DNA of 64,000 nucleotides, from assembly GCF_016863435.1 (NCBI RefSeq), contig NZ_BOOW01000011.1, positions 1-64,000 of the forward strand. Reading direction: 5' to 3'. The stretch is from Sinosporangium siamense. GTDB taxonomy: Bacteria > Actinomycetota > Actinomycetes > Streptosporangiales > Streptosporangiaceae. The notes under the pieces are model-generated. The model was not told the origin of the DNA and ran no database searches. It saw only the letters and a list, made by a program, of their open reading frames with translations. Positions 1-64,000 of the stretch are shown here, piece after piece (the first letter of the stretch is position 1; each line of letters opens with the position of its first letter). The position numbers were made by a program, and so were the translations under genes.

Positions 1-74
1 ACACAGGCGTGAGGACGTGGCCGGAAGCCCCTCGGACTCCCCTGGTGGCCCGAAAACGCAAGGAGAAAGGGGAG

Positions 75-109
75 CCCCAGGGCCGCCGGGATGGCCGGTG
101 GCCCTGGGG
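75..109. terminator. Hairpin terminator downstream of ilvD
   Basis: Two 15-nt arms (75-89 and 95-109) pair with one G-U wobble around a 5-nt loop, just past the ilvD stop at 122. There is no clear T-run, as is usual for high-GC actinomycete terminators. Confidence 0.6.
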
Positions 110-121
110 GAGTCGGGATGC

Positions 122-1966
122 CTATGCCTGCTTGACGACCTGCGAAAGGTCGCGGGAGGCGCCCGTGGAGGCGGAGGTGGTGAAGGCGGCGTAGACCTGG
201 AGGGCGGCGCTGACCGGGCGGTGGCGGTCGCGGGGGCGGTAGCCGCCGAGGTCGGCGAGGAGGCGCTCGCGGCGGGCGGCCAGCTCGGCCTCGGGCACGC
301 GGAGCTCCATGCTGCGGCCGGGGATGTCGATCTCGATGAGGTCGCCGTCCTCCACGAGGGCGATGACGCCGCCTTCGGCGGCCTCGGGGGAGGCGTGGCC
401 GATGGACAGGCCGGAGGTGCCGCCGGAGAAGCGGCCGTCGGTGATCAGGGCGCAGGCCTTGCCGAGCCCCTTGCCCTTGAGGAAGCTGGTCGGGTAGAGC
501 ATCTCCTGCATGCCGGGCCCGCCCTTCGGGCCCTCGTAGCGCACGATCACGACGTCGCCCGCCTTGACGCGGCCGTTGAGGATGCCGTCCACGGCGTCGT
601 CCTGCGACTCGAAGACCACCGCGGGACCGGAGAAACGCCAGATCGACTCGTCGACGCCGGCGGTCTTGACCACGGCGCCGTCGAGGGAGAGGTTGCCGTA
701 AAGGACGGCGAGCCCCCCGTCGCGGGTGTAGGCGTGCTCAAGGTCGCGCACGCAGCCTTCCTCGCGGTCGAGGTCGAGTGTCTCCCACTGCGCGTTCTGC
801 GAATATGCCTTCACGGTGCGCACGTTGCCGGGCGCGGCATGCCACAGGGCCATGGCCTCCTCGGTCACCTCGGGCGACTTCGGGTCCCACTTCGCGATGT
901 AGTCCGCGAGCGTGGCGGAGTGGATGGTCGGCACGTCGCGGTGGAGCAGCCCGGCGCGGTCGAGCTCGCCGAGGATGGCGGGGATTCCGCCGGCGCGGTG
1001 CACGTCCTCGACGTGATATTTCGCGGTGGCGGGGGCGACCTTGCAGAGGCAGGGCACCCGCAGCGAGATCTCGTTGATCTCCTTGAGGCCGAAGTCGACC
1101 CGCGCCTCGCGGGCGGCCGCGAGCAGGTGGAGGATCGTGTTGGTGGAGCCGCCCATGGCCACGTCGAGGGCCATGGCGTTCTCGAACGCCTCGCGGGTGG
1201 CGATGGAAAGCGGCAACACCGAGGTGTCGTCCTGCTCGTAGTAGCGCTTGGCGATCTCGACCACGGCGTGTCCGGCCCGCTCGAAGAGCGCCTTGCGGGC
1301 CTGGTGGGTGGCGAGGGTGGTGCCGTTGCCGGGCAGGCCGAGGCCGATGGCCTCGACGAGGCAGTTCATCGAGTTGGCGGTGAACATGCCGGAGCAGGAG
1401 CCGCAGGTGGGGCAGGCGCTCTCCTCCATCTCCAGCAGCTCGGCGTCGGACACCGAGTCGTCGGCCGCGGCGATCATGGGATCGATGAGGTCGAGCTTGC
1501 CCCCGGCGGTCTTGCCGGCCTCCATGGGGCCGCCGGACACGAACACGGTGGGGATGTTGAGCCGCATCGCGGCCAGCAGCATGCCCGGTGTGATCTTGTC
1601 GCAGTTGGACACGCAGATGAGCGCGTCGGCGCAGTGTGCCTGCACCATGTATTCGACCGCGTCGGCGATCAGCTCGCGAGAGGGCAGCGAGTAGAGCATG
1701 CCGCTGTGACCCATCGCGATGCCGTCGTCGACGGCGATGGTGTTGAACTCGCGGGGGATCGCGCCCGCTTCGCGGACGGCGGCGGCCACCACGTCGCCGA
1801 CCTCGCGCAGATGCACGTGGCCGGGCACGAACTGCGTGAAGCTGTTGGCCACGGCGACGATCGGCTTGCCGAAGTCGCTTCCGGCTACGCCCGTCGCCCG
1901 GAGCAGGGCCCGGGCACCGGCCATGTTCCTGCCGTGAGTGACCGTTCGAGACCTGAGGGCGGGCAT
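122..1966 (-). CDS. ilvD: Dihydroxy-acid dehydratase (IlvD)
   Basis: Dehydrates 2,3-dihydroxy-isovalerate and 2,3-dihydroxy-3-methylvalerate to the keto acids that precede valine and isoleucine, in the cytoplasm, using an Fe-S cluster. The 614-residue product matches the family length and carries the diagnostic segments: [17 protein letters not shown] near the N-terminus, [10 protein letters not shown] with a cluster Cys, [19 protein letters not shown], and [12 protein letters not shown]. The start at 1966 ([21 protein letters not shown]) fits family N-termini and follows a GGGAGAC ribosome site; the frame is open further upstream, but that part is not family-like. It stands alone on the minus strand with a hairpin behind it. 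No leader peptide or attenuator was recognised upstream. Confidence 0.97.
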
Positions 1967-2481
1967 GGACGTCTCCCATCCGGATGACCGAGCTTGTCCC
2001 AGCCCGCCCCGCGGCCCATCGGTAGGCCGCGGCAGCCGATGGTCGGCCTGGCCGGCGGCGAGGAGTCGGCCGGGCTGGCAATCGCTCGTGCGCGTCTGCA
2101 AATGGTACGGCTATCGCCCGCTGAATGAGACGTCCGCCCACGGATCGGGACTGGGCGTGGCGCCGGGGCCGAGCGCGTGGTTCCACCGTACCTTCCCGGA
2201 CCGGCGACGCTTCCGGAGAGCGGAGAACGCGGTTGCCCGCCCGGCGGGGCAGATGCCGGGCGGGCAGGCTGCGAGATGCGGAAGGTGACCTTCCGCATGG
2301 GTTCGGCCCTGAGGGCACGATTACGGACAGCCAGCGGACCCCCTTTTGGGGCCTGGCTGTCAGGGGCCGAACTGGATCACGACACGGTTCGATAGCGGCC
2401 CGGGTTCGATCGCGGCTCACTCAAGCCGCGATCCGCGGCCGCGAAGGGACCGGTCGCGAAGGGACCGGCCGCGACCTGGGA
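1967..2481. repeat. Intergenic stretch of stacked hairpins and a perfect palindrome
   Basis: No gene is supported here. It holds the ilvD promoter side and then several inverted repeats: 11-bp arms 2235-2245/2255-2265; a perfect 23-bp palindrome 2276-2298 (11-bp arms around one base); a long hairpin 2326-2361 with 9-bp outer arms and a CCCC/GGGG inner stem; and 10-bp arms 2408-2417/2424-2433. Immediately after, a GAAGGGACCGG-type unit is directly repeated. The last two hairpins lie just past the stop of the NERD gene at 2482 and can end its transcript. The 23-bp palindrome may be a terminator arm or an operator. Confidence 0.6.
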
Positions 2482-3315
2482 TCAGCCTTCGCCGTAGCGG
2501 GGCGGCAGCACCTGACCTGCCGTCTCGTAGATCGCGTCGATCTCGGCGTCGGTCAGCGAGCGCTCCCGCTTGGTGATCCACTTGCGCACGCGGCTGCCGT
2601 CGAAGACGTCGACCTCGCGCACGTTGAGGACCTTCCACGGGATGGCAGGACCGTAAATCGCGAGCGAGGGCACCACGACCACCTCGCGGCCGAGCGACTT
2701 GCTGATCAGCTCGCTGGCCTGCGCGGCCTCCCAGCGGGCCTCGTCGAGACGGGGCTTCTGGTTGAACGGCCCGTGGAACAGCTTGCGGTGCGACTGAACC
2801 CGCACCGGCAGGCGCTTGTCCCAGTTTTCCGAGTCGACGGCGTAGATGCCCGTGGGGCCGACCACCAGGTGGTCGATCTGGGCCTCGCTGCCGGGGATCG
2901 CGCGGGCGTGGATGGTGTGGTAGCCGCTGCGCTCCAGCTTCTTGAGCTGTGCCTCGGTTCGCCGTTCCGCCATCGACGCGCGTCTCCACGCGGGCACGGA
3001 GGAGATCGAGCGCGCTCGATAGGAGGCGTCGGCGATGGCGGCGATGACCGCGCCGGTGACGCCGAATCTCCAGTCGGCGAGCAGAATGCCCACCACGATC
3101 CCTGCGAGGACGGAGATGAGAGCACGCCGCCGCAGATGGCGATAGCGCGGCTCTTGGATCAGGGCCGCGAGAGATGCGCGTTCGACGGGTGCATACGCCG
3201 ACGCTTGCGCTTCAGGTCGGTTCGCCGGCCGATCGTCGTCAGGCCGATCGCTGACCCAAATTGGTGACGTAGTGTTACCGTCGTCAGGCTCTTGACCGGA
3301 ATCCACGTGACTCAC
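2482..3315 (-). CDS. NERD domain-containing membrane protein
   Basis: A 277-residue protein. About 70 polar N-terminal residues are followed by two adjacent hydrophobic segments (around LISVLAGIVVGILLADW and GVTGAVIAAIAD), then a nuclease-related domain (NERD) with the typical strands QIDHLVVGPTGIYAVDSENW and REVVVVPSLAIYG. NERD domains resemble restriction-endonuclease-like folds and are usually found in DNA-processing or uncharacterised bacterial proteins; activity here is unknown. The acidic and Gln residues of the QIDHLVVGPTG segment and the later Glu/Asn (SENW) sit where the family has its presumed catalytic positions. The start is GTG at 3315. It is monocistronic, with hairpins after the stop. 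Confidence 0.8.
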   Translation of the reverse strand: MSHVDSGQEPDDGNTTSPIWVSDRPDDDRPANRPEAQASAYAPVERASLAALIQEPRYRHLRRRALISVLAGIVVGILLADWRFGVTGAVIAAIADASYRARSISSVPAWRRASMAERRTEAQLKKLERSGYHTIHARAIPGSEAQIDHLVVGPTGIYAVDSENWDKRLPVRVQSHRKLFHGPFNQKPRLDEARWEAAQASELISKSLGREVVVVPSLAIYGPAIPWKVLNVREVDVFDGSRVRKWITKRERSLTDAEIDAIYETAGQVLPPRYGEG

Positions 3316-3456
3316 CGTAGCCGACGCCCCTACGTGTGCCTAGTGTTGGATAGTTCATACTTTTGTGGCCGTGTTGACCCGCATCGTCTTGCCGTTGACT
3401 GGGTATGCATGTAGGTCCCTAGATTATGTCCCGGTCATGCTCCTACTGTGCCCCGC

Positions 3457-3986
3457 ATGGCATCAATACATGATCTCACCGCTCTTGACCAGGCTCTTGC
3501 CGTACGCGGGGGTGATCTCCCGTTGAGATCACCCAGCACTACCTTGAGCGCATCGATCGCCTGAACGAAGACGTGGGTGCCTATGTAACCGTCGTCGCTC
3601 GATCAGGTGCGTACGGCGGAAGCCGCAATCTTGGCCGCCCGCCGGGGCAGTTCGCCACCCGCCTGGCGCTGCTCGTCGCCGACGAGTTCGACGCGGTGCC
3701 CACCCCCACCCTCACCCAGCCGCCGCGGCCGGTCGGGTGGTTCGTCGACAGTGGCGGCCCCGAGGAGACGTTCGAGCGGATGAAGCGCTTCGCCGCCTTC
3801 CCCGCCGTCTACAACGTCGGCGGCCAGCCCTCCGTCAACCTGCCACTGCACTGGACCGAGGAGGGGCTGCCCCTCGGAGTCATGCCAGCCGGGCGGTTCG
3901 GCGGCGAGGGCACGCTGATCTCGCTCTCGGCCCAGATCGAGGCAGCCGTCGGCGGCTTCTGGGGCGACCGCCGCCCGGCCATGTGA
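3457..3986 (+). pseudogene. Amidase-signature enzyme, frameshifted and internally deleted
   Basis: Both ends of an amidase-signature family gene are present but the middle is gone. From ATG 3457 the reading MASIHDLTALDQALAVRGGD is a typical amidase N-terminus; near 3525 it needs a frame change to continue as EITQHYLERIDRLNEDVGAY, ending about 3600. The next residues jump directly into the C-terminal region (FATRLALLVADEFDAVPTPT, then AVYNVGGQPSVNLPLHW to the stop at 3986). The roughly 300-400 residues between, which hold the Ser-cisSer-Lys catalytic triad, are missing. No functional enzyme can be made. The strand continuity of the two ends indicates an internal deletion plus a frameshift rather than two unrelated fragments. 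Confidence 0.85.
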
Positions 3987-4030
3987 TGATCGGGCGGGCG
4001 GCCGCGAGCTCTTGATCCTCGCCGGGTCGA

Positions 4031-5035
4031 TCAGGCGGGCATCCGGAAGTTCTTCACCTTCGTCTCCGCAAGCGCCGGGGTGATCAGGCCGATCAGATGG
4101 GCGCTCACGTCGGCCAGGAGGGTCGAGGGTTCGACCCTCACCCCGGCCACGGCGGAGATCAGGCTGGGCAGCCCCGGCAGAGGAAAGCCGTCCTCGGCCG
4201 CGGCGGCGGCGCCCACGGGGTTCTTGTTGAGCGTGCTGCGGCTGCGGGTCCAGGCGTCCAGCACCTCCTCGGCGGAGGGCACGCCGAACCCGTGGCCCAC
4301 CGGCGCGGCGTGGCGCAGCCGCACCAGCGGCGTGTCGGCGAAGGTGAGGGCGGTGCGGGCGCGGACGGAGAGGTCTTCGCGCTCGGCGGGAGCGATCCAA
4401 TCCATGGCCGCGCACGGCTTGCGGCAGGCGGCGACACACGTGGCGAGGGCGCCGGCGACCTGGCTGTGCTGCCGGTCGAAGTAGGCCCGCCACCCCTCCG
4501 GCGGCTCGGCCGAGACGCGGAGCGTGCGGTTCGTCGCCGACTGCTCGGCCTTGGTGTGATCGCACTCACGCTCGCCGATGACCCCGAAGCGGCTGCCCTC
4601 GGCGCTCAACCCCGCAGGCCACCGCGCCGGGTCGCCCGCGTGCCCGAAGGAGGGCTCGAAGGCGAGCAGCGGCAGGTATTCGCTTGCGATGTGCACGGCG
4701 GCGATCATCGGGCTCAAGTCGCGGCGGTGCCACCTGACGGCGATGACCTCAAGCAGCAGCGAGTAGGCCGGCCGCAGCGAGGCCAGTGCGCCCCTCGGCT
4801 GCTCACGCGGCGTCTGCGGCATATGGCACGCGCGGGCTCTGCGCTTGAGCGGCACGGGCACCGACCGTGCCTCGGCGGCGAAGTCCTCGGCGTCCAGTGA
4901 TAGTAACCGCTGCCCGAACTCGCACACGTCGGCAATCTGCTCCGCGTCGGGCAGCACCCGCGGTGCCAAAGCTCCAAGATCCGCAAACGCATAACGCCTG
5001 GCAAGTTCGATGAGCAATTGTGCAGCCGAGTCCAT
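4031..5035 (-). CDS. Hypothetical protein, 334 aa
   Basis: Not recognised. The product is soluble-looking, mostly helical, with no signal peptide or membrane segment, and starts at ATG 5035. Conspicuous stretches are HIASEYLPLLAFEPSFG, a central ERECDHTKAEQSATNRTLRVSAEPP region and SLISAVAGVRVEPSTLLADV near the end. Four cysteines are scattered without a metal-binding spacing. Codon use is the same as in its neighbours, so it is probably a real gene. It runs opposite to the amidase remnant and has no operon partner, so context gives no functional hint. Confidence 0.6.
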   Translation of the reverse strand: MDSAAQLLIELARRYAFADLGALAPRVLPDAEQIADVCEFGQRLLSLDAEDFAAEARSVPVPLKRRARACHMPQTPREQPRGALASLRPAYSLLLEVIAVRWHRRDLSPMIAAVHIASEYLPLLAFEPSFGHAGDPARWPAGLSAEGSRFGVIGERECDHTKAEQSATNRTLRVSAEPPEGWRAYFDRQHSQVAGALATCVAACRKPCAAMDWIAPAEREDLSVRARTALTFADTPLVRLRHAAPVGHGFGVPSAEEVLDAWTRSRSTLNKNPVGAAAAAEDGFPLPGLPSLISAVAGVRVEPSTLLADVSAHLIGLITPALAETKVKNFRMPA

Positions 5036-5244
5036 TTGACCACGATCTCACGGTGCCCTACCGGGCCGACTCCCCCAAACGGACGAACACACGCTAGACG
5101 AGGGGAGGAGAGAGCCGGGGAAACGGCCGGTCCAAGGTACGGCCAAGCCGGGGCGGCAGGCTCCGCTTAAGGGTCGGCCAAGGCCCGGCAACGCCGGCGC
5201 GTGGCATCCGGTCAGGCGGGCTGCGCCGTACCTAACCTCGTGCG

Positions 5245-5910
5245 ATGAGACTCGCCGCACCCATCGTCCTCGCCGCCGCTCTGGGCGGCGCTCCGCTGTC
5301 CGCCGGCCCTGTGTCCGCCCTCACCGGCGACACCTCGGTGAGCGTCGAACTGCGCCCCTCCCACGACGGCTACATCCTCCAGGGCGCCCGGCGCGACCAG
5401 TCCCGCGCGCAGCACCTCAAGGTGGGGTTCAACGGCGACCGCGTGGCGAGGTCCTTCCTGACATGGGAGACCGGCGCCCTCGCCGGCAAGAGGATCCTGT
5501 CGGCCACGCTCAAGTTGTGGAGCCAGCACTCGTGGTCGTGCACGCCACGGGCCTGGGAGGTCTGGTCCGCCGAACCGATGACCGCGACCCCCGCGATCGT
5601 CACCGCCGCCGCCCGATGGCCGGGTCCCGCGCCGCTCAAGCAGGCGGCCGTCTCCACCGAGACCAGGGGGTGGTCCGACAGGTGCGCCGACGGGTGGGTC
5701 TCGGTTGATCTGCGAGATCTCGTGCAGTCGTGGGCCGACCAGCGGAAGACCAAGGGCGCCGTTGTGCTCAAGGCCACCGACGAGACCGACAGACTCGCCT
5801 GGAAGCGCTTCGCCTCCGCCGAGGCCACCACCAACCGCCCCATCCTGACCGTCATATTCACCGAGAGCCCCGGCCGTCCCGCCGTCCCCATAGGCACCGC
5901 CAGGAAGTGA
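5245..5910 (+). CDS. Secreted DNRLRE-domain protein
   Basis: A 221-residue exported protein. Residues 1-25 form a short Sec signal peptide (MRLAAPIVLAAAL, then small residues, probable cleavage after VSA). The rest is one DNRLRE-type beta-sandwich domain: it opens with a DGYILQGARRD strand, continues with ARSFLTWETGALAGKRILSATLKLW, and ends with WADQRKTKGAVVLKATDE and the closing NRPILTVIF strand. DNRLRE modules usually occur as repeated or C-terminal parts of large cell-surface or carbohydrate-active proteins; here it is the whole mature protein. Two cysteines (in SWSCTP and SDRCADG) could form a disulfide. It starts with ATG and stands alone. Confidence 0.8.
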   Translation: MRLAAPIVLAAALGGAPLSAGPVSALTGDTSVSVELRPSHDGYILQGARRDQSRAQHLKVGFNGDRVARSFLTWETGALAGKRILSATLKLWSQHSWSCTPRAWEVWSAEPMTATPAIVTAAARWPGPAPLKQAAVSTETRGWSDRCADGWVSVDLRDLVQSWADQRKTKGAVVLKATDETDRLAWKRFASAEATTNRPILTVIFTESPGRPAVPIGTARK

Positions 5911-6268
5911 CCGCCGGCCGGTTAGTGCTCCAGAGGCCAGGCCCCAGCATGTCTCCCGGACCGGCCTGGAGGGCCGCGCACATCCATTGCGGTGAACACG
6001 GTGAAGGACGTGTTCCGTGCCGGTATATGCCGCATGGGGAGGCAGCGCGGCAACAATGAGAATCCGGACGACGCCCGAAATCAGCGCACGACACCCCCCG
6101 GCTGTGCAGTGCCGCTCACCAGGAGACCGTGCGGCGCAGCCATGATCGCGCGGTTCCGCCGCGGTCTATCGCACCCGCCGTTCAACGAGCGTTTCGGGCC
6201 ACGGTCCCGCAAACATGGGTCGCCCGCCCCGGTGAACGGGGTGGGGCGGGCGACGTCTCTCTAGCGGG
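5911..6268. terminator. Intergenic region with the pepN terminator hairpin (6219-6254)
   Basis: No gene is supported between the DNRLRE gene and pepN. At 6219-6230 and 6243-6254 perfect 12-nt arms (GTCGCCCGCCCC and its complement) form a hairpin directly behind the pepN stop at 6269, on the side expected for a terminator of the minus-strand gene. The remaining sequence shows no further structure that I can interpret. Confidence 0.65.
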
Positions 6269-8833
<2,565 letters not shown>

Positions 8834-8989
8834 ATGTGCTCCTCATGAAACGTGCGTCCCCCGCTCCGTCGCCGAGGGGATTCTTGAATCCTGCCACGCC
8901 GCACAGGTGATGCGTGCCTTGGAATAGGCCCATCTCTCGGGATGGTTGTTTACGTCTGCAATGTTGCTGACGACGCCAGGGAGCTGGTA

Positions 8990-9628
8990 ATGAGCGAGAC
9001 TACGCAGGTCGACTTCTGGTTCGACCCCGCGTGTCCGTGGGCGTGGCAGACCTCGCGGTGGGTGCGTGAGGTGCAGAAGGTCCGGCCCATCTCGGTGCGC
9101 TGGCACCTCATGAGCCTCACTGTGCTCAATGAGGATAAGGACATTCCGGACGAGTATCGCGAGGGGATCAAGTCCACGATCCGCTCCGTCCGGGTGTTCG
9201 CCGCGGCGGCGGACAAGTACGGCGAGCAGATCCTGGACCCCCTTTACGTGGCACTGGGCACCAGACTGCATCCGCAGCAGCCGCCGGAGAAGTGGGACGA
9301 GTGGCGTGAGCGGCTCGACGACATGATCGTCGACTCCCTCGCGTCCCTGGACCTCGATCCCGACCTGGCGAAAGCACAGTGGTCGGAGGAGTTCGACCAG
9401 GCCGTCCGCGTCTCCCACAACAAGGGCATCGGTCTGGTCGGACAGGAGGTCGGCACCCCGATCATCTCGGTCGGCGGCACCGCGTTCTTCGGTCCGGTCA
9501 TCTCCTCCAGCCTGAAGGGTGAGGACGCCGGACGCCTCTGGGACGGGGTGCTGCTCGTGGCGGGCACAGAAGGGTTTTACGAATTGAAGCGTTCCCGCAC
9601 TATCTCACGGCCGATATTCGATTACTGA
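8990..9628 (+). CDS. DsbA-family protein, mycothiol-dependent nitroreductase type (Rv2466c-like)
   Basis: A 212-residue thioredoxin-fold protein (Trx halves split by a helical insert) closely resembling mycobacterial Rv2466c: VDFWFDPACPWAWQTSRW at the N-terminus, WHLMSLTVLNED, DPLYVALGTRLH, and VGTPIISVGGTAFFGPV with the cis-Pro. Rv2466c uses a CPWC motif with mycothiol; here the motif reads CPWA, so the attacking Cys remains but the resolving Cys is Ala. That suits a monothiol mechanism relying on mycothiol for turnover, which is inference. ATG 8990 is preferred over 8942 because the similarity starts there and a GGGAG precedes it. It is divergent from pepN and followed by a hairpin. Confidence 0.88.
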   Translation: MSETTQVDFWFDPACPWAWQTSRWVREVQKVRPISVRWHLMSLTVLNEDKDIPDEYREGIKSTIRSVRVFAAAADKYGEQILDPLYVALGTRLHPQQPPEKWDEWRERLDDMIVDSLASLDLDPDLAKAQWSEEFDQAVRVSHNKGIGLVGQEVGTPIISVGGTAFFGPVISSSLKGEDAGRLWDGVLLVAGTEGFYELKRSRTISRPIFDY

Positions 9629-9755
9629 TCCATCCGAATTGGCGCATGCCATAACGACTCGCTGATGAATCCGGTGGGTCGAACACTCACCGGAGTCCCT
9701 GCCCGTAGGCTCAGGCCCGAAGAGGACGTGCGGGCGACATTCGAACCTTTGCCGT

Positions 9756-9784
9756 CCACCGGCCGCCCCACGAGCGGCCGGTGG
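9756..9784 (+). terminator. Hairpin between DsbA-family gene and aldehyde dehydrogenase
   Basis: Perfect 11-nt arms CCACCGGCCGC (9756-9766) and its complement (9774-9784) around a 7-nt loop. It lies 128 nt after the DsbA-family stop and separates that gene from the aldehyde dehydrogenase. Confidence 0.6.
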
Positions 9785-9890
9785 GATGGTGGAGAAGGGT
9801 TCGTTCAGGAATTCACCGGAGATTGAGCTACGGCATGTGATGTGCGTCTCGCCCGACACACATGACAGCTCAACGAGCAAGGATGGGAAA

Positions 9891-11293
<1,403 letters not shown>

Positions 11294-11297
<4 letters not shown>

Positions 11298-11866
11298 CCC
11301 GCGCCGCCGAGAGGCCGGCCGGGAGCGCCCGCGCACGAGCAGCGCGCGGCGGCCCGCTCGGCCTCGGCGGGGTGCCGGTGCAGCAGCACGGCCACAACCA
11401 TCGGGACGAACACGATCGTGTTGTAGAACAGGTGCAACTCGGCCCGCGGCACCAGCAACTGCACGAGCGTCGTGGGCACGGGCCGCTCGAGCAGATTGCT
11501 CCCGCTGATCGCCTGCCCCAGCAGCAGGACATGCTCTACGTGGTGCCAGATCTGGATGCCGAGTGACACCGTCCACCATGTGCGCGCCCGGCCGGTGAAC
11601 CCCGGCCGCAGCACGGTCAGCCCGACCAGCGTGATCAGCGCGTAGGCGTAATGCATCCACTCGGACGTCACCAGCCACGGCACCGGCAGCCCGAGCACCC
11701 CGCGCGCGTCGGCGAGCGGCCAGCCCAGCGCGTAGAGCTGCACCGCCTGCGCGAGATGCTCGGCCAGATGAGCCACGACGATCACCATGAAGACGGTGAG
11801 CGCCGCCCGGTGATAGGTGGTGTTGAGGCCGTTCATGCCGGGTAATCCGGCGGAGTGGGTCGCCAT
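11294..11866 (-). CDS. Polytopic membrane protein, unknown function
   Basis: A 190-residue integral membrane protein with five or so hydrophobic segments: [20 protein letters not shown], a [17 protein letters not shown] helix, [20 protein letters not shown], and [18 protein letters not shown]. Several histidines lie inside or next to helices ([29 protein letters not shown]), which resembles haem- or metal-binding membrane proteins, but no family is named with confidence. The C-terminal tail is Ala/Arg-rich. ATG 11866 is preferred to the upstream option because of a GAGGGG ribosome site 8 nt before it. It is divergent from the next gene and convergent with the aldehyde dehydrogenase. Confidence 0.7.
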
Positions 11867-12003
11867 CGTGTGCCCCCTCGCATCGCCGCTACCGGACCTT
11901 TGCCGGAAACGTCTGCTGGAAAAGGAGGTCACCCTGCGTAGAGAGCAATAAACGCGGCGTAAGCGAACCCTTGCCCCCGAAGTAGGCTCCAAAAGGACCT
12001 CAC

Positions 12004-12462
12004 ATGCGCAGGAAGCCGCTCTCCGCCTTCGACCTCACCACGGCCGCCGCCGGGCTGCTGCTCGTCTACCTCGGCGCACAAAGCGTCGGCCCCGCGGTCG
12101 CCGCCGCCAGAGCCGACGGCGTCTGGGGCGTCTTCACCGCCCGCCGCCTCACCTGCGTGACCCACCCCGGCCACGAACAATGCACCTGGCAGGGCGACTT
12201 CCGCCCCGCGCGCGGCGGCACACCCCGCCGGAACGTCGCGTTGTACGGCAGCGGCCGCGGCACACTCACCCCCGGGGCGGTGACCCGCGCCTTCGACACC
12301 GGGCGCGACGGCCACGTCTACGGCCCCGAGGGGTCAAGCGAATGGGTGATGTCGGCCCTGCTCCTCACCGGAGGGGGCTCCCTGCTCACCTGGCCGGTGC
12401 GGCGCTATTTCGCCTGGAGGAGGACCTTGCGCGCGGCGTCCTTGGCCAGCCGGTCGACGTAA
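12004..12462 (+). CDS. Small two-helix membrane protein, unknown function
   Basis: A 152-residue protein with an N-terminal membrane helix (DLTTAAAGLLLVYLGAQSVG) and a second near the C-terminus (WVMSALLLTGGGSLLTWPVRRYF). The loop between carries two cysteines (LTCVTHPGHEQCTWQGDF) that could form an extracytoplasmic disulfide. This layout is common among uncharacterised actinobacterial proteins. The 3' end overlaps the antisense 3' end of def by 58 nt. The start is ATG 12004, divergent from the upstream membrane gene. Confidence 0.65.
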   Translation: MRRKPLSAFDLTTAAAGLLLVYLGAQSVGPAVAAARADGVWGVFTARRLTCVTHPGHEQCTWQGDFRPARGGTPRRNVALYGSGRGTLTPGAVTRAFDTGRDGHVYGPEGSSEWVMSALLLTGGGSLLTWPVRRYFAWRRTLRAASLASRST

Positions 12463-12893
12463 AGCATGCCGTTGAGGTGGTCGGTCTCGTGCTGGAAGCA
12501 GCGCGCCAGCATGCCACGCGCCTTGATCCGCACCGGCCGCCCGAGCCGGTCGAACCCCGTCACCGTCACCCCGGCCGCCCGCGGCGTCGTCGCGTAAAGC
12601 GGCGTGCCGGTGTCCTTGCCGGGCACCGACAGGCACCCCTCCTCGTCGAGGACCTCCTCCGGGTCGTCGATCGTCAGCTCAGGGTTGATGACGTGCCCCT
12701 TGCGGTTGCTGGCGTCGTAGACGAACAGCCGCCGCGACACGCCGACCTGGGGCCCGGCCAGACCGACACCCCGCACGGCATACATCGCCTCGAACATGTC
12801 GTCGATCAACCGGCGCAACTCCCGGTCGAAGTCGACCACGGGATCGGCCGGGGTGCGAAGAACCGGGTCACCGATCACTCGGATGTCACGCAT
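12405..12893 (-). CDS. def: Peptide deformylase
   Basis: Removes the formyl group from the initiator methionine of new proteins, using a metal ion. All three family motifs are present in 162 residues: GVGLAGPQVG (43-51; the usual second Ala is Gly), EGCLSVPG with ligand Cys87, and QHETDHLNG with ligands His135 and His139 and catalytic Glu136. The start is ATG 12893. It is divergent from rpiB with about 100 nt of shared promoter region, and its 3' end overlaps the convergent membrane gene by 58 nt. Confidence 0.95.
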   Translation of the reverse strand: MRDIRVIGDPVLRTPADPVVDFDRELRRLIDDMFEAMYAVRGVGLAGPQVGVSRRLFVYDASNRKGHVINPELTIDDPEEVLDEEGCLSVPGKDTGTPLYATTPRAAGVTVTGFDRLGRPVRIKARGMLARCFQHETDHLNGMLYVDRLAKDAARKVLLQAK

Positions 12894-12994
12894 TGACTGC
12901 TCTCTCCAGGGGGCTCACACAGGGGCTGCTGCGGCCTTCACTCTAGCCGGGTCGGTGGTCCGCCGGTTCACTGCTTCCTGGGAGACTTGGCGTC

Positions 12995-13462
12995 GTGCGT
13001 GTTTACATCGGTGCCGACCATGCCGGCTATGAGCTGAAGAACCACCTGGTCACGTGGTTGAAGGACCACGGCCATGAGGTGACCGACTGCGGTCCCTTCG
13101 TCTACGACGAGCAGGACGACTATCCGGCCTTCGTGCTGCGCGCGGCCGAGGCGGTGGCCGGGGACGAGGGCAGCCTGGGCATCGTGCTGGGCGGCTCGGG
13201 CAACGGCGAGCAGATCGCCGCCAACAAGGTGCGCGGCATCCGCGCCGCCCTGGCCTGGAGCGACGACACCGCACGGCTGGCCCGTGAGCACAACGACGCC
13301 AACGTCGTCAGCCTGGGCGCCAGGATGCACCCCGAGGAGGACGCCACCCGTTTCGTGGAGATCTTCCTCTCGACCGCCTATACGGGAGCCGAGCGGCACA
13401 GCAGGCGCATCGCCCAGCTCGCGACCTACGAGACGATCGGCCAGCTTCCGCCGCTGCCCTGA
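12995..13462 (+). CDS. rpiB: Ribose-5-phosphate isomerase B
   Basis: Interconverts ribose-5-phosphate and ribulose-5-phosphate in the pentose phosphate pathway. The 155-residue product begins MRVYIGADHAGYELKNHL and carries GIVLGGSGNGEQIAANKVRGIRAA. Glu72 stands where proteobacterial enzymes have a catalytic Cys, as in the actinobacterial subgroup. The start is GTG 12995 with a GGGAGAC ribosome site. A strong hairpin follows at 13490. Confidence 0.95.
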   Translation: MRVYIGADHAGYELKNHLVTWLKDHGHEVTDCGPFVYDEQDDYPAFVLRAAEAVAGDEGSLGIVLGGSGNGEQIAANKVRGIRAALAWSDDTARLAREHNDANVVSLGARMHPEEDATRFVEIFLSTAYTGAERHSRRIAQLATYETIGQLPPLP

Positions 13463-13489
13463 CCCACCGCAATCCCACCACAACCGACC

Positions 13490-13524
13490 GTGCCGCCGCA
13501 CACCCCCTCGGGGGGCGGCGGCAC
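13490..13524 (+). terminator. rpiB terminator
   Basis: Outer arms GTGCCGCCG (13490-13498) and CGGCGGCAC (13516-13524) plus an inner CCCCC/GGGGG stem form a long hairpin 28 nt after the rpiB stop, followed by a short T-rich stretch. Confidence 0.75.
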
Positions 13525-13803
13525 CACCTTTTCCCGGCCCGCACTCGGCATGGCGCCCTTCGCCCAGGCGAAGCGGGGCGCCCGGGTACTGCGGAGCACA
13601 CCGGGCCTTGAGGCGCCACGTCCTCCGGGTACGGCGAAGCCCGGAGCGTGCCCGGGGTCACGGTTGTCCATCCGGCGTCGCACCCCGCGTCCTTCGGGAC
13701 GTGCCGGAATCCGGTACCGCCTTCGGGGCCCACCCCGCGTCCTTCAGTGCGCGCCGGAACCCCCGGAGGCGTGATCCGCCGGGGCAGATGCTTATGAAGG
13801 TTT
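13525..13803. repeat. Intergenic region with 50-bp-spaced direct repeats
   Basis: No gene is supported. A CACCCCGCGTCCTTC unit followed by a GCCGGAA-type stretch occurs at 13681 and again at 13731 (50-bp spacing). One copy of the dispersed GTACGGC-(A/G)(A/G)AGCC motif lies at 13629-13641. Confidence 0.5.
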
Positions 13804-14082
13804 CTAGCGGGTCCTGGTCCTCGCGGCCGGGGATGTCCGCGCAGGCGCCGTCGCCGGGGTGTCCAGTGCCCCGGGAGGTGCCCCCGGCCCGGCCGTGGAC
13901 GGCGTGGACACCGTTTTGGACGGAGTGGTGGACGTGGCCCGCTGGGGGCGCTGGTCGCGCCGGCCGCTCTCGTCGCGGAGAGGGCGGCGGTCGGCGGCCT
14001 CGTGATGATGTCGCGTCGGGCGCGAGACGTCGCGCGCCCGCATCGCGGTGATCGCGGTGATCTGCAGATTCTGCAGTGCCAT
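13804..14082 (-). CDS. Small basic hypothetical protein
   Basis: A 92-residue candidate. Its first 22 residues (MALQNLQITAITAMRARDV then SRP) look like a genuine conserved start, and an AAGG precedes ATG 14082; the remainder is low-complexity, rich in Thr, Pro, Ala and Arg, with no recognisable domain. The alternative longer frame on the same strand from 14224 is not convincing. Another copy of the dispersed motif (14228-14240) lies in the flanking gap, and nothing else is seen between 14083 and 14338. Confidence 0.4.
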   Translation of the reverse strand: MALQNLQITAITAMRARDVSRPTRHHHEAADRRPLRDESGRRDQRPQRATSTTPSKTVSTPSTAGPGAPPGALDTPATAPARTSPAARTRTR

Positions 14083-14338
14083 ACATGGACCTTAACCCGG
14101 ATCCCCGCGGAAGCCCCAGGTCGCCGGGCAAGAAGACGGCACGCCGGGCGTGTTGTCCAAGGTCGTCCAAGACCTGTGACCTCAGGGTCCGGCCGCGGCG
14201 GGCACGGCGCGGGGGTGACGTCACCCTGGCTTCGCCGTACCGCTGGAGTGGAGGTCGGCAGGACGCGCCGGGGCCCTCAATCCGGCGCTCCGGCCCCTTC
14301 GGGGAGCGGGGGCGCCGGGTGGATCGTTTCCGGCGAGG

Positions 14339-15568
14339 TCAGAAGATCAGACCCGCCCAGGGCTTGACGTCCCACGACATCGCCGTCGACAGGGCGCGCA
14401 GGGCGCCTTCCCGGGTCTCCGCGGCGGCTCCGGTCGCGTTCCAGGCGTGCAGGGACGTGCCGCCGAGGTAGGCCGCGCCGAGGGCGTTCACGGGCAGTGT
14501 GACGTCGGCGGGGGCGCGGGTCGGCTCGCAGGTGGCGCCGGTGGTGTCGGCCGACAGCCGCCAGGTGCCGGTGTTCCAGGGGCACACCGGGTCGTCGATG
14601 CCGATCGCGACGTCCACGGGGGCGGCGTAGGCGCGTTCCGTGAGCGCGCGGCGCACGTCCGCCAACCTGATCCACAGGTCGTCGACGGCGACCGCCCGCA
14701 GGCGGCGCGGGTCGTTGAACAGGAGCCGGATCGGGTCGTCGGCGGGACGGGTGGGGACCTTGAACGTCGCGATCAGGTCGCGGTCGAGCACGCCGCGCCA
14801 CACGGCGGCATAAGCGGCGGGGTCGGTCGCGTGCAGGTCGTAGAGGTGGAGTTCGCCTTCGAAGATGTCATGTACGGAGAACCCCTCCTTGGCGCGGAAC
14901 AGGGCGTAGCCCCGGGGGCCCGTGTCGTCCTCGGCCACAAGGCCCCGCAGCGGGCCCATGCCGTGCCGGGCCTGCTCGTCGTCGGCGAGGACACCGTCCC
15001 AGCGGGGCGTGCTTCTGGCGTACATGCCGGGGCGCGTGACACGCACCGCCTCGAAGACCTTCTCGAACACGTTCCTGGCCCCGTCGGGGTTCACGATGCG
15101 GAGCCGGAGCGCGGGGTCGGACGGCGCGTGGGGGGAGAAGGCGGTGTCACGCCTGTCGATGGTGAAGGCGACCCCCTCGGCTGCCAGACCGTAGCCATAC
15201 CTGCCGTAGATCGAGGATTCCGAGGCGTAGAGGGCCGCGACGGCCTCTCCGCGTTCGGCCAGATCGGTCAGCTGGCGCCGCATGAGCGACGAGAGCACGC
15301 CGCGCCTGCGGTGTGAGCTGAGCACGCCGACAGCGGTGACGCCCGCCACGGCGGTGGTGCCGCCGGGTACGGCCATGTCGAACTCGAAGGTTCCCGTGCC
15401 GCCGATCAAAGTCTCGCCGTCGAAAGCGGCGAGCGTGCGTTCGAAGTCAAACAATCGCTTGAAGCGTTCGTTCCTCTCCGGAGACGAGTACGTGTTGTAC
15501 GCGTCCATGAGGACCTCGAGGAAAGCCGGCCAGTCGGACGGGGTCATGGGGCGGATCGGATAGCTCAT
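14339..15568 (-). CDS. eis: Eis-family GNAT N-acetyltransferase
   Basis: A 409-residue acetyltransferase of the Eis type: an N-terminal GNAT domain, a second degenerate GNAT domain and a C-terminal sterol-carrier-like domain. The acetyl-CoA site reads AVGVLSSHRRRGVLSSLM (residues 79-96), and SIYGRYGYGLA holds the conserved Tyr121 proposed as the acid. The last residue is Phe, as in Mycobacterium tuberculosis Eis, where the terminal carboxylate is the general base. Family members acetylate aminoglycosides at several positions or protein lysines; the substrate here is unknown. ATG 15568 fits family starts (MSYPIRPMTPSDWPAF). It is divergent from the phosphatase gene. Confidence 0.88.
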   Translation of the reverse strand: MSYPIRPMTPSDWPAFLEVLMDAYNTYSSPERNERFKRLFDFERTLAAFDGETLIGGTGTFEFDMAVPGGTTAVAGVTAVGVLSSHRRRGVLSSLMRRQLTDLAERGEAVAALYASESSIYGRYGYGLAAEGVAFTIDRRDTAFSPHAPSDPALRLRIVNPDGARNVFEKVFEAVRVTRPGMYARSTPRWDGVLADDEQARHGMGPLRGLVAEDDTGPRGYALFRAKEGFSVHDIFEGELHLYDLHATDPAAYAAVWRGVLDRDLIATFKVPTRPADDPIRLLFNDPRRLRAVAVDDLWIRLADVRRALTERAYAAPVDVAIGIDDPVCPWNTGTWRLSADTTGATCEPTRAPADVTLPVNALGAAYLGGTSLHAWNATGAAAETREGALRALSTAMSWDVKPWAGLIF

Positions 15569-15687
15569 TTGCTTTACCGTATGAGGGGGCAAAGGGGTCT
15601 GGCCACCCAATATCCCTGTTTAATGATCAAGGCGTTGGTCAAGTGGGCTGCCCAGACAGGGGATAGACCGATACAGTCAGGCGCATC

Positions 15688-16803
15688 ATGAGTTCCCGTC
15701 CGGTGCCGCTCCTCCCTCCGCGGCTCCGTGCGTTCTTGGTGCGAGTGCCGTTCTTGGTGCGCATCGTGCGTTTCTTACGGAGGGGACCGCTGGCCCGCGA
15801 CCGAAACCTGCTGATCACACTCATCGCTCTCACCTTGCTGATCGGTGTCCTCGCCGCCAAGGTGTCGATGCAGTGGGCCTCGCCGTCCCTGCTGGTCCCG
15901 CTCACCCTGGTCGGCGGCTTGCAGCTGCGCCTGCGCAGCCTCAGCAAACTGCTGTGCGCCGAGTTCGCCTCGCTCGCCTACATCGCCGTCGAGCGCGGCG
16001 TCGGCGAGGTCGGGCCGGGGATGCTCGCCACCGTGCTCTTCACGTCGGTGCTCGCCGTAATGATGTCCCGCACCCGGGGCCAGCTCGGCATGCAGGGCCT
16101 GCGGGGCGACGCCATGCTGCTCGAACTACGCGATCGGCTGCGCAACCAGAGCGAGTTGCCCGCGCTCCCCAAGGAGTGGGGGCACAAGGTCGTGCTCAAG
16201 CAGGCGGGCGGTTCGTCCTTCGGCGGTGACTTCGTCGTGTCGATGCGCGAGGGCGACCAGGTCGAGGTGGCGGTGGTCGACGTGTCGGGCAAAGGGGTAG
16301 ACGCCGGCACCAGAGCGCTTCTGCTGTCAGGCACCTTCGGCGGCCTGCTCGGCTCGGTCGACGACTTCCTGCCCGCCTGCAACACCTACCTGCACAGGCA
16401 GCGGGAGGGGGAGGGCTTCGTCACGGCCGTCCACCTGCGGCTGAACCTCGCGTCGGGGGAGTATGTGATCACCTCGGCCGGGCATCCGCCGGTGGTGAAG
16501 TTCGACGCGGGCAGCGGCGGGTGGCAGGTGGCGACGGCCAAGGGCGTGGTGCTCGGCGTAGTGCCCGATCTGCACTGCGAGCCGGACCGGGGCGTGCTGC
16601 ACAAAGGGGACGCCCTGCTCCTCTACACCGACGGGCTGATCGAACAGCCCGGGCGGGACATCGACGCGGGCCTCGACAAGCTGCTGGGCGAGGCGGAGCG
16701 GCTGCTGCCTTCGGGGTTCGCCGGGGGAGCGAGAGCATTGGTGAACGCCATGTCCTCGGGTCACAACGACGACTGCGCACTCGTGCTCATCTGGCGGCCC
16801 TGA
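15688..16803 (+). CDS. Membrane-anchored PP2C/SpoIIE-type Ser/Thr phosphatase
   Basis: A 371-residue protein with an Arg-rich N-terminus, several hydrophobic segments within residues 35-130 (LLITLIALTLLIGVLAAKV, LLVPLTLVGGLQLRL, MLATVLFTSVLAVMM), and a C-terminal phosphatase domain. Metal-binding signatures are visible: GGDFVVSMREGDQVEVAVVD (first Asp), DVSGKGVDAGTRALLL, SAGHPPVVKF, LLLYTDGLIE and HNDDCALVLIW. Such proteins dephosphorylate anti-anti-sigma factors in stress and development circuits; no partner gene is nearby, so the target is unknown. The start is ATG 15688. Confidence 0.9.
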   Translation: MSSRPVPLLPPRLRAFLVRVPFLVRIVRFLRRGPLARDRNLLITLIALTLLIGVLAAKVSMQWASPSLLVPLTLVGGLQLRLRSLSKLLCAEFASLAYIAVERGVGEVGPGMLATVLFTSVLAVMMSRTRGQLGMQGLRGDAMLLELRDRLRNQSELPALPKEWGHKVVLKQAGGSSFGGDFVVSMREGDQVEVAVVDVSGKGVDAGTRALLLSGTFGGLLGSVDDFLPACNTYLHRQREGEGFVTAVHLRLNLASGEYVITSAGHPPVVKFDAGSGGWQVATAKGVVLGVVPDLHCEPDRGVLHKGDALLLYTDGLIEQPGRDIDAGLDKLLGEAERLLPSGFAGGARALVNAMSSGHNDDCALVLIWRP

Positions 16804-17243
16804 GGCTCCCCAGCCCCTGTTCAAGTTTTCAGAACGGCTAGGCCGGCGATCTCACACGCCTGGAACCTGACGCCGGCACTGGCGACGTGCATCGGACCGT
16901 TCGTGCCGGAGTGTGGGAGCGTGCCGGGTTGGTTGAGTCACGTTCCACATCCCCGCCTGGGGTGGCAGAACACTCCACAACGTCATTCGTGCTCTCCCAA
17001 TGAGCGCCGCAATGAGGGAAAACATGTATTTTTAGTAGGTTTTATGGGATTGCTCAAGAATGGGGGACGACGCAGATCACACGTGGAATACGTGACAGAT
17101 TAAATGGTTGGGGCTGGAAGCCTTTCATGTCCCATTCATGGAGAAGGTCACTGGCGATGGTGGGGGTGGCCTGACATTCTCGAATGCAGCTAGCCCGACG
17201 AATCCTGATGATTTAGGACACGAGCGGAAGGAGGCGAAATTCG
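16804..17243 (+). promoter_or_regulatory. Upstream region of the lanthipeptide locus
   Basis: 440 nt without a convincing gene. From about 16990 to 17120 it is markedly richer in A and T than its surroundings, with runs such as TATTTTTAGTAGGTTTTATG, as expected for a regulated promoter region. A GGAAGGAGG ribosome site lies just upstream of GTG 17244. In ram/amf-type loci the dedicated LuxR-type regulator binds here; a specific operator could not be identified by eye. Confidence 0.5.
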
Positions 17244-19862
17244 GTGGATAAGCGTTACGAACTTTACTGCCTCGTCGACCCGCTCTTCTATGACTCCCCG
17301 ATGGCGCGACCGGAACGGGACGCTCCCGGGGAGGGGCCGGCCAGGAGCCTGGCCTTCGGCGCCGCCGGGCGTGAGGTCCCGGACGGCTGGGCCCGCTCCG
17401 AGAAGGACGACTGGGTGGTCGTGCGCTGCCTGGACCAAGTGCTTCCCGAGCAGGGCTGGAAGGTGCACGTGTCCGCGTGTCTCGACAATGCGGACGGGGT
17501 CCTGGACTTGGTCTGGGACTACTGCACGCGAGAGAATGTCACGTTCAAGTTCTTGCGCGGCCGGCACCTCCTCCACATGCGAAATGCGAAATATGCGGAT
17601 CGCGGGTCGAGTGGGAAGCTCGTCACGATTTATCCCACCGATGATGCGGCGCTGGAGAAAATCCTCGCCGACCTTTCCGAGCTTTTGCCCGACACGGCTG
17701 GGCCGTACATCTTGAGCGATCTGCGCATCGGCGCAGGACCGCTCTATGTGAGATACGGCGCGTTCAGCGAGCGCTACTGCGTCTCGCCGCAGGGAACGAT
17801 CGAACCCGCCATCGCAGCCCCCGACGGCACGCTGGTGCCCGACCGCCGCGACCCGGTGTTCAAGATGCCCTCGTGGGTGACGCCGCCGGGGTTCCTGCAG
17901 CCGCACCTGGCCGCTCGCGCGGCGACGACCATGGCCGACCTCCCCTACACGATCGAGAAGGTCCTGCACTTCTCCAACGGCGGCGGCGTCTACCTGGCCG
18001 TCGACCGGCGCTCGGGGGAGAAGGTCGTGCTCAAGGAGGCCAGGCCGTACGCCGGGCTGGACTACATGGGGCAGGACGCGGTCGCCCGGCTGGAACGCGA
18101 ACGTGAGGTGCTCGAACGACTAAGCGGCCTCGACGTGGTGCCGAGGCTCTTTGCGACCTTCGACGTGGGCGAGCACAGGTTCCTCGCCATGGAGTTCGTC
18201 GAGGGGCAGCCGCTCAACAGGATCTTCACCGAGCGCTACCCGCTCGGCGGGCAGCACTCCGAGCGGGAGAAGGCGGAGTACGTCCCCTGGGCGACGGGCA
18301 TCTGCGCCAAGGTGGAACAGGCCGTCCGCCTCATCCACGAACGCGGCCTCGTCTTCGGCGACGTCCACCTCAGCAACATCATCGTCCGCCCCGACGGCGG
18401 CGTCACGCTCATCGACTTCGAAATGGCCACGCCGATCGGCGAAGCCGGCCGTATGGGCCTCGCCAACCCCGGCTTCGCGGCCCCCGCCGGCTTCACCGGT
18501 GTGGACATCGACAACTACGCGCTGGCCTGCTTACGCCTGGCGCTCTTCCTCCCGCTGACCGAGCTGTTCATGCTGGAGCGGGGCAAGGCCGCCGAACTGG
18601 CCGAGGCGGTCCGAACCCACTTCTCACTCCCCGCGGGCTTCCTGCGGGAGGCCGTCGAGGCCATCTCGCCTCCGGCGGAACCCCGGCGGGCGGCATGGGT
18701 CGCCGCGGAGCCGGGCCCAGCACGGTGGCCCGCAATACGCGACACGATGACCGAGGCGATCCTCGCCTCGGCTACCCCGGAACGCGACGACCGTCTCTTC
18801 CCCGGCGATATCGGGCAGTTCTCTACCGGAGGATTGAATCTGGCCTTCGGCGCCGCCGGTGTGCTCTATGCCCTGAACGCCACCGGTGCCGGGCGGTTCC
18901 CCGACCACGAGGAATGGCTCGTGCGGCGGGCGCTCAACCCCGCGGAGGGGAACCGTCTCGGCTTCTACGAGGGCCTCCACGGTGTGGCCTACGCGCTGGC
19001 CGAACTCGGCCGGCCCGACGAGGCGCTGGAACTCGTCGAGATCGTGTCGCGCGAACGCTGGGAGACCCTCGGCTCCGACCTGTTCGGCGGCCTCGCCGGC
19101 ATCGGGCTCAACCTCGCCCACCTCGCCGACCGCACCGGCGAGAACGACCTGCTCACCTCCGCGCTGAAGGCGGCCGATGTGGTCGCCTCCCGGCTCGGCG
19201 GCCCCGACGACGTACCCACGATCAGCGGAGAAGGAGGACTGCACGCCGGGCTCATGAACGGCTCCAGCGGGCCGGCGCTCCTCTTCATCCGCCTCTATGA
19301 GCGCACAGGCGACACCGGCCTCCTCGACCTGGCCGACGTCGCCCTGCGGCAGGACCTGCGCAGATGCACAGTGCAGAGCGATGGATCGCTTCAGGTCAAT
19401 GAGGGGTGGCGCACCATGCCATACCTCGACCGGGGCAGCGTGGGCATCGCCTGGGTCCTGCGGGAATACCTGCGTCACCGCCCCGGCGGAGATGTGGAGA
19501 AAGGGCTCGCGGCCCTTGACCGGGCCGCTCGCTCACCTTTCTATATCCAGTCCGGACTGCTCACCGGTCGTGCGGGGGTGCTGGCCTACTTGGCGGCGCA
19601 CCCGGACGCGAGCGGCCCGGACGGGACAGTGCTCGACGCCCAACTGGGTGCCATGGGCTGGCACGCGATGCCGTACAAGGGCCACACGGCCTTTCCCGGC
19701 GAGCGGTTGCTGCGCCTGTCCATGGATCTGGCCACCGGTACCGCCGGCGTGCTGCTGGCGGTCGGGGCGGCGATCGGCGAAACGGCTCCCCTGCCGTTCC
19801 TCGCCGCGTCACGACCGGCAGCGCATCTCGCGGACAACGGCAAAACACACATGGAGGTCTAA
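17244..19862 (+). CDS. lanKC: Class III lanthionine synthetase (LanKC)
   Basis: An 872-residue trifunctional enzyme that phosphorylates Ser residues of the precursor, eliminates phosphate and cyclises the dehydro residues with Cys. Residues about 1-210 are the lyase domain (MDKRYELYCLVDPLFYDSPM, WKVHVSACLDNAD, RDPVFKMPSW). The kinase domain has Lys264 (VVLKEARP), the catalytic loop GDVHLSN (Asp373, Asn378) and DFE (Asp391). The C-terminal LanC-like domain (about 510-872) keeps helical repeats such as YEGLHGVAYALAELG but shows none of the Cys-Cys-His zinc ligands, which separates class III from class IV. It starts at GTG 17244 behind GGAAGGAGG and is followed after 4 nt by the precursor gene. 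Confidence 0.95.
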   Translation: MDKRYELYCLVDPLFYDSPMARPERDAPGEGPARSLAFGAAGREVPDGWARSEKDDWVVVRCLDQVLPEQGWKVHVSACLDNADGVLDLVWDYCTRENVTFKFLRGRHLLHMRNAKYADRGSSGKLVTIYPTDDAALEKILADLSELLPDTAGPYILSDLRIGAGPLYVRYGAFSERYCVSPQGTIEPAIAAPDGTLVPDRRDPVFKMPSWVTPPGFLQPHLAARAATTMADLPYTIEKVLHFSNGGGVYLAVDRRSGEKVVLKEARPYAGLDYMGQDAVARLEREREVLERLSGLDVVPRLFATFDVGEHRFLAMEFVEGQPLNRIFTERYPLGGQHSEREKAEYVPWATGICAKVEQAVRLIHERGLVFGDVHLSNIIVRPDGGVTLIDFEMATPIGEAGRMGLANPGFAAPAGFTGVDIDNYALACLRLALFLPLTELFMLERGKAAELAEAVRTHFSLPAGFLREAVEAISPPAEPRRAAWVAAEPGPARWPAIRDTMTEAILASATPERDDRLFPGDIGQFSTGGLNLAFGAAGVLYALNATGAGRFPDHEEWLVRRALNPAEGNRLGFYEGLHGVAYALAELGRPDEALELVEIVSRERWETLGSDLFGGLAGIGLNLAHLADRTGENDLLTSALKAADVVASRLGGPDDVPTISGEGGLHAGLMNGSSGPALLFIRLYERTGDTGLLDLADVALRQDLRRCTVQSDGSLQVNEGWRTMPYLDRGSVGIAWVLREYLRHRPGGDVEKGLAALDRAARSPFYIQSGLLTGRAGVLAYLAAHPDASGPDGTVLDAQLGAMGWHAMPYKGHTAFPGERLLRLSMDLATGTAGVLLAVGAAIGETAPLPFLAASRPAAHLADNGKTHMEV

Positions 19863-19866
19863 GAAA

Positions 19867-19983
19867 ATGGCTCTTCTCGACCTGCAGGGCATGGAGAACG
19901 AGACCCCGGGCGGCGGCCCCCGTAGCACCGCCAGCCGTCACTGCGGCGGCGGCGCGAGCTGGCTGAGCCTGCTCCTCTGCTAA
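19867..19983 (+). CDS. lanA: Class III lanthipeptide precursor (SapB/AmfS-like), 38 aa
   Basis: The gene begins 4 nt after the synthetase stop. Residues 1-9 (MALLDLQGM) carry the leader box LLDLQ that class III synthetases recognise. A leader rich in Glu, Thr and Gly follows to about residue 17. The core has two Ser-x2-Ser-x(n)-Cys motifs: Ser20-x2-Ser23-x2-Cys26 and Ser31-x2-Ser34-x3-Cys38, joined by GGGA. This predicts two labionin or lanthionine rings, the second ending the peptide. SapB and AmfS use three residues in both motifs, so the first ring here would be one residue smaller. Thr21 and the Trp-Leu pair in ring two are also distinctive. The leader cleavage site and the maturation protease are not evident. 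Confidence 0.93.
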   Translation: MALLDLQGMENETPGGGPRSTASRHCGGGASWLSLLLC

Positions 19984-19998
19984 TCACGAATGTCTGAG

Positions 19999-20041
19999 AC
20001 CGGATTCCGGGGGAGCGGCGCGGTGTCCCCCGGAGTCCGGT
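19999..20041 (+). terminator. Strong hairpin between precursor and exporter genes
   Basis: Arms of 16 nt (19999-20014 and 20026-20041) pair fully except for one G-U wobble, around an 11-nt loop, starting 16 nt after the precursor stop. Its position suits partial termination or 3'-end protection of the precursor message, giving far more precursor than exporter. Confidence 0.8.
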
Positions 20042-20078
20042 TCTCGTCGTATGTCCGGCAGTCGAAGGGGGAGGAAGC

Positions 20079-21893
20079 GTGCGCGCCGCAGACCGACTAC
20101 TGGCCGGACTCATCCGCGGCACGAGCGGCTGGACAACCCTGCTGGCCGTCTCCTCCCTGATCACCGCCGGCGCCGAACTCGCTCTGCCCCTGGCCCTCGG
20201 CGCGGCACTCGACAATGCGCTCGACCCGCAGGCCGGATCAACCGGCTTCGTGCTCTGCGCGCTGCTTGTCGGCCTCGCCGTCATCGGGGAGGTGTTGTCC
20301 GACCTCGGGGCCGGTGTCACCCGCGTCAATGTGATCGCGAGCGTACGGCACCGCCTGATCGGCCACATCCTCGGCGCCGGGCCCGCCGTCCCCCGCCGTT
20401 TCGGAACCGGTGACCTGGTCGCCCGGGCCACCGGCGGCGCCGACGAGACCGGCCACGCGCCGCCCGCCGTCGTCCTAGGAGTCGCCGGGCTGATCCCCGC
20501 GCTCGGGAGCATGGTGCTGCTCTTCCTCATCGACTACCGGCTCGGCCTGACGTTCCTCATCGGGAGCGCCTGCTCGGTCCTGCTGCTGCGGGCCTTCGTC
20601 AAGGACGCCTCCGAGCTCGTCACCGCCTACCAGCGAGTCCAGGGCGGCATCGCCGCGCGCCTGCTCGAAGCACTCGCCGGCGCCCGCACCATCGCCGCCG
20701 CCCGCACCGGGAAACGGGAATGCGCCCGGGTGCTCGCTCCCCTGCCCGAGCTTCGCGCCCATGGAGACGGCATGTGGCGGGTCCAGCGCGGCATCTCCGT
20801 CAAGACCGCCGTCTCCGGGCCGCTCACCGAGATCGCCGTCATCGCCGTCGCGGGCATCTGCCTCACGTGGGGCGACGTCAGTGCCGGCGACGTGGTGGCC
20901 GCGAGCCGCTATGCCGCACTCGGCGGCGGGATCGGCGGCGTCCTCAGCTATCTCAACCGCCTCGCCCGGGCGCGAGGCGCCGCCGTACGCATCGCCGAGG
21001 TGCTAGGTGAGCCTCTCGTCGAGTACGGCTCGCGCCTCCTGCCCGAGGCCCCGGCGCGGGCCGGCACCCTGGAGTTCAAGGACGTCGCCGCGGCCGGAGT
21101 GCTGCACAAGGTGAACATGACCGTGCCCGGAGGGCTAACCGTCGCCCTCGTCGGCTCCGGCGCCGAGGTGTCGCTCGCCGCCGCCCTCGCCGGGCGGCTC
21201 GCCGACCCCGACGCCGGTGAGATCACCCTCGACGGGGTGCCGCTGCCCGCTCTCGGCCGGGAGGCCCTGCGCCGCGCGGTCGGATATGCCTTCGAACGGC
21301 CCGCCCTGCTCGGCGGCACCCTGCGCGACGCCATCGCCCTGCGCCCCGACGGCATGCCGCTCGCGGACGAGGACATGCGGGCCGCCGCCCGGGCCGCTTG
21401 CGCGGAACCCTTCATCCTGCGCCTGCCCCAGCAATATGACACCGAGGCGGCAGAGGCCCCCATGTCGGGCGGCGAGGCGCAGCGACTCGGCCTCGCCCGC
21501 GCCTTCGCCCACCCCGGACGGCTCCTCGTCTTCGACGACGCCACCTCAAGCCTGGACACCGTCACCGAACTCCAGGTGAGCCAGGCGATCGTCGGCGAAC
21601 TCGGCGGGCGCACCCGCCTCATCGTCGCCCACCGGGCCGCCACCGCGGCCCGCGCCGACCTCGTCGTCTGGCTCCACGAGGGGAGGGCGCGCGCCAGTGG
21701 TCCGCACGAGCGCTTATGGCGGGATCCGGACTATCGCGCCGTCTTCGCGGCGGGCCCGTCGTCCCCTTCTCCGGACGAGGCTTCTGCGGACGAGGCTCTT
21801 CCGGACGAGGCTTTTGCGGACGGTGGGGCAGAGGCCTCGCCCCGGCGGGTTGCCCTGCACGCCGGCGTGGCGGAGACGGGTGAGGGCCGATGA
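20079..21893 (+). CDS. Lanthipeptide ABC exporter half-transporter A (degenerate ATP site)
   Basis: A 604-residue fusion of a six-helix transmembrane domain and an ABC domain, second to last in the locus order synthetase-precursor-exporter A-exporter B (as in ramA/ramB). The Walker A loop reads VGSGAEVSL (about 358-366) and lacks the essential Lys. The signature MSGGE (462-466) is intact. Walker B ends in Asp-Asp (486-487), with Asp in place of the catalytic Glu; the H-loop His (IVAHR) is kept. This pattern marks the partner of a heterodimer that contributes the signature to the one working site. The tail carries a DEA-rich repeat (SSPSPDEASADEALPDEAFA). It starts at GTG 20079 behind GGGGGAGGAAG and overlaps the next gene by 4 nt. 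Confidence 0.92.
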   Translation: MRAADRLLAGLIRGTSGWTTLLAVSSLITAGAELALPLALGAALDNALDPQAGSTGFVLCALLVGLAVIGEVLSDLGAGVTRVNVIASVRHRLIGHILGAGPAVPRRFGTGDLVARATGGADETGHAPPAVVLGVAGLIPALGSMVLLFLIDYRLGLTFLIGSACSVLLLRAFVKDASELVTAYQRVQGGIAARLLEALAGARTIAAARTGKRECARVLAPLPELRAHGDGMWRVQRGISVKTAVSGPLTEIAVIAVAGICLTWGDVSAGDVVAASRYAALGGGIGGVLSYLNRLARARGAAVRIAEVLGEPLVEYGSRLLPEAPARAGTLEFKDVAAAGVLHKVNMTVPGGLTVALVGSGAEVSLAAALAGRLADPDAGEITLDGVPLPALGREALRRAVGYAFERPALLGGTLRDAIALRPDGMPLADEDMRAAARAACAEPFILRLPQQYDTEAAEAPMSGGEAQRLGLARAFAHPGRLLVFDDATSSLDTVTELQVSQAIVGELGGRTRLIVAHRAATAARADLVVWLHEGRARASGPHERLWRDPDYRAVFAAGPSSPSPDEASADEALPDEAFADGGAEASPRRVALHAGVAETGEGR

Positions 21894-23770
21894 GCGGCGG
21901 CGGCGGGGCCACGCGTCTCCTGCGTTTCTCCTATCGGACCGGGCGCTCGCATTACCTCGCCATCCTCTTCTGGTCGGTGGTGGAGGCCGCGCCCGTATTC
22001 GTTTCCGGGCTAGCCGTGGCCCGCGCCCTGGACCAGGGATTTCTCGTCGGGAAGCCACTGACGGGCCTCTCCTGGCTCGGCGTGTTCGCGCTGGCCGCCG
22101 GACTCGGGGCCGTGGGGCTCGGCCAGATCGTGCCGCGGCTCGGAGCCGTCGCCGAACCCCTCCGCGACGCGCTCGTGCGCAAGGTCGTCGAGGCGACCGT
22201 CCACCGGGCCTGTGAAGCCTGGGGCAGACCCGTGGACTCGGCGGTCGTGGCCCGCCTCACCCAGCAGGTGGAGCTGGTCCGCGACTCCTTCGCCGGGCTG
22301 ATCATGGTGGTCAGGGACTTCGCCTTCACCACCGTCGCCGTCGTCGCCGGCCTGCTCACCCTGCTGCCGATGTCGGCCCCCCTGATCATCGGCCCCGTGG
22401 TGATCTCGGTGGCGCTGTTCGCCAGGCTCATGCTCAGCCTCGCCGAACGGCAGCGCGACCTCGTCCTCGCCGACGAGCACGTGGCCGCCGAGGTCGGCAC
22501 CGTCGTCGCCGGCGTGCGCGACGTGGTCGCCGCCGGAGCCGAGGCGACCGCCGCCGCACGCGCGGGTCGGGCCGTGGACGACCAGGCACACGCGGCGCGA
22601 GGCGTCGCCGTACTCACTTCCGCCGGCACCCTCTGCATGGCGGTGGGGGGCTGGCTGCCGGTGGTGCTGCTGCTGCTCGCCTTCCGCGACCTCTTCGCCG
22701 CCGGCGCCACCACCGGCGAGGTGCTCGGCACAATGATCTTCGTGCTGTACGGCGTGCAGCCCGCACTCCGCGGCCTCGTCGTGGGCCTGGGCGGCACCGG
22801 CCTGCGGCTGGCGGTCACCGCGGCGCGCCTTCTCGACACGACGGATACGCCCGGCACACCACCACTTTCGTCCGGTGGGCGTGACCTTGATGTCTGGGAT
22901 GCGGGAACCAGGGCGGAGGCGCCCCGCACGCGTCGGCGGGACGCGGATGAGGGCGCCTCGGCGGAGAACTCCGATCCGCCTCCCCCGTCCAGCGGGCGGG
23001 ACCCGGACGGGAGAGGCACGGCGGTGGACTCCGACACGTCCCCCTCGCGCGGTGGGCAGGACCTGGTTGAGGGAGCCGGCGTGGTGGTCAGCGGGGTGAC
23101 CTTCGCCTACGGAGCGGAGGCCGAACCCGTGCTCGACGGTCTCGACCTCCACATTCCAGGCGGCGACCACCTCGCCGTCGTCGGACCCAGCGGGATCGGC
23201 AAATCCACCCTGGCCGCGCTCATCGCGGGTGTGCTCACCCCCGGCGCCGGGCGGATCACCGTGGCCGGGCGGCCGATCGCCGGACACGACCCCGCCGCCT
23301 TCACGGAGTGGCGCGTGCTGATCCCCCAGGAGGCATACGTCTTCACCGGGACCCTCGCCGACAACCTCCGCTACCTGCGTCCGGCGGCGACCCCGGAGAT
23401 GATGGAGAGGTCGGCCCATGCCGTGGGGCTCGACCTGCCCCACGGCCTGTCCGAGCCGCTCGTCCCCGGCGATCTGAGCGCCGGGCGGCGGCAACTGGTC
23501 GCCCTCGCCCGGGCCCATCTCTCGGCGGCGCGTCTCGTGATCCTGGACGAGGCCACCTGCCACCTCGACGCGGCCGCCGAGGCACGGGCCGAGGAGGCCA
23601 TGGCGGCGCGCCCCGGCACGCTGATCGTCATCGCCCACCGGATGAGCTCGGCGCTGCGGGCCGGGCGTGTGCTCGTCCTGGACGGCACGTCGGCCGCGGT
23701 CGGCTCCCACACCGACCTGCTCGCCTCCTCCCCGCTCTATCGCGACCTGGCGGGCCGCTGGCGGGGATAG
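21890..23770 (+). CDS. Lanthipeptide ABC exporter half-transporter B
   Basis: A 626-residue half-transporter, translationally coupled to exporter A through an ATGA overlap. Its transmembrane domain is followed by an unusual polar linker of roughly 85 residues (about 318-400) with loose repeats of the kind SSGGRDLD, SSGRDPDG, RGGQDL. The ABC domain has an intact Walker A GPSGIGKST (Lys438), Walker B with Glu554 (ILDEATCHLD) and H-loop IAHR, but its signature is LSAGR (529-533) rather than LSGGQ. Together with partner A this leaves one complete ATP site. Probable role: export of the mature or leader-bearing lanthipeptide. Confidence 0.92.
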   Translation: MSGGGGATRLLRFSYRTGRSHYLAILFWSVVEAAPVFVSGLAVARALDQGFLVGKPLTGLSWLGVFALAAGLGAVGLGQIVPRLGAVAEPLRDALVRKVVEATVHRACEAWGRPVDSAVVARLTQQVELVRDSFAGLIMVVRDFAFTTVAVVAGLLTLLPMSAPLIIGPVVISVALFARLMLSLAERQRDLVLADEHVAAEVGTVVAGVRDVVAAGAEATAAARAGRAVDDQAHAARGVAVLTSAGTLCMAVGGWLPVVLLLLAFRDLFAAGATTGEVLGTMIFVLYGVQPALRGLVVGLGGTGLRLAVTAARLLDTTDTPGTPPLSSGGRDLDVWDAGTRAEAPRTRRRDADEGASAENSDPPPPSSGRDPDGRGTAVDSDTSPSRGGQDLVEGAGVVVSGVTFAYGAEAEPVLDGLDLHIPGGDHLAVVGPSGIGKSTLAALIAGVLTPGAGRITVAGRPIAGHDPAAFTEWRVLIPQEAYVFTGTLADNLRYLRPAATPEMMERSAHAVGLDLPHGLSEPLVPGDLSAGRRQLVALARAHLSAARLVILDEATCHLDAAAEARAEEAMAARPGTLIVIAHRMSSALRAGRVLVLDGTSAAVGSHTDLLASSPLYRDLAGRWRG

Positions 23771-23794
23771 GCGGCTGCGACGCGGGCCCGAGCC

Positions 23795-24084
23795 CCGGCA
23801 CGGGGGCCGGTGGGGCCCCCGGCACGCGTGCCGGCGGATCCCGCTGGGGGCAGGGCCTTGAGCCCTGACTCGGCATGCGTGCGGGCGGATCCTCCTGGTG
23901 CGGTCAGGGCCCTGAGCCCTGCCCCGGCACGCGTGCCGGCGGATGCTGCCGATGCGGTCAAGGCCCTGAGCCCTGCCCCGGCACGCGTGCCGGCGGATGC
24001 TGTCGATGCGGTCAAGGCCCTGAGCCCTGCCCCGGCATGCGTGCGGGCGGATCCCGCCGACGCGGTCAGGGCCCGCCCGCGTCG
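23795..24084. repeat. 54-bp tandem repeat, about 4.5 copies, each with a 12-bp palindrome
   Basis: Between the convergent exporter B and regulator genes a 54-bp unit is repeated. Copies start near 23820 (51 bp), 23872, 23926, 23980 and 24034 (partial), with a poorer partial copy before the first. The two central copies differ at a single base. Each begins with the self-complementary GGCACGCGTGCC or the variant GGCATGCGTGCG and ends with a GGGCCCTGAGCCCTG-like inverted stretch. The period is a multiple of three, so long frames run through it, but they are shadows; no gene is supported. Confidence 0.85.
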
Positions 24085-24690
24085 TCAGATCCAGCCCGCG
24101 TCCGAGGCGATGCGGAGCGCGTCGACGCGGTTGCGCGCGCCTGTCTTGCACATGATGCGGGACAGGTGGTTGCGCACCGTGCCGACCGACAGGAACAGCT
24201 CCTCGGCGATCTCTCCCGAGCTGGCCCCTTGGGCGGCGATGCGCAGGACGTCGACCTCACGCCGGGTCAGCGGGTTGTCCGCCGACTCAAGGGCCGCGAC
24301 GGCCAGATCGGTGTCGACGGCCCGGCGACCGGCGGCCACCCTGCGCACGCCCTCGGCGAGCTGCTCAGGGGCGATCTCGAGGCTCATGAACCCGAGTGCG
24401 GGTGTGGTGAAGGCGCGGCGGACCTGCCCCGGGTTGGGCTGGGCGGACAGGATGAGCACACGGCAGGTCGGGACCTTGTCGTGAAGGAGCACCGCCGCGC
24501 TGAGCCCGTCGACGCCGGGGAGGTCGAGGTCGATCACCGCGGCGTCGGGCTCGTGCGTCAGCGCCGCCGGCACGATGTCCTCCGCGCTGCCGACCACCGC
24601 CACCACCGCTATGTCGGGCTCACTCTCCAGGGAGGAGACCAGTCCCCGCTGAACTAGCGGTAGATGCTCGGCAACCAGGATGCGGATCAA
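24085..24690 (-). CDS. LuxR-family response regulator of the lanthipeptide locus (RamR/AmfR-like)
   Basis: A 201-residue NarL-type regulator with a receiver domain (1-120) and a C-terminal LuxR helix-turn-helix (NPLTRREVDVLRIAAQGASS through EELFLSVGTVRNHLSRI). The presumed phospho-acceptor Asp54 and Ser82 are present, but the N-terminal acidic pair is Glu8-His9 and the conserved Lys at position 104 is Leu (GFMSLE where GYLLKD is usual). The receiver may therefore not follow normal phosphorylation switching. No histidine kinase is adjacent. Convergent placement next to the exporters matches ram/amf organisation, so it is likely the activator of the locus; this is inference. Confidence 0.88.
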   Translation of the reverse strand: MIRILVAEHLPLVQRGLVSSLESEPDIAVVAVVGSAEDIVPAALTHEPDAAVIDLDLPGVDGLSAAVLLHDKVPTCRVLILSAQPNPGQVRRAFTTPALGFMSLEIAPEQLAEGVRRVAAGRRAVDTDLAVAALESADNPLTRREVDVLRIAAQGASSGEIAEELFLSVGTVRNHLSRIMCKTGARNRVDALRIASDAGWI

Positions 24691-24893
24691 TCTCTCCCCC
24701 TCTTGCGATCTTACGTCGCAGGGTGATCGGGCGACTGCACACTGTTAACGAAGTGTCTCTGTTCAGCAAAGCGGAAGCAAGCCGGATGGCTACTGATGGC
24801 CACACACGTGATCTGCCCACGACTTGGAAGGGTTAGCCTGGATGCGGGCATTCGCCTCCCGGACACGTCTCGCTATGGCGGGGGTATGCATAC

Positions 24894-26192
24894 ATGAGCT
24901 GGCTCTTTGTGGCAGGAATAGCCATCTTCCTCATCGGACTGATGCTTTCCATTGCGCTGCACGAGATCGGCCACCTGGTCCCGGCCAAGCTATTCGGTGT
25001 AAAAGTGACGCAGTTCATGGTGGGCTTCGGTCCCACGATGTGGTCACGCCGAAAAGGGGAGACCGAATTCGGCATTAAGTGGATCCCCTTTGGGGGCTAC
25101 GTCCGCATGATCGGCATGCTTCCGCCCAGGTCAAGCGACGATCCCGCCAAACTGCGCAAGGTTTCCACCGGGCCGTGGCAGAGTATGATCGACACAGCCC
25201 GAGAAGTCGCCCTGGAAGACGTAAAACCGGGCGACGAGGACCGTGTCTTCTACCGCAAAGCATGGTGGCAGAAGGTCATCATCATGTCCGGTGGGCCGGC
25301 AATGAACTTCGTGCTGGCTTTTGTGCTTTTCGCCATCGTTTTGATGGGTTACGGGGTCCAAGTGACCCAGCCCGTGATCAACGAGGTTTCCCGCTGCGTC
25401 ATCCCCGCCAGCGCCCAGGCACGCGAATGCACCGCCACCGACCCCCTCACCCCGGCCGCCTCCGCGGGCCTGCGCCCCGGTGACCGCATCGTCACCTTCG
25501 AGGGCCGGAAGATCGACTCCTGGGACGGTGTCGCCCGCGCCATCCGCGCCCACGGAGCCGGGCCAGCAGTGGTCGGCATCCAGCGCGACGGCCGCGCCAT
25601 GGACGTCAACGTCAACCTGATCGCCCAGGAGCGCCGCTCCCTGGACGACCCCGACAAGCTCGAGGTCGTCGGCTTCCTCGGCTTCACCCCCGTGACGTCG
25701 CTCGAGCAGCAGAGCGTCGGCGCCGTCGCCACCCACATGTGGGACCTCACCGCCCGCACCGCCCAGTCGATCGTGCGCCTGCCCGAAAAGATGGTCGGCG
25801 TCTGGGAGGCCGCCTTCTCCGGTGAGGAGCGCGACAAGAACGGCCCCATCGGCATCATCGGCGCGGGCCGCATCGGCGGCGAGATCGCCTCCGCCCCCGT
25901 GCCCCTTGAGGCCAGAGTCGTGTCGTTGGTCACACTGCTGGCCGGGTTCAACCTGGCGGTCGGCCTGTTCAACCTGATCCCGCTCCTGCCGCTGGACGGC
26001 GGCCACGTCGCGGGCGCCCTCTGGGAAGGCCTCAAGCGTGCCTTCGCCCGCGTCACGCGCCGCCCCAGCCCCGGCCACGTGGACATCGCCAAGGCGCTCC
26101 CGCTGACCTACGCGATGGCCTTCCTCATGATCATCATGGCCGGGCTGCTGATGTACGCCGACCTGGTCAACCCCGTCAGACTGTTCGACTGA
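24894..26192 (+). CDS. rseP: RIP metalloprotease, site-2 protease family (Rip1/RseP)
   Basis: A 432-residue intramembrane zinc protease that cleaves membrane anti-sigma factors or similar substrates within the bilayer. The first helix holds HEIGH (IALHEIGHLVPAKLFGV, His23/Glu24/His27 region). GGYVRMIGM and GGPAMNFVLAFVLFAIVLMG mark the conserved core, a PDZ domain follows (AGLRPGDRIVTFEGRKIDSW), and NLIPLLPLDGGHV contains the third ligand. The usual actinobacterial neighbours dxr and ispG are absent here. ATG 24894 is preceded only weakly by a ribosome site. It is followed after 16 nt by a MarR gene, probably co-transcribed. It lies beside the lanthipeptide locus but nothing shows a role in leader removal. 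Confidence 0.93.
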   Translation: MSWLFVAGIAIFLIGLMLSIALHEIGHLVPAKLFGVKVTQFMVGFGPTMWSRRKGETEFGIKWIPFGGYVRMIGMLPPRSSDDPAKLRKVSTGPWQSMIDTAREVALEDVKPGDEDRVFYRKAWWQKVIIMSGGPAMNFVLAFVLFAIVLMGYGVQVTQPVINEVSRCVIPASAQARECTATDPLTPAASAGLRPGDRIVTFEGRKIDSWDGVARAIRAHGAGPAVVGIQRDGRAMDVNVNLIAQERRSLDDPDKLEVVGFLGFTPVTSLEQQSVGAVATHMWDLTARTAQSIVRLPEKMVGVWEAAFSGEERDKNGPIGIIGAGRIGGEIASAPVPLEARVVSLVTLLAGFNLAVGLFNLIPLLPLDGGHVAGALWEGLKRAFARVTRRPSPGHVDIAKALPLTYAMAFLMIIMAGLLMYADLVNPVRLFD

Positions 26193-26208
26193 CCGTACGC
26201 TGGGCACC

Positions 26209-26718
26209 GTGGCGACTACCGCAGGTGCGACGATCGACGTCGCGCTGTTCCGACTGCGCCGGATCTGGGCACGCCCACTCCGCACCCGCAAACTCGGCGA
26301 CTCCGCGCGCCCCGTGCAGTTGTCCAACGTCATGGTGGTGCGTGCCGTGCGCGAGCTTGGGGCGGAAATCCCCGAGGTCACGGTCGGCGCCGTGGCCGAG
26401 CACCTGGACGTCGACCCGTCGACCGCCAGCCGCCTCGTCAACGACGCCGTCTGCGCGGGATTCGTCGAGCGGCGGGAGTCCCCGACCGACGCCCGCCGGG
26501 CTTGGCTCGCACCGAGCGACATGGGCCTTCGTGTGCTTTCCGCGGTGACCCGTCACCGGCGCGCCCACCTGGACACTCTGCTGGCGGATTGGCCGGTGTC
26601 CGACCGGGAGCAGTTCGCACGGTTGCTGACCCGCTTCGCGGAGGCCCAGGCGGCCCGGCCGGTGGACCTCGGCCGTTTGGACGAGGTGATCGCGGAGGCC
26701 ATGGCGGAGGGGGAGTAA
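26209..26718 (+). CDS. MarR-family transcriptional regulator
   Basis: A 169-residue winged helix-turn-helix protein. The DNA-binding region is VTVGAVAEHLDVDPSTASRLVNDAV followed by the wing VERRESPTDARRAWLAPSDMG, typical of MarR. It starts at GTG 26209, 16 nt after the protease gene, and so probably shares its transcript. The ligand and targets are unknown. Confidence 0.85.
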   Translation: MATTAGATIDVALFRLRRIWARPLRTRKLGDSARPVQLSNVMVVRAVRELGAEIPEVTVGAVAEHLDVDPSTASRLVNDAVCAGFVERRESPTDARRAWLAPSDMGLRVLSAVTRHRRAHLDTLLADWPVSDREQFARLLTRFAEAQAARPVDLGRLDEVIAEAMAEGE

Positions 26719-27673
26719 GGGGTTCGGTCTGACCGGTGCCACCTCCCGGTGCCCTCGCGCCCGGCTGCCATGAGGTCGACGCGGGCGACGGCTCTGCCGT
26801 ACTCGCGGTGACCGGAAGGTCTCTTCCGCGAGCACTCGACTGGGCCGGCCACTCCCAATGGCCGCCGTCGTCGAGCGTCCGGAACATCTGCGACGGCTCT
26901 GCCGTACTCGCGGTGACCGGAAGGTCTCTTCCGCGATCACCTGATTGGGCCGTCGCCACGCGCTGGGGACACCAGACCGGGCCGGCAACTCCCAACGGTC
27001 ACGGTTGCCGCGCGCCGGGAACGTCTGGCTGGGCCGGCAACTCCCAACGGTCGCCGTCACCGCACGCCGGGAACACCTGGCGACGGCTCCGCCCGCCGTG
27101 CGCCCACAAGCCAGGGCGGCGAGGCTGCCCGCGCCCGTGTGGCTTTCTTTCCACCCGGCGAGACCCACACGAGGACCTGAGACGCCGCAGTGGGGCGCAG
27201 GACGGGCCTGGCGGTGCGGTGCCGCCCCCCCCGGCGTCACCGTCGCGCTGGACGCGGTACGGCGGAGCCTGCGCACTCCCCATCCCGGCGCTGGACACGG
27301 GCCGCCTCAACGCCGGACGTAGTACGGCAGAGCCCGGCCCACGCCGTCCTGATCGCCGCAGCCGCAGGCGGAATGGGACGGGACCGCTTCTCCGGCCGGA
27401 ATGGCGCCGGTGGGTTTCCCCGGTCGAGCCGACTTGCCCGGCAGACCGGTCCGGTCGATCGTCTCGACCCCTGCCCGCCCAACTGAAGTGGTCCTACGTG
27501 GTATGCGCGGCTTGGCCTGTTGAGCTGCTCCTGCATCCCATGTGCCTTTGGGGTGAATTGGTCAATATGAGGCCCTAGCCCGAGAGGTGGTGGGGGATGT
27601 CCATATTCGCGGGAAATTGCCCACATCATTCGGAGACGCCTTGCCATAGGCCGGACAAACAGGGGGAAGCGCC
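26719..27673. repeat. 955-bp gene-free region with composite direct repeats
   Basis: No gene is supported. A 47-bp block is repeated exactly at 26785-26831 and 26890-26936; each copy contains the dispersed GGCTCTGCCGTAC motif. A second unit, GCCGGCAACTCCCAACGGTC, occurs around 26980 and 27031, with a variant near 26852, so 50-105 bp modules are interleaved. Two further dispersed-motif copies in the opposite orientation lie at 27257-27269 and 27322-27334. The open frames across this stretch have no family-like sequence. The last 100 bases are the upstream region of the next gene. Confidence 0.75.
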
Positions 27674-28357
27674 GTGAGCCAGCCACCGAACCTCTCTCAA
27701 CCCATCCCGCACCCCCTCGGCCAGCCGTCCGAAGATCCCTCGGCGGCCGGGGAGGATGGAAGAGGTTCGCTGCAAGACGAGCTCTTCACCCGCCTGGGCG
27801 AGTCCGGACTCCACCAGATCGCCCTGCTCCTCGACACCGGCCCCAGCACGGCCCGAGGAGCCCTCGCTGCCTCCCTCGGCGCCCTCGTCGGCGGCATGGC
27901 GCGCAACTGCGCAACCCCCGAGGGCTCCAGCGCCCTCCACCGGGCCCTGAACGACCACCTTGGGCGAAACCCGTTCAGCGGGCCCGTGGCCTCCCTTACC
28001 GAGGACCCCGAGGCCGCACACATGCTTGGACACATACTCGGCGGCCAGGGCACCGTCCGCGCCGCCCAGGGCATCGCCCGGTTCACGGCGGTGAACTCCG
28101 CCCGCATCCTCAAACTGCTCATGGCCCTGGCGCCGATGACGATGTCGATGCTGGCCCACAGGTCTTCCACCCGGAACATGGACGCCGGGACCCTGGCCCG
28201 AGACCTCGACCGCGAACTGCGCATCCCCGAGGCGGACGGCCTGGACAACGTCCTGAGCGCCCTGCTCGACGACGCTTTCCCGTCTGAGGAAGCCATTCCG
28301 ATCCCTCGATGCGCCTGCCCTCAAGGCACGGCGGAAGCCCCCGCCCCCGACCGGTGA
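27674..28357 (+). CDS. DUF937-like hypothetical protein
   Basis: A 227-residue soluble, helical protein. A disordered Pro-rich N-terminus (about 30 residues) precedes a region resembling DUF937/YidB-type proteins: GALAASLGALVGGMARNCATP, HRALNDHLGRN, and AHMLGHILGGQGTVRAAQGIARFTAVNSARILKLLMALAPM. The function of such proteins is unknown. The start is GTG 27674 with GGGGAAG upstream. A hairpin follows its stop. The family assignment is by pattern only. Confidence 0.65.
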   Translation: MSQPPNLSQPIPHPLGQPSEDPSAAGEDGRGSLQDELFTRLGESGLHQIALLLDTGPSTARGALAASLGALVGGMARNCATPEGSSALHRALNDHLGRNPFSGPVASLTEDPEAAHMLGHILGGQGTVRAAQGIARFTAVNSARILKLLMALAPMTMSMLAHRSSTRNMDAGTLARDLDRELRIPEADGLDNVLSALLDDAFPSEEAIPIPRCACPQGTAEAPAPDR

Positions 28358-28370
28358 GCCGACGGCCGGG

Positions 28371-28404
28371 CGTCTCACCGGAGAGGTTCCCCGCCGGTGA
28401 GACG
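28371..28404 (+). terminator. Hairpin after the DUF937-like gene
   Basis: Perfect 11-nt arms CGTCTCACCGG (28371-28381) and its complement (28394-28404), 13 nt after the stop. A second hairpin (28449-28456/28463-28470) follows. Confidence 0.7.
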
Positions 28405-28558
28405 GCTGGCCGCCGCCGGGTGTGATCTCCAGGCCGGCGGGAGCATCTCCTGCCGCCCCCGTGCGGCAGGCGTAGGGCGGGTTACCACGGTCGGGCGCCG
28501 AGGGACGCGGTCACCGACTGGGAGAGTCGCCGGTGACCACTGCCCGTTAGGCTGAGGC

Positions 28559-29161
28559 GTGCCCGAGATTATCCTTGCTTCAGCCTCTCCCGCCCGCCTG
28601 GTCCTGCTACGACAAGCGGGACTCGATCCCAAGGTGGTCGTCAGCGGCGTGGACGAGGACGCCTTCACCGCCCCCACCCCTGCCGACCTCAGCCTGGTCC
28701 TCGCCCGCGCCAAGGCCCACGCCGTAGCCGCCGACCTGACCGAATCCCTGGTGATCGGCTGCGACTCGATCCTCGAACTCGACGGCCTGCCGTACGGCAA
28801 GCCCGCGACAGCCGAGGAGGCCATCCGGCGCTGGCACGACATGCGCGGCAGAACCGGCAACCTGCTCACGGGGCATTGCCTGATCGACACGTCCACCGGC
28901 CGCGAGGCCACCACGGTCTGCTCCACCGAGGTACGGTTCGGCCACCCGAGTGACGCGGAAATCGCCGCGTATGTGGCAACCGGCGAACCCCTCCGCGTGG
29001 CCGGCGGATTCACCCTCAACGGCCACGGCGGCTGGTTCGTCGACGGCATTGTGGGCGATCAGGGGAATGTACTGGGGATCTCGCTTCCGGCGTTGCGCCG
29101 GTTGTTCAGCGAACTGGGCGTGGAGGTGACCCGGCTCTGGTCCCCGGGGGGCGGCCTCTGA
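28559..29161 (+). CDS. maf: Maf-family nucleotide pyrophosphatase
   Basis: A 200-residue house-cleaning enzyme that hydrolyses non-canonical or excess nucleoside triphosphates. Family signatures are [18 protein letters not shown] at the N-terminus, the catalytic region [14 protein letters not shown], and [19 protein letters not shown]. The C-terminal part [21 protein letters not shown] and [19 protein letters not shown] is also typical. The start is GTG 28559. Its last third is copied twice in tandem downstream, but the gene itself looks full length. Confidence 0.93.
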
Positions 29162-29510
29162 GCGGAACTTGGGGATCCGGGGTGTGGTCTCTGGCCGGCA
29201 TCCGGTTTCGCCTGCTTGTGATCAAGGGAATGTGCTGGCGATCTCGGTTCCGGCGTTGCGCCGGTTGTTCAGCAAGCTGGGGGTGGAGGTGACCCGGCTC
29301 TGGTCCCCGGGGGGCGGCCTCTGACCGGCACTTGGGGATCCGGGGTGTGGTCTCCGACCGGCATCCGGTTCGCCTGCTTGTGATCGACGAGGCAATGTGC
29401 TGGGGATCACGCTTTCTCGCGGCACTCCTAGGGTGAAACGGTTCGTCCTGGCGAGTTGCGTGTCGCACCGGTTGTTCGGTGACCTTGGGAGTTTAGGTGA
29501 CCCCGATCAT
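29162..29510 (+). repeat. Tandem copies of the 3' end of maf
   Basis: A segment starting at GATC 29057 inside maf recurs from 29220 (163 bp on) and again from 29382 (162 bp on). The second copy repeats the maf end through its GGCCTC-TGA stop and the trailing sequence almost base for base. The third is interrupted after about 40 nt and resumes as a degenerate copy near 29457. None has a start, so these are non-coding remnants. Confidence 0.88.
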
Positions 29511-29591
29511 CGGGGTCTCCAATCGGTAGGCGGCTCCGCCTGAGCTTCGGTCAAGCTGCCGAGGCCCTTGAGAAGGGTGATCGGACGCGCC

Positions 29592-30040
29592 GGTCAGCAC
29601 TTTCCGCCAGATGTTGTCACTCGGCACGCTGCTATCCACGGCTGAGCAGGTCGCCGTTGTGAAGCCATGGGAAGTACGGTGGCCGCGCCGAATTTGGCCG
29701 CCTTCTTCGGCGGTGAGGCCGGCAACGTGATCAGGAGCACGGTCGGATGCGAGGCCGTAGGCGCGGAAGTGTGGTCGGAGGCGCCGGTCAGCACCTCCTG
29801 CCTGCCGTCGTCGCGCGGTACGCATATCCACCGTTGAGCAGGTCGCCGCTGCGAACTTCTGGGGGAGCACGGTGGCCGCGCCGGACTCGGTCGCTCGCTT
29901 CGACGGTGAGGCATGCAACGTGATCGGGAGCACAGTGGGATGTCAGGCCGGAAGCGCGGGCGGGAGCACAGTCGGATGCGAGGCCGCAAGCGCAGTCGGA
30001 CGTGTGATCAGAGGCGTGGCATGGCAGGTGACGTTTCCGG
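29592..30040. repeat. Degenerate 194-bp direct repeat
   Basis: A unit beginning GGTCAGCAC at 29592 recurs at 29786 and runs through matched blocks (ATCCACxGxTGAGCAGGTCGCC, GGTGGCCGCGCCG, CGGTGAGGC, CAACGTGATC). The tail GGGAGCACAGTCGGATG-CGAGGCC is itself repeated two or three times near 29926-29993. No gene is supported between maf and 30100. Confidence 0.7.
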
Positions 30041-30099
30041 TCGAATTTGCGAGGTGACCGGCACGTGGTTGGGTGGCGAGACAGGCTAGCCTTCCGGGC

Positions 30100-30915
30100 A
30101 TGGGTCATGTGCGCTCGTTCTTTGGCGGCATCGGATATTTTCTGCAGGGTTTTGCCTGGATAGCCCGTCATCCCCGGTGGTGGCTGTTCGGCTTGCTCCC
30201 CGCTCTTGTCACCTCCGTGCTCTATGTGTTTGCGCTCATCTTTCTGGTCACGCGGTCCGATGACATCGCTCTCTTCCTGACGCCTTTCGCCGAGGGATGG
30301 AGTGAGGCGGTCCGCACGGGGGCGCGTGCGCTGCTGGCGGTTGTGATCGTGGTCGGGGGGCTTGGTCTCGCTGCGGTGACGTTCGCGGCGGTGACCCTGC
30401 TGATCGGCGAGCCTTTCTACGAGAAGCTCTCGGAGAAGGTGGACGAGTCCTTCGGGGAGGTGCCCGTCACAGACGATGACCCCTGGTGGCGCGAGATCCC
30501 CCGCTCGATCGCCGACAGCCTGGTCACGCTCGGCTATGTGCTGATGTTCTCCATACCGCTGTTCTTCTTGGGTTTTGTACCTGTGCTGGGGCAGACCGTG
30601 ATCCCGGTCATCGCCGCACTTGTGAGTGGTTACTTCCTCACGGTCGAGCTTGCCACCGTCTCGATGGAACGCCGGGGTATGCGGCGTAAGGAGCGGTTCC
30701 GCGCGTTGAAGGTCAGCCGGGGATCCGCGCTCGGGTTTGGCATCGTGGCCTTCGTCGCCTTCATCATCCCCCTCGTCGCGGTGGTGGCCATGCCTGCGGC
30801 TGTGGCCGGAGCAGCGATTATGGTGAGGAGTCGTATTCTTCCCGCCCACCAGGCGTCTCCGCAGTTTTCCACAAGGCCCGGCGCCGGTCGCCCTCTGTCC
30901 ACAGATCATCGCTAG
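30100..30915 (+). CDS. EI24-domain membrane protein
   Basis: A 271-residue integral membrane protein of the EI24/CysZ-like family. Hydrophobic segments are WWLFGLLPALVTSVLYVFALIF, ALLAVVIVVGGLGLAAVTFA, TLGYVLMFSIPLFFLGFVPV and GFGIVAFVAFIIPLVAVVAM. The family motif region GEPFYEKLSEKVDESFGE lies between the second and third. Its function in actinobacteria is unknown. ATG 30100 (MGHVRSFFGGIGYFLQGF) is the family-like start. The DUF4192 gene follows after 41 nt. Confidence 0.85.
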   Translation: MGHVRSFFGGIGYFLQGFAWIARHPRWWLFGLLPALVTSVLYVFALIFLVTRSDDIALFLTPFAEGWSEAVRTGARALLAVVIVVGGLGLAAVTFAAVTLLIGEPFYEKLSEKVDESFGEVPVTDDDPWWREIPRSIADSLVTLGYVLMFSIPLFFLGFVPVLGQTVIPVIAALVSGYFLTVELATVSMERRGMRRKERFRALKVSRGSALGFGIVAFVAFIIPLVAVVAMPAAVAGAAIMVRSRILPAHQASPQFSTRPGAGRPLSTDHR

Positions 30916-30956
30916 GCGTGACGGAGGCGGCGGGGGAGCGGGCATGCTTAGCGCCC

Positions 30957-32069
30957 ATGACGACCTCTGCCACGACCTCCCGGCTGCTCCTCTCCTCGCC
31001 CGTCGACATCCTCGTCGCGGTGCCATATCTCGTGGGATTCCACCCCGCACGTAGCCTCGTCGTGATCGGCCTTACCGGCGAGGCACCTCACGGGCAGCTC
31101 TGCCTCACCACACGGTGGGATCTGCCGCTCCCCGAAGACGGGCTCGACCCCCTGCTGCCGCTTCTCCGGCGGGAGGGGGTGACGCAGGTGATCGTGGTCG
31201 GCTACGGCCCCGGGGCACTCGCTACCCCCGCCGTCGACGCCGTGCGTGACCTCGCGCGCGAAGCCGGCCTCCATGTGCGAGACGCCCTGCGCACGGAGGC
31301 ACGGCGATTCTGGTCCTACCTGTGCGAGACAGCCGAGTGCTGCCCGGCCGAAGGCACCCCCTTCGACCCGACGGTGAGTTCCGTCGCCGTCCACGCCACC
31401 GTCAACGGGCTGGTCGCGCTGCCCGACCGCGCGGCCCTCGAGGAGTCCGTCACCGGACTCCTCGACCCGGTGGCACGCACCGCCATGCATGAGGCGACCG
31501 CCACTGTCGCGGCCGACGTGCGCGCCCGGCTCGCGATGCATCCCTCGCCGGACGGCTTCGCCGCCGAGTTCGTGGCCGAGGGCATCGCCCGTGTGCATTC
31601 GTCACTGGCAGCAGCGGCTGAGGGAGTGTGCCTCGACGACCTGGAAGCGGCGAGACTCGGCCTGGATCTCGCCGTGGTCAGGATCAGAGACGAGGCGTGG
31701 ACCCTGATATGCGAGGAGGAGGAGCAGGCACACCTCCTCCTCTGGAAAGACCTCACCCGCCGCCTTGAGCCCCGCTTCGTGCCCCCAGCCGCCTCACTCC
31801 TCGCGATGACCTCCTGGCGCCGAGGCGACTGCGCCACCGCCGGCATCGCTCTCGAACGCGCCCTGGAAATCGACCCCACCTATTCGATGGCCAACCTACT
31901 GATGCACGCACTCTGTCAGCTGATGTCCCCCAAGATCTTGCAGGACCGCATGCCGAACTCGGAGGAGCTGGACCGGGAGATGGGCAGCCCGAGACTGGCC
32001 TGGCTGACCACAATGATCGGTCTGACCGATCCAAGAGAGTGCCTGCCCGTAAGCGTCGGCGAGACCTGA
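30957..32069 (+). CDS. DUF4192 domain-containing protein
   Basis: A 370-residue soluble protein of an actinobacterial family of unknown function. The N-terminal hallmark is LLLSSPVDILVAVPYLVGFHPARSLVVIGL, and the C-terminal part holds a TPR-like helical stretch (SWRRGDCATAGIALERALEI). The open frame reaches 30918, but ATG 30957 gives the family start MTTSATTSRLLL. It is probably co-transcribed with the EI24 gene. Confidence 0.85.
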   Translation: MTTSATTSRLLLSSPVDILVAVPYLVGFHPARSLVVIGLTGEAPHGQLCLTTRWDLPLPEDGLDPLLPLLRREGVTQVIVVGYGPGALATPAVDAVRDLAREAGLHVRDALRTEARRFWSYLCETAECCPAEGTPFDPTVSSVAVHATVNGLVALPDRAALEESVTGLLDPVARTAMHEATATVAADVRARLAMHPSPDGFAAEFVAEGIARVHSSLAAAAEGVCLDDLEAARLGLDLAVVRIRDEAWTLICEEEEQAHLLLWKDLTRRLEPRFVPPAASLLAMTSWRRGDCATAGIALERALEIDPTYSMANLLMHALCQLMSPKILQDRMPNSEELDREMGSPRLAWLTTMIGLTDPRECLPVSVGET

Positions 32070-32243
32070 CAACCCCTGGGCATTGGCATCCCCCCAAACC
32101 CAGCCAGAACATGTCGACCGTCGAGTAAGCACCGCTCAACCGCCGCCAGACGCCGTCACCGCAGAACCACAAACCGGACAACCAGCAGGCGCCACACATC
32201 AACCGAACCCACCCAGTGCACACAACCAAACGAACAAACCCGA

Positions 32244-32392
32244 CCTGGCTAAGTGAGGATGATCTCAACGTCTACGCCACGCAGTTCGAGCGGACCGGCT
32301 TGACCGGGGCCCTCAACCGCTACCGGAACATGGACCGGGGCTGGGAGGGATCTCGCCGACTGCGGCGCTTCCCCCATTGCTCAGCCGTCAAA
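32244..32392 (+). pseudogene. Inverted fragment of the epoxide hydrolase gene
   Basis: About 150 bp copy an internal part of the gene at 35710-36699, in the opposite orientation. The stretch ALNRYRNMDR-like, preceded by EDDLNVYATQFERTGLTG, matches residues EDDLDVYAAEFERTGLTG of the intact enzyme, with over 50 consecutive identical bases in the middle. After the match GW-E the frame is broken, yet base similarity resumes to CCCCCAT..CAGCCGTC. It has no start and cannot be functional. Confidence 0.88.
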
Positions 32393-32689
32393 TCAGGCGG
32401 CTAAGCCGATCGCGCAGCACGCTCTGTCATCAGGGGCCGGCTGACCTGGCTCCCCGACTCTCATCGGGCACGATCAAAAAGTAACGGATGGCCCCTATTG
32501 GGAGGCTCGCGTGAACAGCCCGGGAGCGAACTCCCCGAACGCCCGCAGGTCAGCCATCACATGATCCATTGCAGCCGAAGCTGCACAGTTGTCAGAGATG
32601 ATTGGTCTGACCGATCTGCGCCTCACTGCGGAGATGGGGGAGCACTGACTCGTCCACGGCAGTGAGTGATTAGAGAGGGAACCATTGAG
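32393..32689. other. Gene-free stretch before the DUF6309-like gene
   Basis: Lower in GC than the surroundings. Around 32597 the sequence ATGATTGGTCTGACCGATC closely resembles the 3' part of the DUF4192 gene near 32014 and may be another duplication scrap. No open frame looks genuine. Confidence 0.4.
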
Positions 32690-33268
32690 ATGAAGATTGA
32701 AGCGAAGGTCCCGTTCGAGGTCGTGTTGAAGCGCTTCCATGAAACTCACCTTCAGGACCTAGAACATGAGGCCAACACCAACGTGGAGGCCGAGGAGCAT
32801 GTGCGAAACTCCGACGCCATGCTCGGCACATGGAGCCGGGTGTCGCTCAGCCGGCAGGACATCCTCGGTGTGATCCTGCCTTGGCACACAGGGGAGGAAG
32901 GAGGAGAGTTTGAGTTGATCTCGAAGGCAGGTCTGACAGTCGCCGACACCATCGCCCTCCTACACGCCAAGAGTGACAGCTACCCGGTGACCAATCCCGG
33001 CTGCTGGACCAAACTTCGCTGGCTGGCAGCAGCCCCCTTCACCCCCTTGTTCTTGAGCACCAAGGCAGTCACCGGGGTGGACTACGAGGAACTCACGGTC
33101 ACCGAGGGCCTAATCCACCTAGACGGACTGCACCGGATGCTCGCTTGGGAGTTGTGGGGCCGACTACCGGAGGAGGAGACAATCGAGGCCTATCTGTCAG
33201 GCATTCCCACACCATCCCTGGCGGCGGGGCCCTCCGAGACGGGTCGCGTCCACCAGAGTGGTGTATGA
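32690..33268 (+). CDS. DUF6309-like protein, C-terminus replaced by an IS insertion
   Basis: A 192-residue soluble protein without signal or membrane segment, resembling an uncharacterised actinomycete family that I know as DUF6309 (assignment moderate). Conserved-looking stretches are FHETHLQDLEHEANTNVEAE, MLGTWSRVSLSRQDILGVIL, TNPGCWTKLRWLAAAPFTPL and LIHLDGLHRMLAWELWGRLP. ATG 32690 has an AGAGGGA ribosome site; the GTG at 32666 has none. An IS256-family element starts at 33242, inside the gene. The present tail GRVHQSGV is read from the element; removing the element restores PVPA and a TAG at 34681-34683, so only four codons were lost and the protein may still work. Confidence 0.75.
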   Translation: MKIEAKVPFEVVLKRFHETHLQDLEHEANTNVEAEEHVRNSDAMLGTWSRVSLSRQDILGVILPWHTGEEGGEFELISKAGLTVADTIALLHAKSDSYPVTNPGCWTKLRWLAAAPFTPLFLSTKAVTGVDYEELTVTEGLIHLDGLHRMLAWELWGRLPEEETIEAYLSGIPTPSLAAGPSETGRVHQSGV

Positions 33269-34660
33269 GTTTCCGCTGGTGAGGGCGTGTCCTCGTGACG
33301 TGGAACGACCACCGCGTGATTCTTCGAATCGACCAAGATCTCGAAGGAAGGACACGTGGTGGCCGCGAACAACAGTGTGACCCCCGCCGCCTGGCTCGCG
33401 CAGCAGATCCAGACCGGCGACCCCGACATGTTGCGATCAATGGTGAAGACCATGGCCGACGCGTTGATGTCGGCCGAGGCCGACAGCCTCTGCGGCGCCT
33501 CCTACGGCGAACGCAGCGACGAGCGCGTCAACTCCCGCAATGGATACCGGCAGCGGGAGTGGGACACCAGAGCGGGAACCGTGGAGCTGTCCGTGCCCAA
33601 GCTTCGGACCGGCTCCTACTACCCCGACTGGCTGCTGGAGCGCCGCCGCCGGGCCGAGCAGGCCCTCATCAGCGTGGTCGCGACCTCCTACCTGCTGGGC
33701 GTGAGCACCCGCCGGGTCGACAAGCTCGTGGAGCAGCTCGGAGTCAAGGGGATCTCCAAAAGCCAGGTGTCGGTCATGGCCAAGGCCCTGGACGAGCAGG
33801 TCGAGGCGTTCCGCACCCGCCCCCTGGACGCCGGCCCCCACACCTTCGTCTGGCTGGACGCCCTCACCCAGAAGGTGCGCGAGGGCGGCCGGACGGTGAA
33901 CGTGCACTGCCTGGTCGCCACCGCGGTGAACGCCAACGGGCAGCGGGAGGTGCTCGGGCTGGAGGTGGGCTCGGCCGAGGACGGCGCCGGATGGCTCGCC
34001 TTCCTGCGGGGGCTGGTCGCCCGCGGGCTGTCCGGTGTCCAGCTGGTGGTCTCCGACGCCCACGCGGGGCTGGTCGATGCGGTCGGGGCGACTCTGCCGG
34101 GCGCCTCCTGGCAGCGCTGCCGGACTCACTACCTGCGGAGCCTTCTTTCCTCCTGCGTGCCGAAGTCCGCTCAGCCGTGGGTGGCCACGCTGGTGAGGAC
34201 GATCTTCGACCAGGACAGCGCCGAGGGCGTGCGGGCCCAGTACCGGTGGGTGATCGAGGCGCTGGAGGCCAGGCACCCGGCGGCCTGCGAGCATCTGGAC
34301 GCGGCCCGGGAGGAGCTGCTCGCCTTCTCCGCCTTTCCGCGTGAGGCCTGGCGGCAGGTGTGGAGCAACAATCCCCAGGAGCGGCTGAACAAGGAGATAC
34401 GCCGCCGCACCGACGTGGTGGGCATCTTCCCGGACCGGGCCGCGGTCGTGCGCCTGGTGGGCGCGGTGCTTGCGGAGCAGACCGACGAGTGGACCGAGGG
34501 GCGCCGCTACATGGGGCTGGACATCCTGGCCAAGTCCCGCGTCCGGGTGATCGCGGGCGACACACCGGACCAGTATCCGCTTCCGCAGACACTTACCGCC
34601 TAATCTACAGAACAGGATCACGCGGAGATCGTTTCGTACACCACTCCGCTGGACGTGACC
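33242..34660 (+). mobile_element. IS256-family insertion sequence, 1419 bp, with 8-bp target duplication
   Basis: Imperfect terminal inverted repeats of about 27 bp (33242-33268 and 34634-34660, four mismatches, shared core GAGTGGTGTA) flank one transposase gene. The 8 bases CCGAGACG are present directly outside both ends (33234-33241 and 34661-34668), which fixes the boundaries and indicates insertion without later rearrangement. The host gene is the DUF6309-like gene. Confidence 0.93.
33356..34603 (+). CDS. IS256-family transposase
   Basis: A 415-residue DDE transposase. N-terminal residues include the family stretch SRNGYRQREWDTRAGTVELS followed by VPKLRTGSYYPDWLLERRRR. Catalytic positions lie in FVWLDALTQKVREGG (first Asp), QLVVSDAHAGL (second Asp) and NNPQERLNKEIRRRTDVVGI (Glu). 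The reading frame is intact and the length normal, so it is likely active. The start is GTG 33356 behind AAGGAAGGAC, 114 nt inside the left end. Confidence 0.95.
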   Translation: MVAANNSVTPAAWLAQQIQTGDPDMLRSMVKTMADALMSAEADSLCGASYGERSDERVNSRNGYRQREWDTRAGTVELSVPKLRTGSYYPDWLLERRRRAEQALISVVATSYLLGVSTRRVDKLVEQLGVKGISKSQVSVMAKALDEQVEAFRTRPLDAGPHTFVWLDALTQKVREGGRTVNVHCLVATAVNANGQREVLGLEVGSAEDGAGWLAFLRGLVARGLSGVQLVVSDAHAGLVDAVGATLPGASWQRCRTHYLRSLLSSCVPKSAQPWVATLVRTIFDQDSAEGVRAQYRWVIEALEARHPAACEHLDAAREELLAFSAFPREAWRQVWSNNPQERLNKEIRRRTDVVGIFPDRAAVVRLVGAVLAEQTDEWTEGRRYMGLDILAKSRVRVIAGDTPDQYPLPQTLTA

Positions 34661-34683
34661 CCGAGACGCCGGTGCCCGCTTAG

Positions 34684-35164
34684 GAAGTTCGACAGGGCAG
34701 GTGCCGGATGAGAGAAGGCCTTGATGGGCTGGGCGGATTGATCGTTTAGGTGTAGAGGAGTCGGCTGTTGGGTGAGTAGGTGGTTGACCGCACGCTCGAG
34801 GTGTTGCGCGCTTGCGGTGCACAGCCTTGTGCTTTGGGCAGCTGGAAGCCGTGCTGGCTCGCAAGCCCCGGATGCCGTCCGACCTGGAGGCCAGGTTGTT
34901 GCAGGGGTCGGCGTTGCCGATCGACTTCCTCCTGCACGACGGGGTGCGGCATGCGCGGCGACGAGGCTTCCGGGACGCGTTCGAGCGCGCTCGGCGATAG
35001 GCTTCCCGGGATTTTGTACGGCAGAAGCCTGGTGGACATGTCGTGACATGATGGGCCTGGTTTGCAGCGAACCCCCCGGGGCTCGTGCACTACCGGAGGT
35101 TTGCTGCAAAACGGGCCACCCAAGCGGCCGGGTTTCGCGGGCTGACGTGGGGCTTTACCTTGGG
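34684..35164. other. Region between the IS target gene and the CRISPR array, with a possible gene remnant
   Basis: At 34780-35000 two frames join into one protein-like sequence: VVDRTLEVLRACG and then, after a shift, QLEAVLARKPRMPSDLEARL to ARRRGFRDAFERARR and a stop at 34998-35000. It looks like a frameshifted remnant of an unrecognised gene. A dispersed-motif copy lies at 35016-35029. At 35060-35115 an imperfect inverted repeat (GTTTGCAGCGAACC and a near complement) surrounds the probable CRISPR leader side. No cas gene is seen. Confidence 0.4.
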
Positions 35165-35462
35165 GTCCTCATCCGTCCCTACGAGGGGTCGCAACCCAGA
35201 CGTGCGAGATCTCCGGCGATGTCATCGCTTGCGTCCTCATCCGTCCCTACGAGGGGTCGCAACCAGACGCACACGCGGAGCTCGACCGCGGCTGGCAGGT
35301 CCTCATCCGTCCCTACGAGGGGTCGCAACTCGACCCACCGCCGGTAGTCGTCCCGGGCCTGCTCCTGTCCTCATCCGTCCCTACGAGGGGTCGCAACCCC
35401 ATATCGAGCGGGACGAGTAGGTGGTCGGCGAGTCCTCATCCATCCCCATGAGGGGTCGCAAC
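35165..35462 (+). CRISPR. Orphan CRISPR array: five 31-bp repeats, four spacers
   Basis: Repeats start at 35165, 35233, 35299, 35367 and 35432. Each is 31 bp, beginning GTCCTCATCC and ending GAGGGGTCGCAAC, with a short stem CCCT/AGGG. The first four are identical; the fifth has three substitutions that still allow a CCCC/GGGG stem. Spacers are 37, 35, 37 and 34 bp and unrelated to each other. The degenerate repeat marks the leader-distal end, so transcription should run on the plus strand with the leader to the left; the GTCGCAAC end fits a crRNA 5' handle. There are no cas genes in the window. Confidence 0.95.
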
Positions 35463-35709
35463 CAGAGATGGGTTGGTTGGCCTTTTAGCCGGTATGTGGG
35501 CCCGGCTTGTTCGGCTGACGTGGGTTGCCGCCGTACTCGCTCGGTGGGCTTGCCTGGTGTGTTGGGGTGGCGTGTGACTGTTGGCCTGTGTGTTCAAGCG
35601 GTCGGCGGGGGCGATTGTTTGACTGGTGGGTCTGATGGGTCCATGCCGGGGAGGATGTCCACGCCTGCACATGGTTGGCGAGGAAAGAAGTATCCCCGCC
35701 ATTCCCAAG
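35463..35709. other. Gene-free stretch between CRISPR array and epoxide hydrolase
   Basis: Rich in G and T on the plus strand. I see no gene and no further repeat copies. It must contain the 3' end region of the epoxide hydrolase transcript. Confidence 0.4.
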
Positions 35710-36699
35710 TCAGGTGGGCAGAGAGGCGAGCCAGCCGGTCAGGAGTTCGTTGACCTCGTCGCGCCGTTCCTGTTGGATCCAGTGGCCGCAGCCGTCGAGT
35801 ATGTGCGAGGAGACCAGGCCCGGCAGAGTGGCGGGGTATGCCTTGATGGCGTCGGCCATCCAGGTGGTCGATGCGTCCAGCGCGCCTCCGATGAACAGCG
35901 ACGGCTGCTTGATGGGGGAACCATCGAAGTCGGCGAGGTCCTCCCAGTCCCGGTCCATGTTCCGGTAGCGGTTGAGGGCCCCGGTCAAGCCGGTCCGCTC
36001 GAACTCCGCGGCGTAAACGTCGAGGTCGTCCTCACCTAGCCAAGCGGGCAGGCGACCGGCGGGGAACCGGTCACGCAGCCTTCCGCCTTGGGACGCGAAG
36101 TATGGGGCCGGGGCGTCGGCAGGCGGCATCGTGTCGGCGGAGAAAGCGGCGTAGAAGCCGGCGAGCCAGCCACGGACGTCCGGTTCGATCTCGGCCTCGG
36201 CCCGGCCGGGTGCCTGGAAGTAGCTGACGTAGAACTCCTGGTCTCCGCCCATTTGCGCGAAGATCTCGCTGGGGCGCGGTCCGCCGCGCGGCGCGTAGGG
36301 CACGCTCAACAGCCCAACCGCACGGAAGACATCGGGTCGTATTAGGGCGGAGTTGGCGGCGATGGTCGCACCCCAGTCGTGACCTACGATCACCGCGGTC
36401 TCCTCGCCCAGGGCGCGCACCACGGCGACGTTGTCCTCGACCAGGTCAAGCATCCGGTATGCGGCGATGTCATCAGGCTTGGACGAGCGGCCGTAACCGC
36501 GAACATCGACGGCGACGGCTCGATAACCGGCCGCAGCCAGTGCCGGCAACTGGTGGCGCCAGGAGTACCACGACTCAGGGAATCCGTGCACCAGCAGCAC
36601 CAGCGGTCCGGAACCCTGCTCGACCAGGTGGATTCGACCAGCAGGAGATGAGACAAGACGATGTGTGACCGCCGCGGCAGAAGCGGACTTCGACATCAA
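35710..36699 (-). CDS. Alpha/beta-hydrolase, epoxide hydrolase type
   Basis: A 329-residue soluble hydrolase. Oxyanion motif HGFPESWYSWRHQ, nucleophile Asp in VGHDWGATIAANSA, two cap-domain Tyr candidates (FYVSYFQAPG, LNRYRNMDRDW), and the catalytic His in GCGHWIQQERRDEV identify a soluble epoxide hydrolase or a close haloalkane-dehalogenase relative. HGFPES and the cap Tyr favour epoxide hydrolase, which opens epoxides to diols. The natural substrate is unknown. It starts at ATG 36699 or 36696. A scrap of this gene lies inverted at 32244-32392, on the other side of the IS and CRISPR. Confidence 0.88.
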   Translation of the reverse strand: MMSKSASAAAVTHRLVSSPAGRIHLVEQGSGPLVLLVHGFPESWYSWRHQLPALAAAGYRAVAVDVRGYGRSSKPDDIAAYRMLDLVEDNVAVVRALGEETAVIVGHDWGATIAANSALIRPDVFRAVGLLSVPYAPRGGPRPSEIFAQMGGDQEFYVSYFQAPGRAEAEIEPDVRGWLAGFYAAFSADTMPPADAPAPYFASQGGRLRDRFPAGRLPAWLGEDDLDVYAAEFERTGLTGALNRYRNMDRDWEDLADFDGSPIKQPSLFIGGALDASTTWMADAIKAYPATLPGLVSSHILDGCGHWIQQERRDEVNELLTGWLASLPT

Positions 36700-37222
36700 T
36701 CCTCCAAAGCTCTTTTATCCTCGTGCCCCCGAGCGCTAATCCGGTCAGGGCCGGCGCACCAGCTGTTGGCTCTTGCATCGAGCATCTGCTGTACGGCAAT
36801 GGCGTCACGAATCGTGTTGCCACTTCAGCAAAACCCACTGTCGAACGGCCCATCGCCAACGACATCACGAAGTACTTCAAGGTCACCCCGGCGATGTTCG
36901 CTGCGGTCTAACCCGGCCTCGACACGCTCCCATCCAACGCGACCTATGGCGCGAGAGCGGGCGATGGAGACGGCGCCATACCTTCCTGGCCGTGGGCCGT
37001 TGCTCGAACTCGGTAACAAGAGCGGGTGGGGCGAGCGGTCGCCGCCGAGCAGGCCGAGCAGGCCAAGCAGGCCGAGCAGGCCAAGAAGGTGGCGGTGAGT
37101 GTCGCCTTGGAGGGCACCCTGAACTGCGGCACCGAGCGGGCAGCACGAAGGAGGCGCCGCCCCCGGCGGCATCACGTCACGGGTGCCGCCAACTCTGATG
37201 CGTGTCCACGTAAGTCGGGCGC
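36700..37222. other. Gene-poor stretch upstream of the epoxide hydrolase
   Basis: No convincing gene. A short frame at 36723-36911 ends plausibly (RPIANDITKYFKVTPAMFAAV) but has no usable start context. Near 37045-37090 a GAGCAGGCC-AAGCAGGCC run forms a 12-15 bp simple tandem repeat that could encode a charged coiled-coil (AEQAEQAKQAEQAKK) only as part of a remnant. Confidence 0.4.
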
Positions 37223-37525
37223 GTGCTTCTCAGCCCGTGGTGGGGCTCAGCAGGAGCGGATGGGTGGCCCCGGGGCGTCATGTGTCGACCAGGTACTTCG
37301 TTGCCCCGTAGGAGACCGGTAGGGGGAATGTTTGGTGAGGGAGTTGGCGCGGCGGCGTCGGATTTCGATCAGGTACTTGGTTGCCCCGTGGTGGGGTTGT
37401 CAGGAGTGGGAGTTGGCGCGGCGGCGTCGCATATCGACCAGGTGCTTCGCTTCCCCCGTGACGGGGACCATCAGGACCGCGTGAGTCGGCGCAAGGCCAC
37501 CGGGTGCTTCGTTTCCCTGGACTGA
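37223..37525. repeat. Decayed tandem repeat, 62-80 bp spacing
   Basis: A unit beginning GT(A/G)CTTC and continuing to a CCCCGTGGTGGGG-like hairpin is found at 37223, 37293, 37373, 37442 and 37504. Sequence before it (TCGAYCAG, and GGCGCGGCGGCGTCG in two copies) is also partly shared. Spacing is CRISPR-like, but conservation extends into the intervals and the units are heavily diverged. Confidence 0.55.
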
Positions 37526-37738
37526 AAACCGCAGTTCACCGGACGTGATCCGAAGAATGTGGGAAGCCTGTCTGAGACGTTCGCTCGTGCCCGCCGGCGG
37601 GGTGTCTATGGAGTGAGACATGGCATACCCGGAGGTCAGCATGCTGGAATTCGGCATCAGTGACAGCAGCCCCGGCCCTCAGACTGTGTCTGGGGGCGGG
37701 GGTGGTGGTGTGTGCCCCGAGGTGGTCAGGGGGTGATG

Positions 37739-38086
37739 TCAGGGCTCCGGGGCTTCGCGTTTGCGGCGTTCGTTATAGGCGCGCATGCGCGGGGGATAGC
37801 CGGTGAGTTGGACGTCGTAGACGGGCAGGGCAAGGTCGCGGGCGACCTTGTGGATCACGGAGGGGGCTCCGACGCGTCGCCGGGTCCACTCTCCGTCGTC
37901 GGCGACGGCCACAGCCGTCGTGTTGGTGGCGAAGGTCTCGGGTTCCACGTAGAACTCGACGCCACGGCGGGATTTGGCGAAGGCGATGAGTGCCTCGATG
38001 TCTTCGTCTGTCGTCGGACGGTCGAACTTGGCAACTCTCGGCCGCCCACGCAGGCGCCGGATTCCATAGCGGTCGCGCCATCTCAT
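37739..38086 (-). CDS. Conserved actinobacterial hypothetical protein, 115 aa
   Basis: A basic soluble protein beginning MRWRDRYGIRRLRGRPRVAK, with a two-layer alpha/beta look: DEDIEALIAFAKSRRGVEFYVEP, TTAVAVADDGEWTRRRVGAP and ALPVYDVQLTGYPPRMRAYNER. Similar small proteins are common in actinomycetes; none has a known function to my knowledge. The start is ATG 38086. It is divergent from the DUF1707/DUF4870 gene. Confidence 0.7.
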   Translation of the reverse strand: MRWRDRYGIRRLRGRPRVAKFDRPTTDEDIEALIAFAKSRRGVEFYVEPETFATNTTAVAVADDGEWTRRRVGAPSVIHKVARDLALPVYDVQLTGYPPRMRAYNERRKREAPEP

Positions 38087-38222
38087 GCCCCTTGTATACC
38101 TCCTGAGAGACCTCTAAGCGTGGACTCCGGGACAACTCAGGGTTTGTCCCGATGGACCGGGCTAGAGTCTTTAATGATTATGAAGAGGGCGATATAAGGC
38201 GAATGAAAGGTCGTGGGGGACT

Positions 38223-38882
38223 ATGGCAGGGTCTGCGGGGCCGCACGAGAACCCTCAGTGGCTCGGGCGCAACACCCCTCCCCACCGGGGACGCCCCGCG
38301 CCGCGTCCGGATCCGCGGATGGCGCACCTCCACCTGCGTGTCAGTGACAAGGACCGCGAGCAGGTGGTCGAACATGTGACCGTGGCGTTCACCGAGGGCC
38401 GCCTCACCAAGGATGAATTCGACGAGAGATTGCACCGTGCCATGACGGCCCGGGTCCATGGAGACCTGGTGCCGATCATGACGGATATCTACGGCACGCG
38501 CCCGCCGGTCCGGCGGGGGCCGCCGAGGTTCAGGCCGGGCCCGCCGCCGAGGGAGGGGGTCAGGGCCAGGGACGGCGGTGACCGTGTCGGTGCCGCCGCC
38601 GCTCACCTGCTTCCGTTCCTTGGCATCTTTATTCTCGGTCCGCTGATCATGATGCTGACCGGTGGCAAGACGTCGCCGTACATCCGCAAGCATGCGGTGG
38701 AGGCGCTCAACTTCCAGCTCACGGTGTTCCTCGCCAGCATCGTGCTGGCGGTGACCTTCGTCGGCATGGTGTTGGTCCCGTTTGTGTGGGTTGGGGGGTT
38801 CATCGCCTCGCTGATCGGCGGCATCATCGCCATGACCGACGGCGACTTCCGCTACCCCCTCAACATCCGCATGGTCAAGTAG
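38223..38882 (+). CDS. DUF1707 and DUF4870 domain membrane protein
   Basis: A 219-residue protein fusing two domains. Residues about 36-90 are a DUF1707 module (RVSDKDREQVVEHVTVAFTE, then GRLTKDEFDERLHRAMTAR), a short domain found at the N-terminus of many actinobacterial membrane proteins. Residues about 120-215 are a DUF4870 membrane domain (AAAHLLPFLGIFILGPLIMM, KHAVEALNFQLTVFLASIVL, FVWVGGFIASLIGGIIAMTD). A basic Pro-rich linker separates them. Function is unknown. ATG 38223 follows a GGGGG stretch. A terminator follows at 38924. Confidence 0.88.
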   Translation: MAGSAGPHENPQWLGRNTPPHRGRPAPRPDPRMAHLHLRVSDKDREQVVEHVTVAFTEGRLTKDEFDERLHRAMTARVHGDLVPIMTDIYGTRPPVRRGPPRFRPGPPPREGVRARDGGDRVGAAAAHLLPFLGIFILGPLIMMLTGGKTSPYIRKHAVEALNFQLTVFLASIVLAVTFVGMVLVPFVWVGGFIASLIGGIIAMTDGDFRYPLNIRMVK

Positions 38883-38923
38883 GCCAATCAGCCGTACGAC
38901 CAGGACATTTACCCCCTGGTGCA

Positions 38924-38949
38924 GACCCGCCCACATTTGTGGGCGGGTC
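38924..38949 (+). terminator. Terminator after the DUF1707/DUF4870 gene
   Basis: Perfect 12-nt arms GACCCGCCCACA (38924-38935) and its complement (38938-38949) around a 2-nt loop, 41 nt after the stop. Confidence 0.85.
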
Positions 38950-39054
38950 GTTGCGTTGAGGACCCAAGGCTTGAGGGCTGGGGTCGTGCTGCTCAGTTCA
39001 CCGGGGCTTGTGGCCGACCGGCGCATCTATCGGAGGGGCGAGAGGGCGGTGCGC

Positions 39055-39183
39055 CGGCTGCCAGTGCATCGGGACCCGGACAGTGGATACGGCGTGTCGG
39101 CTGCCAGTGCATCGGGACCTGGACAGTGGATACGGCGCGTCGGCTGCCAGTGCGTCAAGGCCCGGGCAGCGGATCCGGTGTGG
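39055..39183. repeat. 43-bp tandem repeat, three copies
   Basis: Units start at 39055, 39098 and 39141. Each opens CGGCTGCCAGTGC(A/G)TC and continues with GG-CAG(T/C)GGAT(A/C)CGG. Copies one and two are nearly identical and the third is diverged. They sit just downstream of the ligase stop at 39190. Confidence 0.85.
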
Positions 39184-39189
39184 CGAACG

Positions 39190-40716
<1,527 letters not shown>

Positions 40717-40772
40717 ACAGCCATCGTGCCTCACGGTCCGCATGCCGCAAGTCAGCGGGTGGGGAGGACGCC

Positions 40773-40890
40773 GAGGTCCGCGCAAGTTTCCGGGGAATGG
40801 GGGCGGAGAGGTCCGCGCAGGTTTCCGGGGAATGGGGGGCGGTGAGGCCCGCGCAGGTTTCCAGGGAGGGAAGGCACCGTTCGCGCCGAG
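40773..40890. repeat. About 36-bp tandem repeat upstream of ligB
   Basis: Units starting GAGG(T/C)CCGCGCA(A/G)GTTTCC begin at 40773, 40808 and 40844; looser GCGCGGGTTTCCGG-like copies continue to about 40960. They produce a Pro/Arg-rich open extension in front of ligB that is probably not translated. One dispersed-motif copy lies at 40984-40996. Confidence 0.7.
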
Positions 40891-41082
40891 TTCCCGGCGG
40901 AGGTGCGGTTTCCGGAGAAGGGCGGCGGGGTTCGCGCGGGTTTCCGGGAAAGGCGGCGGCCTTCCGGAAGAGGTTCCCGGCCAGTACGGCGAAGCCTGCG
41001 CAAGCGCCATGCCAACGACGCCAGGCCTCCCAGGTCTCCGTGTGCGGGTGGCGGCAGGGATGCCGCCACCCGCGGTAGGGCC

Positions 41083-41457
41083 TCAGTTCACGCCGATGAG
41101 GTCCACCACGAAGATCAGGGTCTCGCCCGGCTTGATGGCCGCTCCCGCGCCGCGGTTGCCGTAGCCGAGGTGCGGAGGGATGGTGAGGCGGCGACGCCCG
41201 CCGACCTTCATGCCCGCCACGCCCTGGTCCCAGCCGGCGATGACGCGCCCGGCGCCGAGGGGGAACTGGAAGGTCTCCCCGCGGTTCCAGGACGCGTCGA
41301 ACTCCTCGCCCGTCGAGAAAGAGACCCCGACATAGTGCACGGTGACGTTGTGACCCGGCTTGGCCTCAGGTCCGTCACCCACGACGATGTCGGTGATCTG
41401 CAGCTCGCTGGGCGGGGCGCCCTCGGGGAAATCGATCTCGGGCTTATCCAAAGCCAC
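41083..41457 (-). CDS. FKBP-type peptidyl-prolyl cis-trans isomerase
   Basis: A 124-residue cytoplasmic FKBP that speeds prolyl isomerisation. The active-site pattern is complete: VTVHYVGVSFSTGEEFDASW, FQFPLGAGRVIAGWDQGVAG, MKVGGRRRLTIPPHLGYGNR and TLIFVVDLIGVN. There is no signal peptide. It starts at ATG 41457, 79 nt after the guaB1 stop on the same strand, so the two may be co-transcribed. Confidence 0.95.
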   Translation of the reverse strand: MALDKPEIDFPEGAPPSELQITDIVVGDGPEAKPGHNVTVHYVGVSFSTGEEFDASWNRGETFQFPLGAGRVIAGWDQGVAGMKVGGRRRLTIPPHLGYGNRGAGAAIKPGETLIFVVDLIGVN

Positions 41458-41535
41458 GTGGTTCTCCTTGGTCGTCTGGTGTGACCGGACGACTCTACGC
41501 CCCTTCAGCGCTGGAGTGCTGTCCGGCGGCGCGGA

Positions 41536-43714
<2,179 letters not shown>

Positions 43715-43840
43715 CCGCCGGGCGAACGAGCTGCGGGCGAGAAGTGAGCGCGCCCGGCTGATCCGGCCCGCGCCGTACGGCGGAGCCGCCGGATATCGGC
43801 CTCCGCCGAGAAATAGGCCGGGTCGGCATAAGCCTCGATC

Positions 43841-44974
43841 TCAGCCCAGCACCCCCGAGGCCCGCAGCCGGTCGGCCTCGTCGGCCGGCAACCCCCACGA
43901 GGCCAGGTCGGTCAGCCGGGTGGCGGGGGAGAGGTCCTGGTCCGGCACGCCGAGCAGGCGCGGCGCGGGCACGGGCTGGACGATCCCGTCGACGTCGACG
44001 AAGGAGCCCCTGGCCCGGTTGTGGGGGTGCGCGGGCGCCTCGTCCATCTCCAGCACGGGGAAGACGCAGGCGTCGGAGCCGGCGAACACCTCCTCCCACT
44101 CGGCCCGGGTGCGTGTCGCGAACGCGGCGGTGAGCCGTGCGCGCAACGCGGGCCAGGCGGCCTTGTCGTCGCGGTCGGGCAGGCCGGTGAGGCCCATGCG
44201 CCCGACGAGTTCGGCATAGAACTTCGGTTCGAGCGCGGCGACGGCGACGTGGCGGCCGTCCTTGGTGGTGTAGGTGTCGTACATCGGGGCCCCGGTGTCG
44301 AGCAGGTTGGTGCCGCGGGCGCCCCAGCCGGCGCTCGCGGGGCCCTGGTAGAACATCGCGAACAGCAGCGCCGAGCCCTCGGTCATGGCGGCGTCCACGA
44401 CCCGGCCGCGACCGGTGCGGGTGCGCTCGAAGAGGGCGAGCACGATGCCGTGGGCGAGCATGAGCCCGCCGCCGGCGAAGTCGCCGAGGATGTTGAGGGG
44501 CGCGGTCGGTTTCTCACCTTCGCGGCCGAGCATGGACAACACGCCGGAAATCGCAATGTAGTTGAGGTCGTGTCCGGCTGTGGGGGCGAGCGGGCCGTCC
44601 TGTCCCCATCCGGTCATCCTGCCGTAGACGAGCCCGGGATTGATCTCGTGGAGGTCGCCGGGGCCGATGCCGAGCCGCTCGGCGACGCCGGGCCGGTAGA
44701 CCTCGATGACCGCGTCCGCGTGCGCGGCGAGCCGCTTGAACGCGGTCACGCCCTCGGGCGATTTCAGGTCGAGACCGATGGTGTGTTTCCCGCGGTCCAT
44801 CACGTCGCGGCGCGGGGTGTCCCCGGCGGCGGCGACCCGGTCGATCCGCAGGACCTCCGCGCCGTGGTCGGCCAGCATCATCCCGGCGAAGGGGCCGGGA
44901 GCCAGTCCGGCCAGTTCCAGCACCCGCACGCCGGACAGCGGTCCGGTGCGGGCGGAGGTGCTCGGTCGGCTCAT
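43841..44974 (-). CDS. CaiB/BaiF-family CoA-transferase or acyl-CoA racemase
   Basis: A 377-residue family III CoA-transferase fold. The N-terminus GVRVLELAGLAPGPFAGMML followed by ADHGAEVLRIDRV is diagnostic. YGRMTGWGQDGPLAPTAGHD and LNYIAISGVLSMLG are closest to alpha-methylacyl-CoA racemase, which epimerises 2-methyl-branched acyl-CoAs before beta-oxidation. In true transferases an Asp follows the YGRMTG(W/Y)G-G region; the Asp in AGHDLNYIA fits both groups. ATG 44974 is the family start. Orientation is opposite to the kinase gene, and a dispersed-motif copy (43775-43787) lies beyond its stop. Confidence 0.88.
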   Translation of the reverse strand: MSRPSTSARTGPLSGVRVLELAGLAPGPFAGMMLADHGAEVLRIDRVAAAGDTPRRDVMDRGKHTIGLDLKSPEGVTAFKRLAAHADAVIEVYRPGVAERLGIGPGDLHEINPGLVYGRMTGWGQDGPLAPTAGHDLNYIAISGVLSMLGREGEKPTAPLNILGDFAGGGLMLAHGIVLALFERTRTGRGRVVDAAMTEGSALLFAMFYQGPASAGWGARGTNLLDTGAPMYDTYTTKDGRHVAVAALEPKFYAELVGRMGLTGLPDRDDKAAWPALRARLTAAFATRTRAEWEEVFAGSDACVFPVLEMDEAPAHPHNRARGSFVDVDGIVQPVPAPRLLGVPDQDLSPATRLTDLASWGLPADEADRLRASGVLG

Positions 44975-45309
44975 GGGCGCTCCTTCGCGGGGTGTCGGAT
45001 CTTCGCTCAGTAGAACCATCGCCGCCCGCGGGCCGCAAGGCACTGTGCCGCGCGGACGGCGATGAAGCACTTTCCCGGCGCCGGGGCGACGTGGCGACGC
45101 GTGAGGTGGGGGCGCGGGAATCGGTGGAGACCGGCGGGGGAGGTTTGCCGTGCGAGGGCCCGGTTTCGAGGAAAGCAGGCGCGGCTGAAACACGATTCCT
45201 CCGGGGAGCACGGGCGAGCGGCGCACGCGGCGGTCGCCAATATGGGAAACTTGCGCACGATTAAGTAGGGATCAGTAGGGAGCGTCCTGCGGCAACCGAG
45301 GGGCTGAAC
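44975..45309. promoter_or_regulatory. Divergent promoter region of the CoA-transferase and kinase genes
   Basis: 335 nt without a gene. An AGGGGC ribosome site precedes ATG 45310. No operator or repeat was recognised. Confidence 0.4.
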
Positions 45310-46896
45310 ATGGCGTCACCGGACGGGCAGCAGCTGATCGCCCGGCGCTACCGGCTAATACGCAAACTCGGCCAGGGCGGCATGGGTGCGGTCTGGGAGG
45401 GGCACGACGCGCTCCTCGACCGGCCGGTCGCCGTCAAGGAAGTGCTGCTGCCCTCGGGCCTGTCCGGCGTCGAGCGCGAGCGCCAGCTCCAGCGCACCAG
45501 CCGCGAGGCGCGCACCGCCGCCAAGATCAGCCACCCGGGCATCGTCGCGATCTACGACGTGGCCGAGCAGGACGGCCGCCCCTGGATCGTCATGGAGCTC
45601 GTCAAGGCCCCCTCCCTGGACCGCGTCGTCGCCGAGAGCGGCTCGGTGCCCACGCGGCAGGTCGCCGACATCGGCCGCCAGATCCTCAGCGCCCTGATGG
45701 CGGCACACGCGGCCGGCATTCTGCACCGCGACGTCAAACCGGCCAACATCCTGGTGACGCCCGAAGGCCGTGCCGTACTCACCGATTTCGGCATCGCGAC
45801 CGCCACGGGCGACAGCTCCCTGACCCAGACCGGCATGGTGACCGGCTCGCCCGCCTTCCTCGCCCCCGAGCGGGCGCGTGGCAAGGACGTCGGACCCGCC
45901 TCCGACCTGTGGTCGCTCGGCGCGACGCTCTACGCCGCCGTGATCGGCCGGTCGCCTTTCGAGCGCGGCGAGACCATGGCCACGTTGAGCGCGCTGCTGA
46001 CCGAGGAGCCCGACTTCACCAGGGTTCCCCCGGCTCTGCACCCCGCGCTCAAGTGCCTGCTCGAACGCGATCCCGCGCTCCGCATCGGCGCCGCGGAGGC
46101 CGATCGGCTGCTGGCCGAGGTCGCCGTCCCCGAGAAGGGCCGGCGGCGGCGCGGCAAGGACACCCCCGCCCCCGCCCCCGCCCGGAGTGCGCCGGGCCGC
46201 GGCAGGAGGGGTACGGCACGGCGCGGTGGAGGCCGGACGGCACTAGTGGCCGCCGCCCTGGTGGTCGTGCTCGGCGGCGGCACCGCGGCCTACCTGACGC
46301 TCTCCTCAGGCGACGGCGCGGGGCCGGCGGACGCCACCGCCACCGGCGCCCCGACGGTGGCGGGCGAGCCCCAGGCCACCCCGGTGGCGGCGGAGAAGGC
46401 GCCCTCGGCCACACCTTCCGCCAGGCCGACAAGGACGCTTTCGCCGTACAGGCCGTATCGTTCGCGGGCGGGGTGGAAGGTCGACGCGCCGCGGCTGTGG
46501 CGCGGCAGCGTGCACGAGAGTTACACGCAATGGGTGCGAAGGGACGGCAAAGCTCACCTCGCGATCGAGGAGATCACGTCCTACACCGGGGCGATGGAGA
46601 TCCTCACCGACATGGAGACCACGCTGAAGCCCCAGGTCAAGGGTTATGAGAGGGGATATATGCGCACGATCCCCTCGGAACATGGCAAGGCCGTCGAGTG
46701 GGGCTTCGTGTTCACCGCCACAGGGAACGAGGGGCAGTCCTGGTTGCGGCCGGGGACGACATATCGCGAGGTCAGGCGTGTGATCGTGGGTGAGGAGGGC
46801 TCGATCGTGCTGAAGTGGACGACCGAGCAGGAGGTCTGGGCCCCGCATCAGACGGCGATGAGATGGGTTTTCCGGAGCTTCACACCCGCGGAGTAG
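45310..46896 (+). CDS. Transmembrane Ser/Thr protein kinase
   Basis: A 528-residue PknB-like eukaryotic-type kinase. Kinase domain residues about 14-275: RYRLIRKLGQGGMGAVWEGH, invariant Lys in RPVAVKEVLLP, catalytic HRDVKPANILV, DFGIATA and APERARGKDVGPASDLWSLG. A basic Ala/Pro juxtamembrane stretch leads to one membrane helix (TALVAAALVVVLGGGTAAYL). The outer part has a Thr/Pro-rich stalk and a globular region (AGWKVDAPRLWRGSVHESYT to the end) that is neither PASTA nor another sensor I recognise. It is monocistronic, with no adjacent phosphatase; the PP2C at 15.7 kb is far away. Confidence 0.93.
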   Translation: MASPDGQQLIARRYRLIRKLGQGGMGAVWEGHDALLDRPVAVKEVLLPSGLSGVERERQLQRTSREARTAAKISHPGIVAIYDVAEQDGRPWIVMELVKAPSLDRVVAESGSVPTRQVADIGRQILSALMAAHAAGILHRDVKPANILVTPEGRAVLTDFGIATATGDSSLTQTGMVTGSPAFLAPERARGKDVGPASDLWSLGATLYAAVIGRSPFERGETMATLSALLTEEPDFTRVPPALHPALKCLLERDPALRIGAAEADRLLAEVAVPEKGRRRRGKDTPAPAPARSAPGRGRRGTARRGGGRTALVAAALVVVLGGGTAAYLTLSSGDGAGPADATATGAPTVAGEPQATPVAAEKAPSATPSARPTRTLSPYRPYRSRAGWKVDAPRLWRGSVHESYTQWVRRDGKAHLAIEEITSYTGAMEILTDMETTLKPQVKGYERGYMRTIPSEHGKAVEWGFVFTATGNEGQSWLRPGTTYREVRRVIVGEEGSIVLKWTTEQEVWAPHQTAMRWVFRSFTPAE

Positions 46897-47188
46897 CCTC
46901 CGAGGTTTTGTCGGGCCAGCCCGGTACGCTGGCCTGATTCTTGGTTTTCGCACAAGGGGGTGCGGCCGTGATCGGGCAGATTCCCGGGTTGTAGAGTCGT
47001 ATTCGCCTTCGCCGACCGCGAGCATGCGGGGACTCCGCAGATCCGGGCGATCGTGGGTGTTCTGCGTTCACGGGGTCTCGCGCGGTAAACCCGTTGCTCT
47101 CCTGGTCTGCTCTGACTTAGGGATATAACGTGCTAATCGACGATCTCCTGCACAACAATCTCCCACACTGCCCGGGGGGTGCCGCCCG
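46897..47188. other. Intergenic region upstream of tmsA
   Basis: 292 nt with no supported gene. A short GGGGGTGCGGCCGTG start-like context near 46957 leads only to a few codons. Probably the tmsAB promoter region. Confidence 0.35.
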
Positions 47189-48550
47189 GTGACGCGCATG
47201 TCGGCACACCGGCGAGCCGTAGAACAGATCCGGGAGTCCTACGCTTCGATTCCCGGCGACGCGGCGCCGCGCCTGGCCAAAGCCACGACCAACCTCTTCA
47301 GGTTCAGAGACGACCGGCGGGCCGCCGCCCGCCTCTCGGCGCGCCACCTCGACCAGGTGATCGAAGTCGACCCCGGCTCCATGACCGCCGAGGTCCAGGG
47401 AATGACGACCTACGAGCGGCTGGTCGACGCGACGCTGCCGCACGGGCTCATGCCATATGTCGTGCCGCAGCTCAAGACCATCACGCTCGGGGGAGCGGTC
47501 ACAGGGCTCGGCATCGAGTCGACGAGTTTCCGCGACGGGTTGCCCCACGAGTCTGTCGAGGAGATGGAGATCCTCACCGGCGACGGCCGCATCGTGGTGG
47601 CCGACGACACCGGTGAGCATCGCGACCTGTTCAGGGCTTTCCCCAACTCTTACGGCACGCTTGGATATGCGCTCCGACTGCGCATCAAACTCAAGCGGGT
47701 CAAACCTTTTGTCCGGTTGACGCATCTGCCCTTCGGCGACGCCGACAAGTGCATGCTCGCCATGCAGGAGATCTGCGAGCGCGGGGAGCACGACGGCGAG
47801 CCGGTCGACTTCGTCGACGGGGTGTTCTTCGGGCCCGGTGAGCTTTTCATCACGCTCGGGCGCTTCGCCGACCATGCCCCCTATGTCTCTGACTACACGG
47901 GCATGCGCATCTACTACCAGTCCATTCGCAACCGCACGCGCGACTGGCTGACCGTTCGCGACTACCTCTGGCGGTGGGACACCGACTGGTTCTGGTGCTC
48001 ACGGGCGTTCGGCGTGCAAAAGCCGCTGGTGCGCTCCCTCATGCCGCGCCGCTGGATGCGTTCGGATGTCTACCGGCGCTTCGTCGGCCTTGACCGCAAA
48101 TATGGAGTGACGGCGCGCATCGACCGGTGGCGCAACAACCCGGTGCACGAGTCGGTCATCCAGGACGTCGAGGTGCCTATCGGGCGGGGCGCCGAGTTCC
48201 TGCGCTTCTTCCACGAGAAGGTCGGCATGACGCCGGTCTGGATGTGCCCGCTGAAGTCCAACGGCGAGTGGCCGCTCTATCCGCTCGACCAGGGCAAGCT
48301 CTATCTCAACTTCGGCTTCTGGGGCACCGTGCCGCTGCCGAGGGGGCAGTTCGACGGTTACTACAACCGTCTGATCGAGCGTGCCGTGCACGATCTCGAC
48401 GGTCACAAGTCTCTCTACTCGACGTCGTTCTATCCCCGTGAGGAGTTCTGGGGGCTCTACAACGGGGACGCCTACTGGCCGGTGAAGCGGGCATACGATC
48501 CGGGTGGCCGATTGCTCGACCTCTATGAGAAGTGTGTGCGGGGGCGTTAG
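47189..48550 (+). CDS. tmsA: FAD-binding oxidoreductase, 10-methyl fatty acid reductase type (TmsA/BfaA-like)
   Basis: A 453-residue FAD-linked oxidoreductase. The PCMH-type FAD site reads VPQLKTITLGGAVTGLGIES and continues FRDGLPHESVEEMEILTGDG. In mycobacteria and other actinomycetes, such a protein next to a SAM-dependent acyl methyltransferase reduces the 10-methylene intermediate to 10-methylstearoyl (tuberculostearoyl) lipid. The methyltransferase gene starts 13 nt downstream, so the pair is probably an operon, and 10-methyl fatty acids are characteristic of Streptosporangiaceae. The assignment rests on family and pairing. The start is GTG 47189 or ATG 47198; the ribosome site does not decide. 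Confidence 0.85.
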   Translation: MTRMSAHRRAVEQIRESYASIPGDAAPRLAKATTNLFRFRDDRRAAARLSARHLDQVIEVDPGSMTAEVQGMTTYERLVDATLPHGLMPYVVPQLKTITLGGAVTGLGIESTSFRDGLPHESVEEMEILTGDGRIVVADDTGEHRDLFRAFPNSYGTLGYALRLRIKLKRVKPFVRLTHLPFGDADKCMLAMQEICERGEHDGEPVDFVDGVFFGPGELFITLGRFADHAPYVSDYTGMRIYYQSIRNRTRDWLTVRDYLWRWDTDWFWCSRAFGVQKPLVRSLMPRRWMRSDVYRRFVGLDRKYGVTARIDRWRNNPVHESVIQDVEVPIGRGAEFLRFFHEKVGMTPVWMCPLKSNGEWPLYPLDQGKLYLNFGFWGTVPLPRGQFDGYYNRLIERAVHDLDGHKSLYSTSFYPREEFWGLYNGDAYWPVKRAYDPGGRLLDLYEKCVRGR

Positions 48551-48562
48551 GAGGTTGATCCT

Positions 48563-49822
48563 GTGAGTTTGGCGCAGATCTTTGAGAAGGTTGTCGGCGG
48601 CACGGCGGATATCGAGTTCGTCGCCTACGACGGAAGCAAGGCGGGGCGCGGCGGCGCCGATGTGCGGATCGAGGTGAAGTCACCGGTCGCGGTGGCCTAC
48701 CTCGCGCAGGCACCCGGCGAGCTCGGGCTGGCCCGCGCCTACATATCCGGCCATCTCGACGTGCAGGGCGACATGTATACCCTGCTCGACCGCATGTGGG
48801 CGCTGACCTTGGAGGACCTGTCGCTCGGCGAGAAGCTCGCCGCGGTCCGGTCACTCGGCGTCAAACCCCTGCTGATGCGGGTGAACCCGCCTCCGCAAGA
48901 GGTCCGGCGCAGCACGATGGCCAAGCTGGGCAGCCGTCACGCCAAACAGCGTGACGCCGAGGCCATCCACCACCACTACGACGTGTCCAACAGGTTCTAC
49001 GAGTGGGTGCTCGGCCCGTCTATGGCCTACACCTGCGCGGTCTTCCCTTCGCACGACTCCACGTTGGAGGAGGCGCAGTTCGCCAAGTTCGACCTGGTCG
49101 CGAAGAAGCTCGCGCTGAAGCCCGGCATGCGGCTGCTCGACGTCGGCTGCGGCTGGGGCGGCATGGTGATGCACGCCGCCCGCGAATACGGGGTGAAGGC
49201 CCTCGGTGTCACACTGTCCCGGCAGCAGGCCGAGTGGGCGCAGAAGGCGATCGCCGATGCGGGGCTCAGTGACCTGGCCGAAGTGCGCTTCATGGACTAT
49301 CGCGACGTGGCCGAGACCGATTTCGACGCGGTCAGCTCCATCGGCCTCACCGAGCACATCGGCAAGGACCAACTGCCGGGTTACTTCTCGTTCCTCTACG
49401 GCAAGCTCCGGCCGGGCGGCCGCCTGCTCAACCACTGCATCACCCGGCCGACCGGCACGGAGCGCACCATCAACAAGGGCGGCTTCATCAACCGCTACGT
49501 CTTCCCCGACGGGGAGCTTGAGTCGGTCGGCTATCTGATCCGTCAGATGGAGGACCTCGGCTTCGAGGTGCGCCACGAGGAGAACCTCCGCGAGCACTAC
49601 GCCAAGACCCTCGAAAAGTGGTGCGCCAACCTTGACGCCCACTGGGACGAGGCTGTCGCGGAGGTCGGCCAGGGCACTGCCAGGGTGTGGCGGCTCTACA
49701 TGGCCGGCTGCATCGTCGGCTTCGAGCGCAACAAGGTGCAGCTCCACCAGGTGCTCGGGGTCAAACTGGGTGAAGGCGGCGAGGCCGACGTGCCGTTGCG
49801 CCCGTCGCTCGACTGGCCCTGA
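48563..49822 (+). CDS. tmsB: SAM-dependent acyl methyltransferase, cyclopropane synthase family (TmsB/BfaB-like)
   Basis: A 419-residue enzyme of the cyclopropane fatty acid synthase family. It has an N-terminal lipid-binding region (YISGHLDVQGDMYTLLDRMW), then AIHHHYDVSNRFYEWVLGPS followed by MAYTCAVF, the SAM motif LLDVGCGWGGMVMHAA, and the active-site Glu region VSSIGLTEHIGKDQ. Paired with TmsA it would transfer a methyl group to the double bond of an oleoyl phospholipid to give a 10-methylene chain. It starts at GTG 48563 with GGAGG upstream, 13 nt after tmsA. A bidirectional terminator follows. Confidence 0.88.
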   Translation: MSLAQIFEKVVGGTADIEFVAYDGSKAGRGGADVRIEVKSPVAVAYLAQAPGELGLARAYISGHLDVQGDMYTLLDRMWALTLEDLSLGEKLAAVRSLGVKPLLMRVNPPPQEVRRSTMAKLGSRHAKQRDAEAIHHHYDVSNRFYEWVLGPSMAYTCAVFPSHDSTLEEAQFAKFDLVAKKLALKPGMRLLDVGCGWGGMVMHAAREYGVKALGVTLSRQQAEWAQKAIADAGLSDLAEVRFMDYRDVAETDFDAVSSIGLTEHIGKDQLPGYFSFLYGKLRPGGRLLNHCITRPTGTERTINKGGFINRYVFPDGELESVGYLIRQMEDLGFEVRHEENLREHYAKTLEKWCANLDAHWDEAVAEVGQGTARVWRLYMAGCIVGFERNKVQLHQVLGVKLGEGGEADVPLRPSLDWP

Positions 49823-49850
49823 TCCGGCTCACGCCGTACTCCGCGGGCGA

Positions 49851-49876
49851 CCCCCGGCCCAGCGCCGGGCCGGGGG
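49851..49876. terminator. Bidirectional terminator between tmsB and the acyl-CoA ligase
   Basis: Perfect 10-nt arms CCCCCGGCCC (49851-49860) and its complement (49867-49876) around a 6-nt loop, between two convergent genes. Confidence 0.85.
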
Positions 49877-49887
49877 CGCCGCGGGCG

Positions 49888-51426
49888 TCAGCGCAACTCG
49901 CGCTTGAGGATCTTGCCGGTCGCGGTCATCGGGAGGGTCTCCCTGAACTCGACCTCGCGCGGATATTTGTAGGCGGCCATGTTGTCCTTGGCCCAGGCGA
50001 TCAGCTCGTCCGCGCCGACGGTGGTGCCGGGTGCCGGGATCACATACGCCTTGATCTCCTCGCCGTGGCGCTCGTGCGGCACGCCCACCACGGCCACGAG
50101 CGACACCGACGGGTGGGTGAGCAGCACCTCCTCGACCTCGCGCGGATAGACGTTGAAACCACCCCTGATGATCATGTCCTTGGCGCGGTCGACGATGTAG
50201 TAGTAGCCGTCCTCGTCGCGCTGGGCGATGTCACCGGTGCGGAACCACCCGTCCCGCAGCACCTCCGCGCTCTCCTCGGGCCGGTTGTAGTAGCCCTTCA
50301 TGATGTTGTGTCCCCGGATGGCGATCTCGCCGGGACCGGTGCCTTCGAGCGTGTTCCATTCGGCGTCGATCAGCTTCATCTCCACGCCCCACACCGGCGT
50401 GCCGATGGAGCCCGGCTTGTTGGGTCTGCCGAGCTGGTTGAAGCTCGCCACGGGCGAGGTCTCCGACAGGCCGTAGCCCTCCAGCACGCCGAAGCCGAAG
50501 GTCGTGTGGAAGTCCTTCAGCACCTCGACGGGCAGTGCCGCGCCGCCGGAGACCGCCACCTTCAGCGACATCGGCACCTCCTCCCCGTCGGCGTGGATCT
50601 TCGACAGCAACGCCCAATACATCGTGGGCACGCCGGCGAACTTCGTCACCTGCTCGCGGCGCATCAGCTCCAGGGCCTCGCCGGGCTCGAAGCGCGGCAT
50701 GAGGACCAAGGTGGCGCGGCGCCGGAATCCCATGTTCATGAGCACGGTCTGCCCGAAGGAGTGGAAAAGCGGCAGCGCGGTGAGGAAGACGTTCCGCTCC
50801 TGCCGCAGGAACATCTCATCGGAGACGATCGCGTTCATGAGCATGTTCTGGTGGCTCAGCTCGGCGCCCTTGGGGCGGCCGGTGGTGCCACTCGTGTAGA
50901 GGATGACCGCCGTGTCGTCGGGCGCGGTCCCCGCCGTCTCGTACACCGGGGACATGCCGTCCAAGGCCGACCAGATCGTCTCCGCCCCCTCCACCGACGA
51001 CGTGGTGGCGAACGCGGCGGCGGGCAGGATGAAGAAGTGCTCGGCGCCCGGCGTTTCGGCGAAGCCCTCATATGCGCGCTGCCCCATCGGGAGCTCGGGG
51101 GTGCCCTCGAAGCTGAAGAACGCCTTGGCCTCGCAGTCGGCGAGGTGGTAGGCCACCTCGCGCGGCGTGAGCAGGACATTGAGCGGGACAACGGTCGCGC
51201 CGGTCTTCAGGATGCCGTAGTAGACAAAGGGGAAATAGGGGAGGTTCGGGCAAGTCAGCGCAACTTTGTCCCCCTTGCCGATCCCTCGGGAGGTCAGCAG
51301 GTTGGCGACCTGGTTCGCGACGGTGTTCACCATCGAGTACGGCAGGCGCAGATCTCCGAAGACCATGGCAATGTCGTCGGGCGCCTCGCGCGCACTGTCC
51401 TCCAAGACGATCGACAGATTGAGCAT
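49888..51426 (-). CDS. Long-chain fatty-acid-CoA ligase
   Basis: A 512-residue AMP-forming acyl-CoA synthetase. Core motifs are VILYTSGTTGRPKGAELSH (ATP loop), GYGLSETSPVAS, GWFRTGDIAQRDEDGYYYIV and DRAKDMIIRGGFNVYPREVE, with catalytic Lys in TATGKILKREL at the very end. The hydrophobic substrate region and FadD-like layout suggest medium to long fatty acids. ATG 51426 has GAGAGGAAG upstream. It converges on tmsB and is divergent from the GMC oxidoreductase, so a common lipid theme is plausible but unproven. Confidence 0.9.
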   Translation of the reverse strand: MLNLSIVLEDSAREAPDDIAMVFGDLRLPYSMVNTVANQVANLLTSRGIGKGDKVALTCPNLPYFPFVYYGILKTGATVVPLNVLLTPREVAYHLADCEAKAFFSFEGTPELPMGQRAYEGFAETPGAEHFFILPAAAFATTSSVEGAETIWSALDGMSPVYETAGTAPDDTAVILYTSGTTGRPKGAELSHQNMLMNAIVSDEMFLRQERNVFLTALPLFHSFGQTVLMNMGFRRRATLVLMPRFEPGEALELMRREQVTKFAGVPTMYWALLSKIHADGEEVPMSLKVAVSGGAALPVEVLKDFHTTFGFGVLEGYGLSETSPVASFNQLGRPNKPGSIGTPVWGVEMKLIDAEWNTLEGTGPGEIAIRGHNIMKGYYNRPEESAEVLRDGWFRTGDIAQRDEDGYYYIVDRAKDMIIRGGFNVYPREVEEVLLTHPSVSLVAVVGVPHERHGEEIKAYVIPAPGTTVGADELIAWAKDNMAAYKYPREVEFRETLPMTATGKILKRELR

Positions 51427-51580
51427 GGAGCTTCCTCTCAGGTTGTGCCTGGTGACATCCTTGCAGTGGGTTACTACTGATTGGTAGGTCGTGATAGCCA
51501 AATCATGTGCGACTCCCGTTGTATGGATCTATGTGCGGCTATGTCGGTAGACGGCGCATATCTGGGCAAAGGGGATGTGG

Positions 51581-53161
51581 GTGGCCACGGAATACGACTA
51601 CGTGATCGTCGGTGCCGGTGCGGCTGGATGTGTGCTCGCCGGACGGCTCTCCGAGGACCCCGGCACACGTGTCGCCCTCATCGAGGCCGGCGGGCGCGAC
51701 GACCGGCTGGAGATCAGGATCCCGGCCGCCTTCGGCAAGCTCTTCAAGACCGCCTACGACTGGAACTACACCACCGCACCCCAGCCCGGTCTCGCCGGCC
51801 GCTCGCTCTACTGGCCGCGCGGACGCACGCTCGGAGGTTCCTCCTCCATCAACGCGCAGATGTGGGTGCGGGGCCACCCCCGTGACTATGACCAATGGGA
51901 CATCCCCGGCTGGTCATATGAGGATGTCCTCCCCTACTTCCAGCGCGCCGAGCACCGCGTGGGCACGAACCGGGGCGAGGTGTACGGCACAGCCGGACCC
52001 TTGCACATCTCCGAACTTCGCAGCCCCAACGAGACCACCCGCGCCTTCCTCGCCGCCTGTGCGGAACTCGGTCTGGCCCGGCTCCCCGAACTCAACGGCG
52101 CCGAGGTCAACGGCGCCGCAGACCGTTTCGGTGAAGGGTGTGCCCCGACACCGGTGACACAGCGGCGCGGACGCCGGTGGAGCCCGGCCGACGCCTACCT
52201 GCGCCCCGCGCTCAAGCGGCCCAACCTGACGCTGATCCACGATTCTCCGGCCGACCGTGTGCTGTTCTCCGGCAAACGGGCCGTCGGAGTACGGCTGGCG
52301 CACGGAGCCGAGGTCCGGGCGGCCAAGGAGGTGCTGCTCGCCGGCGGCGCGATCGGCTCGCCCCACCTGCTCATGCTCTCCGGCGTCGGCGACCCCGACG
52401 TGCTGCGCGTCGGCGGCGTCGACGTGCACCACGATCTGCCCGGAGTCGGGCGCGGGCTTGTCGACCACCTTGTCACCGCCGTGTATATGCACTGCCCGAG
52501 ACCCGTGACGCTGGCCACGGCTCCCCGGTTGCCCAACCTCGTGAGATTCCTCTTCCACAGGTCGGGGCCGCTCACCTCCAATGTGGGGGAGGCCGTCGCC
52601 TTTATCCGGACATCTCCGGAGGAGCCAGCGCCCGACATCGAACTCATCTTCGCCCCCGTGCCTTTCATCGATCACGGGTTGACGCCGCCCCCCGGCCACG
52701 GCATCACCATCGGCGCGATGCTGCTGCAACCGGAGAGTCAGGGCCGAATCACCCTCGACGAGGACAGAGATGTCGTCATCGACCCGGCTTACTTCTCGGC
52801 GGAGGCGGACATTCGGCGGCTCGCCCTCGGGTTGCGCATGGCGCAGCGCCTGGCCGCGACCGAGGCATTGCGGGATTACGTCGACGGGCCCATGGTCCCT
52901 TATACGGCTCCTGTCACCGACGAGGAAGTCATCGCATTTTTGCGTGAGCGTTCGGAAACGCTTTATCACCCCGCAGGTACGTGTCGAATGGGACTTTCCG
53001 GGGACGCGGTCGTCGACGCGGAGTTGCGTGTGCACGGTCTTGAGGGATTGCGGGTTGTCGACGCGTCGGTCATGCCGACCCTCAACCGGGGCCACACTCT
53101 CGCGCCTGTCGTGATGATCGCGGAGAGGGCGGCGGACCTCATTCTGCGAGAAGACTTCTAG
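51581..53161 (+). CDS. GMC-family FAD-dependent oxidoreductase
   Basis: A 526-residue choline-dehydrogenase-like flavoenzyme. The nucleotide site is YDYVIVGAGAAGCVLAGRLS. GMC signature 1 is WPRGRTLGGSSSINAQMWVR and signature 2 is LLAGGAIGSPHLLMLSGVG. The active-site His lies in YHPAGTCRMG and the second His in LNRGHTLAPVVMIAERAAD. It oxidises an alcohol to an aldehyde; the alcohol is unknown. GTG 51581 is preferred over ATG 51575 because AAAGGGG is then 6 nt upstream. It is followed after 105 nt by a cytochrome P450 on the same strand; hydroxylation by the P450 followed by oxidation here would be a sensible sequence (inference). Confidence 0.92.
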   Translation: MATEYDYVIVGAGAAGCVLAGRLSEDPGTRVALIEAGGRDDRLEIRIPAAFGKLFKTAYDWNYTTAPQPGLAGRSLYWPRGRTLGGSSSINAQMWVRGHPRDYDQWDIPGWSYEDVLPYFQRAEHRVGTNRGEVYGTAGPLHISELRSPNETTRAFLAACAELGLARLPELNGAEVNGAADRFGEGCAPTPVTQRRGRRWSPADAYLRPALKRPNLTLIHDSPADRVLFSGKRAVGVRLAHGAEVRAAKEVLLAGGAIGSPHLLMLSGVGDPDVLRVGGVDVHHDLPGVGRGLVDHLVTAVYMHCPRPVTLATAPRLPNLVRFLFHRSGPLTSNVGEAVAFIRTSPEEPAPDIELIFAPVPFIDHGLTPPPGHGITIGAMLLQPESQGRITLDEDRDVVIDPAYFSAEADIRRLALGLRMAQRLAATEALRDYVDGPMVPYTAPVTDEEVIAFLRERSETLYHPAGTCRMGLSGDAVVDAELRVHGLEGLRVVDASVMPTLNRGHTLAPVVMIAERAADLILREDF

Positions 53162-53224
53162 TTTTCGGGCATAAGTCAATTTCGGTCGCATTTCTCTGAG
53201 AGTCTTTTGCTGAGCTCTCGTAGG

Positions 53225-53241
53225 CGTACGCTGTACGTACG
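53225..53241. promoter_or_regulatory. Paired CGTACG palindromes upstream of the P450 gene
   Basis: CGTACG occurs twice, 5 bp apart, in the short gap before the P450 start, giving an overall inverted repeat of 17 bp. This resembles a repressor operator; no regulator gene is adjacent. Confidence 0.4.
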
Positions 53242-53266
53242 GACCGTCGTGATGAGGATGTGGCGC

Positions 53267-54538
53267 ATGAGCGTGATTCCGCAACACCATCGGCAAATCA
53301 CCTCGATCAGCGATTTCGACCTATCGGACTATGAGTTCTGGGCGCGACCCATGGCCGACAGAGAGCGGGCGTTCGCCCTGCTCCGGGCGAAAGAGCAGCC
53401 CGTGTTCTACGCGGAGCCCCCGGTGTCCTACGCCGCCCCCGGGCCGGGCTACCACGCGATCGTCAAGCACCTCGACCTGCTGGAGATCAGCAGGAACCCC
53501 GAGATCTTCAGCTCGGGGGGCGGGTCCACCAACATCGAGGACATGCCCGACGACCTCGCCGAATACTTCGGCTCCATGATCAACATGGATGACCCGCGTC
53601 ACGCCCGCCTCCGCCGGATCGTCTCCCGCGCCTTCACGCCGAAGATGATCAAGCAGTTCGAGGCGTCCGTCGAGGCCACCGCGGTCCAGATCGTCGACGA
53701 TCTCCTGGCGGCCGGACCGGGCGGCGACTTCGTCCCGCAGGTCGCGGCCCGGTTACCGCTTAAGATCATCTGCGACATGATGGGCATCCCCGCCTCCGAC
53801 TACAACTACGTCTACGACAGGTCCAACATCGTGCTCGGCGGCCTCGACCCCGAATACGGAGACACCGACGAGCAGGCCATGCTCGAAAGACTGCTCATGG
53901 CCGGTCACGAGCTCCAGCAGCTCGTGCAGGAGCTCGCCGCCCATCGCGTCGAGCGCCCCACAGACGACCTCATCTCCGCCCTGGTCAGCGCCAACTTCGA
54001 CGGTGAGCGGCTCACCCTCCAGGAGCTCGGGTCCTTCTTCATCCTGCTCGTCGTCGCCGGCAACGAGACCACGCGCAACGCGATTTCGTATGGCTTGCGC
54101 ATGCTCACCCTCAACCCCGACCAGCGTGCCCTGTGGCTGAAGGACATCCCCGGCCGCACCGCGGGCGCGGTCGAGGAGATCGTGCGCCTGGCCTCACCCG
54201 TCAACTACATGCGGCGCAAGGTCACCCGCGACCACTTGTTGAACGGCACGACATACCGCGCGGGGGAGAAGGTTTTGCTCTTCTACTGGTCGGCCAATCG
54301 CGACGAATCCGTCTTCGACGCTCCGCAGCGTTTCGACATCACCCGGCGCCCCAACCCCCACGTCGGATTCGGGGGGCCCGGCCCCCATTTCTGTCTCGGC
54401 GCGCATCTGGCGCGCCGGGAGATCAGCGCCATGTTCGGCGAGCTGCTCAGGCGGGTGCCGCACATCGAGGGCGGAGAGCCGGAGAATCTGCTTTCCAACT
54501 TCGTCAACGGCATCAAGCACATGGACTGCACGTTCTGA
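53267..54538 (+). CDS. Cytochrome P450 (CYP124/125/142-like)
   Basis: A 423-residue soluble bacterial P450. The I-helix motif is VVAGNETTRNAISYGLRML, the ExxR is EEIVRLASPVNYMRR, and the haem loop is GFGGPGPHFCLGAHLARREI with ligand Cys376. AGNETTRNAIS and FGGPGPHFCLG are typical of actinobacterial CYP124/125/142 enzymes that hydroxylate the chain end of methyl-branched lipids or sterols. Subfamily and substrate are inferred. ATG 53267 (MSVIPQHHRQITSISDFDLS) is chosen for its family-like start and GAGGATG upstream; earlier in-frame starts exist. No ferredoxin gene is adjacent. Confidence 0.9.
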   Translation: MSVIPQHHRQITSISDFDLSDYEFWARPMADRERAFALLRAKEQPVFYAEPPVSYAAPGPGYHAIVKHLDLLEISRNPEIFSSGGGSTNIEDMPDDLAEYFGSMINMDDPRHARLRRIVSRAFTPKMIKQFEASVEATAVQIVDDLLAAGPGGDFVPQVAARLPLKIICDMMGIPASDYNYVYDRSNIVLGGLDPEYGDTDEQAMLERLLMAGHELQQLVQELAAHRVERPTDDLISALVSANFDGERLTLQELGSFFILLVVAGNETTRNAISYGLRMLTLNPDQRALWLKDIPGRTAGAVEEIVRLASPVNYMRRKVTRDHLLNGTTYRAGEKVLLFYWSANRDESVFDAPQRFDITRRPNPHVGFGGPGPHFCLGAHLARREISAMFGELLRRVPHIEGGEPENLLSNFVNGIKHMDCTF

Positions 54539-54640
54539 GTGCCCCAGTTAAGGACGGCGGATGCCCGGCCGGTGGGAGACGCATGGTCGGGCGGCGGCGT
54601 GCGATAGGTGCCGCCGCCGGGCACCCCACGCCAACCTGAC

Positions 54641-54762
54641 GGCTCTGCCGTACCGGGCGCCTCGTGGCGCCCTCCGCCGTGCACCTCGCGCGGGGCATCG
54701 TCTGCCTGACGGCTCTGCCGTACGTCTCGTGCGGGCACATCTACTTGGCGGCTCTGCCGTAC
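54641..54762. repeat. Three copies of the dispersed GGCTCTGCCGTAC motif
   Basis: Identical 13-mers at 54641-54653, 54711-54723 and 54750-54762, each in an extended TGACGGCTCTGCCGTAC or TTGGCGGCTCTGCCGTAC context, within the 293-nt gap between convergent genes. No gene is supported in the gap. Confidence 0.8.
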
Positions 54763-54831
54763 CGGGCGCCTTGTGGCATCGGGCGTGGCGTCGGCCGCCG
54801 CGGGCTGTGTGGCCTCGTGAACCGTGTGGCG

Positions 54832-56397
54832 TTATGAACCGGTCAGACGGATCCGCTGAAAGACAGTGTTGATGTCGGGCAACAGCTGTTTCTTGTTGTC
54901 CGGCACGGACATGTAGACGATCGCCGGCAGATCATCCCCGGTGCTGATCGCGGCCACCACCATGGTCGTCGTGCTCTGTCCCGTGGTGACCTGCCACGCG
55001 GCTAGTTGTCCTGGCATGCCCTGGATGCTGAGCGACTGCTGGGACGTCTTGCGCACCGCGTTGCCGGACGGGAAGAGCTTCTGCCGCGCCTGGACCGCGA
55101 CGGCGTTGACCACCGGCAGGAGGTTCTCCGGCGAGCTGTACTTCGACTTGAGCCGAGCCTGCAGCGGTCCCGTCATCACCTGGGCGAACTGCGGCTTCCC
55201 TACCGTGTCCTGGCCTGCGGCGACATATTGGCGCGTGGCGTAGCCGTACGTCTTCATGACCGAGGGACGCGTGTCGAGCCGCCACACACCGCCGAGGCGG
55301 GGGACCGTGATGGCGACCCGGCTGTCGGTGAGCGTTCCCGACACCGCGGAGGCGCGGCCGGGAAAACGCGGCAGCTTGGTGATCGACTGCGACCGGGTCG
55401 TCCCCTGCGGCGAGGTGGTGGGGGCGGCCTTGCCGGACACGCCGTCGCTCGGCTCCTCATCCGATCCGGCGAGCGGACCGGCGAGGAACGCCCAGAGCAG
55501 CACGGCGAGCAGCGCCACTACGACGGATCCGATCAGCGCGAAGATCCAGAAGGGCCTGCGCTCCTCGGGTTCGTCGTCGTCGCTGAAGACGGTGTCCCAG
55601 ATCTCCTGCTGCCGGGCGGGCGGCGGAGTCTTGGGGCCGCTGATCTGACCCGCGGTGACGAACGGCTTGTACGGATCAGCCGGGTCTCGGCCGAGAGCGG
55701 CTCCCGGCGTCTCACCCCGTGGCCCGGAACCGTGTGCCGCCGGGTGGGACTGACCGGGGCCGGCGCCTTGCCGGCCAGGAGGGCCTTGGGGCTGGTCGAA
55801 CGACGGACCCTGTGCCTGCCGGGGGCGGGGACCCTCGGCGGGGGAGCCGGGGCCCGGCCCTCCTGAGGCGCCGGTGGGACCGGGGGGCTGGAGGCGCGGG
55901 TCGGTGCCGCGTCCCGGTCGGCCGGAAGTGGCGGGGCCGGGCGACTGGAGACGGGGGTCGGTGCCCTGGCCGGGCCGGTCCGGCGGCTGGAGGCGCGGGT
56001 CGGTGCCCTGCCCCTGCTCGCCGCCGCGGCGGAACGACTGGGCGGGCGGCTGCTCGCCCGGCCAGGAAGCCCCGCCGGCCTGGGAGCCGCGCGGCTGCGA
56101 CTCAGGTCCCGGAGCGCCGGGACGAGAAGGGGAGGTCATCGACGGGTGCGGCCCCGTGCCGGGGCCTGGCCGTTGTGGGGAGGCGCGGCGAGACTCGTTA
56201 CCGGGCATCTCTGGCCAAGCCGGAGGAGGGTGCGCTGGAGTCGGATGCTCCGGGGCCATTTCTGCCGTACCTCCCGCTGTCGTGCCCGGTTTATGGGTGG
56301 TCGGCATGATCTCATGTGACACGGGGGGGTCCGCAGGGAAACCAGAGAAGCCCCCGCGGAACTGCAGGCCGGTGGGGTCTGTGGGGGGATCTTGCAT
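54832..56397 (-). CDS. Proline-rich single-pass membrane protein, unknown function
   Basis: About 521 residues. The first 300 are disordered, rich in Pro, Gly and Gln, with at least four GTDPRLQ(P/S)P units. A charged stretch (SDDDEPEERRPF) precedes one membrane helix (WIFALIGSVVVALLAVLLWA). The C-terminal 190 residues form an outer domain starting at ITKLPRFPGRASAVSGTLTD with QLAAWQVTTGQSTTTMVVAA and ending QRIRLTGS. This layout (disordered cytoplasmic tail, helix, outer domain) is common in actinobacterial envelope proteins, but I do not recognise the family. ATG 56397 (MQDPPTDPTG) is a compromise; the frame is open to 56481, where only TTG is available. Confidence 0.7.
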   Translation of the reverse strand: MQDPPTDPTGLQFRGGFSGFPADPPVSHEIMPTTHKPGTTAGGTAEMAPEHPTPAHPPPAWPEMPGNESRRASPQRPGPGTGPHPSMTSPSRPGAPGPESQPRGSQAGGASWPGEQPPAQSFRRGGEQGQGTDPRLQPPDRPGQGTDPRLQSPGPATSGRPGRGTDPRLQPPGPTGASGGPGPGSPAEGPRPRQAQGPSFDQPQGPPGRQGAGPGQSHPAAHGSGPRGETPGAALGRDPADPYKPFVTAGQISGPKTPPPARQQEIWDTVFSDDDEPEERRPFWIFALIGSVVVALLAVLLWAFLAGPLAGSDEEPSDGVSGKAAPTTSPQGTTRSQSITKLPRFPGRASAVSGTLTDSRVAITVPRLGGVWRLDTRPSVMKTYGYATRQYVAAGQDTVGKPQFAQVMTGPLQARLKSKYSSPENLLPVVNAVAVQARQKLFPSGNAVRKTSQQSLSIQGMPGQLAAWQVTTGQSTTTMVVAAISTGDDLPAIVYMSVPDNKKQLLPDINTVFQRIRLTGS

Positions 56398-56670
56398 CGG
56401 AAGCCCCTGCTCCGATGGATCGGGCCCCTGACCCGGTTTTGCTGAGTTCGCCACGGCGCAAAGATTAGACTGAAGGGACAACAGAGGTCACAACGGATGT
56501 ATCACCATCAGATCTCACCCACCATGGAGAAAGCCGGGCGGTGGCCGGGCTAATGCATGGCTTCGCCGTACGAAACCGGCTGTTTACCCTCTGTGAGGAC
56601 ATTCCTGTTAGAGATGGCAGGTTTGGCGACCGTCACCCTAGCGGGTTGCGACCTGCGCTAGTCTTGACGT

Positions 56671-56715
56671 ATGCGTTCCGCGACTCTGCTTAGCGGGCCG
56701 CGTCGGCAGGGCTGA
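56671..56715 (+). CDS. Leader peptide of the leuS attenuator (14 aa)
   Basis: ATG 56671 opens MRSATLLSGPRRQG and stops at 56713-56715. Two adjacent leucine codons (CTG CTT) lie directly before the left arm of a hairpin, as expected for ribosome-mediated attenuation in response to charged leucyl-tRNA. Predicted leader peptides before leuS are known from Streptomyces genomes. Confidence 0.65.
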   Translation: MRSATLLSGPRRQG

Positions 56716-56768
56716 GTTCCGCCCATCGACGCGGCGACCCCTCGTTTGTGCAAGCGGGGGGTTTTCTT
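56697..56768 (+). terminator. leuS attenuator: pause hairpin and intrinsic terminator
   Basis: Perfect 9-nt arms GCCGCGTCG (56697-56705) and its complement (56727-56735) form a first hairpin overlapping the end of the leader peptide. A second stem (56738-56748 with 56751-56761, two G-U pairs) is followed by TTTTCTT, a rare true intrinsic terminator for this genome, 31 nt before the leuS start. No T-box consensus is present, so classical attenuation is the better reading. The antiterminator pairing was not worked out. Confidence 0.75.
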
Positions 56769-56799
56769 ATGGGCGACGACCAACCGAGAGAAGTCACCA

Positions 56800-59259
56800 G
56801 TGAGCGAGCATTACGACCCCCAGACCCTGCAGGCCAAGTGGCAGCAGCGGTGGGAGGAGCTTGACCCCTTCCGGGCCGGTGAGGGGGCAACCGACGACCG
56901 TCCGTATAAATACATGCTCGACATGTTCCCCTACCCCTCGGGTGACCTCCACATGGGCCACGGCGAGGTTTTCGCCATCGGGGATGTCATCGCGCGATAC
57001 TGGTTCCAGCGCGGCTACAACGTGCTGCATCCCATCGGATGGGACTCTTTCGGCCTGCCCGCCGAGAACGCCGCGATCAAGCGCAACGCTCACCCCGCCG
57101 AGTGGACCTACGCCAACATCGAGACGCAGGCCACGTCCTTCCGGCGTTACGGCATTTCCTTTGATTGGTCGCGCCGGCTGCACACCAGCGACCCCGACTA
57201 CTACAAGTGGAACCAGTGGCTGTTCAACCGGTTCTTTGAGCGCGGTCTGGCCTACCGCAAGGGCGGCCTGGTCAACTGGTGTCCCAGCGACCAGACGGTG
57301 CTCGCCAACGAGCAGGTCGTCGCCGGCCGGTGCGAGCGCTGCGGCGCCGAGGTGGTCCGCCGCGAGCTGACGCAGTGGTATTTCAAGATCACTGACTACG
57401 CCGACCGGCTGCTGGACGACATGGCGCAGGTCGAGGCCGGCTGGCCCGACCGTGTGCTCGCCATGCAGCGCAACTGGATCGGCCGCTCCACGGGCGCCGA
57501 CGTGGCCTTCGCGATCGAGGGCCGCGACGAGCCCGTCACCGTCTACACGACCAGGCCCGACACGCTTTACGGCGCCACCTTCTTCGTGGTCGCCCCCGAC
57601 GCGGCCCTGGCTAGCGAGATCTGCACCCCCGACCGGCGTGAGGCGTTCGACGCTTATCGCGCCGAGGTCGCCAAGCTGTCCGACATCGAGCGCATGTCCA
57701 CCGAGAAGGAGAAGACCGGCGTCTTCCTTGGTGTTCACGCGATCAATCCGGTCAACGGCGAGCGCATCCCTGTGTGGGCGGCCGACTACGTCCTGTCCGA
57801 CTACGGCCATGGCGCGATCATGGCGGTGCCCGCCCACGACCAGCGCGACCTCGACTTCGCGCGGAAGTTCGGGTTGCCGGTGCGCGTCGTCGTGCACACC
57901 GGCCTGGCCGACCCGGGCGAGACCGGCGAGGCGACTCCCGGCGAGGGCACCCTGGTCAACTCCGGCCCGCTCGACGGCCTGAGCAAGGTCGACGCCATCG
58001 CCAAGATCATCGAGATGCTGGCCGCCGAGGGCAACGGCAAGGCCGCCGTCAACTACCGCCTGCGCGACTGGCTGCTGTCCCGGCAGCGCTTCTGGGGCAC
58101 GCCGATCCCGATTATTCACTGCCCCGACTGCGGCGAGGTGCCCGTCCCCGACGAGCAACTCCCCGTCACGCTGCCCGACCTGCGCGGCGAGGCCCTGGCG
58201 CCCAAGGGTGTGTCCCCCCTGGCCGCCGCGACCGACTGGGTCAACGTCTCCTGCCCCAAGTGCGACGGCCCGGCCAAGCGCGACACCGACACCATGGACA
58301 CGTTCGTCGACTCCTCGTGGTATTTCCTGCGTTACTGCTCGCCGGGCTACGAGGGCGGGCCGTTCGACGTCGAGCAGGTGCGCAAGTGGGGGCCGGTCGA
58401 CCAATACGTCGGCGGCATCGAGCACGCCGTGCTGCACCTGCTCTACTCCCGGTTCTTCACCAAGGTGCTCTACGACATGGGCATGGTCGACTTCACCGAG
58501 CCCTTCTTGCGCCTGCTCAACCAGGGGCAGGTCATCAACATGGGCAAGGCCATGTCCAAGTCCCTGGGCAACGGCGTGGACCTGGGCGAGCAGATCGACA
58601 CCTACGGTGTCGACGCCGTCCGGCTGACCATGATCTTCGCCGGTCCGCCCGAGGACGACATGGACTGGGCCGACCTGTCTCCCGGCGCGTCGCTGAAGTT
58701 CCTGGGCCGCGCTCTCCGCGTCATGACCGAGGCCGGCGCCGGCACCACCTCCGGCGTCCCCGTCGAGAGCGGTGACCTCGCCCTGCGCAAGGTCACCCAC
58801 CACACCATCGACGAGGTCACCAAACTGGTCGAGTCCCAGCGCTTCAACGTCGCGGTCGCCCGCATGATGGAGTTGACCTCGGCCGCGAGGAAGACCATCG
58901 ACAGCGGCCCCGGAGCCGGCGACCCCGCCGTGCGCGAAGCCGCCGAGGCCCTGGCCGTCATGCTGTCACTCGTCACGCCCTACACCGCCGAGGAGGGCTG
59001 GCACCGCCTCGGCCACCCCGCCCCCGTCGCCCTCGCCGGCTGGCCCACCGCCGACCCGGCTCTCCTGGTGCAGGAGTCGGTCACGTGCGTGGTCCAAGTG
59101 GCGGGCAAGGTCCGCGACCGCTTGGAGGTGGCCCCGGACATCTCCGAGTCCGACCTCCAGGCCCTCGCCCTGGCCTCGGACAAGGTCAAGGGCCACCTGG
59201 ACGGTCCCCCGCGCAAGGTGATCGTCCGAGCGCCCAAACTGGTCAACATCGTCCCCTAA
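56800..59259 (+). CDS. leuS: Leucyl-tRNA synthetase
   Basis: Charges tRNA-Leu with leucine. The 819-residue class I synthetase has the HIGH-equivalent in [20 protein letters not shown], a zinc-like Cys cluster ([17 protein letters not shown]), the CP1 editing domain ([20 protein letters not shown]), and KMSKS as [18 protein letters not shown] 56800 is chosen because [18 protein letters not shown] is the family start and GAGAGAAG lies upstream; the frame reaches 56746 but crosses the attenuator. A strong terminator follows. Confidence 0.97.
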
Positions 59260-59267
59260 CCCCACCT

Positions 59268-59313
59268 ACGACACCACGGCACGGCCGGCGTACGGCACGT
59301 GCCGTGGTGTCGT
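59268..59313. terminator. Terminator between convergent leuS and the MalY-type gene
   Basis: Perfect 16-nt arms (59268-59283, starting ACGACACCACGG, and 59298-59313) around a 14-nt loop, followed by TGTCTTT on the plus strand. Confidence 0.9.
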
Positions 59314-59336
59314 TGTCTTTGCGGGGAGGCCCGGCC

Positions 59337-60509
59337 TCAGACCTGCTTCACCCTGTTGGTGATCGCGTTGGCGAGCCGGTTGAGCATCTGTTCGAGGATG
59401 GGGCCGGAGGTGGCGAAGTTGAGCCGGGCGAAGCCGTCGCCGCCCGGGCCGAACGCAGGGCCGGGGCTCAGGCGGACCTGGGCGTCGCGGAGGAGGAAGT
59501 CTGCGGGCTCCTCGCCGAGGTTGAGGGCGGAGAAGTCAAGCCACGCTAGATATGTCGCCTCAGGCACTCGGTAGCCGACTCCTTCGGGGAGGAGTTTGGC
59601 GACCAGGTGGCGGTTTCGGTCAAGCACCGTGCGGACCGCCTGCAACCATTCGCCGCCGTGGCGCCACGCCGCGACACTGGCCTCCACGCCGAGCAGGTTC
59701 GCCGCGCCGTAGATGTGGGTGGGCTGCCTGTCCAAGGCGTCGCGTACGGCGGGCACGCCCACGTGGATGGCCGAGCATCGGATGCCGCCCAGGTTGAACG
59801 CCTTGGTGGCCGACGTGAGGGTCACCGTACGCTCGGGGAGGATCGTGGCGAACGGGATGTGCTCGGCGGAGCCGTGGATGAGGTCGGCGTGGATCTCGTC
59901 GGCCAGCACGAGGAGATCGTGGCGTTCGGCCAGCTCGGCGAGGCCGGTCAGTTCCGCTCGGGTCATGACGCGGCCCGTGGGGTTGTGCGGGTTCACGAGC
60001 AGTAGCACCCGGCATCGCCCGTCGGCCAGGTCAGCGGCCAGGCGGTCGAGGTCGAACCGCCACGAGTCGCCCTCGGGGATCATGGGGATCGGCAAGAGCG
60101 GCCGGTCCATCTCGGCGCACGTCTCGAAGAACGGGTAGTAGCCGGGGGTGTGGAAAGCGACCCGGTCACCCGGAGAAGTCATGACATGGAGAAGGATCTG
60201 GAGAGCCTGGTTGATGTCCGTGTAGGAGCGGACGTGACCGGGGTCGGGGCGCCAGCCATGCTTGAGCTCCATGTACTCGGCGAACGCCTCGGACAGGGGG
60301 CCGGCCGGGGGTTGGTCGATCCATGTGGGGTAGCCGAGGTCGTTGGCGGCGCGGCTTGTCAGCGCGCTCTGGATCTCGGGGGCTATGGGGAAGTCCATGT
60401 CGGCGATCCAGGCGGGGATGATGCCTTGCGGGGTGGTCCCCCACTTCATACCAGCTCGCGGGCCGATGGAGTCTAGGGTGATCTTGTCCAGGTCTGGTGC
60501 ATCGGTCAC
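59337..60509 (-). CDS. MalY/PatB-family PLP-dependent aminotransferase or C-S lyase
   Basis: A 390-residue fold-type I PLP enzyme. MalY/PatB markers are MKWGTTPQGIIPAWIADMDF, GYYPFFETCAEMDRPLLPIP, LLLVNPHNPTGRVMTRAEL, LADEIHADLIH and the PLP Lys in TLTSATKAFNLGGIRCSAI. Characterised relatives cleave cystathionine and similar C-S substrates, or act as aminotransferases; the substrate here is not evident. It starts at GTG 60509 and shares a terminator with leuS. Confidence 0.88.
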   Translation of the reverse strand: MTDAPDLDKITLDSIGPRAGMKWGTTPQGIIPAWIADMDFPIAPEIQSALTSRAANDLGYPTWIDQPPAGPLSEAFAEYMELKHGWRPDPGHVRSYTDINQALQILLHVMTSPGDRVAFHTPGYYPFFETCAEMDRPLLPIPMIPEGDSWRFDLDRLAADLADGRCRVLLLVNPHNPTGRVMTRAELTGLAELAERHDLLVLADEIHADLIHGSAEHIPFATILPERTVTLTSATKAFNLGGIRCSAIHVGVPAVRDALDRQPTHIYGAANLLGVEASVAAWRHGGEWLQAVRTVLDRNRHLVAKLLPEGVGYRVPEATYLAWLDFSALNLGEEPADFLLRDAQVRLSPGPAFGPGGDGFARLNFATSGPILEQMLNRLANAITNRVKQV

Positions 60510-60902
60510 GGTATAACCCTACGTGGGAGGTTTGCGGGCTCTTCCATGTCCGGTAGTGCAGTGCTTCCGGGGATTTGTTGGTCGATTGTGGGGTTCATCG
60601 GTGAAGCCGACCCCGAACGAGGGTGCCGGCCTCCGAGGCGTCAGCGGTTTCGTCCGTGAAGGTCACGTCAGCTTCGCGGGGTGGCCATGGCACATATGCC
60701 GAGGCCTACGGCGCCGTCGTGCCCTCCCTGCGAGAGGCCGTGGAGGTCGTGGCATATGGAGCGATGCCCCGCGGGCTGGGGCCATGCGGCGTGGCGTGTC
60801 GTGAGCCTCGTCCGGGAGGTGGGCCTGGCCCGTCGCGAGGGGCGTGGCGAGGCGTCAGGGCCGCTAGGCGGCCGCAACCGGTCACGAGGCCCTTGTGGCA
60901 CG
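60510..60902. other. Gene-free region between lexA terminator and MalY-type gene
   Basis: About 390 nt. Open frames exist on both strands but none has family-like sequence or a ribosome site. It contains the promoter region of the MalY-type gene. No repeat was recognised. Confidence 0.4.
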
Positions 60903-60948
60903 CCCCAAGCCCTGCCGTGCCGGCTGTGCCGTGCGGCAGGGCTTGGGG
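60903..60948 (-). terminator. lexA terminator
   Basis: Perfect 15-nt arms CCCCAAGCCCTGCCG (60903-60917) and its complement (60934-60948), 12 nt behind the lexA stop at 60961. Confidence 0.88.
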
Positions 60949-60960
60949 ATGCGGGAGGGG

Positions 60961-61674
60961 CTAGAGGCGGCGCAGCACCGCCACGACCTTGCCCAGGACG
61001 GAGGCGTCGTCGCCGGGGATCGGGTCGTAGGCCGGGTTGTGGGGGACCAGCCACACGTGGCCGTCTTTGCGTTTGAAGGTCTTGACCGTGGCCTCGCCTT
61101 CGATCATCGCGGCGACGATGTCGCCGCTCTCGGCGACGGGTTGCTGGCGGACGACCACCCAGTCGCCGTCGGCGATGGCGGCGTCGATCATCGAGTCGCC
61201 GGTGACCTGGAGCAGGAACAGGGTGCCCTCGCCGACGAGTTGCTTGGGCAGGGCGAAGACGTCTTCCACGCTTTCCTCGGCGAGGATCGGGCCGCCGGCC
61301 GCGATGCGGCCGACCAGGGGCACATAGGCGGCGGTGGGGCGGCTCACGGGGGGTTGGGGGGAGTCGAGGTCGCTCGTGCCGGGGTCGACCCAAAGGGCGG
61401 GCTCGCCGGGCAGGCGGACCTCAAGGGCGCGCGGGCGGTGGGGATCACGGCGCAGGTAGCCCTTGCGCTGCAAAGCCGTCAACTGGTGGGACACGCTGGA
61501 GGTGCTGGTGAGCTGCACGGCCTCGCCGATCTCACGCATGGAGGGCGGATAGCCGCGCTGCTGCACCGAGTCACGGATCACTTCCAGGATCTTGCGCTGC
61601 CTCGGTGTCAGGCCGAGGGAGTCACGCCTGCGCACCGCCAGGTCGCTGACGCCTTCGCCATTGCGCTCGCTCAT
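60961..61674 (-). CDS. lexA: LexA repressor
   Basis: Represses the SOS regulon and cleaves itself when RecA is activated. In 237 residues the winged helix-turn-helix is at about 23-75 ([40 protein letters not shown]). The autocleavage bond lies at Ala126-Gly127 ([14 protein letters not shown]), with catalytic Ser161 (VTGDSMID) and Lys198 ([11 protein letters not shown]). ATG 61674 fits family starts; the frame is open to 61737. A near-consensus SOS box lies upstream, so autoregulation is expected. The small membrane protein gene is divergent. Confidence 0.97.
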
Positions 61675-61770
61675 GCTCTCCTCCTCGCCCGGGGCCGGCC
61701 ACCGCTGATCGCCCGGTGTGTGAAATTCACGCCGCACCTAGTGCGACCGTATCGCCGACAAAGATCGACT

Positions 61771-61786
61771 TCAAACACGTGTTCGA
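61771..61786. promoter_or_regulatory. SOS box upstream of lexA
   Basis: TCAAACACGTGTTCGA differs from the symmetric actinobacterial LexA site TCGAACnnnnGTTCGA at one base. It lies 97 nt before the lexA start. Confidence 0.88.
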
Positions 61787-61839
61787 GTGGTTCTCGAAAT
61801 CGGTCACATCCTGGTGTAGAACATCGTACGGGAGTTCGA

Positions 61840-61855
61840 TCGATACCGTGTTCGA
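61840..61855. promoter_or_regulatory. Second, weaker SOS box in the lexA divergent region
   Basis: TCGATACCGTGTTCGA has a perfect right half GTTCGA and two mismatches in the left half. It lies nearer the divergent gene at 61959, which may therefore be SOS-induced. Confidence 0.65.
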
Positions 61856-61958
61856 TTCGCTGATCTTTATTCCGTGATTTTGATAAGCGCTTGTCAGTGA
61901 TCTGCATGCGCAGCGGACGGATCGGATGTATCGGGCGGGGAGACATCCGGGAGGTCAC

Positions 61959-62450
61959 ATGCCGACGACCGTGCCGATCAACGCCGCGCCATCGCGGCGC
62001 AGCCGCACCGCTCAGGTTCCGGGAAGATCGCAGGAGAGGCGTTCGACATCTGGGACGCGTTCGAATCGTCCCCGGCTCGAAGTGGTCCCGGCGCCAAGAG
62101 TGCCGGGAAGGGGGAAATCGCCGGCGTCCGCCGTACGTTCGAAAGAAGTAGGACGTAGTTCGAAAGAAGGGGGGCGTTCGGCGGGTGGAAGACGTCCGAG
62201 GCTGGAGAGGCGGCCGGTACGGCTGACGCCTCGCGGGAGAGCTGTGGTGTTTGTGCTGCTTGTGGCGGCTACCGTCGGGCTCATCTGGCTTGGGGGGCAG
62301 GTGTCCGGCGGGGATGCTGGGGCGGAGGAGGCGACACGCCCGGCGACCGCTCTGAGCAGCGACTTCCCCGGCGGGGGCGCCGTCAACTTGCGTTCATGGT
62401 CCGGCACTTCTACGGTTGGACCACAACATCTAGTAGTCATGCCGACGTAG
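61959..62450 (+). CDS. Small single-pass membrane protein at the SOS cell-division-suppressor position
   Basis: A 163-residue protein, strongly basic and disordered for about 100 residues, with one membrane helix (GRAVVFVLLVAATVGLIWLG) and a short outer tail of about 45 residues. In many actinobacteria the gene between divergent lexA and nrdR encodes an SOS-induced division suppressor of the YneA/ChiZ type with a C-terminal LysM domain. Position and membrane topology agree, but here the frame stops before any LysM sequence and none is visible in other frames downstream. ATG 61959 has GGGAGG upstream. Either the family is shortened in this lineage or the domain was lost. Confidence 0.7.
   Translation: MPTTVPINAAPSRRSRTAQVPGRSQERRSTSGTRSNRPRLEVVPAPRVPGRGKSPASAVRSKEVGRSSKEGGRSAGGRRPRLERRPVRLTPRGRAVVFVLLVAATVGLIWLGGQVSGGDAGAEEATRPATALSSDFPGGGAVNLRSWSGTSTVGPQHLVVMPT
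62421..62436. promoter_or_regulatory. NrdR box 1
   Basis: CCACAACATCTAGTAG matches the imperfect palindrome pattern of NrdR boxes. It overlaps the 3' end of the upstream gene. Confidence 0.75.
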
Positions 62451-62451
62451 C

Positions 62452-62467
62452 TCACCATAAATTGTGT
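62452..62467. promoter_or_regulatory. NrdR box 2
   Basis: TCACCATAAATTGTGT, 31 bp (three helical turns) from box 1, the standard spacing of paired NrdR boxes. It lies 125 nt before nrdR. Confidence 0.8.
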
Positions 62468-62591
62468 TTCCGTGACCACACAGTCTCTTCTGTGGGGTGT
62501 GCGGGAGCGTCTCTTGCGCATTGCATTACCCGCACAAGAGGCCACTCGGTGGCTGTGGTGGGTTTAGGCGCGCACAAGGAGGGCGACAAGC

Positions 62592-63053
62592 GTGCATTGT
62601 CCGTTCTGTCGTCACCCGGATACGCGCGTCATCGACAGTCGCTCGACTGAAGACGGAGCGGCGATTCGCCGCCGTCGCACCTGTTCCGAGTGCGGACGAA
62701 GGTTCACCACTCAGGAGACGGTGTTGCTGATGGTGAGCAAACGCAGCGGCGTGACCGAGCCGTTTTCCCGCGACAAGGTAATAGCGGGCGTGCGGCGGGC
62801 ATGTCAGGGTCGCCCGGTGGGTGAGGATCCGCTGGCGCAACTCGGTCAGCGCGTCGAGGAGAGCATCAGGGCGACCGGAGCCGCTGAAATCCCCTCCAAT
62901 GAGGTGGGGCTGGCGATTCTCGGTCCGCTCCGCGAACTCGACGAGGTGGCTTATCTCCGCTTCGCGTCGGTTTATCGGGGATTTGAGAGCCTCGACGACT
63001 TCGAAGCCGAGATCAAGCAACTGAAGAGCGACAAAGGCGAAAGCCACCCCTAA
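62592..63053 (+). CDS. nrdR: Transcriptional repressor NrdR
   Basis: Represses ribonucleotide reductase operons when its ATP-cone binds dATP. The 153-residue protein has the zinc ribbon ([29 protein letters not shown]) at residues 1-36 and the ATP-cone at about 49-139 ([35 protein letters not shown]). It starts at GTG 62592 with AAGGAGG at the right distance. nrdJ follows after 86 nt, presumably in the same operon under the two NrdR boxes. Confidence 0.97.
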
Positions 63054-63139
63054 ATGGGGTTTCCCCGGCGCCGGGGGTCTTGCGGCGCGATGAAAGCGGT
63101 CCGACGGTGGGCTCCAGCGAGCCCCGGGAGGGGGAAGTC

Positions 63140-64000
63140 ATGACGGAGACGGTCGGTGGCGTGGTGGCCCGTGGGGGCAGGCGGCCGCGCAAGGGGTTGA
63201 AGATGAAGCGCGTCTTCACCACGCCCGGCACGCATCCTTACGACGAGGTGCGCTGGGAGCGCCGCGACGTCGTCATGACCAACTGGCGCGACGGCAGCGT
63301 CAACTTCGAGCAGCACGGTGTGGAGTTCCCCGACTTCTGGTCGGTCAACGCCGCCAACATCGTGACGACGAAATACTTCCGCGGCGCCGTGGGCACGCCG
63401 CAGCGGGAGTGGAGCCTGAAGCAGCTCGTCGACCGGGTCGTCGGCGTCTATACGAGAACCGGCGTGGAGAACGGCTACTTCGCCTCCGACGAGGACGCCG
63501 AGATCTTCGACCACGAGCTCAAGCACGCGCTCGTGCACCAGATGTTCGCGTTCAACTCACCGGTGTGGTTCAACGTCGGCACCGCCTCGCCGCAGCAGGT
63601 CTCCGCCTGCTTCATCCTCGCCGTCGACGACACGATGGAGTCCATCCTCGACTGGTATAAGGAGGAGGGCGTCATCTTCAAGGGGGGCTCCGGCTCCGGC
63701 GTCAACCTCTCGCGCATCCGCTCCAGCAAGGAGCTGCTCTCCAGCGGCGGCACCGCCAGCGGCCCTGTCTCCTTCATGCGCGGCGCCGACGCCTCCGCGG
63801 GCACCATCAAGTCGGGCGGCGCCACCCGCCGCGCGGCCAAGATGGTCGTGCTCGACGTCGACCACCCCGACATCGAGGAGTTCATCGAGACCAAGGCGCG
63901 CGAGGAGGACAAGATCCGCGCGCTCCGCGACGCCGGGTTCGACATGGACCTCGGCGGCAAGGACATCGTCTCGGTGCAATATCAGAACGCCAACAACTCC
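63140..64000 (+). CDS. nrdJ: Vitamin B12-dependent (class II) ribonucleotide reductase, 5' part
   Basis: Reduces ribonucleotides to deoxyribonucleotides with adenosylcobalamin. The first 287 codons are in the window; the gene continues beyond the right edge. After a basic N-terminus, family sequence is clear: WSVNAANIVTTKYFRG, HQMFAFNSPVWFNVGTASPQ, QVSACFILAVDDTMESILDW (active-site Cys) and GVIFKGGSGSGVNLSRIRSS, then GGTASGPVSFMRGADASAGT. ATG 63140 has GGGAGGGGGAAG upstream. No cobalamin riboswitch is visible in the 86-nt gap to nrdR. Confidence 0.95.
   Translation, partial: MTETVGGVVARGGRRPRKGLKMKRVFTTPGTHPYDEVRWERRDVVMTNWRDGSVNFEQHGVEFPDFWSVNAANIVTTKYFRGAVGTPQREWSLKQLVDRVVGVYTRTGVENGYFASDEDAEIFDHELKHALVHQMFAFNSPVWFNVGTASPQQVSACFILAVDDTMESILDWYKEEGVIFKGGSGSGVNLSRIRSSKELLSSGGTASGPVSFMRGADASAGTIKSGGATRRAAKMVVLDVDHPDIEEFIETKAREEDKIRALRDAGFDMDLGGKDIVSVQYQNANNS

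Follow-up and report, generated by a model that had tools for sequence, protein, structure and literature searches.

The 64,000-nucleotide stretch of the Sinosporangium siamense genome analyzed here (the window) contains, at positions 17244-24690, an intact ramCSAB-type class III lanthipeptide operon, comprising genes for a LanKC synthetase, a RamS-family precursor and two ABC exporters, accompanied by a gene for a RamR-like regulator. We are largely convinced that this operon is intact and probably working, that its product would be a surface-acting amphiphile, and that the operon represents the intact form of a locus that decayed in sister lineages. The host is a soil actinomycete. Aerial growth is linked to class III lanthipeptides of this family, and the functional data that we encountered concern Streptomyces and hydrophobic peptides; a member with a cationic ring lets one ask whether greasiness or ring shape counts. 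That a complete ram/amf-type class III locus is present had been claimed in a first-pass annotation, and family models scoring over their cut-offs bear this out.

The LanKC gene (ramC type; 17244-19862, + strand) encodes a class III lanthionine synthetase of 872 residues, which scores 1082 bits against NF038151 (cut-off 575) and 395 bits against the class IV model NF038150, below the cut-off of 650 for the latter. Its lyase (PF25816, 268 bits), kinase (PF00069) and cyclase (PF05147) domains all exceed their cut-offs and the kinase residues K, D, N and D are intact, with the motifs KEARP, GDVHLSNI and DFE. Since C708 is the single Cys in residues 430-872, the cyclase is predicted to be devoid of a Cys-rich zinc site, as are class III cyclases in an excerpt of PMC10604976. 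Taken together, the model score, the domains with their kinase residues and the absence of zinc ligands mark the protein as a predicted class III synthetase, relatives of which have solved structures in the PDB.

The ramS-type precursor gene (19867-19983, + strand) follows a presumed ribosome-binding site, GGAGG, that can be read at 19853-19857 on the + strand within the end of the LanKC gene. Its 38-residue product, MALLDLQGMENETPGGGPRSTASRHCGGGASWLSLLLC, is detected by both PF19402 (46.4 bits, cut-off 24.3) and NF033212 (37.1 bits, cut-off 25), and displays two SxxSx{2,5}C motifs (as defined in an excerpt of PMC11251773) after an LxDLQ-type leader, here LLDLQ, as expected of the RamS/SapB-AmfS family. 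Two observations argue against a chance ORF: the Pfam RamS E value is 5.6e-12, and Sinosporangium album, a separate species, encodes a precursor with 79% identity in the corresponding position. The statement that such a gene is too short for most gene callers no longer holds for current Pfam and NCBIfam models, which detect it; according to an excerpt of a 2020 survey (PMC7268733), annotation was missing for 55% of the class III precursors. The core reads S-x2-S-x2-C, a Gly-rich bridge and S-x2-S-x3-C with the final Cys terminal, exactly as first described. Based on the SxxSx{2,5}C motif, ring 1 would be formed by S20-T-A-S23-R-H-C26 and ring 2 by S31-W-L-S34-L-L-L-C38. The motif fits labionin and lanthionine alike; according to the cited part of PMC13380574, SapB and AmfS contain lanthionine and rochsin A labionin. 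Four dehydrations, which had been predicted, stand as an expectation but not as a maximum because five core residues are dehydratable, namely the four Ser and Thr21. The calculated [M+H]+ of the full-length precursor is 3813.81 after four dehydrations and 3795.80 after five, and that of a core starting at Arg19 is 2002.99 after four.

The proposed divergence of this core from the SapB type is upheld by the SapB-type loci L102-L104, whose ring 1 loop is a hydrophobic three-residue LLL in contrast to the polar cationic two-residue loop of the window. Because the latter loop is Arg-His, we do not file the product of 19867-19983 as a SapB-type surfactant, a hydrophobic ring 1 loop being our own criterion drawn from those same loci. 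The polar cationic ring makes a plain SapB-like surfactant reading less certain, and the peptide may still act like one. The polarity of ring 1 also counts against the favored reading in view of durhapeptin, in which substitution of hydrophobic residues abolished activity (PMC13380574, in the part cited).

The RamA-type exporter (20079-21893, + strand) is recognized by PF00664 and PF00005 over their cut-offs and has Val in place of the Walker A Lys, which is absent only in the window, S. album and Herbidospora among 72 loci with this segment aligned. The RamB-type exporter (21890-23770, + strand) retains an intact Walker A (GPSGIGKST) and scores 77 bits with PF00005 and 15.4 bits with PF00664, below the cut-off of 28. 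The RamR-like response regulator (24085-24690, - strand) combines a receiver domain (PF00072) and a LuxR-type GerE HTH domain (PF00196). Thus all parts of the ramCSABR layout proposed at first pass are present, but the regulator gene is encoded on the minus strand and converges on the operon, an orientation shared with the Streptomyces loci L093 and L103, to whose regulators it is 46% and 37% identical, respectively. In a tree of regulators, the 22 from this chromosomal site form a clade apart from 63 of other ram loci (SH-aLRT 99). Its control of the operon is an assumption on our part, because 24 of the 30 sites viewed have a RamR-like regulator but no operon. The gap that separates ramB from the regulator gene holds 4.8 copies of a 54-bp tandem repeat (23817..24074, + strand), which contains three perfect palindromes CCGGCACGCGTGCCGG; this palindrome was not found in a 13 kb stretch of S. 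album (L113) with up to 2 mismatches allowed. The locus shares with the SapB system of Streptomyces coelicolor (ramCSAB-ramR; PMC5650626, in excerpt) the gene order, a RamS-family leader, a class III synthetase, an exporter pair and an adjacent regulator, and differs from it in the Gly-rich bridge, the terminal Cys and the RamA protein without a Walker A motif.

To place the core type we collected 197 distinct precursors from 172 loci (a few loci counted twice), which is not a random sample: it consists of the 80 loci whose LanKC is closest to that of the window, the top hits of the RamS model and of LanKC in Streptosporangiaceae, and 40 stretches chosen by genus. A strict rule recovered precursors at 75 of 80 named loci and a looser one added L066 and L072; L050, L058 and L099 yielded none under either rule. 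The spacing had been considered distinctive, but it falls inside SxxSx{2,5}C, and the loop of the first ring is two residues long in 29 of the 197 precursors (3 of these ambiguous). A K or R within the first loop is rarer (14/197), and in 13 of these the loop is two residues long, giving the cationic form SxxS[K/R]xC. Its carriers are Sinosporangium, two genomes of one other Streptosporangiaceae genus and Streptomyces, on separate LanKC lineages. The Streptomyces SRASK-x-C precursors (e.g. L073, L080, L082, L093 and L095) resemble that of the window in their SxxSKxC ring, short Gly-containing bridge, SxLSLL[LI]C ring and terminal Cys, but belong to another LanKC lineage and have PP in most linkers. 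The class itself is known, and the distinguishing features are the polar cationic ring 1, the Gly bridge and the hydrophobic ring 2 with a Cys end.

The LanKC tree rejected the idea that cores of the cationic type arose only once (15 rows as one clade, p-AU 6e-74), and likewise a clade of the four Streptosporangiaceae rows among them (p-AU 8.8e-5), which are split because the LanKC-only genes L119 and L134 lie between them. The labels for this comparison were set from the precursors, but after the first LanKC tree was seen, and the group includes L070, whose extra Cys inside the ring excludes it from the 13. The long branches L110 and L099 were left out of the tested tree; L110, but not L099, was returned in a later one. 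G050 and G089 join Sinosporangium with a support of 81 in the tree without these two branches and are ungrouped in that with L110 restored. A profile of the core type, run across the phylum, matched 8 of 396 genomes at E 0.01; this is no census, because only 19 candidates were scored per genome; the E values were 1.5e-18 for the genome of the window, 9.9e-4 for G424 of the same class, and 0.003-0.009 for six others. Plasmid searches with the 38-residue precursor returned four weak records (best E 0.8). Literature searches with 7- or 8-letter strings from the core, with 'SxxSxxC' together with lanthipeptide, and with lanthionine synthetase, Nonomuraea, precursor peptide and class III gave no match. 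The first-pass picture of a distinctive precursor is too strong in that cores of this type are also encoded in S. album, in two genomes of another genus and in Streptomyces.

The operon lies at a conserved chromosomal site, bounded upstream by a SpoIIE-type PP2C phosphatase gene (15688..16803, + strand; PF07228, 104.5 bits) and downstream by one for an M50 (RseP-type) membrane metalloprotease (24894..26192, + strand; PF02163, 156 bits). Together with the RamR-like gene these are retained in relatives, the phosphatase sharing 91% identity with its S. album counterpart and 75-84% with those of the remaining sites read (some matches partial). For the protease, identity at the other sites is 59-79%. 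The S. album locus (NZ_FNCN01000003.1) shows full synteny from SpoIIE to M50 and the same core architecture; conservation in the intergenic, presumed promoter region of the LanKC gene (16804..17243, + strand) is patchy, covering approximately the last 150 bp. Among the 30 best-matching sites, searched for LanKC at a threshold of E 1e-150, two are complete (both Sinosporangium), four have LanKC alone and 24 are empty. In the LanKC tree the two Sinosporangium proteins group with nine LanKC-only homologues in a single clade (support 100/100), within which the nine are held together at 98/95, and all eleven sit at this same site. Kinase catalytic residues are absent in eight of the nine LanKC-only loci read, and two of them display a leader-like stretch (LTLLDSQGLGSETPC and LTLLDQRGLGSETPC) at the LanKC C-terminus. 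We hence regard the Sinosporangium operon as the probable intact version of a locus which in sister lineages was reduced to a mostly kinase-degenerate LanKC, or lost. In the two pairs measured, the LanKC-only proteins remain under constraint at the protein level. Tentatively, and with rather more doubt than belief, we suggest that the site outlived an ancestral Streptosporangiaceae operon, that the synthetase kept there may have become a non-catalytic partner of the regulator or the phosphatase, and that the developmental job of the regulator needs no lanthipeptide from the site. Within one bacterial family, complete, LanKC-only and empty sites make up a natural series of losses, which bears on the role of the regulator and the kinase-degenerate synthetase after loss of the peptide.

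The 24 sites with a SpoIIE-RamR-M50 block and no ram genes could alternatively mean that the operon was inserted in Sinosporangium and that the LanKC-only loci have a history of their own as a distinct lineage. This is improbable, as the LanKC of Sinosporangium has its sister clade in the LanKC-only homologues from this very site, and two of their C-termini bear the leader-like stretch. Equally improbable is an operon already failing, with the loss of the RamA Lys in both Sinosporangium species as the first step of the decay seen at the nine LanKC-only loci and the 24 empty sites: the LanKC kinase residues and the RamB Walker A are intact, the precursor is well conserved between the two species, LanKC dN is 0.202 against a dS of 0.704, and Herbidospora (L110) has also lost this Lys, yet has a different, intact-looking precursor. 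Somewhat less remote, but still unlikely, is that the peptide is a cationic antimicrobial or signaling lanthipeptide rather than a surface morphogen, the ram-like layout being inherited and the function shifted. The rarity of first-ring K/R and its occurrence on separate LanKC lineages suggest selection for a charged ring; nevertheless, the RamR-like regulator, SpoIIE neighbor and exporter pair are typical of developmental loci, and family-model scans identified no immunity-like gene among the five genes of the locus.

Under the favored reading of a working operon for an amphiphile, the regulator would switch on the operon in development, and LanKC would bind the leader helix, phosphorylate Ser20, Ser23, Ser31 and Ser34, eliminate the phosphates, and link Cys26 and Cys38 to these residues, so that two rings of the lanthionine or labionin type result. 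Export would fall to RamA/RamB, of whose ATP sites one is degenerate, the lost RamA Lys being a point against this reading. The leader would be trimmed by a protease, perhaps an M1-family member, whose gene lies outside the operon. The predicted product, roughly 20 residues long, would link a small, polar and cationic ring through glycines to a hydrophobic Trp/Leu ring and would be an amphiphile with a charged head and a greasy tail at the hyphal surface. AplP, a leader protease, is an M1-type enzyme; the genome has four M1 matches, among them an aminopeptidase encoded away from the operon (6269..8833, - strand; PF01433, 193 bits; PF11838, 176 bits), which is a candidate for removing the leader. 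The genome also has nine matches to the chaplin domain, consistent with an aerial-growth setting.

A lipolanthine locus would have a decarboxylase and an acyltransferase beside LanKC; no decarboxylase was found among the neighbors scanned, and a gene encoding GNAT and sterol-carrier domains (14339-15610, - strand) is also found next to the SpoIIE gene at sites with LanKC alone. The lipolanthine sinosporapeptin of S. siamense, probably from the same genome, is likewise made by a LanKC, and a separate lipolanthine-type cluster on contig 6, which we take to be that of sinosporapeptin, contains decarboxylase and acetyltransferase (GNAT) genes and a one-motif precursor.

The LanKC synthetase (17244-19862), precursor (19867-19983) and exporters RamA (20079-21893) and RamB (21890-23770) on the plus strand, and a convergent regulator on the minus strand (24085-24690), were all found where the first-pass annotation had placed them in this Sinosporangium genome (family Streptosporangiaceae). 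Under the class III model the LanKC scores 1082 bits, over the cut-off of 575; its 395 bits under the class IV model fall short of the 650 required there. Domain profiles recover its RamC_N, kinase and LanC-like domains. The precursor, supposedly too short for most gene callers, exceeds the cut-offs of both the Pfam RamS (46.4 versus 24.3 bits) and NCBIfam SapB/AmfS (37.1 versus 25 bits) models, and is therefore detectable by current annotation pipelines.

Both rings of the precursor core, S20-T-A-S23-R-H-C26-GGGA-S31-W-L-S34-L-L-L-C38, fit the motif published for class III enzymes, since this spans SxxSx{2,5}C (PMC11251773). The core had been called distinctive partly for its spacing, which alone does not set it apart: a two-residue first-ring loop occurs in 29 of the 197 distinct precursors collected from 172 loci. 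A terminal Cys is present in 32 of them. What does stand out is the cationic first ring. Lys or Arg occurs in this loop in 14 of the 197, 13 of them with a two-residue loop (the last, L088, has three residues), and 11 combine two-residue loop, Lys/Arg and terminal Cys. The 13 comprise the window, S. album, a single sequence common to two genomes of one genus in the window's family (G050 and G089) and ten Streptomyces loci. SapB-type loci (e.g. L102-L104) have a hydrophobic LLL loop, whereas the window has Arg-His. What marks the group is thus not its spacing alone but a small cationic first ring, which in most members is linked by Gly to a greasy ring. The lanthipeptide class is already known; the peptide is a new member whose cationic ring type is recurrent. 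The core strings searched for occur in none of the papers covered, a result that says little on supplements and subscription journals. A single clade of all 15 core-type LanKCs was rejected in a quick 45-row LanKC tree (log-likelihood difference 157, p-AU 6e-74); therefore the core type either arose more than once or was ancestral and lost in between.

The history of the chromosomal site and its kinase-degenerate LanKCs appear, from the sequences, to be the more surprising part. The window and S. album share the order SpoIIE phosphatase, LanKC, precursor, RamA, RamB, convergent regulator and M50 protease, and among 80 named LanKC loci S. album alone has both SpoIIE and M50 genes, the flanks covered being about 9 kb either side for 55 loci and shorter for the rest. 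Regulator matches of at least 65% identity, counted from match rows, occur in 97 of 297 genomes of the window's family; matches at E 1e-60 or better occur in 106, 9 of these at 55% or less only. In the 30 best of the 97 sites, two (window and S. album) have the complete operon and four (G059, G103, G124, G248) a LanKC without precursor or exporters; in the other 24 SpoIIE adjoins the regulator, with no LanKC, exporter or precursor match between them at E 1e-3. A LanKC search, whose use biases the sample towards LanKC-only sites, added five more such sites (G022, G076, G143, G220, G263), giving nine, with 62 of the 97 sites left out. The simplest reading is a complete ancestor followed by loss, under which the empty sites mean that the whole operon must have been lost repeatedly. 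In the whole genomes of G059, G248 and G263 the RamS model found nothing down to E 0.01, and two NCBI precursor models gave nothing above cut-off; the remaining six LanKC-only genomes have a RamS match, but on a different contig.

Eight of the nine LanKC-only loci (L147-L150, L226-L230) lack at least one of the kinase catalytic Asp, the following Asn and the metal-binding Asp, whose roles are those of kinases in general. G248 keeps all four residues checked, as do the other 107 LanKC rows of the 118-row set, in which G059 and G076 are each counted twice. The Nei-Gojobori method gives dN/dS values of 0.091/0.286 (G248-G263) and 0.198/0.628 (G059-G076), close to the window versus S. album LanKC (0.202/0.704) and looser than G050-G089 (0.051/0.381); in these two measured pairs the LanKC-only proteins are still constrained. 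The LanKC C-termini in G248 and G263 (L148 and L149), LTLLDSQGLGSETPC and LTLLDQRGLGSETPC, resemble the precursor leader LLDLQGMENETP, which suggests a fused leader remnant: the precursor may have been lost and the LanKC gene then read into the leftover leader. In a careful 39-row tree the nine form one clade (98/95), joined with the adjoining Sinosporangium LanKCs at 100/100.

A quick regulator tree (202 columns; the first LanKC tree was likewise quick) combined 22 site regulators (window, S. album, L236-L255), excluding others at hand, with 63 from other ram loci, these being within-locus best matches, some away from ramB (e.g. L067, L108) and long branches included. A branch with SH-aLRT 99 separates all 22 from the 63; the window's regulator is thus related to RamR and belongs to the site itself. 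In S. coelicolor RamR binds upstream of ramC (PMC5650626); by this analogy and its position the regulator may control the operon. The Walker A lysine is gone from RamA in the window, S. album (L033) and Herbidospora (L110), 3 of 72 sequences (window plus 71 loci with the segment aligned; three more matches fell short of it). RamB has Lys in all 69 rows, of which L047, L077 and L094 look like RamA cross-matches. Between ramB and the regulator lies a 54-bp tandem repeat (23817-24074, 4.8 copies) holding three perfect palindromes CCGGCACGCGTGCCGG, not found in a 13 kb S. album stretch (L113). Two long tandem duplications also occur in the window (29057-29414 and 29572-29959, periods 163 and 193 bp).

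The leader helix would dock at the kinase N-lobe of LanKC, which would phosphorylate, then eliminate, and cyclise independently of metal, as in class III biosynthesis (PMC10604976). Export would follow, and a general protease would then cut off the leader; the genome has four M1-family matches, one in the window (6269-8833), and three prolyl-oligopeptidase-type (S9_N) matches. Nine chaplin-domain matches are consistent with aerial growth; eight share one 713-codon open frame (G000:C30:329637-330959). Surface activity, signalling and antibiosis are candidate roles that sequence does not separate.

A second LanKC of the same genome, on contig 6 (stretch L114, cluster 5745-10537), lies among genes for a GNAT acetyltransferase, a flavoprotein decarboxylase and a precursor of 33 aa that has a GTG start and a single SNNSTITC motif, a lipolanthine layout. 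Sinosporapeptin was reportedly described from S. siamense by Saito et al. in 2023 (cited in PMC10831782); the layout fits this compound, which the cluster probably encodes. Elsewhere, in each of two loci of genus g46 (L188 in G224, L189 in G262), a 1.3 kb stretch next to a single LanKC encodes five different class III precursors, whose leaders read FVLDLQ or YVLDLQ. In L184 (G228) two precursors resemble labyrinthopeptins, with WECC motifs and ends rich in Cys (FTCGC, LFNCC).
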